From: Geodermatophilus chilensis
GTDB taxonomy: Bacteria > Actinomycetota > Actinomycetes > Mycobacteriales > Geodermatophilaceae
Length of the DNA stretch: 34,158 nt
Direction: 5' to 3'
Assembly: GCF_002802985.1 (NCBI RefSeq)
Contig: NZ_NVPT01000038.1
Coordinates: 1 to 34,158 of the forward strand
Shown piece after piece: positions 1 to 34,158 of this stretch. The notes beneath the pieces were generated by a model. It saw only the letters and a list, made by a program, of their open reading frames with translations, searched no databases and had not been told where the DNA came from. The translations under genes and the position numbers were made by a program. Numbering within the stretch: position 1 is the first letter of the stretch; each line of letters opens with the position of its first letter.

Positions 1-123
1 TCGCGATGGTGGACATCTGTGTGGCGCAGCTCCCTGTCTAGTCCTGGCTGGATGTGCTCGGAAACGTCGGTGCGAACGGCCAGGTACAGGATGTGGACGG
101 TACCTCACTTGTAGTGTTGTTCG
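1..123. other. Unplaced sequence upstream of adapter
   Basis: This stretch has visibly lower GC than the rest of the window and no recognisable coding or RNA feature. It lies on the far side of an apparent sequencing adapter (124-193), so it probably does not belong next to the FtsB-like gene. I could not match it to a known vector or adapter. Treat it as assembly debris until shown otherwise. Confidence 0.55.
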
Positions 124-193
124 CACGATGCGACGACAACCGGACTCTCCACGTAGGGAGTCGTCGGCAGCGTCAGGTGTGTATAAGTGACAG
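124..193 (+). other. Degraded Illumina P5-index-Nextera read-1 adapter (artefact)
   Basis: Positions 161-174 match the 14-base Nextera read-1 tail exactly. Positions 175-193 match the 19-base Tn5 mosaic end with two mismatches (177 and 188). The 8 bases at 153-160 sit where the i5 index belongs. Positions 124-152 align without gaps to the 29-base P5 sequence at about 20 of 29 bases. The order and spacing (29+8+14+19) are exactly those of a dual-index Nextera fragment, so this is library sequence and not genome. The orientation puts the genomic insert to the right, starting near 194. The adapter sequences are recalled from memory. Confidence 0.93.
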
Positions 194-194
194 G

Positions 195-734
195 TCCGGA
201 CGTCGGCGCGCCACCGGGCGGCCGCTGTCGGGTGCGGCGTCCCGCCCCGTGCCGGCCGGCTCCCGCTCGGGTGCGGGCAGCCGGCCGGAGCCGAAGCGGG
301 CCGTCCGCCGCACGCCGCGGACGGCGTCGGCCGCCGGTGCGCCGCGGCGTCCACTGGTCACCGGCCGCGCGGTGCTGCTGGCCGGGCTGGTGCTGGTACT
401 GCTGCTGACCCTGGCCGGTCCGGTGCGCCAGTTCCTGGCCGGCCGCGCCGAGCTGACCCGGCTGGCCGCGGAGGGCACCGCCCTCGACCAGCGGGTCGAG
501 CAGCTGGAGGAGCAGCTGCAGCGGCAGGCCGACCCCGACTACGCCGAACGGCAGGCCCGCGAGCGGCTGGCCTACGTGCTGCCCGGTGACCGGCTGGTGG
601 TCGTGGTCGACGGCGAGGCCGTCGAGGGGGACGCCGGCACGGTGCCGGAGCCCGCGGACGGCGACCTGCCCTGGTACGAGGCGCTGCTGCAGTCGGTCGC
701 GGTGGCCGACGGCGACGAGGAGCCCAGCGAGTGA
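195..734 (+). CDS. FtsB/DivIC-type septum formation initiator, 5' end uncertain
   Basis: This is a small bitopic division protein of the FtsB/DivIC family. It has a basic, Arg/Pro/Ala-rich cytoplasmic head, then one membrane segment (about bases 375-435, residues VLLAGLVLVLLLTLAGPV), then an extracytoplasmic coiled coil rich in Leu/Glu/Gln (LDQRVEQLEEQLQRQ), then the family signature around ARERLAYVLPGD and an acidic tail. Known members form the FtsB-FtsL-FtsQ complex of the divisome. The frame is open upstream, but everything before about 194 is adapter, so the true start is either lost or is GTG at 249. The next gene overlaps it by four bases (GTGA). The neighbours DUF501 and Ppx are the usual actinobacterial partners, normally with enolase upstream, and enolase is not present here. 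Family call fairly sure, start unsure. Confidence 0.82.
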   Translation, partial: SGRRRATGRPLSGAASRPVPAGSRSGAGSRPEPKRAVRRTPRTASAAGAPRRPLVTGRAVLLAGLVLVLLLTLAGPVRQFLAGRAELTRLAAEGTALDQRVEQLEEQLQRQADPDYAERQARERLAYVLPGDRLVVVVDGEAVEGDAGTVPEPADGDLPWYEALLQSVAVADGDEEPSE

Positions 735-1228
735 CAGACGAGATCACGCCGGAGGAGCGGGAGGTCGTGGCCCGCCAGCTCGGCCGGCCGCCGCGTGCCC
801 TGCGCGCGGTGGCGCACCGCTGCCCGTGCGGCCAGCCCGACGTCGTGCAGACCTCGCCGCGGCTGGAGGACGGCACCCCGTTCCCGACGCTGTACTACCT
901 GACCTGCCCGCGGGCGAGCGCTGCGGCCAGCCGGCTGGAGTCCGCCGGCCGGATGCGGGAGTGGCAGGCCCACCTGGGCATCGACCCGGAGCTCGCCGCG
1001 GGCTACCGCGCCGCCCACGAGGCCTACCTCGCCGAGCGCGACGCCCTCGGCGAGCTGCCCACCCGCAACACCGCCGGCGGCATGCCCGACCGGGTCAAGT
1101 GCCTGCACGCCCTGGCCGCGCACGCGCTCGCCGCCGGCCCGGGGGTCAACCCGGTCGGCGACCGCGCGGTGGCCGAGATGGGGGAGTGGTGGGCGAACGG
1201 CCCCTGCGCCCAGGAGGAGCGCTCGTGA
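731..1228 (+). CDS. DUF501 family protein
   Basis: This 165-residue protein starts with GTG in the four-base overlap with the FtsB-like stop, so the two are probably translationally coupled. Features typical of DUF501 are visible: an N-terminal ARQLGRPPRAL helix, the HRCPCGQPDVVQT segment with two cysteines, a FPTLYYLTCPR motif with a third cysteine, and a C-terminal GMPDRVKCLHALAAH segment with a fourth cysteine and a histidine, followed by NPVGD. The spaced Cys/His residues could bind a metal (inference). No biochemical function is established that I know of. The gene is a conserved linker between the ftsB-like and ppx genes across Actinobacteria, and it overlaps the ppx start by four bases. 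Confidence 0.88.
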   Translation: MTDEITPEEREVVARQLGRPPRALRAVAHRCPCGQPDVVQTSPRLEDGTPFPTLYYLTCPRASAAASRLESAGRMREWQAHLGIDPELAAGYRAAHEAYLAERDALGELPTRNTAGGMPDRVKCLHALAAHALAAGPGVNPVGDRAVAEMGEWWANGPCAQEERS

Positions 1229-2196
1229 CCCGCGTGGCCGCCATCGACTGCGGCACCAACTCCATCCGCCTCCTGGTGGCCGACGTGCCGCCGGAGGGGC
1301 CGCACACCGACCTGCTGCGCCGGATGGAGGTCGTCCGACTCGGTCAGGGCGTCGACGCCACCGGCCGGCTCGCCCCGGAGGCGATCGAGCGCACCCGCGT
1401 CGTCCTCGAGCAGTACGCCGCGCAGGCCCGCGAGCTCGGCGCGACGGCGGTGCGCATGGTCGCCACCAGCGCCAGCCGGGACGCCGCCAACCGCGCCGAC
1501 TTCGAGGGCATGGTGCTGGCCACCCTGGGCCAGCTCCCCGACGTCGTCCCCGGCGACGAGGAGGCGCGACTGTCCTTCCTCGGCGCCACCGCCTCGCTGG
1601 ACGCCGCGGTCGCCGCGCACGGCCAGGCGCGGCCCCGCCCGCCGTACCTGGTCGTCGACATCGGCGGCGGCTCCACCGAGTTCGTGCTCGGCGACGCGGC
1701 CGGGGTGCGGGCGGCCCGCTCGGTCGACGTCGGCTGCGTGCGGTTGACCGAGCGGCACCTGCACGGCGACCCGCCCTCGGCCGACGAGATCCAGCGCGCC
1801 GAGGCCGACATCCGCGCGGCGCTGGCCGACGTCGCCGCCGCCGTCCCGGTGGAGGAGGCCGCGACCCTCGTCGGCCTGGCCGGCTCGGTCACCACCGTGG
1901 CGGCGCTCGCCCTGAACCTGCGGGCCTACGACCCGGCGGCCATCCACGGCTCCCGCATCCCGGTGTCCGCCGTCCGCGCGGTGACCGCCGGGCTGCTCAC
2001 CGCCACCCGCGAGCGGCGCGCCGCGTACCCGGTCATGCACCCGGGACGGGTCGACGTCATCGGCGCCGGCTCGCTGGTGCTGCGGGTGCTCATGGACGCC
2101 TTCGCGCTCGACGACGTCGTGGTCAGCGAGCACGACATCCTCGACGGCATCGCGCTGCAGCTGGCCCGCGGACCGGTCAGGGAGAGCCCTCGTTGA
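1225..2196 (+). CDS. Exopolyphosphatase / pppGpp phosphatase (Ppx/GppA family)
   Basis: This 323-residue member of the ASKHA-fold Ppx/GppA family hydrolyses terminal phosphates of polyphosphate and/or pppGpp. The phosphate-1 loop is AAIDCGTNSIRLL (residues 5-17), and the phosphate-2 loop is VVDIGGGSTEF (143-153). The conserved catalytic acidic stretch GDEEARLSF lies near residue 110, and AGSVTT lies near 225. The length fits the short, two-domain actinobacterial form without the C-terminal HD domain, similar to mycobacterial Ppx1/Ppx2. It starts at GTG 1225, overlapping the DUF501 stop, preceded by the purine-rich AGGAGG at 1212-1217. Its 3' end overlaps the convergent DUF4235 gene by 20 bases. 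The preferred substrate cannot be told from sequence. Confidence 0.93.
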   Translation: MTRVAAIDCGTNSIRLLVADVPPEGPHTDLLRRMEVVRLGQGVDATGRLAPEAIERTRVVLEQYAAQARELGATAVRMVATSASRDAANRADFEGMVLATLGQLPDVVPGDEEARLSFLGATASLDAAVAAHGQARPRPPYLVVDIGGGSTEFVLGDAAGVRAARSVDVGCVRLTERHLHGDPPSADEIQRAEADIRAALADVAAAVPVEEAATLVGLAGSVTTVAALALNLRAYDPAAIHGSRIPVSAVRAVTAGLLTATRERRAAYPVMHPGRVDVIGAGSLVLRVLMDAFALDDVVVSEHDILDGIALQLARGPVRESPR

Positions 2197-2479
2197 GCCC
2201 GGGCGGCAGCTTGCCGGTCAGCGACTGGTAGGCCGCCGCCGCGCCGCGGGCGGCGACCAGCCGGCCGGCCGCCACGGCGACCCCCGACACCGCCGCCCAC
2301 GCCAGGGCCTCGCCCCAGCCGACGCCCGGCGCGGCCGGGTTCTTGGGTGGGGTGGTGCCGCGCACGGCGTACCAGGCGGCGTCACTGAGCTTCCGCACGG
2401 CGATCCCCGCGGGGATCGCCGTGCCGGCGCCGAGCAGCTTCCAGGTCAGCGGCGGCTTCTGCTTCTTCCTCCGGGCCAC
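2177..2479 (-). CDS. DUF4235 small membrane protein
   Basis: This 100-residue protein begins with a basic cluster (ARRKKQKPP). A DUF4235-type segment follows (WKLLGAGTAIPAGIAVRKLSDAAW, about residues 13-36), then a Pro-rich link (GTTPPKNPAAPGVGW), then a hydrophobic Ala-rich membrane segment (ALAWAAVSGVAVAAGRLVAARGA, about 58-80) and YQSLTGKLPPGL. Two transmembrane helices are likely. The start is GTG at 2479, preceded in antisense by few purines. No function is known for the family. It is divergent from the uracil-DNA glycosylase with only 58 bases between the starts, and it converges on ppx with a 20-base overlap. Confidence 0.82.
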   Translation of the reverse strand: MARRKKQKPPLTWKLLGAGTAIPAGIAVRKLSDAAWYAVRGTTPPKNPAAPGVGWGEALAWAAVSGVAVAAGRLVAARGAAAAYQSLTGKLPPGLNEGSP

Positions 2480-2537
2480 CCGGCGATCATGCCGCCCCAC
2501 AGGGCATCCGCGCTCGGCCGGGTGGTCTGCTGGTCCC

Positions 2538-3320
2538 GTGGCAACCGACGCGGCCGGGTTCCCGGTCACCCGCACCCCGGCCGGGGTCGTCCGCTCGGCG
2601 CGCGGCGCCCGGGACCTCGCCGTCCTCGACGCCCGCATCTCCGGCTGCCGCGCCTGCCCCCGCCTGGTGGCCTGGCGCGAGGAGGTGGCCCGCGTCAAGC
2701 GCGCCTCCTTCCGCGACGAGGAGTACTGGGGCCGGCCGGTGCCGGGGTTGGGCCCGGCCGACGCCCGGATCGCCGTCGTGGGGCTGGCCCCGGCCGCGCA
2801 CGGCGGCAACCGCACCGGCCGGGTGTTCACCGGCGACCGCAGCGGGGACTGGATCTTCGCCGCGCTGTGGCGGGCCGGCCTGGCCAACCAGCCCACGTCC
2901 ACCCACGTCGGCGACGGGCTGGAGCTCACCGGCGTGCGGGTGGCCGCCGCCGTCCGCTGCGCGCCGCCGGCGAACGCGCCGACCCCGGAGGAGCGCGACA
3001 CCTGCTCCCCGTGGCTGGCGCGCGAGCTGGCGCTGCTGCCGCGGCTGCGGGTCGCCGTCGTCCTCGGCGGGTTCGGCTGGACGGCGCTGTGGCCGGTCCT
3101 GGCCGCGGCCGGCTACGCGCTGCCCCGGCCGCGGCCGGCGTTCGGGCACGGCGTGGAGGTCTCCCTGGAGGGCCCGCGCGGGCCGCTGACCCTGCTGGGC
3201 AGCTACCACGTCAGCCAGCAGAACACCTTCACCGGCAAGCTGACCGAGCCGATGCTGGACGCCGTCCTGAGCCGGGCCACCGAGCTCGTCGACCTGCCCG
3301 GGGTGCCGCCCCGGCCCTAG
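2538..3320 (+). CDS. Uracil-DNA glycosylase, family 5 (UdgB type)
   Basis: This 260-residue repair enzyme removes uracil and other deaminated bases from DNA. Four cysteines placed like the [4Fe-4S] ligands of family 4/5 enzymes are visible: C37 and C40 (ISGCRACPRL), C141 and C156. Motif A is VGLAPAAHGGNRTGRVFTG (81-99). It has Ala-Ala-His after GLAP rather than the Glu/Asn of other UDG families, which is the family 5 mark. Motif B is GSYHVSQQNTF (221-231). The GTG start at 2538 is chosen because upstream codons read through the divergent promoter. No strong Shine-Dalgarno is seen. Its stop codon TAG forms part of the ndh -10 hexamer. Confidence 0.9.
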   Translation: MATDAAGFPVTRTPAGVVRSARGARDLAVLDARISGCRACPRLVAWREEVARVKRASFRDEEYWGRPVPGLGPADARIAVVGLAPAAHGGNRTGRVFTGDRSGDWIFAALWRAGLANQPTSTHVGDGLELTGVRVAAAVRCAPPANAPTPEERDTCSPWLARELALLPRLRVAVVLGGFGWTALWPVLAAAGYALPRPRPAFGHGVEVSLEGPRGPLTLLGSYHVSQQNTFTGKLTEPMLDAVLSRATELVDLPGVPPRP

Positions 3321-3330
3321 GCTCGGGCAC
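3318..3330 (+). promoter_or_regulatory. Leaderless-type -10 element for ndh
   Basis: TAGGCT at 3318-3323 fits the actinobacterial TANNNT -10 pattern and is followed by exactly seven bases before the ATG at 3331, so transcription would begin at or next to the start codon. The first three bases are also the stop codon of the upstream glycosylase gene. No clear -35 was found. Confidence 0.5.
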
Positions 3331-4713
3331 ATGGCACAGCGACCCGTGGTCCTGGTCGTCGGCGGTGGCTACGTCGGCCTCTACACCGCCCTCCGGCTGC
3401 AGAAGCGCCTCTCCCGGGGACGGGCGGAGGTCGTGGTGGTCGACCCGCAGCCGCACATGACCTACCAGCCGTTCCTGCCCGAGGCGGCGGCCGGCTCCGT
3501 GGAGCCGCGTCACGTGGTCGTGCCGCTGCGGCGGACGCTGCCGCGCTGCCGGGTCGTCACGGGGGCGGTGACCGGGCTCAGTCACGCCGAGAAGCGGGCG
3601 CGGATCGCGCCCATCGAGGGCGACCCGTACGAGCTCTCCTACGACGTGCTGGTGATGGCCGCGGGCTCGGTGGCCCGCACGCTGCCCATCCCGGGGCTGG
3701 CCGAGCACGGCATCGGCTTCAAGAACGTCGGCGAGGCCATCTACCTGCGCAACCACGTGCTGGCCCGGCTGGACGCGGCCAGCTCGACCGACGACCCGGA
3801 GGTCCGCCGCCGCGCGCTGACCTTCACCTTCGTCGGCGGCGGCTACGCGGGGGTGGAGGCCTTCGCCGAGCTCGAGGACATGGCCCACTACGCGATCTCC
3901 CACTACTACCCGCGGCTCTCGACGGCCGACATGCGCTGGGTGCTGGTCGAGGCGATGGGCCGCATCCTGCCCGAGGTCGACCTGGACATGGCTGCCTGGA
4001 CGGTCAAGGAGCTGACCGCGCGCGGGATGGACGTCCGGCTCAACACCCGCCTGGAGTCGATCTCCGACGGGTGCGTGGTGAAGCTGTCGGACGGCGACGA
4101 GTTCGCCAGCGACACCCTGGTGTGGACGGCGGGCACGAAGCCCAACCCGATGCTGCGCGAGACCGACCTGCCGCTCGACGAGCGCGGGCGGGTGGCGTGC
4201 GAGCCCACGCTGCAGGTGCGCGGGGTGCCCGACGCGTGGTCGGCCGGTGACCTCGCCGCCGTCCCGGACCTGACCAAGGAGAGCCCCGGCGCGACCACCG
4301 CACCCAACGCGCAGCACGCCGTCCGGCAGGCCAAGCAGCTGGCCGACAACATCGTCGCGACGCTCGAGGGCCGCGAGCCGCAGCCCTACCGGCACGCCTA
4401 CGCCGGCTCCGTGGCGAGCCTGGGCCTGCACAAGGGAGTCGCGCAGGTCTACGGCGTGAAGCTCAAGGGCTGGCCGGCCTGGTTCATGCACCGCACGTAC
4501 CACGTCAGCCGGGTGCCCACCTTCAACCGCAAGGCACGGGTGGTCGCCGACTGGACGCTGGCCGCGGTGTTCCGCCGCGAGGTCATCTCGCTGGGCCAGC
4601 TGCAGGACCCCCGCCGCGAGTTCGTCCAGGCCGCCAACACCGGCCGGACCGGCTCGCTGCCGCCGCCCTCGGCCGAGGACAAGGCGCAGTCGGGCACCGC
4701 ACGGGCGAGCTGA
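3331..4713 (+). CDS. ndh: Type II NADH dehydrogenase (NDH-2), FAD-dependent
   Basis: This 460-residue peripheral membrane flavoprotein passes electrons from NADH to menaquinone without pumping protons. The first dinucleotide fold VLVVGGGYVGLYTAL (7-21) binds FAD, and the second, FTFVGGGYAGVEAFAEL (166-182), binds NADH. Other NDH-2 signatures are HMTYQPFLPEAAAGSVEPRH (42-61), WTAGTKPNP near 270, and the FAD-binding SAGDLAAVPD near 308. The C-terminal part (GWPAWFMHRTYH onwards) is the amphipathic membrane-anchoring region of the family. The ATG start is supported by the leaderless -10 just upstream. It stands alone, with the glycosylase before it and a tRNA 24 bases after it. A MenJ-like quinone-modifying enzyme lies further along the window. 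Confidence 0.93.
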   Translation: MAQRPVVLVVGGGYVGLYTALRLQKRLSRGRAEVVVVDPQPHMTYQPFLPEAAAGSVEPRHVVVPLRRTLPRCRVVTGAVTGLSHAEKRARIAPIEGDPYELSYDVLVMAAGSVARTLPIPGLAEHGIGFKNVGEAIYLRNHVLARLDAASSTDDPEVRRRALTFTFVGGGYAGVEAFAELEDMAHYAISHYYPRLSTADMRWVLVEAMGRILPEVDLDMAAWTVKELTARGMDVRLNTRLESISDGCVVKLSDGDEFASDTLVWTAGTKPNPMLRETDLPLDERGRVACEPTLQVRGVPDAWSAGDLAAVPDLTKESPGATTAPNAQHAVRQAKQLADNIVATLEGREPQPYRHAYAGSVASLGLHKGVAQVYGVKLKGWPAWFMHRTYHVSRVPTFNRKARVVADWTLAAVFRREVISLGQLQDPRREFVQAANTGRTGSLPPPSAEDKAQSGTARAS

Positions 4714-4737
4714 CCGCCGCAGCTAGCGTGCTCGGCG

Positions 4738-4814
4738 GCCCCCGTAGCCCAACTGGCAGAGGCAGGCCCCTTAAAAGGGTCCCAGTGTCGGTTCGAACCC
4801 GACCGGGGGCACCA
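4738..4814 (+). tRNA. tRNA with anticodon UAA (nominal Leu), class I body, CCA encoded
   Basis: A full cloverleaf folds. The acceptor stem 4738-4744 pairs with 4804-4810 (7 bp). The D stem is 4747-4749 with 4761-4763, with GG at 4755-4756 in the D loop. The anticodon stem is 4765-4769 with 4777-4781 (one G-U), and its loop 4770-4776 (CTTAAAA) places TAA at the anticodon (4772-4774). The T stem is 4787-4791 with 4799-4803, with loop TTCGAAC. A73 is at 4811 and CCA is encoded at 4812-4814. UAA predicts leucine (UUA), but the variable loop is only five bases (4782-4786), whereas bacterial tRNA-Leu is class II with a long extra arm. The aminoacyl identity is therefore uncertain. Confidence 0.85.
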
Positions 4815-4840
4815 GCAGGTCGCCGGCCGCGGGACAAGGC

Positions 4841-4883
4841 TTGACGGGACCCGACCCCATCACAAAGGGTCACAAGGGTTCAC
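4841..4883 (+). promoter_or_regulatory. Putative promoter with three 10-base direct repeats
   Basis: A -35-like TTGACG lies at 4841-4846. Downstream, TCACAA recurs at 4860-4865 and 4870-4875, with a partial TCAC at 4880-4883, giving a strict 10-base period (one helical turn). Such tandem repeats are typical of OmpR-family response regulator sites; Mycobacterium PhoP and Streptomyces PhoP use TCACAGC/GTTCACC repeats at an 11-base period. The site precedes a secreted aminopeptidase gene. No good -10 is visible, so the repeats may replace it. Confidence 0.4.
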
Positions 4884-4932
4884 GGGGGGTGCTCTCGACG
4901 TCGAGGCACCCGCGAGCGAAGGGGGCCCCTGC

Positions 4933-6544
4933 ATGAGTCGAACCATCTCCCGCCGGGCACGCGCGGTGGCGCTCGGCGCCGCCGGCGCGATGACGCTGGC
5001 GGGCACCGTCGCCCTGGCCGGCCCGGCCGTGGCCACACCGGGCGGTGCGCAGGCCTGTCACAAGCAGGTCAACGACACCGTCGCGGAGCTCACCAAGTGC
5101 GTGACCCTGGAGGGGGTCACGGGCACCTGGAGGCGTTCCAGGAGATCGCCGACGAGAACGGCGGCACCCGCGCGTCGGGCACGCCCGGTTACACGGCGTC
5201 CGCCGACCACGTGGCGAAGCGTCTCGAGAAGGCCGGCTGGGAGGTCTCCCGGCAGGAGTTCGACTTCCCGTTCTTCGAGCTGCGGGAGAGCTCGTTCAGC
5301 CGCGTGGCGCCCACGGCGACGCCGTACCAGCTGGGCACCGACTACGCGCCGATGACCTACACCGGCAGCGGCACGGTCGACGACGGCGCCGTCACCCCGG
5401 TCGACATCGACTCCACGAACAGCGGCTGCGAGGTCCAGGACTTCGCGGACTTCGTGGAGGGGTCGGTGGCCCTCGTCCAGCGGGGCACCTGCCCCTTCGG
5501 GCTCAAGGCGGCCAACGCCGAGGCCGCCGGCGCCTCCGCGGTGATCGTCTTCAACAACACCGCCGGGCTGCTCAACGGGACCCTGGGTGCCCCGGGCGTC
5601 ACCATCCCGGTCGTCGGCGTCCCGACGACCCTCGGGCGCGACCTCGCCACCCCGGGCACGACGGTCGACCTCGCCGTCGACTCGACCAGCGAGGTCCGCA
5701 CGACCGAGAACGTCATCGCCGAGCTGCCCGGTGCCACCTCGGACAACGTGGTCATGGCCGGCGCCCACCTGGACTCCGTGCTCGCCGGTCCGGGGATCAA
5801 CGACAACGGCAGCGGCAGCGCGGCCCTCATCGAGGTCGCCGAGAACATGGGAAGGCCGAGCTGCCCAACACCGTGCGCTTCGCCTGGTGGGGCGCCGAGG
5901 AGCTGGGCCTGCTGGGCTCCAACCACTACGTGGCGAACCTGACGGAGCAGCAGCGGGCCGACATCGCGCTGTACCTGAACTTCGACATGGTGGGCTCGCC
6001 GAACTTCGCCCGGTTCATCTACGACGGCGACCTGTCGGCCTTCCCCGCCCCGAACGGCGTGCCGGTCCCGGAGGGCTCGGATCAGATCGAGTACGTCTTC
6101 GAGGACTTCTACGAGGAGCAGGAGCTCTTCTACGAGGGCACGGAGTTCAGCGGCCGCAGCGACTACCAGGCCTTCATCCGGGCCGGCATCCCGTCCGGCG
6201 GTCTGTTCACCGGCGCCGAGGGCGTCAAGCAGCCTCACCAGGCGGAGGCCTACGGCGGCGAGGCCGGCGTGGCGTACGACCCGAACTACCACCAGGCCGG
6301 GGACGACATCGCCAACCTCGACCCGGAGGCGCTGGACCAGAACTCCGACGCCATCGCCTACGCCGTCCTGACGCTGGGCTACGACACCCAGCGGGTCAAC
6401 GGGGTGGCCGGGGAGCCCGTCCCCGGTGGCACGTTCGAGGGCGACCCCGGGGACCGCGAGTACCGGATTCCCAGCGGTGGCCCAGCCGGTGGCGGGGGCC
6501 TGCACGCCGGGCACGACCACGACCACGGCGGCGAGGAGGCCTGA
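4933..6544 (+). pseudogene. Secreted M28-family aminopeptidase with PA domain, broken by two frameshifts
   Basis: The reading frame changes near 5119 (after TLEGV) and near 5850 (after EVAENMG), each fitting one missing base. Joined, the parts make a typical exported zinc aminopeptidase of the Streptomyces griseus aminopeptidase / aminopeptidase Y type. It has a signal peptide (basic start, [18 protein letters not shown], cleavage near ATPGG) and an N-terminal segment with [14 protein letters not shown] protease-associated (PA) domain ([19 protein letters not shown]) and the M28 domain follow. The zinc ligands and catalytic residues are present in order: [36 protein letters not shown] and YHQAGDD. 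The start ATG has AAGGGGG seven bases upstream. All active-site residues are intact, so sequencing error is as likely as true decay. It would release N-terminal residues from extracellular peptides. Confidence 0.86.
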
Positions 6545-6554
6545 CCTGACGGGT

Positions 6555-6591
6555 CCGCGGGGCCGGTGGCCGGCTGCCACCGGCCCCGCGG
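6555..6591. terminator. Hairpin terminator after the aminopeptidase gene
   Basis: Perfect 16-base arms (6555-6570 and 6576-6591) flank a five-base loop (6571-6575), starting ten bases after the stop codon. There is no T-run, as is usual in high-GC actinobacteria. Confidence 0.75.
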
Positions 6592-6724
6592 GCGTCTCCG
6601 CACCCCCCCGTCCGGGTGTCCAGTCGACGTCCAGGAACGCGCAGGGCCCTCCAGGCGTTGACCTGGACGAGTGGGGTGCAGGACCGTGGGCCCCACGACA
6701 GCCAGTCACCTCGAGGAGATGACG

Positions 6725-7570
6725 ATGCCCAGCTCCAACCCGGTCTTCGGCCGGGGACTCCAGAACGCGGGCCGCGGTTACGGCCAGCAGTCCACTCCGT
6801 GGGGCGGCGCGCCCCAGTACGGCGCCCCGCAGTACGGCTACGGGACGCAGGACCCGTACGCCGCGCCGTCGCCGTACGCGCAGTCGCCGTACGCGCCGCC
6901 GACCACCCGCTACATGACGATGGACGACGTCGTCCAGAAGACGGGCCTGTCCTTCCTGGTCACCGTCCTCTCGGCCGCCGTCACCTGGGCGCTGCTCCCG
7001 CAGGAGCTGGCGTTCGGGCTGGCCCTGCCCGCGGTCCTCGTGGCCCTGGTACTCGGCCTGGTGATCGCGTTCAAGCAGATCGCCAACCCGGTCGCCACGC
7101 TCACCTACGGGGCCCTGTACGGCGTCGCGCTCGGCGCCATCAGCGAGGCGTTCAACCAGATCTACCCGGGCATCGTGATGCAGGCGCTGGTGGGCACCTT
7201 CGGTGTCTTCGCCGGCATGCTGATCGTCTACAAGACCGGCGCCATCCGGGTCACCCCCAAGCTGACCCGCTGGATCGTCGGCGCGATGTTCGGTGTCCTG
7301 GCGCTGGTCCTGGTCAACCTGGTGGTCGGCTTCTTCGTCCCCGGCGGCCTGGGTCTGCGTGACGGCGGCACCCTGTCGATCATCTTCAGCCTGGTCGTGA
7401 TCGGTGTGGCGGCGTTCTCGCTGCTGCTCGACTTCGACATGGCCGACGAGGCGATCCGCCGCGGCGCCCCGGCGAAGTTCGCCTGGTACATCGCCTTCGG
7501 CCTGCTCGTCACGGTCGTCTGGCTGTACCTGGAGATCCTGCGGCTGCTGTCGTACCTGCAGAACGACTGA
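6725..7570 (+). CDS. Bax inhibitor-1/YccA family membrane protein
   Basis: This integral membrane protein of 281 residues has a soluble N-terminal segment (about 1-62) rich in Tyr, Pro, Gln and Gly with repeating PQYG/SPYA units, and then seven hydrophobic helices from about residue 75. It matches the actinobacterial BaxI_1-type branch of the BI-1 superfamily. Typical parts are TMDDVVQKTGLSF before helix 1, NPVATLTYGALYGVALGAISEAFN in the middle and the C-terminal acidic LLLDFDMADEAIRRGAPAK before the last helix, where BI-1 proteins carry the Asp pair of the pH-sensitive calcium leak. ATG 6725 is preferred over ATG 6719 because GAGGAG (6713-6718) is then six bases upstream. The bacterial role is not settled. 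Confidence 0.9.
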   Translation: MPSSNPVFGRGLQNAGRGYGQQSTPWGGAPQYGAPQYGYGTQDPYAAPSPYAQSPYAPPTTRYMTMDDVVQKTGLSFLVTVLSAAVTWALLPQELAFGLALPAVLVALVLGLVIAFKQIANPVATLTYGALYGVALGAISEAFNQIYPGIVMQALVGTFGVFAGMLIVYKTGAIRVTPKLTRWIVGAMFGVLALVLVNLVVGFFVPGGLGLRDGGTLSIIFSLVVIGVAAFSLLLDFDMADEAIRRGAPAKFAWYIAFGLLVTVVWLYLEILRLLSYLQND

Positions 7571-7581
7571 CGCACCGCATC

Positions 7582-7627
7582 CACGACAGTGGCCCGGTCC
7601 CCGCGAGGGGGCCGGGCCACTGTCGTG
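7582..7627. terminator. Bidirectional terminator hairpin between convergent genes
   Basis: A 21-base-pair stem (7582-7602 with 7607-7627, a single G-U at 7598/7611) has a GCGA tetraloop. It lies 11 bases after the BI-1 stop and ahead of the convergent thiolase 3' end, so it can serve both strands. Confidence 0.85.
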
Positions 7628-7718
7628 TCCGGGGACTACCGGCGGTCGATCATCCTCCGGCCCCGCTGCAGGGGCCCGCGCCGAGTGTGCGAGGTGCGGG
7701 GGGCAGCGGGGTCCTTTC

Positions 7719-8939
7719 TCAGGAGAGGCGCTCCAGGACCATCGCCATGCCCATGCCGCCACCGACGCACATCGTCTCCAGGCCGAACGTCGCGTCCCTG
7801 GTCTGCAGGCCGTTGATCAGCGTGCCGGTGATGCGGGCGCCGGTCATGCCGAACGGGTGGCCGACGGCGATCGCGCCGCCGTGCACGTTGAGCCGGTCGA
7901 TGTCGATGCCCAGGTCGCGGTAGCTGGGGATGACCTGCGCGGCGAACGCCTCGTTGATCTCGACCAGGTCGATGTCGCCGATGCTCATCCCGGCCCGCTG
8001 CAGCGCGAGCTTCGAGGCGTCGACCGGGCCATAGCCCATGATCTCCGGCGACAGACCGGTGACCGCGGTGGAGACGATGCGGGCCAGCGGGGTCAGGCCG
8101 AGGTCGCGGGCCTTGGTGTCGCTCATGACCACCACCGCGGCGGCGCCGTCGTTGAGCGGGCAGGCGTTGCCCGCGGTGACCCGGCCGTCGGGGCGGAAGA
8201 CCGGCTTGAGACCGGAGACCCCCTCCAGCGTGGTGCCGGCGCGCGGGGTGTCGTCCTTGCTGACCACGGTGCCGTCGGGGGTGGTGACCGGGGTGATCTC
8301 CCGCTCCCAGAAGCCGTCGTCGATCGCCTTCTCCGCGAGGTTCTGGCTGCGGACGGCGAACTCGTCCATCTCCTGCCGGGAGACGTCCTTGAGCAGCGCC
8401 AGGTTCTCGGCGGTCTGTCCCATCGCGATGTAGATGTCGGGGACCTCGCCGGCCTCCCGCGGGTCGGTCCAGGAGTCCGCGCCGCTCTCGGCGGTCTTGG
8501 CCACCCGGGCCTGCGCGTCGGCGAACGCCGGGTTCTGGGTGTCGGGCAGCGAGTCGCTGTTGCCCTTGACGAAGCGGGACACCATCTCGACGCCGGCGGA
8601 GATGAAGACGTCGCCCTCGCCGGCCTTGATGGCGTGCATGGCCATGCGGGTGGTCTGCAGCGACGAGGAGCAGTAGCGGGTGATCGTCGTCCCCGGCAGG
8701 TGGTCCATGCCGAGCAGCACGCTGACGACGCGGCCCATGTTGAAGCCCTGCTCGCCGCCGGGCAGGCCGCAGCCGAGGATGAGGTCGTCGATGTCGGTGG
8801 GGTCGAGGGCGGGCACCTTGTCGAGGGCTGCGCGCACGATGGTGGCGGTGAGGTCGTCGGGCCGCAGGTCCTTGAGCGAGCCCTTGAACGCGCGGCCGAT
8901 GGGCGAGCGCGCGGTCGCGACGATGACGGCTTCGGGCAT
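7719..8939 (-). CDS. Acetyl-CoA acyltransferase (thiolase)
   Basis: This 406-residue thiolase either cleaves 3-ketoacyl-CoA (beta-oxidation or steroid/side-chain degradation) or condenses two acetyl-CoA. The acylated nucleophile is C90 in TRYCSSSLQTTRMA, H361 is in AIAVGHPFGMTGAR, and the second active-site Cys is C391 in MCVGGGMGMAM. NEAFA (EINEAFAAQV) is also present. The ATG at 8939 follows GGAGG with a short 4-base gap and begins the canonical PEAVIVATARSPIG. The frame extends upstream to 9020 without support. The next gene upstream on the same strand is the SGNH hydrolase, 86 bases away. No dehydrogenase or ligase partner is nearby, so the substrate cannot be assigned. Confidence 0.93.
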   Translation of the reverse strand: MPEAVIVATARSPIGRAFKGSLKDLRPDDLTATIVRAALDKVPALDPTDIDDLILGCGLPGGEQGFNMGRVVSVLLGMDHLPGTTITRYCSSSLQTTRMAMHAIKAGEGDVFISAGVEMVSRFVKGNSDSLPDTQNPAFADAQARVAKTAESGADSWTDPREAGEVPDIYIAMGQTAENLALLKDVSRQEMDEFAVRSQNLAEKAIDDGFWEREITPVTTPDGTVVSKDDTPRAGTTLEGVSGLKPVFRPDGRVTAGNACPLNDGAAAVVVMSDTKARDLGLTPLARIVSTAVTGLSPEIMGYGPVDASKLALQRAGMSIGDIDLVEINEAFAAQVIPSYRDLGIDIDRLNVHGGAIAVGHPFGMTGARITGTLINGLQTRDATFGLETMCVGGGMGMAMVLERLS

Positions 8940-9025
8940 GGGTCCTCCACGATGAGGGGCTCCGACGACGGGCGCCGGACGTCGGTCACCCCCGAACCTA
9001 CTCCCCGGTAGGGGCCGCACCGCCG

Positions 9026-10048
9026 TCAGCCGAGCGGTGTCGCCTCAGCCGCGCGCTCGGCCTGCTCCGGCGTGGGCAGGTCCGGCGGCCGGCGGCGGCG
9101 CAGCCGGGCCCACGGGCCCCGGGGGCCGGTGTCCTGACCGCGGACCGCGGTCGCCTGGACCTCGGTGCCGGTCCGGCCGGCGGCCCGCGCGGCGGCCCGG
9201 GCGACCGGGCGGACGGTGTCGCGGCGCAGGTTGCGCAGCCCCCGGTCGGCCGCGGCCGGCCAGACGCCGAGGGCGTCGGCGATCGAGGGCAGCAGGACGG
9301 CGGCCGCCGCGGCGTAGCCGGCGGCGCTCGGGTGGAACTGGTCGACGCTGAACAGGTCCTGGTCCTCGGCGAACGAGGGGCCGAGCACCGAACCCAGCGA
9401 CACGGTGCGCCCGCCGGCCTCGACGACGGCGATGGTCTGCGCGGCGGCCAGCTGCCGGCTCCACCGGCGGGCCAGCCAGCGCAGCGGCTGGCCGATCGGG
9501 CGCACGGTGCCGAGGTCCGGGCAGGTGCCGACGACGACCTGCGTGCCGGCCTCGGTGAGCCGGCGGACGGCGTCGCGCAGGTGCCGGACCGAGACCTGGG
9601 GGGCGGTGCGGCTGGTGACGTCGTTGGCGCCGATCATGATCAGCGCGACGGCCGGGTGCTCCAGGAGGGCCTTGTCGACCTGCTCGTCGAGCTGCCAGGA
9701 CTTCGCGCCGGTGACCGCGAGCCGCACCAGCCGGACCGGGCGCTCGGCCAGCTCGGCCAGCGCCGCGGCGAGCAGCACGCCGGGTGTCTGGGCGGCCCGC
9801 TCGACACCGAGACCGGCTGCGGTCGAGTCACCGAGGACGGCGAGGACGATCGGTCGGCCGCGGCCGCGGCCGTACAGCCCGTCACCCGGGGGCAGGGCGG
9901 CCCTGACGGTGCGCGACTCCACGTGCCGCCGGGCCGACCGGGCCTGCTGGCGGAGCAGGGCGAGCATCCCGGCCCCGGCCAGGCCCAGCCCACCGCCGCC
10001 GTAGGCGGCGCCCGTGGCCAGCCGCCATGCCGTGCTCGCTCGCGTCAC
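9026..10048 (-). CDS. SGNH/GDSL-family hydrolase, membrane-anchored or exported
   Basis: This 340-residue esterase-like protein has an N-terminal hydrophobic segment (about residues 9-32, Gly/Ala/Leu rich) that could be a signal anchor. An SGNH hydrolase domain follows. Block I is VLGDSTAAGLGV (nucleophile S75), the Asn block is IMIGANDVTS (140-146), and the catalytic pair sits in SVDQFHPSAAGY (D236, H239). The C-terminal roughly 80 residues are Arg/Ala/Pro-rich and probably disordered. GTG 10048 is the start. The gene is divergent from DUF2252 and lies upstream of the thiolase on the same strand. The substrate (lipid, acetylated sugar or cell-wall ester) is unknown. Confidence 0.88.
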   Translation of the reverse strand: MTRASTAWRLATGAAYGGGGLGLAGAGMLALLRQQARSARRHVESRTVRAALPPGDGLYGRGRGRPIVLAVLGDSTAAGLGVERAAQTPGVLLAAALAELAERPVRLVRLAVTGAKSWQLDEQVDKALLEHPAVALIMIGANDVTSRTAPQVSVRHLRDAVRRLTEAGTQVVVGTCPDLGTVRPIGQPLRWLARRWSRQLAAAQTIAVVEAGGRTVSLGSVLGPSFAEDQDLFSVDQFHPSAAGYAAAAAVLLPSIADALGVWPAAADRGLRNLRRDTVRPVARAAARAAGRTGTEVQATAVRGQDTGPRGPWARLRRRRPPDLPTPEQAERAAEATPLG

Positions 10049-10104
10049 CGCCGCCTCGTCCTCCGGTTGTGTGCCGCACCTGGTCTCCGAGGTTAACCGC
10101 CCCC

Positions 10105-10116
10105 TACGGTCCCCCC
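10105..10116 (+). promoter_or_regulatory. Leaderless-type -10 element for the DUF2252 gene
   Basis: TACGGT (10105-10110) fits TANNNT and is followed by six C residues and then GTG 10117. No Shine-Dalgarno precedes the start, which agrees with a leaderless transcript. Confidence 0.5.
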
Positions 10117-11469
10117 GTGGCCGAATCCCCCGTAGGAGTCACCCACGGTGACCGGGCTCAGCAGATCGTCGACGTGCTGGTCGACGCCTTCTCCGACCTG
10201 ATGACCGCCGACGCCGACGCCTTCCGCACCAAGTTCCGCAAGATGGCGGCCGACCCGTTCGCCTTCTACCGGGGCACCGCCTGCCTCTTCTACGCCGACA
10301 TGGCGCAGCTGGAGGACCGCTGGTGCGACGAGCGCACCAGCCGGGCGTGGATCCAGGGCGACCTGCACGCCGAGAACTTCGGCACCTACATGGACGGCGC
10401 CGGGCGGATCGTCTTCGACGTCAACGACTTCGACGAGGCCTACGTCGGGCACGTCAGCTGGGACCTGCGCCGCTTCGTGGCCAGCTTCGCGCTGCTGGCC
10501 TGGCGCAAGGCCTTCGGCGACGAGGTCATCGCCGACCTGCTGCGCGGCTACCTGGAGGGCTACCTGGACCAGGTGCGCGCCTTCACCCGCCTGGACGACG
10601 ACACGTCCTTCGCGCTGGTCCGGGAGAACACCGAGGGCGCGGTGCACGACGTCATCCTGGAGACCAGTGCCCGCAGCCGGGCGGGGCTGCTGGACCGGAT
10701 GACCGTCGTCGAGGACTTCACCCGGCGCTTCGCCGAGGGCCCGCGCACCCGCCGGCTGGACGACGCCGAGCGCGAGCGGGTGCTGGCCGCGCTCGACCGC
10801 TACCGCGGGACCGTCTCCCCGCCCCGGCGGCGCCGCGACGTGGCCTACGACGTGAAGGACGTCGTCGCCACCGGCGGCTTCGGCATCGGCAGCGCCGGGC
10901 TGCCCGCGTACAACGTGCTGCTCGAGGGCTACGACCAGGCGCTGGAGAACGACGTCGTCCTCTCGCTGAAGCAGGGCAACGTGCCCGCGCCCAGCCGGGT
11001 GGTCCGCGACCCGGCGATCCGGGCCGCCTTCGAGCACGAGGGGCACCGCACGGCGGTGTCGCAGCGGGCGCTGCAGGCCAACGCCTCGCAGTTCCTGGGC
11101 CACACCGAGATCGACGGGGTGGGCTTCGTGGTCCAGGAGCTCTCGCCCTACGAGTCCGACCTGGACTGGGAGGACCTGACCGAGCCCGAGGAGATCGCCC
11201 CGGTGCTGGTCCAGCTGGGGCGGGCGACGGCGAAGATGCACTGCGTGGGGGACGCCGACAGCGACCACACCCTGGTGCCGTTCCAGACCGAGGAGGCGAT
11301 CCTCGAGATGATCGGCGACCGGCAGGAGGAGTTCATCGCCGACCTGATCGGGTTCGCGCACTCCTACGCCCGCCGCACCCAGGACGACTTCCGGTTGTTC
11401 GTCGACGCGTTCCGCGCGGGCCGGATACCGGGGATCAGCTCGAGCGGGTGGCACCCGGTCCGACGGTGA
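10117..11469 (+). CDS. DUF2252 family protein
   Basis: This 450-residue cytosolic protein has strong DUF2252 features: FRKMAADPFAFYRGTACLFY near the N-terminus, then WIQGDLHAENFG followed by VFDVNDFDEAYVGHVSWDLRR. The GDLHxxNF...DFDE pattern resembles the catalytic and metal-binding loops of aminoglycoside phosphotransferase-like kinases (similarity seen by eye). The VKDVVATGGFGIGSAG segment and LSLKQGN could form a nucleotide or substrate pocket. The family has no proven function. GTG 10117 is supported by the leaderless -10. It is divergent from the SGNH hydrolase and converges on the VWA gene with a strong terminator between them. Confidence 0.88.
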   Translation: MAESPVGVTHGDRAQQIVDVLVDAFSDLMTADADAFRTKFRKMAADPFAFYRGTACLFYADMAQLEDRWCDERTSRAWIQGDLHAENFGTYMDGAGRIVFDVNDFDEAYVGHVSWDLRRFVASFALLAWRKAFGDEVIADLLRGYLEGYLDQVRAFTRLDDDTSFALVRENTEGAVHDVILETSARSRAGLLDRMTVVEDFTRRFAEGPRTRRLDDAERERVLAALDRYRGTVSPPRRRRDVAYDVKDVVATGGFGIGSAGLPAYNVLLEGYDQALENDVVLSLKQGNVPAPSRVVRDPAIRAAFEHEGHRTAVSQRALQANASQFLGHTEIDGVGFVVQELSPYESDLDWEDLTEPEEIAPVLVQLGRATAKMHCVGDADSDHTLVPFQTEEAILEMIGDRQEEFIADLIGFAHSYARRTQDDFRLFVDAFRAGRIPGISSSGWHPVRR

Positions 11470-11478
11470 CCGGACGGC

Positions 11479-11531
11479 GGCCCCGTCCGGAGGCTCGCCC
11501 CGAGCTTGCGAGGGGTGAGGAGGACGGGGCC
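11479..11531. terminator. Bidirectional terminator between DUF2252 and the VWA gene
   Basis: The outer arms 11479-11488 and 11522-11531 (10 bp, perfect) enclose inner arms 11494-11501 and 11512-11519 (8 bp, one G-U), around the loop 11502-11511. It fills nearly the whole gap between the two convergent stops. Confidence 0.78.
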
Positions 11532-11536
11532 CTCGT

Positions 11537-13522
11537 TCAGCGCGCCCGACGGCCCCGCCGGGTGCGCAGGTAGTCCGCCACCACGTACTCGCCCAGCCGC
11601 TCGCTGTCGGGGGTGAACACCCGCCCGCCGGCCCGCTGGGTGATGTCGTGGACGAAGTGCACCAGCCCGGGCTCCGGGTCGAGGGCGAAGACGTTCATCG
11701 TCGCCCCCGAGCGGGCCACCCGCTCCACCTCGGCGACGGTGCGGGCGATCGTCTCCGGCATCGGCGGCCAGCAGAAGAACGGCGTCCCGTCGTCCTCCAG
11801 GTGGGCGGTCGGCTCGCCGTCGGTGACCACCAGTACCACCGGCTCGGCGTCCCGGTGCCGGGCGAGGAACCGCCGCGCCAGCATCAGCCCGTGCTGCAGG
11901 TTGGTGCCCTGCAGCGTGTCCACGCTCAACTCGGCGAGGGTCTCCGGCCGCAGCACCTGGGCCGTGGAGGAGAAGCCGATGATCTGGATGGCGTCCTGCG
12001 GGAAGCGGGTGGTCACCAGCGAGTGCAGCGCCATCGCCGTCGACTTGGCCGCGCCCCAGGTGCCGCGCAGCGCCATCGAGTAGGACAGGTCGACCAGCAG
12101 CGCGACCGCGGCCCCGGTGCGCCGCTCGGTCTCGACGACCTCGAAGTCCTCGACGGCGATGCGCACGCGGCGGTCCTCCTCGGCGCGCGGCTCGTGTGCG
12201 GTGCGCAGGACGGCGTTGCGCACCGTCCGGACGACGTCCAGCGGCTGCTCGTCGCCGAACCGCCACTCCCGCGAGCCGCCGGTCAGCTCGCCGGCCGCCC
12301 CCGCGTCGGCGACGTCGTGCTCGCCGCGGCCGGTGGCGTCGAGCTGGGCGAACACCCGGCGTAGCGCGGTCGCGCCCAGCCGGCGGACGGCCTTGGGGGA
12401 GAGCTCGAGCTTGCCGTCGGAGCGGTTGAGGTAGCCCTGCCGCTCCAGCTCGCGCTCCAGCTGGCGCAGCGCGCCGAGGTCGTCGACGGCGGGCCGGCCC
12501 AGCGCCCGCTCGAGCAGCTCCTCGTCGACGTCGGCCAGCGAGGCGCCGGCGTAGCCCTGGGAGAGCTGGTTGGACAGCGCCTCCAGGTCGGCCAGCTCCG
12601 CGACGGCGCTGGTGGCGTCGCCCATGCCGAGGGACTGCTCGCCGTCGGGGACCTGCCCGCGCTGGCCCCACGGCAGGTCGGGCCGGGCCTGGCGGAGGGC
12701 GTCCTGCAGGTGCGCCATCTCGCTGGCCAGGCCCATGTCCTGCATGGTCTGGGCCATCAGGTCGGCCAGCTCGGCCCGCTGCTCGGGCGAGAGGCCGGCC
12801 ATCATCCGCTCCTGGGCGGCCGCCCGCCGGGCCAGCTGGTCGATCAGCTCCTCGACCGACTCGGGGTTCTCGGGGAAGAACTGCCCGTGCTGCTCCATGA
12901 ACTGCTGGAACTGCTCGTCGGTGTCCTCGCCGCGGTTGTGCGCGTCGATGAGCTGGGAGAGGTCGGCGACCATGTCCTTGACCGCCTGCACGTCCTGCTC
13001 GCTCGCGTTCTCCAGCGCCTGCTTCATCGAGGCGAAGGAGCTGTCGAGCACCTCGCGGCGCAGCAGGTCCTGGATCTGCTCGTAGGCCTGGCGGGCCTCG
13101 GCCGAGCGCCAGTCGTACTCCTTGAGCGCCCGCACCGCGCCCGCGGTGTCCTCGGGCAGCGCGTCGAGCTCGGCCTCCTTGAGCCGCGCCATGTCGTCCG
13201 GATCGGGGAACAGCTCCCGCCGCTCGGCCTCCACGGCGCGGTCGAGCAGCTCGCGGACCTCCTGCAGGGTGCCGTCCATCCGCCCCGCGTTGCGCGCCTG
13301 CCGCAGCCGCTCGCGCACCGACCGGCGCAGCTCGTCCAGCCCGCGCCGGCCGTCCATGCCGCGGCGCAGGAGCTCGCGCAGCGCCTCTCGGACGCCGCTG
13401 CCGCCGAGCACCGAGTCGCCGATCTCGTCGACCGCGCTGCCCAGGTCGTAGGGCGGGGCGAGCGGGTCGGGCCCGCCCCGCCAGCGCCCGTACCGGTAGC
13501 CCTTCCCGGGCCGCCTCACCAC
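11537..13522 (-). CDS. VWA-domain protein, MoxR partner
   Basis: This 661-residue protein has a long, charged, mostly helical N-terminal and middle region (rich in Arg/Glu/Gln; RRGMDGRRGLDELRR, EQFQQFMEQHGQFFPENPESVEEL) and a C-terminal von Willebrand A domain from about residue 470. The metal-ion-dependent adhesion site is intact: DLSYS (D478, S480, S482), T540 in LQGTNLQHG and D568 in VVTDGEPT. It starts with GTG 13522, three bases after the MoxR ATPase stop, so the two form an operon. In MoxR/VWA pairs the ATPase is thought to act as a chaperone or remodeller and the VWA protein as target adaptor. The pair looks like M. tuberculosis Rv0958/Rv0959 (recalled). The client is unknown. Confidence 0.88.
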   Translation of the reverse strand: MVRRPGKGYRYGRWRGGPDPLAPPYDLGSAVDEIGDSVLGGSGVREALRELLRRGMDGRRGLDELRRSVRERLRQARNAGRMDGTLQEVRELLDRAVEAERRELFPDPDDMARLKEAELDALPEDTAGAVRALKEYDWRSAEARQAYEQIQDLLRREVLDSSFASMKQALENASEQDVQAVKDMVADLSQLIDAHNRGEDTDEQFQQFMEQHGQFFPENPESVEELIDQLARRAAAQERMMAGLSPEQRAELADLMAQTMQDMGLASEMAHLQDALRQARPDLPWGQRGQVPDGEQSLGMGDATSAVAELADLEALSNQLSQGYAGASLADVDEELLERALGRPAVDDLGALRQLERELERQGYLNRSDGKLELSPKAVRRLGATALRRVFAQLDATGRGEHDVADAGAAGELTGGSREWRFGDEQPLDVVRTVRNAVLRTAHEPRAEEDRRVRIAVEDFEVVETERRTGAAVALLVDLSYSMALRGTWGAAKSTAMALHSLVTTRFPQDAIQIIGFSSTAQVLRPETLAELSVDTLQGTNLQHGLMLARRFLARHRDAEPVVLVVTDGEPTAHLEDDGTPFFCWPPMPETIARTVAEVERVARSGATMNVFALDPEPGLVHFVHDITQRAGGRVFTPDSERLGEYVVADYLRTRRGRRAR

Positions 13523-13525
13523 GGG

Positions 13526-14980
13526 TCAGGCCCCGTAGACCGTGCGGGGGCCATCGGTGTCCTTGGCCAGCCGGCGGGTCAGGTAGAGGCCCTCCAGGGC
13601 GAACTCCACCGCGGCGGCGGCCTGCTCGGCCGACTGCTCGCCCTCCGGCACGCCCAGGCGGCCGAGCAGCTCGGCGAGCTTGGGGATGGTGCCGAGCTGA
13701 CCGAGCAGCGCCGCGGCCGGCACCAGCTCGCCGGACTCGACGGTGTCCCCGCCGGTGAAGTGCTCCTGCAGGCCGGTCAGGTCCAGCCCGGCGCAGCGGG
13801 CCCGGAAGGTCTGCGCGGTCGCCTGGCGCAGCAGGTGCTCGAGCACCTCCAGCTCGCGCTCGTCGTCCGGGTCGGAGCCGGAGTCGGCGAACTCCACCTT
13901 GCCCCGGCTGGCCGGGACGATGCTCGGCAGGTCCACGACCCGGGCGACCGGCCGGGTCTCGCCGGCGACGGCGGCCCGGCGGACGGCGGAGGCGGCGACC
14001 GTCTCCAGCCCGGCGATGGCGAAGCGGGCGCTGACGCCGGAGCGCTGGTCGACGTGGTTGGAGTCGCGGACCAGCCGGGTGAAGCGCGCGACGATCTCCA
14101 CCAGGTGCTCGGGGACCAGCGGCGTCTCCAGCTGCTCACCACCCAGCCAGCTGGTGTGCGCCTCCTGGTTCAGCAGCCGCACCTCGTCGGCCAGCTCGAT
14201 CGGGTAGTGGGTGCGCACCTCGGCGCCGAAGCGGTCCTTGAGCGGGGTGATGATCCGTCCGCGGTTGGTGTAGTCCTCGGGGTTGGCGCTGGCGACCAGC
14301 AGCAGGTCCAGCGGCAGCCGCACCCGGTAGCCGCGGATCTGGATGTCGCGCTCCTCCAGCACGTTGAGCAGCGCGACTTGGATCCGCTCGGCGAGGTCGG
14401 GCAGCTCGTTGACGCTGAAGACGCCGCGGTTGGTGCGCGGCACCAGGCCGTAGTGCACGGTCTCCGGGTCACCCAGCGTGCGGCCCTCGGCGACCTTGAT
14501 CGGGTCGACGTCGCCGATGAGGTCGCCGACGCTCGTGTCCGGCGTGGCCAGCTTCTCGCCGAAGCGGTCGCTGCGGTGCAGCCAGCCGACGGGGGTGGCG
14601 TCGCCGTGCTCGGCGATCTGGCGGTGCGCCCACACGCTGATCGGGGCCAGCGGGTGCTCGTTGAGCTCGCTCCCGGTGAGCACCGGCGTCCACTCGTCGA
14701 GCAGGCCGATCAGCGTGCGGATCAGCCGCGTCTTGCCCTGCCCCCGCTCGCCGAGCAGGACCAGGTCGTGGCCGGCGATCAGGGCCCGCTCGACCTCGGG
14801 GACGACGGTGTCGTCGAAGCCGACGATGCCCGGCAGAGATGGCTCACCGGCCGCCAGGCGGGCGAGCAGGTTGGCGCGGATCTCGGCCTTGACCGGCCGG
14901 AAGGTGGCCCCGCTGTCGCGGAGCTCGCCCAGGGTCGTGGGGGCGGGGAGAGCGGAGGCGGGGGTGCCAGGGTCCGTCAC
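13526..14980 (-). CDS. MoxR / Mg-chelatase-like AAA+ ATPase
   Basis: This 484-residue AAA+ ATPase of the MoxR/ChlI superfamily has Walker A LGERGQGKTRL (76-86) and a Walker B position RGVFSVNELPDL (186-197), where the usual Asp-Glu is Asn-Glu. Sensor 1 is LLVASANPEDYTNRGR (227-242), and arginine-finger candidates lie in TPLKDRFGAE. The Asn-Glu in Walker B is shared with chelatase-type members (GVLYVDE/NE variants) and does not by itself mean loss of activity. The GTG start 14980 follows GGCGGGG directly. It is the first gene of the operon with the VWA protein and is divergent from threonine ammonia-lyase with 84 bases between. No chlorophyll or cobalamin genes are nearby, so a chelatase role is unlikely. 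Confidence 0.9.
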   Translation of the reverse strand: MTDPGTPASALPAPTTLGELRDSGATFRPVKAEIRANLLARLAAGEPSLPGIVGFDDTVVPEVERALIAGHDLVLLGERGQGKTRLIRTLIGLLDEWTPVLTGSELNEHPLAPISVWAHRQIAEHGDATPVGWLHRSDRFGEKLATPDTSVGDLIGDVDPIKVAEGRTLGDPETVHYGLVPRTNRGVFSVNELPDLAERIQVALLNVLEERDIQIRGYRVRLPLDLLLVASANPEDYTNRGRIITPLKDRFGAEVRTHYPIELADEVRLLNQEAHTSWLGGEQLETPLVPEHLVEIVARFTRLVRDSNHVDQRSGVSARFAIAGLETVAASAVRRAAVAGETRPVARVVDLPSIVPASRGKVEFADSGSDPDDERELEVLEHLLRQATAQTFRARCAGLDLTGLQEHFTGGDTVESGELVPAAALLGQLGTIPKLAELLGRLGVPEGEQSAEQAAAAVEFALEGLYLTRRLAKDTDGPRTVYGA

Positions 14981-15064
14981 CCCCGCCACGGTACGACGCG
15001 AGCGACGGCGTGGGGACCCGTTGGCCCCTCCCGACCTGCGCCTCGTCCTGCGATGATCACCGCC

Positions 15065-16288
15065 ATGGCAGCCCTCGACGTCCCGCTGGTCGGCGGGGCG
15101 GACGTCGAGGCCGCGGCGGCGCTGCTCGACGGCGTCGTCCGGCGCACGCCGCTGGAGCACTCCCGCGCGCTGGCCGAGCGGGTCGGCGGGCCGGTGTGGC
15201 TCAAGTGCGAGAACCTGCAGCGCACCGGCTCGTTCAAGATCCGCGGTGCGTACACGCGGCTGGCGCGGCTCGCGCCCGAGGAGCGGTCGCGCGGCGTCGT
15301 CGCGGCCAGCGCCGGCAACCACGCGCAGGGGGTCGCCCTGGCGGCGCAGCTGCTGGGCATCCGGGCCACGGTGTTCATGCCCGAGAGCGCGCCGCTGCCC
15401 AAGGTGGCGGCCACCCGCGGCTACGGCGCCGAGGCGCGGCTGGGCGGCGCCTCGCTGACCGAGGCCCTGGCCGCGGCCGCCGAGCACGCCCAGCGCACCG
15501 GCGCGGTCCTCATCCACCCGTTCGACCACCGCGACGTGATCGCCGGGCAGGGGACGGTCGGCCTGGAGGTCCTCGACCAGTGCCCCGACGTGGCCACCGT
15601 CGTCGTGTGCACCGGGGGCGGCGGGCTGGTCTCCGGCATCGCGGCCGCGGTGCGGTCCCGCCGTCCCGGCGTCCGGGTGGTCGCCGTGCAGGCCGCGGCG
15701 GCCGCCGCCTTCCCCGGGTCGCTGGCCGCCGGCCGGCCGGTGGCGCTGCCGGGGATGACGACGATGGCCGACGGCATCGCCGTCGGCTCGCCGGGGGAGC
15801 TGACGTTCGCGCACGTCCGCGACCTGGTCGACGAGGTGCGCACGGTCAGTGAGGAGGACCTCTCCCAGGCGCTGCTGTTCTGCCTGGAGCGGGCCAAGCT
15901 CGTCGTCGAGCCGGCCGGCGTCGCCGCGGTCGCCGCCGTGCTCGCCGACCCCGCGGCCTTCCCGCCTCCCGTGGTCGCGGTGGTCTCCGGCGGCAACATC
16001 GACCCGGTGCTGCTGCTGAAGGTGGTGCAGCACGGCATGGCCGCGGCCGGGCGCTACCTCTCGTTGAGGCTGCGGGTGCCCGACCGGCCGGGGTCCCTGG
16101 CGGCGGTGCTCGCCGAGCTGGCGCAGGTCGGTGCCAACGTGCTGGAGGTCGAGCACGAGCGGACGGCCACCCGGCTGGGGCTGGGCGAGGTGGAGGTGTT
16201 CGTCGTCCTGGAGACCCGCGGGCCCGAGCACGCCGAGGAGGTGCTGGCCCGGCTGGACCGGGCCGGCTACACGGTCACCACCGGTTGA
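15065..16288 (+). CDS. ilvA: Threonine ammonia-lyase with C-terminal ACT domain
   Basis: This PLP enzyme of 407 residues deaminates threonine to 2-oxobutanoate, the first step of isoleucine synthesis. The PLP lysine is K58 in RTGSFKIRGAYTR. The substrate loop is ASAGNHAQG (about 80-88), the phosphate-binding loop is CTGGGGLVSG, and SGGNID lies near the end of the catalytic domain. One ACT domain (LSLRLRVPDRPGSLAAVL onwards) occupies about the last 80 residues and suggests amino-acid feedback. The length and single ACT match the short actinobacterial/TdcB-like form rather than the 510-residue E. coli IlvA. ATG 15065 is chosen; ATG 15053 is an in-frame alternative four codons upstream. It stands alone, divergent from moxR. 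Confidence 0.9.
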   Translation: MAALDVPLVGGADVEAAAALLDGVVRRTPLEHSRALAERVGGPVWLKCENLQRTGSFKIRGAYTRLARLAPEERSRGVVAASAGNHAQGVALAAQLLGIRATVFMPESAPLPKVAATRGYGAEARLGGASLTEALAAAAEHAQRTGAVLIHPFDHRDVIAGQGTVGLEVLDQCPDVATVVVCTGGGGLVSGIAAAVRSRRPGVRVVAVQAAAAAAFPGSLAAGRPVALPGMTTMADGIAVGSPGELTFAHVRDLVDEVRTVSEEDLSQALLFCLERAKLVVEPAGVAAVAAVLADPAAFPPPVVAVVSGGNIDPVLLLKVVQHGMAAAGRYLSLRLRVPDRPGSLAAVLAELAQVGANVLEVEHERTATRLGLGEVEVFVVLETRGPEHAEEVLARLDRAGYTVTTG

Positions 16289-16297
16289 CGATGAGTT

Positions 16298-16313
16298 CCG
16301 GGGCCGGCCCCGG
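16298..16313. terminator. Short GC palindrome after ilvA
   Basis: A perfect 16-base palindrome of C and G only starts ten bases after the ilvA stop codon. It can form a short stem and may end ilvA transcription, but it is weak compared with the other hairpins in the window. Confidence 0.4.
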
Positions 16314-16367
16314 TCTGCCGTCCCGTGGAGAACCTGAAAACCGGTCGGAACTGTCGGTCCTCGCATC

Positions 16368-16380
16368 TAACGTTCCTGCC
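16368..16380 (+). promoter_or_regulatory. Leaderless-type -10 element for the ABC exporter operon
   Basis: TAACGT (16368-16373) is followed by seven bases and then ATG 16381. The same hexamer occurs upstream of phoH2 (31426-31431). Confidence 0.55.
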
Positions 16381-17382
16381 ATGAGCGACGCGATGGTCGT
16401 CGAGGGTCTGGTGAAGCGCTTCGGCGCGACCACGGCCCTCGACGGGGTGGACCTGACCGTGGCCGAGGGCTCCGTCCTCGGGCTGCTCGGTCCCAACGGC
16501 GCGGGCAAGACGACGGTGGTGCGCATCCTCACCACCCTGCTGCGGGCCGACGCGGGGCGGGTCCGGGTGGCCGGGCTCGACGTGGTGGACGACGCCGACG
16601 CGGTGCGCGCCTCGATCGGGCTCACCGGCCAGTACGCCGCCGTCGACGAGTACCTCACCGGTCTGGAGAACCTCGAGATGGTCGGGCGGCTCTACCGGCT
16701 CAGCCGGCGCGAGGCGCGGGTGCGGGCCGGCGAGCTGCTCGAGCGCTTCGACCTCACCGGCGCGGCCGACCGGCCGGCCAAGACCTACTCCGGCGGCATG
16801 CGCCGGCGGCTCGACATCGCCGCCTCGCTCATCGCCCGGCCGCGGATCCTCTTCCTCGACGAGCCGACGACGGGCCTGGACCCGCGCAGCCGGCTGGGCA
16901 TGTGGGAGTTCATCGCCGACCTCGCCGACGGCGGGACGACGATCCTGCTGACCACGCAGTACCTCGAGGAGGCCGACCGGCTGGCCGACCGGATGGTCGT
17001 CATCGACCGGGGGCGGGTCATCGCCCGCGGCACCGCCGACGACCTCAAGGACCAGGTCGGGGGCCAGCGGCTGGAGCTCACCGTGCGCGACGCGGTCGAC
17101 CTCGGCGAGGTGGCCCGCCGGCTGCGGCCGCTGGGGGTCGACGAGCCCCGGCTGGACGCGTCGACGCGGCGGCTCTCGCTGCCGGTCAGCGGGGGCACCG
17201 ACGCCCTCGCCGAGGCGCTGCGGGTGCTGGCCGGGGCCGGCGTGGAGGTCCTCGACGTGGGGCTGCGTCGTCCCGACCTCGACGACGTCTTCCTCGCCCT
17301 CACCGGCCACGCCGCCGAGGACGAGGACCGCACGGGGGCCGGCGACCGGACGCCGGTGGGCGCAGGGGAGGGGGCGGCGTGA
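16381..17382 (+). CDS. DrrA-type ABC transporter ATP-binding protein
   Basis: This 333-residue ATPase has Walker A LGPNGAGKTTV (36-46), a Q-loop LTGQYAAVDEYLTGLENL (81-98, characteristic of the daunorubicin-resistance DrrA branch), signature YSGGMRRR (136-143), Walker B RILFLDEPTTGLDP (155-168) and the switch region TTQYLEEAD. After the nucleotide-binding domain comes the C-terminal DrrA-type extension (GGTDALAEALRVL..., LRRPDLDDVFLALTG). Its stop overlaps the permease start by four bases. DrrA partners energise drug or lipid export (for example phthiocerol dimycocerosate or anthracyclines). The cargo is unknown and no biosynthetic cluster is adjacent. Confidence 0.93.
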   Translation: MSDAMVVEGLVKRFGATTALDGVDLTVAEGSVLGLLGPNGAGKTTVVRILTTLLRADAGRVRVAGLDVVDDADAVRASIGLTGQYAAVDEYLTGLENLEMVGRLYRLSRREARVRAGELLERFDLTGAADRPAKTYSGGMRRRLDIAASLIARPRILFLDEPTTGLDPRSRLGMWEFIADLADGGTTILLTTQYLEEADRLADRMVVIDRGRVIARGTADDLKDQVGGQRLELTVRDAVDLGEVARRLRPLGVDEPRLDASTRRLSLPVSGGTDALAEALRVLAGAGVEVLDVGLRRPDLDDVFLALTGHAAEDEDRTGAGDRTPVGAGEGAA

Positions 17383-18188
17383 CCGCGTTCGGTACGGCGG
17401 TGGCCGACGGGCTGACCATCACCCGCCGCAACCTCATCAAGATCAAGCGGGTGCCCGACCTGATCGTGTTCGCGACGCTGTCGCCGATCATGTTCGTGCT
17501 GCTGTTCCGCTACGTCTTCGGCGGCGCGATCGGCGGGCTGCCCCCGGGCATCTCCTACGCGGAGTTCCTGCTGCCGGGGATCTTCGCGCAGACGGTCGTC
17601 TTCGGGTCGACCACGACTGGGGCGAGCATCGCCGAGGACCTGCAGAAGGGGCTCATCGACCGGTTCCGCTCACTGCCGATGGCCCGCTCCGCCGTCCTGG
17701 TGGGGCGCACCATCGCCGACCTCGGCCTCAACGCCATCTCCATCGCGGTGATGGCACTGACCGGGCTGGTCGTCGGGTGGCGGATCAACTCCTCGCTCGG
17801 CGAGGCGGTCGGCGGCTTCCTGGTGCTGCTGCTGTTCGCCTACGCCATCTCGTGGCTGATGGCGGTGGTCGGGCTGCTGGTCCGGACGCCGGAGGTGGTC
17901 AACAACGCCAGCTTCATCGTGATCTTCCCGCTGACGTTCGTGGCCAGCACCTTCGTCCCGCTGGAGACATTCCCGTCGGTGCTGCGCACCTTCGCGGAGT
18001 GGAACCCGATGTCGGCGGTGACCCAGGCGGCGCGGGAGCTCTTCGGCAACATCCCGGCCGGCGCCCCGGTGCCCGACGCGTGGTCGCTGCAGAACCCGGT
18101 GCTCTACACGGTCATCTGGACGGCGCTCATCCTGGCCGTCTTCGTGCCCCTGTCGGTCCGGCTCTACCAGCGCACCTCGACGAGATGA
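17379..18188 (+). CDS. DrrB-type ABC-2 permease
   Basis: This 269-residue membrane protein of the ABC-2 family has about six hydrophobic helices. A conserved first cytoplasmic stretch with LTITRRNLIKIKRVPDLI leads into helix 1, and GISYAEFLLPGIFAQTVVF is the family's EFLLPGI motif. DLQKGLIDRFRSLPMARS is the cytoplasmic coupling loop, and TFVPLETFPSVLRTFAEWNPMSAV lies near the last loop. GTG 17379 overlaps the ATPase stop, so the two are translationally coupled and form one exporter. A terminator follows the stop by 11 bases. Confidence 0.91.
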   Translation: MTAFGTAVADGLTITRRNLIKIKRVPDLIVFATLSPIMFVLLFRYVFGGAIGGLPPGISYAEFLLPGIFAQTVVFGSTTTGASIAEDLQKGLIDRFRSLPMARSAVLVGRTIADLGLNAISIAVMALTGLVVGWRINSSLGEAVGGFLVLLLFAYAISWLMAVVGLLVRTPEVVNNASFIVIFPLTFVASTFVPLETFPSVLRTFAEWNPMSAVTQAARELFGNIPAGAPVPDAWSLQNPVLYTVIWTALILAVFVPLSVRLYQRTSTR

Positions 18189-18199
18189 GCTGAGTAGCT

Positions 18200-18235
18200 C
18201 CACCCCAGGCCGGGGACGACTCCTGGCCGGGGTGG
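18200..18235 (+). terminator. Terminator of the ABC exporter operon
   Basis: Seven-base outer arms (18200-18206 and 18229-18235) continue, after a one-base bulge, through a GGCC/GGCC inner stem to a short loop. It lies directly downstream of the permease stop. Confidence 0.65.
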
Positions 18236-18244
18236 ACCGGTCGC

Positions 18245-18341
18245 GGGGCCCGGAGGGTCCCCGGCCGGGACACGGGCAGCGGCTCCACGGCGGTGAGGGA
18301 TCGCTCCTGGCCGCGGTGCGGTCCGGAGGACCGCAGTGTCA
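18245..18341 (+). repeat. 97-base dispersed repeat, copy 1
   Basis: This copy matches 20450-20546 in the same orientation. The first 18 bases are identical, the middle 10 bases (GCAGCGGCTC) are identical, and the last about 35 bases differ by one base in a hairpin loop. The 3' part folds as an 8-bp stem (TGCGGTCC / GGACCGCA). The copy ends 11 bases before the ATG of the M3 peptidase, so it also forms that gene's upstream region. Confidence 0.8.
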
Positions 18342-18352
18342 TCGTGGGGGCG

Positions 18353-20419
18353 ATGAGCGCCGTCCCTGCTTCCGCCGCCCCGTCCGCCGACAACCCGTTG
18401 CTGGAACCGTCCCGGCTGCCGCTGCAGTTGCCGCCCTTCGCGGAGATCACCCTCGAGCACTGCCGCGAGGCGATGCTGGCCGGGATGGCCGAGCAGCGCG
18501 CCGAGGTCGCCGCCATCGTCGGGTCGTCCGAGCCGCCGACCTTCGACGACACCGTCGTCGCGCTCGAGCGGTCGGGCCGGCTGTACCGCCGCGCCGGTGC
18601 GGTGTTCCACAACCTCGCCTCGTCGGTCGCGACCGACCGGCTCCGCGAGATCGAGCGGGAGCTGGCCCCGCTGGAGTCGGCGCACGCGGACGCGCTGCGC
18701 CTGGACCCCGCCCTGTTCGCCCGCATCGACGCCGTCCACGCGCAGCGGCACGCGGTGGGCCTGGACGCCGAGGCGGTCCGGCTGGTGGAGCGCTACCACC
18801 TCGACTTCGTGCTCGCCGGCGCGCGGCTCGACGAGGCCGGCCGGGCCCGGCTGACCGAGCTCAACCGCGAGCTCTCCGAGCTCTCGACGACGTTCGGGCA
18901 GAACCTGCAGCTGGCCACCGAGGCCGCCGCGGTCGTGGTGACCGACGCCGCCGAGCTCGACGGGCTGAGCCCCGAGGAGGTCGCCGCGGCGGCCCGTGCC
19001 GCCACCGACCGCGGGGTCGACGGCTTCCTCATCCCGCTGCTGCTGCCCACCGGCCAGCCGGTGCTGGCCAAGCTGCGCGACCGCGAGCTGCGCCGGCGGG
19101 TGTTCGAGGCCTCGGTGGGCCGGGCGTCGGGCGGCGCGCACGACAACGGCCCGGTCGCCGTCCGCATCGCCCGGGTGCGTGCCGAGCGGGCCCGGCTGCT
19201 CGGCTTCGACACCCACGCCGACCTGGTGCTCGCCGACCAGACCGCGGGCAGCACCGAGGCGGTCGACGCGATGCTCGCCCGGATGGTCGGCCCGTCGTTG
19301 GCCAACGCACAGGCGGAGGCCGCCGCGCTGGGCGAGGTCGCGGCGCGGGACGGCGTCGCCGAGCTGGCCCCCTGGGACTGGGCCTTCTACAGCGAGCGGG
19401 TGCGCGCCGAGCGGTACTCGGTCGACAGCACGGCGCTGCGGCCCTGGTTCGAACTGGACCGGGTACTGGTCGACGGCGTCTTCGCCGCCGCCGAGCGCCT
19501 CTACGGCTACCGCTTCACGCCGCGGCCGGACCTCGCCGGCTACCACCCCGACGTCCGGGTCTGGGAGGTCACCGACGCCGACGGGCAGACGATCGGCCTC
19601 TACCTCGGCGACTTCTACGCCCGTGAGGGCAAGCGCGGCGGGGCGTGGATGAGCTCCTTCGTCACCCAGTCGCGGCTCCTGGACACCCGGCCGGTCGTCG
19701 TGAACAACCTCAACGTGACCCGCGGCGCCGACGGGCAGCCCACGTTGCTGACCCTCGACGAGGTCAACACGCTGTTCCACGAGTTCGGCCACACGCTGCA
19801 CGGCCTGAGCTCCGCCGTCACCTACCCGCGCTTCGCCGGCACCAGCGTGCCGCGGGACTTCGTCGAGTTCCCCAGCCAGGTCAACGAGATGTGGGCGCTG
19901 TGGCCGGAGGTCCTCGCCGGGTACGCGCGGCACGTCGAGACGGGTGAGCCACTGCCGGCCAGCGTCGTCGAGGCGATCGAGGCCGCGCAGCTGTGGGGCG
20001 AGGGGTTCGCGACGCTGGAGTACCTGGCGGCCACGCTGCTCGACCAGGCCTGGCACCGGATCACGCCCGAGACCGAGGTGGGCGACCCGCAGGAGTTCGA
20101 GCGCGCCGCGCTCGAGGCGGCCGGCGTCGCCTACGACCTGGTGCCGCCGCGCTACCGGACGACGTACTTCCAGCACGTCTTCGCCGGGGGCTACGCGGCC
20201 GGCTACTACTCCTACATCTGGTCGGAGGTGCTCGACGCCGACACCGTGGAGTGGTTCAAGGAGAACGGCGGCCTGCGCCGGGAGAACGGCGACGTGTTCC
20301 GGTCGCGGCTGCTGTCCGTCGGCGGGTCGGTGGACCCGCTGGAGGCCTTCCGCGCGGTCCGCGGCCGGGACGCCGACCCGATGCCGCTGCTCCGCCGCCG
20401 CGGGTTGTTGTCGGCCTGA
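18353..20419 (+). CDS. M3-family metallopeptidase, dipeptidyl carboxypeptidase/oligopeptidase type
   Basis: This 688-residue cytosolic zinc peptidase of family M3A (Dcp/OpdA/thimet oligopeptidase) trims short peptides. The N-terminus NPLLEPSRLPLQLPPFAEIT is typical of Dcp-like members. The gluzincin site is LFHEFGHTLHG (HEFGH at 476-480), and the third zinc ligand E505 is in FVEFPSQVNEMW. The late YRTTYFQHVFAGGYAAGYYSYIW segment contains the substrate-binding His and Tyr residues. The length is normal for the family. ATG 18353 has a GGGGGC purine run just upstream. The gene is bracketed by two direct copies of a 97-base repeat. Whether it is a carboxydipeptidase or an endo-oligopeptidase cannot be told here. 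Confidence 0.93.
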   Translation: MSAVPASAAPSADNPLLEPSRLPLQLPPFAEITLEHCREAMLAGMAEQRAEVAAIVGSSEPPTFDDTVVALERSGRLYRRAGAVFHNLASSVATDRLREIERELAPLESAHADALRLDPALFARIDAVHAQRHAVGLDAEAVRLVERYHLDFVLAGARLDEAGRARLTELNRELSELSTTFGQNLQLATEAAAVVVTDAAELDGLSPEEVAAAARAATDRGVDGFLIPLLLPTGQPVLAKLRDRELRRRVFEASVGRASGGAHDNGPVAVRIARVRAERARLLGFDTHADLVLADQTAGSTEAVDAMLARMVGPSLANAQAEAAALGEVAARDGVAELAPWDWAFYSERVRAERYSVDSTALRPWFELDRVLVDGVFAAAERLYGYRFTPRPDLAGYHPDVRVWEVTDADGQTIGLYLGDFYAREGKRGGAWMSSFVTQSRLLDTRPVVVNNLNVTRGADGQPTLLTLDEVNTLFHEFGHTLHGLSSAVTYPRFAGTSVPRDFVEFPSQVNEMWALWPEVLAGYARHVETGEPLPASVVEAIEAAQLWGEGFATLEYLAATLLDQAWHRITPETEVGDPQEFERAALEAAGVAYDLVPPRYRTTYFQHVFAGGYAAGYYSYIWSEVLDADTVEWFKENGGLRRENGDVFRSRLLSVGGSVDPLEAFRAVRGRDADPMPLLRRRGLLSA

Positions 20420-20449
20420 GAGCCGACACGTCCGGTCGTGACGAGTGGG

Positions 20450-20546
20450 GGGGCCCGGAGGGTCCCCGCGAGGAGCGACGCAGCGGCTCAGCGGCGGTCG
20501 GGGACGGCACGTGGCCGCGGTGCGGTCCGGTAGGACCGCAGTGTCA
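20450..20546 (+). repeat. 97-base dispersed repeat, copy 2
   Basis: This is the second copy of the element at 18245-18341, in the same orientation, starting 31 bases after the M3 peptidase stop. Its last bases touch the 3' end of the convergent RNHCP gene. The terminal hairpin has an enlarged loop (GGTA instead of GGA) with both arms conserved. Confidence 0.8.
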
Positions 20547-20870
20547 GAGCCAGGGGAGGGACAGGACGACGTCGAGGTCGTCGGGGCCGTCGCCCTCGCG
20601 GACCAGCCGGTTGGGCTGGCGGTGGCCGCACGCCGTGCAGCGGTGGACCACCTGCCAGCCCTTGCCCGACTTCTCCACCAGGCCGATCGGCTCCATCGGC
20701 GCCTGACACTCACTCGCCCGGTCACCGGGGAGGTCGTCGACGTGCAGCGACCACAGGCACACCGGGCAGTGGTTGCGGTAGTGCCCGTCGGTGTTGGCCG
20801 GTACCGCCGACCCGCAGTGCACGCAGGCGAACCCGGTGTTCTCCGCCCGCCGGGAGCGGACGGGGCTCAC
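20544..20870 (-). CDS. RNHCP-domain zinc-ribbon protein
   Basis: This protein of 108 residues has two Cys-x2-Cys pairs in the N-terminal half (FACVHCGSAV and RNHCPVCLWSLHVD) and another late (HRCTACGHRQPNRL). The string YRNHCPVCLWSLHVDD is the defining motif of the RNHCP domain. A zinc-binding fold is therefore likely. The domain is often annotated only by its motif and the function is not known; nucleic-acid binding is a guess. It starts with GTG 20870, 13 bases after the greA stop on the same strand, so it is probably the second gene of a greA operon. Its 3' end abuts repeat copy 2. Confidence 0.85.
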   Translation of the reverse strand: MSPVRSRRAENTGFACVHCGSAVPANTDGHYRNHCPVCLWSLHVDDLPGDRASECQAPMEPIGLVEKSGKGWQVVHRCTACGHRQPNRLVREGDGPDDLDVVLSLPWL

Positions 20871-20883
20871 GGTCGAGCCCCGG

Positions 20884-21387
20884 TCAGGGGACGAACGGCT
20901 CGACGGCGACGACGTCGACGGTGATGTCGCGGCCGTTGGGCGCCTGGTAGGTCACCGTCGTCCCGGGCTCGGCGCCGAGGATGGCCGAGCCGAGCGCCGA
21001 CTCGGGGGAGTAGACCTGCAGCCCCGTCGTCCCGGCGATCTCCCGCGAGCCGAGGAGGAACTTCTCGGTCTCGTCGTCGCCCTGGAAGCGGATGGTGATC
21101 ACGGTGCCGGTGGCGGCGTGCGTCGCCGTGGTGGGCGCGTTGCCGACGCGGGCCTTCCGCAGCAGGTCCTCCAGCTGGCGGATGCGGGCCTCCTGCTTGC
21201 CCTGCTCGTCCTTGGCGGCGTGGTAGCCGCCGTTCTCGCGCAGGTCGCCCTCCTCGCGGCGGGCGTTGATCTCGGCGGCCATGGCCGGACGGCCCGCCAC
21301 CAGCTGGTCGAGCTCGGCCTTCAGCCGGTCGTGGGCCTCCTGGGTCAGCCAGACGCCCTGGTCCTGCTCGTCAGTGGGGGTGGACAC
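20884..21387 (-). CDS. greA: Transcription elongation factor GreA
   Basis: This 167-residue factor inserts into the RNA polymerase secondary channel and stimulates cleavage of backtracked RNA. The N-terminal coiled coil (WLTQEAHDRLKAELDQL onwards) carries the catalytic acidic tip in REEGDLRENGGYHAAKDEQ. The C-terminal FKBP-like domain includes GTVITIRF, EKFLLGSRE, YSPESALGSAILG and GTTVTYQAPNG. GTG 21387 has AGGAG seven bases upstream, which decides the start. It is divergent from mca, the same arrangement I recall for mycobacterial greA/mca. A strong GC hairpin lies in its leader. Confidence 0.96.
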   Translation of the reverse strand: MSTPTDEQDQGVWLTQEAHDRLKAELDQLVAGRPAMAAEINARREEGDLRENGGYHAAKDEQGKQEARIRQLEDLLRKARVGNAPTTATHAATGTVITIRFQGDDETEKFLLGSREIAGTTGLQVYSPESALGSAILGAEPGTTVTYQAPNGRDITVDVVAVEPFVP

Positions 21388-21410
21388 GGCAGTGCTCCTG
21401 AAATGTCGGT

Positions 21411-21436
21411 GGCCGCTCCCCGTCCGGGGAGCGGCC
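21411..21436 (-). promoter_or_regulatory. Hairpin in the greA leader
   Basis: Perfect 12-base arms (21411-21422 and 21425-21436) are separated by two bases and lie 24 bases upstream of the greA start. In the minus-strand sense the stem is followed by ACCGACATTTC and then the Shine-Dalgarno. A TANNNT (TACGTT) lies just upstream on that strand, so the hairpin would be at the very 5' end of the transcript. It may attenuate greA or protect its mRNA. Confidence 0.5.
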
Positions 21437-21601
21437 GCGTTCAGAACGGCCAACGTAACACCGTCGGCCGGGGCGGTGTTCCGCTCCGGCCCGGTCTCGG
21501 TTGCGGAACGCGAGCGTACCGGGCAGTGACGCGCGCCACGAACACCCGATCGAGGGGTTCGACGGCGGCGGACCGTCGTACGGGCGGGGGATGATGTGCC
21601 G

Positions 21602-22489
21602 GTGACCGAAGCAGACCCGTTGCGCCTGCTCGCCGTGCACGCCCATCCCGACGACGAGTCGAGCAAGGGTGCCGCGACCATGGCGAAGTACGTCGCGGAA
21701 GGCGCCCGCGTCATGGTGGCCACCTGCACGGGGGGTGAGCGCGGTTCGGTGCTCAACCCGGCGCTGGACCGGCCCGACGTGTGGGAGCGCCTGCCGGAGA
21801 TCCGCCGAGAGGAGATGGCCCGGGCGCGGGAGATCCTCGGCGTCGAGCAGGAGTTCCTCGGTTTCGTGGACTCCGGCCTGCCCGAGGGCGACCCGCTGCC
21901 GCCGCTGCCCGAGGGCTGCTTCGCGCTGGTGCCGACCGAGGAGGCGGCCGCGCCCCTGGTCGAGCTGATCCGCCGGTTCAAGCCGCACGTCATCACCACG
22001 TACGACGAGCGCGGCGGCTATCCGCACCCCGACCACATCAAGACCCACGAGGTCTCGGTGCACGCCTTCGAAGCGGCCGGCGACCCCGACCGCTACCCCG
22101 GGCTCGGGGAGCCGTGGCAGCCGCTCAAGCTCTACTACCACATGGGCTTCACGCTGCCCCGTACGCGGGCGCTGCACGAGGCGATCCTCGCCTCGGGCAA
22201 GGAGTCGCCCTACGCCGAGTGGCTGGAGAACTGGGACCCCGACCGGGACCTGTCGCACCGGGTCACCACCAAGGTGCCGTGCGCGGAGTACTTCGCCGTC
22301 CGGGACGCCGCGCTGATCGCGCACGCCACCCAGATCGACCCGAACGGCCGCTGGTTCGCCTGCCCGCTGGAGGTCCAGCAGCGGGTCTGGCCGACCGAGG
22401 ACTACGAGCTGGCGCGGTCGGTGGTCGACTCGCCGGTGTCCGAGGACGACCTGTTCGCCGGCGTGCGCAGTGAGGTGGTGGTCCGATGA
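21602..22489 (+). CDS. mca: Mycothiol S-conjugate amidase
   Basis: This 295-residue zinc amidase cleaves mycothiol S-conjugates to release a mercapturic acid for export and GlcN-Ins for recycling. The metal motif [10 protein letters not shown] (11-20) supplies H15 and D18, and the third histidine is H145 in [28 protein letters not shown] and [21 protein letters not shown] are Mca-type features that separate it from the GlcNAc-Ins deacetylase MshB. The start is GTG 21602 (GTG 21596 is an alternative). The product implies that the host makes mycothiol, hence Actinobacteria. The next gene overlaps by four bases. Confidence 0.94.
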
Positions 22490-22812
22490 CGGAGTTCCTG
22501 CTGCTCGCCGCCGAACAGCAGCTGCCCGAGGACGTCGGCAAGGCCGGCCCCATCGGTGCGCTGCTGACCCTGCTGCTGTTCATCGCCATCCTGCTGCTGG
22601 TGAAGTCGATGACCACCCACCTCAAGCGGGTGCCGCGCAGCTTCGACCCCGAGGACGACGGTCCGCGGGTCGTCGTCCCCGACACCCCGGCCGAGCTGGT
22701 CGACCCGCGCCCCGAGCCCGGGCAGGAGCTGCTCGACACGCTGCGGCGGGCGCCCCGGGCGATCGAGGGGCCGCGACGCGACGACGGCCGGCCGGGCCCT
22801 GCCGCGGGCTGA
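22486..22812 (+). CDS. Small membrane protein coupled to mca
   Basis: This 108-residue protein starts at the ATGA overlap with the mca stop. It has a short N-terminal stretch, one clear membrane helix ([20 protein letters not shown], about residues 24-43) and a charged cytoplasmic tail ([16 protein letters not shown]) ending in a Pro/Arg-rich disordered region. A small membrane protein directly after mca is conserved in Actinobacteria (recalled: M. tuberculosis Rv1083). The function is unknown. A part in detoxification or in anchoring Mca at the membrane is possible but is only inferred from position. Confidence 0.85.
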
Positions 22813-22836
22813 CCGGCCGGCCGTCGCCCGAGGGCA

Positions 22837-23400
22837 CTACCAGCGGTGGGCGACGTCGATCACCAGCCGTGGCGTGTCGTCGGAGTGCGGCGTGCCCGCG
22901 ACGGTGAAGACGCGGAACGGCAGCCGGGCACGGACGCCGAGGGCCAGCGTGGTCGAGCCCTCGAACGAGCCGGCGTAGGCGACCTGCCGGAAGGTGCGGT
23001 ACCCGGCGACGTCGACGACCTCCCGCGGGTCGACCGGCCGGAACGTCGGCCGTCCCTGCTCGTCGTACGCCGGTGCGTGCACGACGACCTCGAGGTCCGC
23101 GGCGCCGCGCACCGGCACCGGGTGGCCGGAGCCGTCCTGCCGCACGACCGGCACGTACCGGACCGAGTACGAGCCGAACCCGGTGTCCTCGCCACCCACG
23201 TCGACGACGAGCCGGTCGAAGCAGGCGTGCCGTCCCGCGCGGACGTCGTAGACCCTCTCCCGGTCCCCGGCGTCGGCCGCCTCCGGCTGTGAGCCCCAGG
23301 TGATCCCGCAGTAGGGACTCGCACTCGCCGGAGCGGGCGCGACCACCCCCAGCGTGGCGAGGGCGGAGACGGCGAGGGCGAGGAACCGGGTCCGGTTCAT
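22837..23400 (-). CDS. Secreted AMIN-like-domain protein
   Basis: This 187-residue exported protein has a signal peptide (MNRTRF, then LALAVSALATLGVVAPAPASA, cleavage before SPYC). The mature part resembles the actinobacterial AMIN-like domain: paired cysteines (SPYCGITWGSQ and GRHACFDRLVVDV), SVRYVPVVRQDGSG, TFRQVAYAGSFEGSTTLALGV, PFRVFTV and a terminal PRLVIDVAHRW strand. Such domains are beta-rich and probably bind cell-wall or surface ligands (inference). ATG 23400 has GAGGAGG six bases upstream, which is the best Shine-Dalgarno in this part of the window. It converges with the mca operon, with 24 bases between the stops. Confidence 0.82.
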   Translation of the reverse strand: MNRTRFLALAVSALATLGVVAPAPASASPYCGITWGSQPEAADAGDRERVYDVRAGRHACFDRLVVDVGGEDTGFGSYSVRYVPVVRQDGSGHPVPVRGAADLEVVVHAPAYDEQGRPTFRPVDPREVVDVAGYRTFRQVAYAGSFEGSTTLALGVRARLPFRVFTVAGTPHSDDTPRLVIDVAHRW

Positions 23401-23631
23401 GGCGGGCCTCCTCTGGGACGGTGCCGATGGCAGGATCCGCCCCCCGGGCACCGGCCCACCATGGGCGTCGACATGTCGACTCGACGAACCGTGCGGCACG
23501 CGTGGGCAGTGGTTGACAAGGTGTTCCGGCGCGCCTCGCACCTGCCGGTGGCGAACCGTGCTAATGGCTCGTCCGGGTGACCCCGTGACCACGGTCCGGC
23601 GCTGCCCGCCGCCCCCGGGGGAGATCCCGGG
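23401..23631. promoter_or_regulatory. Divergent intergenic region
   Basis: These 231 bases separate two divergent starts. A perfect 14-base palindrome GTCGACATGTCGAC lies at 23467-23480 and could be an operator. A TTGACA hexamer lies at 23513-23518 on the plus strand, without a well-placed -10. TAATGG at 23561-23566 is another possible -10 without a clear -35. Nothing else is recognised. Confidence 0.3.
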
Positions 23632-24177
23632 ATGGCCCAGCGACGGCACGACCCCGAGCAGCGCGTTCCTCCGCCGGGGTTCGGCCGCTTCGGCACCCGC
23701 ACGCTCGAGGTGGCCGAGAACGTCGTCTACGCCGGCATCGCGCTGCTGCTCGTGCTGGCGGCGCTGGCCCTGCTGGTGCTGGCCGGCCGGACGGCGTGGT
23801 CGCTGACCGGAGACCTGTCGCAGGCGCCGATGCTCGAGCTCCTCGACGTCCTGCTGCTGGTCTTCATCGTGGTGGAGCTGCTGTTCGCCGTCCGGACGAC
23901 GGTCGAGAAGCGCGAGCTGGTCGCCGAGCCCTTCCTCGTCATCGGGATCATCGCCTCGATCAAGGAGATCGTCGTGCTGTCGGTCGAGGCGGCCGGCGTC
24001 GTCGGCGAGGGCGCGGGGTTCCGCGACCGGATCACCGAGATCGCCGTCCTCGGCGTGCTGGTCCTGCTGCTGGGGGCCACCTCCTGGCTGCTGCGCCGCA
24101 AGGAGCGGGAGCCGGACGAGGGGGAGGGCGGCGACCCGATCTCGGCGCCGGAGCGTGCCGCGGAGCCGCCCGGGTAG
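23632..24177 (+). CDS. PsiE-like phosphate-starvation-inducible membrane protein
   Basis: This 181-residue protein has four membrane helices: VVYAGIALLLVLAALALLVL, LLDVLLLVFIVVELLFAV, LVIGIIASIKEIVVLSV and ITEIAVLGVLVLLLGATSW. The order and the motifs RTTVEKRELVAEPFLVIGIIASIKEIV and the terminal RRKEREP match the PsiE family (PF06146). The family is named from phosphate starvation induction in E. coli, and its activity is unknown. The N-terminus is soluble and polar and the C-terminus is acidic. The DUF255 gene starts nine bases after its stop, so they may be cotranscribed. Confidence 0.83.
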   Translation: MAQRRHDPEQRVPPPGFGRFGTRTLEVAENVVYAGIALLLVLAALALLVLAGRTAWSLTGDLSQAPMLELLDVLLLVFIVVELLFAVRTTVEKRELVAEPFLVIGIIASIKEIVVLSVEAAGVVGEGAGFRDRITEIAVLGVLVLLLGATSWLLRRKEREPDEGEGGDPISAPERAAEPPG

Positions 24178-24186
24178 CCAGCGGGT

Positions 24187-26184
<1,998 letters not shown>

Positions 26185-26202
26185 CCCGGCCGCGGCGGCT
26201 TA

Positions 26203-26231
26203 CCGTGTAAGTGTGTAATCACCTCACACGG
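26203..26231 (+). promoter_or_regulatory. Operator-like inverted repeat before the RHH-like gene
   Basis: CCGTGTAAGTG (26203-26213) and CACCTCACACGG (26220-26231) form an imperfect inverted repeat around TGTAAT. Two TGTAA words overlap it. It lies directly before the Shine-Dalgarno GGGAGG of a gene for a possible ribbon-helix-helix protein, so it may be an autoregulatory operator that would block the start region. Confidence 0.5.
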
Positions 26232-26240
26232 GAGGCTGTC

Positions 26241-26855
26241 GTGCACGGACACCACCACCGCCTCGCGGACAACCCCTTCGCCGGCATGCGCGGCGGGTTC
26301 CGCGGCCCGCGCGGCCGCGGCCCCGCCGGTCGCGGCCGGGGTCCGGACGCCCCGCCCCCGGCCGAGCGGGCCGAGGTCGCCGGCTGGTTCGCCGGGCGGC
26401 TGCCCGACGACTGGTTCACCGGGCCGGTCGAGCTCGTCGTCGACCGCGACGAGATCACCGTCGTCGGCACCCTGGCCGAACCCGAGGCCGGCGAGGGCGA
26501 CGCCGCCGCGGCTCGGGCCGGGCGGATCGCCCGCTTCCGGGAGGAGACCCGCGAGCAGCGCATGGCCGTCGCCGACGCCGCACAGGCCCGCTACGGCCGG
26601 TCGGTCGCCTGGGGTGCGGCCTGCGGCGACGTCCGGGAGGTCTTCACCAACCTCTCGGTGCCGGTGATGACCCGGCTGCGGCAGCCGGAGCGGCTGGTCC
26701 TCGACACCCTCGTGGACGCCGGGGTCGCCCGGTCCCGGTCAGAGGCGCTGGCCTGGGCGGTCCGGCTGGTCGCCCAGCACACCGACGAGTGGCTCGGGGA
26801 GCTGCGCGCGGCGATGGCCTCGGTGGAGGAGGTCCGGGCGCGCGGCCCCCAGTAG
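26241..26855 (+). CDS. Putative ribbon-helix-helix-type regulator, unnamed family
   Basis: This 204-residue protein has a His-rich start (HGHHHR), then a Gly/Arg/Pro repeat (GGFRGPRGRGPAGRGRGP, about 18-35) that is probably disordered and nucleic-acid-binding. A compact domain follows (VAGWFAGRLPDDWFTGPVEL, EITVVGTL), then a helical Arg/Glu section. The C-terminus RLVLDTLVDAGVARSRSEAL with AWAVRLV reads like the helix-turn-helix half of a ribbon-helix-helix protein. GTG 26241 has GGAGG five bases upstream. I do not know a named family for the whole protein. The inverted repeat immediately upstream supports an autoregulator (inference). The frame could extend to 26211, but that would cross the repeat. 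Confidence 0.7.
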   Translation: MHGHHHRLADNPFAGMRGGFRGPRGRGPAGRGRGPDAPPPAERAEVAGWFAGRLPDDWFTGPVELVVDRDEITVVGTLAEPEAGEGDAAAARAGRIARFREETREQRMAVADAAQARYGRSVAWGAACGDVREVFTNLSVPVMTRLRQPERLVLDTLVDAGVARSRSEALAWAVRLVAQHTDEWLGELRAAMASVEEVRARGPQ

Positions 26856-26862
26856 AAGGACC

Positions 26863-26909
26863 CTCCTGCCCCCCACCCCTCGCACGCTCGGGGCGGGACC
26901 CTGCAGGAG
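26863..26909 (+). terminator. Hairpin after the RHH-like gene
   Basis: CTCCTGC (26863-26869) pairs with GCAGGAG (26903-26909), enclosing C-rich and G-rich inner segments that can extend the stem. It starts seven bases after the stop codon. Confidence 0.5.
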
Positions 26910-26937
26910 CGCCAGCGCGAGCGGGGACACTGGGGCC

Positions 26938-28188
26938 GTGCCAGCCAGCGCCGTCCCGACCGACACCGACGTCCTCGTCGTGGGAGCCGGGCCGGCCGGT
27001 GCGGCGGCCGCCGCATGGGCCGCGCGGGCCGGGCACGACGCCGTCCTCGCCGACGCGGCGGTCTTCCCCCGCGACAAGACCTGCGGCGACGGGCTGACCC
27101 CGCGGGCGATCGCCGAGCTGGACCTCCTGGGCCTGGGCGACTGGGCCCGCTCGCGGGCGCGCAACCGCGGTCTGCGCGCGGCCGGCTTCGGGCAGACGTG
27201 GGAGCTGCCCTGGCCCGGTGGCGCGTTCCCCGACCACGGCAGCGCGGTGCCGCGCACCGAGCTCGACGCCCGGATCCGCGAGGTGGCGCTGGCCGACGGC
27301 GCCGTCCCGCTGGAGGGGGCGCGCGCCGTCGACGTCGAGCGGGACGGCGACCGGGTGACCGGCGTGGTGTTCGAGCTCGCCGACGACCAGACGGTCACGG
27401 TCGGCTGCCGGCGCCTGGTGGTGGCCGACGGCGTCCGCTCGCCGCTGGGCCGGGTGCTGGGCCGGGAGTGGCACCGGGACACCGCCTATGGCGTGGCCGC
27501 GCGCGGCTACGTGCGCTCCGGCCGGGCGGACGACGAGTGGATCTCCTCGCACCTGGAGCTGCGCGGCGCGGAGGACGAACTGCTCTCCGGCTACGGCTGG
27601 GTGTTCCCGCTGGGCGCGGCGGCCGGCCAGGTGAACATCGGCGTCGGCACGCTGGCGGCCGCGCGCCGTCCGGCCGGGGTGCAGCTCAAGGCGCTGATGG
27701 AGGTCTACGCCGACGCCCGCCGCGAGGACTGGCGGCTCGACGGGCCGGTGGAGGCTCCCGCGTCGGCGCTGCTGCCGATGGGCGGCGCGGTGTCCGGGGT
27801 CGCCGGGCGCAACTGGGCGCTGGTGGGGGACGCCGCCGGGTGCGTCAACCCGCTGAACGGTGAGGGCATCGACTACGGCCTGGAGACCGGCCGCAGCGTG
27901 GTCGACCTCCTCGGCGAGGCGGACTGGACCGCCGCCTGGCCGACGGAGCTGGGACGGCACTACGGCGAGGCGTTCTCCATCGCTCGGCGCCTGGCCGGCC
28001 TGCTCACCGTCCCGCGCTTCCTGCCGGCGGCCGGCCCGGTCGGCATGCGCTCGCGGGCGCTGATGACCGTCGCGCTGCGGGTGATGGGCAACCTGGTCAC
28101 CGACGCCGACCGCGACCTCGTCGCCCGCGCCTGGCGCACCGCCGGCCGGCTGTCGACCAGGCTCGACGACCGCCCACCGTTCAGCTGA
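26938..28188 (+). CDS. Geranylgeranyl-reductase-family flavoprotein, MenJ-like
   Basis: This 416-residue FAD-dependent reductase has an N-terminal Rossmann motif VLVVGAGPAGAAAAAWAA (12-29) and the family motif FPRDKTCGDGLTPRA (43-57), whose Cys and Asp contact FAD or substrate. It also has VVADGVRSPLGR (about 160-171), a PxxYGWxFP-type substrate segment (SGYGWVFPLG), and LVGDAAGCVNPLNGEGI near 294-310 for the FAD ribityl chain. It resembles mycobacterial MenJ (Rv0561c), which saturates one isoprene unit of menaquinone. Reduction of other polyprenyl chains is possible. It is followed by a terminator that contains its stop codon. The cis-prenyltransferase close by is also an isoprenoid enzyme, but there is no evidence they share a substrate. 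Confidence 0.87.
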   Translation: MPASAVPTDTDVLVVGAGPAGAAAAAWAARAGHDAVLADAAVFPRDKTCGDGLTPRAIAELDLLGLGDWARSRARNRGLRAAGFGQTWELPWPGGAFPDHGSAVPRTELDARIREVALADGAVPLEGARAVDVERDGDRVTGVVFELADDQTVTVGCRRLVVADGVRSPLGRVLGREWHRDTAYGVAARGYVRSGRADDEWISSHLELRGAEDELLSGYGWVFPLGAAAGQVNIGVGTLAAARRPAGVQLKALMEVYADARREDWRLDGPVEAPASALLPMGGAVSGVAGRNWALVGDAAGCVNPLNGEGIDYGLETGRSVVDLLGEADWTAAWPTELGRHYGEAFSIARRLAGLLTVPRFLPAAGPVGMRSRALMTVALRVMGNLVTDADRDLVARAWRTAGRLSTRLDDRPPFS

Positions 28189-28218
28189 GCGGCGATTTCC
28201 GCGGAAATCGCCGCTCAG
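28185..28218. terminator. Perfect palindromic terminator shared by two stop codons
   Basis: A perfect 34-base palindrome (17-base arms, centre between 28201 and 28202) contains the TGA of the MenJ-like gene (28186-28188) and, in the mirror position, the TGA of the convergent hemolysin III gene (28215-28217). Only 26 bases lie between the two genes. Confidence 0.85.
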
Positions 28219-29030
28219 CCGACGAACGGCGAGTTGTACATCGCGAAGTAGACGGCGATGTAGTGGCAGATGGCGGCAACGACCGTCATCGCGTGGAAGA
28301 CCTCGTGGTAGCCGAAGACGCCGGGCCAGGGGTTGGGCTTCTTGATCGCGTAGGCCACCCCACCGAGCGTGTAGAGCACCCCGCCGACGGCCAGCAGCAC
28401 CAGCGACGTCACCCCGGCGATGTGCAGGATGTCGGTGAGGATGAAGACCGCGACCCAGCCCAGCCCGATGTAGAGGGGCACGCCGACCCAGCGCGGCGCG
28501 GTCGGCCAGGTGAGCTTGAGGAAGACGCCGGCCAGCGCCCCCGCCCAGACGCCGGCGAGCACCCAGTAGCCGGTCGGCTGGTCGACCGCCAGGAGGGCGA
28601 AGGGCGTGTACGTGCCCGCGATGAACAGGAAGATCATCGAGTGGTCGAGCCGCTTCATGATCTTCCAGCCGCGCGGTGACCACCGGCGCCGGTGGTAGAG
28701 GGCGCTGATGCCGAACAGGCCGCAGATCGTCACGCAGTAGACCGCGACCGAGAAGCCGGCGCGGGCGCCGAGCACCGACCCCAGCGGGACCAGCACGGCC
28801 CCGGCGACGATCGCGCCGAAGAAGGAGAACAGGTGCAGCCAGCCGCGCATCCGCGGCCGGGTGTCGGGGTGGTCCCAGTCGCGGTCGCCGAAGTCCTCGG
28901 CGGTCCAGGTGCGCTCGACCTGCTCGCCCTCCTGGAGGACGGTGGCCACGGCCGGGCCGGCCGGCGCTTCGATCTGGGCGCCGTCGGACTCGACCCGGAC
29001 GGCCTCGCCCTCGCTGCGGGGGACGCTCAT
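28215..29030 (-). CDS. Hemolysin III / PAQR-family membrane protein
   Basis: This 271-residue protein has an acidic N-terminal extension of about 60 residues (RTWTAEDFGDRDWDHPDTRPRM shows the charged part) and seven hydrophobic helices. The metal-site motifs of the PAQR/HlyIII superfamily are in place: SALYHRRRWSP after helix 2, KRLDHSMIFLFIAGTYTPF, and FGYHEVFHAMTVVAAICHY at the end. These His/Ser/Asp residues form a zinc-dependent hydrolase-like centre in the eukaryotic members. The bacterial role is uncertain (membrane homeostasis; haemolysis in one Bacillus case). ATG 29030 is the start. It corresponds in position to what I recall as Rv1085c. Confidence 0.92.
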   Translation of the reverse strand: MSVPRSEGEAVRVESDGAQIEAPAGPAVATVLQEGEQVERTWTAEDFGDRDWDHPDTRPRMRGWLHLFSFFGAIVAGAVLVPLGSVLGARAGFSVAVYCVTICGLFGISALYHRRRWSPRGWKIMKRLDHSMIFLFIAGTYTPFALLAVDQPTGYWVLAGVWAGALAGVFLKLTWPTAPRWVGVPLYIGLGWVAVFILTDILHIAGVTSLVLLAVGGVLYTLGGVAYAIKKPNPWPGVFGYHEVFHAMTVVAAICHYIAVYFAMYNSPFVG

Positions 29031-29152
29031 GCGCCGAGGTTACGCAGCCGTAGGGAGGAGGGCGACGGGACCGGGCTGTGAGGTCCCTGGCAATCACCGT
29101 GGGTCTTCCTGCAGGTCGGGAACGACTGCGCGCGACCACGCCGAGTGGGGCC

Positions 29153-29166
29153 TAGGGTGACCCACC
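29153..29166 (+). promoter_or_regulatory. Leaderless-type -10 element for the cis-prenyltransferase gene
   Basis: TAGGGT (29153-29158) is followed by eight bases and then GTG 29167, with no Shine-Dalgarno. The pattern is the same as upstream of ndh, DUF2252 and the ABC exporter. Confidence 0.5.
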
Positions 29167-29946
29167 GTGGGGGTGCGGCAGTGGGCACGCGACGTCCTCA
29201 CCCAGGTGTACGAACGCCGGCTCGCCCGGGGGCTCGAGGGCGCGGCGATCCCGCGGCACGTCGGGGTGATCGTCGACGGCAACCGGCGGTGGGCGCGCGC
29301 CATCGGTCTGGAGGACCCCAACGCCGGCCACCGCCGCGGCGCGGACAAGATCGCCGGCTTCCTCGGCTGGTGCGACGAGGCCGGCGTCGAGGTGGTCACC
29401 CTCTTCCTGCTCTCCACCGACAACCTGTCCCGCCCCGAGCCCGAGCTGGTGCCGCTGCTGCGCATCATCGAGGGCGTCGCCGAGGACCTCGCCGCTCCCG
29501 ACCGGCGCTGGCAGCTGCGCCCGGTGGGTGCCCTGGAGCTGCTGCCCGCCGAGACGGTCGCCGTCCTCAAGCAGGCCGCCGAGGACACCCGCGACCGGCC
29601 GGGCGCGACGGTCAACCTCGCCGTCGGCTACGGCGGACGGCGGGAGATCGCCGACGCCGTCCGCTCGCTGCTGGCCGAGCACGCCGAGCGGGGGACGACG
29701 CTGGACGAGCTGGTGAGCGTGCTCGACGTCGAGCACATCGCCGAGCACCTCTACACCCGCGGCCAGCCCGACCCCGACCTGGTCATCCGCACCAGCGGGG
29801 AGCAGCGGCTCTCGGGCTTCCTGCTCTGGCAGACCGCCCACTCGGAGTTCCACTTCACCGACGTCTACTGGCCCGACTTCCGCCGCGTCGACTTCCTCCG
29901 GGCGCTGCGCGCCTACGCCGCCCGGCACCGGCGCTTCGGCGGCTGA
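29167..29946 (+). CDS. uppS: Cis-prenyltransferase (isoprenyl diphosphate synthase, UppS family)
   Basis: This 259-residue enzyme condenses isopentenyl diphosphate in cis. The catalytic Asp is D37 in PRHVGVIVDGNRRWAR, which also holds the pyrophosphate-binding Asn-Arg-Arg-Trp. GHRRGADK is conserved. The C-terminal region V is complete: LVIRTSGEQRLSGFLLWQ and SEFHFTDVYWPDF. Chain length cannot be read safely. The genomic position matches what I recall as M. tuberculosis Rv1086, which makes short Z,E-farnesyl diphosphate, rather than the decaprenyl synthase Rv2361c. The product feeds lipid carriers for cell-wall synthesis. The DUF885 gene starts 13 bases downstream. Confidence 0.94.
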   Translation: MGVRQWARDVLTQVYERRLARGLEGAAIPRHVGVIVDGNRRWARAIGLEDPNAGHRRGADKIAGFLGWCDEAGVEVVTLFLLSTDNLSRPEPELVPLLRIIEGVAEDLAAPDRRWQLRPVGALELLPAETVAVLKQAAEDTRDRPGATVNLAVGYGGRREIADAVRSLLAEHAERGTTLDELVSVLDVEHIAEHLYTRGQPDPDLVIRTSGEQRLSGFLLWQTAHSEFHFTDVYWPDFRRVDFLRALRAYAARHRRFGG

Positions 29947-29959
29947 GAAACTGCCGGTC

Positions 29960-31174
29960 ATGGCCCGAGCACTCGACGTCCCCCTGGAGTACGTGCGGCT
30001 CGGGCTGCGCTTCGACCGGCTGGAGTCCGGCTTCGTCGACGCCTACACCGGCGACAAGCGGATCCGCGCGGCGGTGGAGGACGAGTCGGCGCCCACCCCG
30101 CAGGGACTGCGCGACCAGGCCCGCGCGCTGCTGGGGGAGCTGGCGTCGTCCGACCTGCCCGCCGACCGCGCCGGATTCCTCCGCGGGCAGCTCACCGGCC
30201 TGGAGTGCACTGCCCGGAAGATGGCCGACGAGCCGGTGCCCTTCCTCGACGAGGTGCGCAGCTACTTCCAGGTCGACCTGACCCTCGGCGACCCGGCCGC
30301 CTACGCCGCCGCGCACGCCGAGCTCGACACCCTGCTGCCCGGCAGTGGCCCGCTGGCCGACCGCTACGCGGCCCACCGGCGCCGCGAGGAGTGCCCGCCC
30401 GAGCGCCTGGCCGAGGCGGTGCACGCGCTGTCCAGCGCGCTGCGCGACCGGGTGCGCGCCGACTACGGGCTGCCCGAGGTCGAGACGGTGCGCTACGAGG
30501 TGGTCACCGACCAGCCGTGGTCGGGTTTCAACTACTACGAGGGCGACTACCGCTCCCGTGTCGCGATCAACGCCGACCTGCCGCACCGGCTGGGCCAGCT
30601 GCCGCACCTGGTGGCCCACGAGGCCTACCCGGGGCACCACACCGAGCACTGCCGCAAGGAGCTGGGCCTGGTCGAGCGCGGCTCCCGACTCGAGCACACC
30701 GTCTTCCTGGTCAACACCCCCGAGTGCCTCATGGCCGAGGGGCTGGCCGACCTCGGCGTGCAGGCCGCGATCGGCGAGGGCTGGGGGCCGTGGGCGGCCG
30801 AGGTGCTCGGCGACCTGGGGCTGCACTTCGACGGGCACCTCGCCGAGCGCGTCGCCGCGGCGGCCGCGCCGCTGAACCGGGTGCGCCAGGACGCCGCCGT
30901 CCTGCTGCACGACCGCGGTGCCCCCGCCGACGAGGTGGCCGCCTTCATCCAGCGCTGGTCGCTGGTCAGCGCCGAGCGGGCCCGCCAGCAGCTGCGCTTC
31001 CTCACCCACCCGCTGTGGCGGGCCTACACCACCACCTACGTCGAGGGCTTCGACCTGCTCTCGCGGTGGCTCGACGCCCGCCCGGCCGACCAGCCGGTGG
31101 CCGACCGCTTCGTCCGCCTGCTCGACGAGCCCCTCACCCCGGCCGCCGTCGCCGGCGAGCTGCGGGCCGGTTGA
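29960..31174 (+). CDS. DUF885 family putative metallopeptidase
   Basis: This protein of 404 residues carries a gluzincin-like site [15 protein letters not shown] with HEAYPGH at 220-226, and a downstream acidic ligand candidate in [15 protein letters not shown], typical of DUF885 proteins. The sequence [23 protein letters not shown] just before the site is a conserved substrate-channel region of this family. No signal peptide is present, so it is cytosolic. It is shorter than the usual roughly 550-residue members and lacks most of their N-terminal helical part. A peptidase activity is probable but the substrate is unknown. It is likely cotranscribed with uppS upstream and with the tiny gene three bases downstream. 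Confidence 0.85.
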
Positions 31175-31177
31175 GCG

Positions 31178-31351
31178 GTGGCCTCACGCAGCTCGGAGGA
31201 GGCCCGGGACCTGGGCCTGTGGACGGCGGGGTGGCTGGCCGTGCTCCTGGTCGGCGGGCTGTGGTGGCTGGGCGACCTGGCCCTGCAGTGGCCGGTGCTG
31301 CTGGTGCCGCTGGTGTGGGTGCTGGTCGCCGTCCGGCCACGTCGTCGCTGA
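31178..31351 (+). CDS. 57-residue membrane protein
   Basis: GTG 31178 lies three bases after the DUF885 stop codon and opens a 57-codon frame. It encodes a polar start ([12 protein letters not shown]), then two closely spaced hydrophobic helices ([18 protein letters not shown] and [18 protein letters not shown]) and a terminal Arg cluster (RPRRR). The Trp-rich hairpin topology and basic end are those of a real small membrane protein rather than chance. I do not recognise a family. Position suggests cotranscription with DUF885. Confidence 0.65.
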
Positions 31352-31479
31352 GACGGCTGGTGCCGCTGGTGCCCCGTTGGGGGGACACGCCCCCTCCTCG
31401 ACATGTTCCTGTCACCTCCCGGGCCTAACGTCCGCGGTGGAGGGCGAGCTCACCTCGCCGTCCACGGGAGGCCCGGTTC
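31352..31479 (+). promoter_or_regulatory. Promoter and 5' hairpin of the phoH2 transcript
   Basis: TAACGT at 31426-31431 is a -10 candidate identical to that of the ABC exporter. Just downstream, 31437-31448 pairs with 31454-31465 (11 of 12 positions, loop CTCAC), so the transcript would begin with a stable hairpin. It ends one base before the Shine-Dalgarno GGGAGG (31466-31471) of the 61-codon frame. Confidence 0.45.
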
Positions 31480-31665
31480 GTGCTGACGTTCACGTCGACC
31501 AGAGGGGCCGGTGCCCGGCCCCTCGGCCGGGGCCCGGCCACCTTCGAGCCGGGGCGCGCCCCGCGCCCCAACGGGAGTCGAGCCATGACCGAGCTTGCGA
31601 GGGCATGCATGAGCACAGCACCCATGGGCACGCGTTCGCGGAGCGCCAGCGAGGTGGACGCGTGA
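31480..31665 (+). CDS. Candidate PhoAT-like antitoxin, overlaps phoH2
   Basis: This 61-codon frame starts at GTG 31480 with GGGAGG eight bases upstream and ends with TGA at 31663-31665, sharing GTGA with the phoH2 start. A second possible start is ATG 31585 (26 codons), with GGGAG seven bases upstream. The product is basic and Ala/Arg/Ser-rich ([34 protein letters not shown]) with no known domain. In mycobacteria a small overlapping gene, phoAT, encodes the antitoxin of the PIN-helicase PhoH2 (established in that genus), so position argues for the same here. Low-complexity words of common intergenic repeats (GAGCTTGCGAGG, GCGCCAGCGAGG) inside the frame weaken the case. Confidence 0.5.
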
Positions 31666-32958
31666 GCACTCGCCGCACGTACGTCCTCGACACCTCCGTC
31701 CTGCTCTCCGACCCCGGTGCGCTGCTGCGCATGGGCGCTCACGACGTGGTCCTCCCGCTCGTCGTGATCGGGGAGCTCGAGGACAAGCGCAACCACCCGG
31801 AGCTGGGCTGGTTCGCCCGGCAGTCGCTGCGGCTGCTCGACGACCTGCGGGTGCAGCACGGCCGGCTCGACGCCCCGGTGCCGGTCGGTGAGGACGGCGG
31901 CACGCTGCACGTCGAGCTCAACCACAGCGACCCGTCGGTGCTGCCGGCCGGCTTCCGCAACGACAGCAACGACAGCCGGATCATGGTCGTGGCGCTCAAC
32001 CTGCGGGCCGAGGGTGCCGACGTCTGCCTGGTCACCAAGGACGTGCCGCTGCGGGTCAAGGCGGCGGCGGTGGGCCTGGACACCGACGAGTACCGGGCGC
32101 TGGGCGCCGTCGACGCCGGCTGGACCGGGATGGCCGAGCTCTCCCTGGACGACGCCGAGCTCGCTGCCCTGTACGACGAGGGCGAGGTGTACGCGCCGGC
32201 GGCCGCCGAGCTGCCTGCGCACACCGGGTTGGTGCTGCTGTCCTCCCGCGGGTCGGCGCTGGGGCGGGTGACGTCGGACAAGCACGTGCGGCTGGTGCGC
32301 GGCGACCGCGAGGCCTTCGGGCTGCACGGCCGCTCCGCGGAGCAGCGGATCGCGCTGGACCTGCTGCTCGACCCGGAGATCGGCATCGTCTCGCTGGGTG
32401 GGCGGGCCGGCACGGGCAAGTCGGCGCTGGCCCTGTGCGCGGGCCTGGAGTCGGTGATGGAGCGGCGGGCGCACGCGAAGGTCGTCGTCTTCCGGCCCGC
32501 TCTACGCCGTCGGCGGCCAGGAGCTCGGGTACCTGCCCGGCAGCGAGGGCGAGAAGATGTCGCCCTGGGCGCAGGCGGTCTACGACACCCTCGGCGCCCT
32601 GGTGTCGAAGGACGTGCTCGACGAGGTCGCCGGCCGCGACCTCATCGAGGTGCTGCCGCTGACCCACATCCGCGGGCGGTCGCTGCACGACTCGTTCGTG
32701 ATCGTCGACGAGGCGCAGTCGCTCGAGCGCGGGGTGCTGCTGACCGTGCTGTCGCGGCTGGGCTCGGGCTCGCGGGTGGTGCTCACCCACGACGTCGCCC
32801 AGCGCGACAACCTGCGGGTCGGCCGGCACGACGGCATCGCGGCGGTGGTCGAGCAGCTCAAGGGACACCCCCTGTTCGCGCACGTGACGCTGACCCGCTC
32901 CGAGCGCTCGCCGATCGCCGCCCTGGTCACCGAGATGCTGGAGGACCTCCCGCGCTGA
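31662..32958 (+). pseudogene. phoH2: PhoH2-type protein (PIN RNase + PhoH ATPase), one frameshift
   Basis: An N-terminal PIN domain begins at [19 protein letters not shown], with acidic residues in [16 protein letters not shown] and [11 protein letters not shown]. It is joined to a C-terminal PhoH ATPase with Walker [15 protein letters not shown] (near residue 245) and Walker [13 protein letters not shown]. Known PhoH2 proteins are RNA helicase-ribonucleases that act as toxins. At 32496-32498 the frame breaks: VVFRP should continue [16 protein letters not shown], and the rest is intact in the next frame. One extra C in the CCC run explains it. Because both halves are fully conserved, sequencing error is likely. 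The start GTG 31662 overlaps the small upstream frame. The order after uppS recalls M. tuberculosis Rv1095. Confidence 0.9.
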
Positions 32959-32986
32959 GGCGCCCGGGAGCCGCGACCGGTTGCGC

Positions 32987-33058
32987 CATTGCCGGGGTTC
33001 CTCATGCATCGCGGGTCCTGCAGGACCGGCAGTGCACGAGGAAACCCGGCAATGCGCT
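32987..33058. repeat. 72-base palindromic repeat, copy A
   Basis: This is an imperfect palindrome centred between 33020 and 33021 (27 of 32 positions pair in each arm). It is about 65 of 72 identical to 34076-34147. It sits between the convergent ends of phoH2 and the AbiEi-like gene and reaches that gene's stop codon, so here it can act as a bidirectional terminator. Confidence 0.85.
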
Positions 33059-33996
33059 CAGACGCGCCGGCGGCGTCCCCGAGCGCGAGCGCGCCGCACC
33101 CGGTCGCCGACCACCGTGCCGGGCACGAGCTCGGGCCAGATCCAGCGCACCACGCCCCAGTCCTCGTCGCGGATGGCGTCCTCGCGGCGCTTCTCCTCGA
33201 AGACGGCCTCCCCGGGGTCCTGCCCTGGCCGCAGGGCCCGGCCGTACTTGACCCGACCGTCGAACTCGCCAACGACGCGCTCCTCCTCCCACGCGAAGTC
33301 GACCCGCGCGAGCTCCCGCCCGGACGCCGAGTGGATGACCCGCTGCAGGGTCGACGGCGCCAGACCCAGCCGGTGCAGCAGGACCCGGCTGCGGCTCTCA
33401 CCCACGCTCTCGCTGCGCGCGTCGGCCATGTCGAGGGCCCGGGCGGCGACTCGGCTGCCGCGCGTCCCGGTCAGCTCCTGTGCCCGGTCGGCGAGGAGCG
33501 GTTGCTGCACGATCCCGAGGTGCAGAGCGGCGTCGAGGACGACCACGGCCGGCTCCAGCGGCAGCGAGCGGGCCAGGTCGAGCGCCGTCCGCACCGGATC
33601 GGTGACGGCGAGACCCTCCACCTCCACCTCCACCACCTCGTGGTCGGCGAGGCGAGCCACGTGGACGCGCAGGCAGCGGTCCACCTCGCTGGACGCCGGA
33701 GGGCGACGCGTGACGTGCACGCGGTCGAGGCGGACGCCGCACAACGGGAGGCCGTGGAGCACGGCGGCCGACTGGTGGCTGACCACGGCGGGACGGCGCA
33801 GCGCAGCCACGGTGGCGGAGACGAGCAGGCGGTGGCGCGCCTCGTCCGTCAGTGCACCGGTCCCGGTGAGGTAGGCGCCCCGTCGGAGCCGGGTGAGGTC
33901 CCCGCCCCGCACGTGCCGGGCGAGTTCGTCGTCGCTCCACCCCTCGGCGACGGCGAGTCTCCGCAGGACCAGGCGGTCGAGGCGATCGGTGTCCAT
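33058..33996 (-). CDS. AbiEi-like / DUF559-type endonuclease-fold protein
   Basis: This 312-residue protein has an N-terminal winged-helix-like section ([24 protein letters not shown]) resembling the AbiEi-type domain found in type IV antitoxins and related proteins. A middle region follows ([38 protein letters not shown]). The C-terminal PD-(D/E)XK nuclease-like domain related to DUF559/Vsr contains [29 protein letters not shown] and KYG, with the D-x(n)-E-x-D pattern of the active site. This architecture is very common in actinobacteria in many copies per genome, and its function is unproven. ATG 33996 begins the conserved part. It is bracketed by two palindrome copies and could have moved with them. 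No separate AbiEii toxin gene is adjacent in this window. Confidence 0.85.
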
Positions 33997-34060
33997 GCCG
34001 CCACCGTGGCCGGAGGACCACCCGGCCCACCGCGCTCGGCCCGATCGGTGGACAGCGGAA

Positions 34061-34158
34061 CGCCTGTGGACAGCGCACTGCCGGGGTTCCTCGTGCATCG
34101 CGGGTCCTGCAGGACCCGCGATGCACGAGGAACCCCGGCAGTGCGCTGTCCACAGGCG
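34061..34158. repeat. Perfect 98-base palindrome at the window end, contains repeat copy B
   Basis: The last 98 bases are a perfect palindrome with 49-base arms centred between 34109 and 34110. The inner 72 bases (34076-34147) are copy B of the repeat at 32987-33058, and the outer 15 and 11 bases extend the symmetry to the last base. A natural palindrome extended by a fold-back at the contig edge is a likely explanation. It lies upstream of the AbiEi-like gene. Confidence 0.88.

Follow-up and report, generated by a model that had tools for sequence, protein, structure and literature searches.

The window, by which we mean the whole 34,158-base stretch of DNA that was analysed, comprises all of contig C307 (1-34158) in a 5.51-Mb, 374-contig draft genome of a Geodermatophilus-like organism, and its first base is therefore a contig end. 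A DivIC/FtsB-like gene lies at this end and is followed by a DUF501 gene, for which the best match among named genomes is in Geodermatophilus sp. DSM 45219 (94%); in the open reading frame that starts at base 54 the DivIC domain (PF04977) occupies only residues 109-186. The GC content is 0.56-0.62 in 100-base intervals up to base 200 and 0.73-0.87 in those of 201-2000, and the leftmost bases contain a series of elements from a sequencing library (Table 1). Bases 1-193 are confirmed to be a worn copy of a Nextera adapter together with probable machine noise, and not bacterial DNA. An earlier note on this DNA had offered an adapter interpretation, which is supported by our analysis, but described the adapter as lying inside the contig; this needs correction, since the window coincides with C307:1-34158 and the adapter sits at the contig end.

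Table 1. Features at the left end of the window, with the observations on which each assignment is based
Feature	Position	Strand	Basis
Sequence beyond the library molecule; read noise of late cycles most likely (inferred)	1..113	-	No source match; GC drop
T10 spacer slot of the flow-cell P5 oligo, degraded	114..123	-	5/10 T, weak alone; genome-wide T excess
P5, 20/29	124..152	-	Ungapped match; 56 P5-type ends in the genome
i5 index N505 (GTAAGGAG), one mismatch	153..160	-	Genome consensus and published index table
Nextera read-1 adapter head, 14/14	161..174	-	Sequence match
Tn5 mosaic end, 17/19	175..193	-	Sequence match; base 193 is the last artefact base
First true genome bases	194..257	+	64-base exact overlap with contig C349
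DivIC/FtsB-like gene (PF04977), 5′ end lost at the contig end	194..734	+	Domain match; C349 locus

Adapter elements and the native locus

P5, index, adapter head and mosaic end follow one another in this order and without gaps. The match to the Nextera read-1 adapter that the earlier note had recognised at 161-193 does extend to 31 of 33 positions, with both mismatches falling within the 19-base mosaic end, and the gapless P5 match, which had been put at about 20 of 29 bases, has exactly that score. The 8 bases between them, previously taken as an index, read GTAGGGAG and can now be identified, because among the eight i5 words compared N505 matches at 7 of 8 bases and the runner-up at 3 of 8. 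The claim that such a spacing excludes chance also holds. At up to three mismatches the adapter 33-mer has a single site in the window, 100 shuffles yielded no site, and its score of 31 compares with 19 for the second-best placement on either strand; the P5 score of 20 at position 124 is the highest of all placements in the window on both strands, the next being 18, and, of 200,000 random 29-mers generated to the composition of bases 1-123, not one scored 20 or more against P5 at a fixed place. To the earlier note we add the name of the index, the fit of the bases preceding P5 to a T10 spacer (which is weak in C307 alone) followed by read noise, and the observation that many contig ends are affected.

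Bases 1-123 gave no match in phages or E. coli genomes, and a comparison with 1.27 Mb of DNA yielded only chance-level matches of 16-17 bases, no better than those of a reversed control. A plasmid search with bases 1-193 returned 10 records, and the 8 matches listed are confined to the adapter part, extending over 146-193 or less. Among the matches listed are NZ_MH643786.1 and NZ_CP040712.1; one plasmid match (146-193) spans the end of P5 through the index slot, and another falls under an annotated hypothetical protein.

Contig C349, reversed, is identical to the window over positions 194-257 and departs from it exactly at 193/194, where the mosaic end stops. C349 encodes an enolase (Enolase_N and Enolase_C) adjoining the junction, with its stop codon 60 bases upstream of window position 193, and the locus formed by joining C349 to the window aligns with Geodermatophilus sp. 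DSM 45219 at 90.8% over 1,702 bases. When this joined locus was used as the query, the junction was crossed in one piece, and well across, by 9 of 16 Geodermatophilaceae loci; a tenth (L041) crosses it by 5 bases, four align on both sides in separate pieces, and the remaining two (L032 and L043) have too little upstream DNA to judge. The window alone gave no alignment to the left of position 194 at any of the 16 loci, the leftmost starting at 196. The comparison with the homologous locus of relatives that the earlier note had proposed thus finds no match to bases 1-193, and C349 supplies different upstream DNA; judged by sequence, the true upstream DNA of the window is that of C349, with its enolase gene. 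The earlier conclusion that bases 1-193 should be removed therefore stands.

Downstream of the enolase stop codon, the first GTG in frame in the uninterrupted locus is found 44 bases before window position 194. A GTG with the same two residues after it (V-S-A) also occurs in DSM 45219 (L029) and in L041; in three other relatives, L030, L031 and L035, the motif used did not pick up the gene. From this conservation the GTG in C349 is the likely true start of the DivIC/FtsB-like gene. With a start upstream, those at 54 and 177 are false, as had been suggested earlier, both lying within the artefact, and approximately the first 15 codons would be missing from the window. The divIC-like gene accordingly needs to be re-annotated with its start in C349.

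Adapter tails on other contig ends

Sequences resembling the mosaic end at up to three mismatches occur at 141 sites in this genome (77 forward and 64 reverse), and a reversed control gives none in either orientation. Among the best 100 of the 141, ordered by mismatches and starting at two, all 53 forward sites lie within the first 197 bases of contigs, and of the 47 reverse sites 42 could be placed, all within the last 201 bases of contigs, with five not placed. No such site was found further inside 36 whole contigs. The adapters at contig ends point outward, and both P5-type and P7-type tails are present.

The systematic sample began with 121 contig ends, almost all of them taken by choosing one contig in five or one in ten; the 16 that consisted only of N were dropped to leave 105, and setting aside four from C307 and C349 left 101 readable ends. 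Twenty-four of these carry adapter (10 P5-type, 2 P7-type and 12 too short to tell). Altogether 103 of 185 scanned ends carry adapter, which is not a rate because many of these ends were chosen from hit lists; 56 are P5-type, 23 are P7-type, and 24 contain little beyond the mosaic end. At the P5-type and P7-type ends the mosaic end with a read-1 or read-2 head, respectively, stands directly against genome sequence.

The indices are constant across these ends. The consensus is GTAAGGAG (N505) at the P5-type ends and CTAGTACG (N702) at the P7-type ends, with 342 of 440 and 136 of 176 bases, respectively, agreeing with it. The P5 slot of the 56 P5-type ends matches at 940 of 1551 positions and the P7 slot at 392 of 507. 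On the Illumina flow cell these oligos carry 10 T on their 5′ side, and the corresponding slot has T at 321 of 505 places in P5-type ends and at 172 of 210 in P7-type ends; in the 49 ends that extend far enough, it contains a mean of 6.7 T in 10, and the three 10-base slots before it contain 3.6, 3.1 and 3.0. Identity to the adapter declines outward: it is 0.93 in the read-1 head and only 0.61 by the P5 slot. All of these alignments were made ungapped, and none needed gaps. Counted up to the last base of the mosaic end, tails reach at most 201 bases, from which we conclude that the reads were longer than this, if each tail represents one read.

Twenty of the 24 short ends start (or, when reversed, finish) exactly at a mosaic end with at least two mismatches and have no head, as in C40, C60, C100 and C150 at bases 1-19; plain read-through does not account for these headless mosaic ends, and a second trimming step is perhaps their cause. 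In the 80 ends without recognised adapter the first 100 bases are low in GC (0.67-0.69, versus 0.72-0.75 beyond base 125), and some of these ends (C40e, C70e, C135e and C197s) have T runs or index-like remnants, suggesting that the true share of artefactual ends is probably above 24/101.

A native, adapter-free locus is available for the C307 end in C349 and in the relatives. For the adapter ends of C83, C358 and C327 an overlapping neighbour contig was sought in the same genome and none was found, so that only one of the four ends, that of C307, has one. The 80 bases beside the adapter have a higher GC content than contig interiors (0.789 versus 0.742) and greater folding stability (mean -21.0 versus -18.0, p = 2e-4), but there is no excess over their own shuffles (p = 0.61, against 120 of 300 interior stretches). 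The additional stability thus reflects composition and not structure, and hairpins as the cause of the contig breaks were rejected.

Probable escape from trimming and the origin of the tail

None of the 103 aligned mosaic ends has fewer than two mismatches, and 75 have exactly two, although a plain binomial with the same mean would predict about 26 with one mismatch or none. By contrast, 36 of the 78 adapter heads beside mosaic ends, which lie farther away from the insert, are perfect. The error per base over these 78 ends is 0.075 in the head, about half of the 0.142 in the mosaic end, a low rate that is partly favoured by the selection of ends, in which head and mosaic end were scored jointly. 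The absence of any mosaic end with fewer than two mismatches alongside so many perfect heads makes the survivors look like escapees from a trimmer tolerant of one mismatch, and we infer a program that searched for the mosaic end and accepted one mismatch. Read 2 is usually the poorer of the two reads and should be the one that more often escapes trimming. The P5-type is the commoner kind of end, by 56 to 23 over the P7-type in the chosen set, which is biased by its hit lists (two favour the P5-type and one the P7-type), and by 10 to 2 in the systematic sample, which is small.

A screen for the exact mosaic end would miss all 103 aligned ends, and an intact head is present in only 36 of 78; such tails would be found by a search that allows mismatches and is anchored on contig ends and N gaps. 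Genome ratings do not reveal the fault, since about a quarter of the sampled ends (24/101) carry tails in a genome rated 99.98% complete and 0.13% contaminated.

We are almost certain that untrimmed adapter read-through of a short Nextera insert explains bases 1-193. A library molecule with a short insert would have been sequenced by a long read, probably read 2 from its orientation. On the minus strand, this read would have run past the insert, first into the mosaic end and the adapter head of read 1, next through index N505 and P5, and finally across the flow-cell oligo's T10 spacer, beyond which bases 1-113 are presumably noise. The two errors in the 19-base mosaic end would have caused the trimmer to miss the adapter, and the read, retained by the assembler, would have become the left end of C307.

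The same order of adapter elements would be expected if a Nextera end had been ligated or PCR-joined to unrelated DNA in a library chimera, with bases 1-123 being real DNA from elsewhere, and these bases do have a moderate GC content and are not homopolymeric. They have no source in phages or E. coli genomes, however, and only chance-level matches in the 1.27 Mb compared; moreover, the T excess ahead of P5 and P7 in 49 ends is as expected from a read into the flow-cell oligo, and adapter identity falls outward from head to P5, such that we regard a chimera as very unlikely. Insertion of Tn5, natural or made in the laboratory, ahead of the divIC-like gene could account for the direct contact between genome sequence and the 19-base mosaic end, which is a Tn5 end, but the remaining elements are P5, a library index and a Nextera head, and we know of no transposon that carries these. 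Neither a transposon body nor a second end is present beside the mosaic end, where the read-1 head, index and P5 are found instead and the contig ends at base 1; with 141 mosaic-end-like sites, all placed ones at contig ends, and an uninterrupted locus in C349, an insertion is extremely improbable. Chance resemblance in native GC-rich DNA might be entertained for P5 alone, with its 20 of 29 matches. Its probability becomes negligible when the shuffles are combined with the order of the elements, the index and the genome-wide repetition, and it is refuted by the junction with C349.

Related genomes, published comparisons and the opposite contig end

At up to three mismatches the adapter 33-mer is present in 5 of 112 family genomes, with 36 copies in the genome described here, 19 in G002, 8 in G083 and one each in G084 and G086; it is carried by 8 of 396 genomes drawn from the phylum, this genome included. 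Read by eye, the index is close to TATCCTCT (N503) at the G002 ends and to AAGGAGTA (N507) at the G083 sites. The mosaic end has two mismatches at all 8 G083 sites and at least two at 18 of the 19 G002 sites, with one mismatch at the other. Seven of the G083 sites are inside a 4.73-Mb contig, C4 (L250-L256), and each has N upstream, at a distance of 51-169 bases from where the mosaic end finishes, as a single N at four sites and as 10 N at three; we read these as scaffold gaps, although the single N could be ambiguous bases. At one of these sites (L255) the far side of the N run resembles, by eye, the read-2 adapter.

The presence of the same structure with other indices in G002 and G083 indicates that the fault arises across libraries and can be buried in scaffolded chromosomes. 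Exact copies of the 33-mer in G084, G218, G293 and G464, and single-mismatch copies in G086 and G475, indicate that other pipelines leave other remnants and that the two-mismatch rule is not general. On balance we favour the view that there is a largely unscreened class of "near-miss" adapters, which with at least two mosaic-end errors would pass default trimming and later screens, seed contig ends, become buried beside gaps on scaffolding, end up within near-complete reference genomes and give rise to false gene starts.

Adapter contamination at contig ends in microbial genome databases has already been published (Moeller et al. 2024, PMC11536531), and the artefact is of this known kind. In that paper the adapters are likewise located at contig beginnings and ends, in the expected orientation, and break contigs. 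The count reported there is of a 12-base TruSeq word (by exact matches, according to a figure legend) in MGnify assemblies, whereas the copies described here are Nextera adapters, degraded to at least two mosaic-end mismatches, with traces of index, P5/P7 and T10, and of a design without that TruSeq word. In a limited library, and with the wording used, we found no publication on degraded or read-through adapter copies in assemblies, and those inside the 4.73-Mb contig of a relative are the most useful addition to known contamination.

The individual elements have published counterparts. The index table in PMC4712552 lists GTAAGGAG as 505 and CTAGTACG as 702, used there with other primers, and the oligo table in PMC5861650 contains P5, N505, the read-1 head and the mosaic end, with 10 extra N after the index. 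Nextera dual-index library ends have the same element order as the window (P5, 8-base N505, head, mosaic end), from which the window copy differs by substitution errors, most of them in P5. PMC11123353 describes P5- and P7-like primers on a solid surface to which its authors had added a 5′ tail of 10 T.

At the opposite end of the contig, window positions 34061-34158 form a perfect 98-base palindrome of two 49-base arms without a spacer, which is a member of a dispersed palindromic repeat with a second copy (90%) at 32987-33058. Its outermost bases could be an assembly fold-back. Among the matches listed, positions 33623-34140 align in one piece at 71-85% in 5 congeners, and we therefore take the palindromic end as real DNA. 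The repeat has matches in 36 of 108 family genomes (E <= 1e-5, with at most 8 candidates scored per genome).
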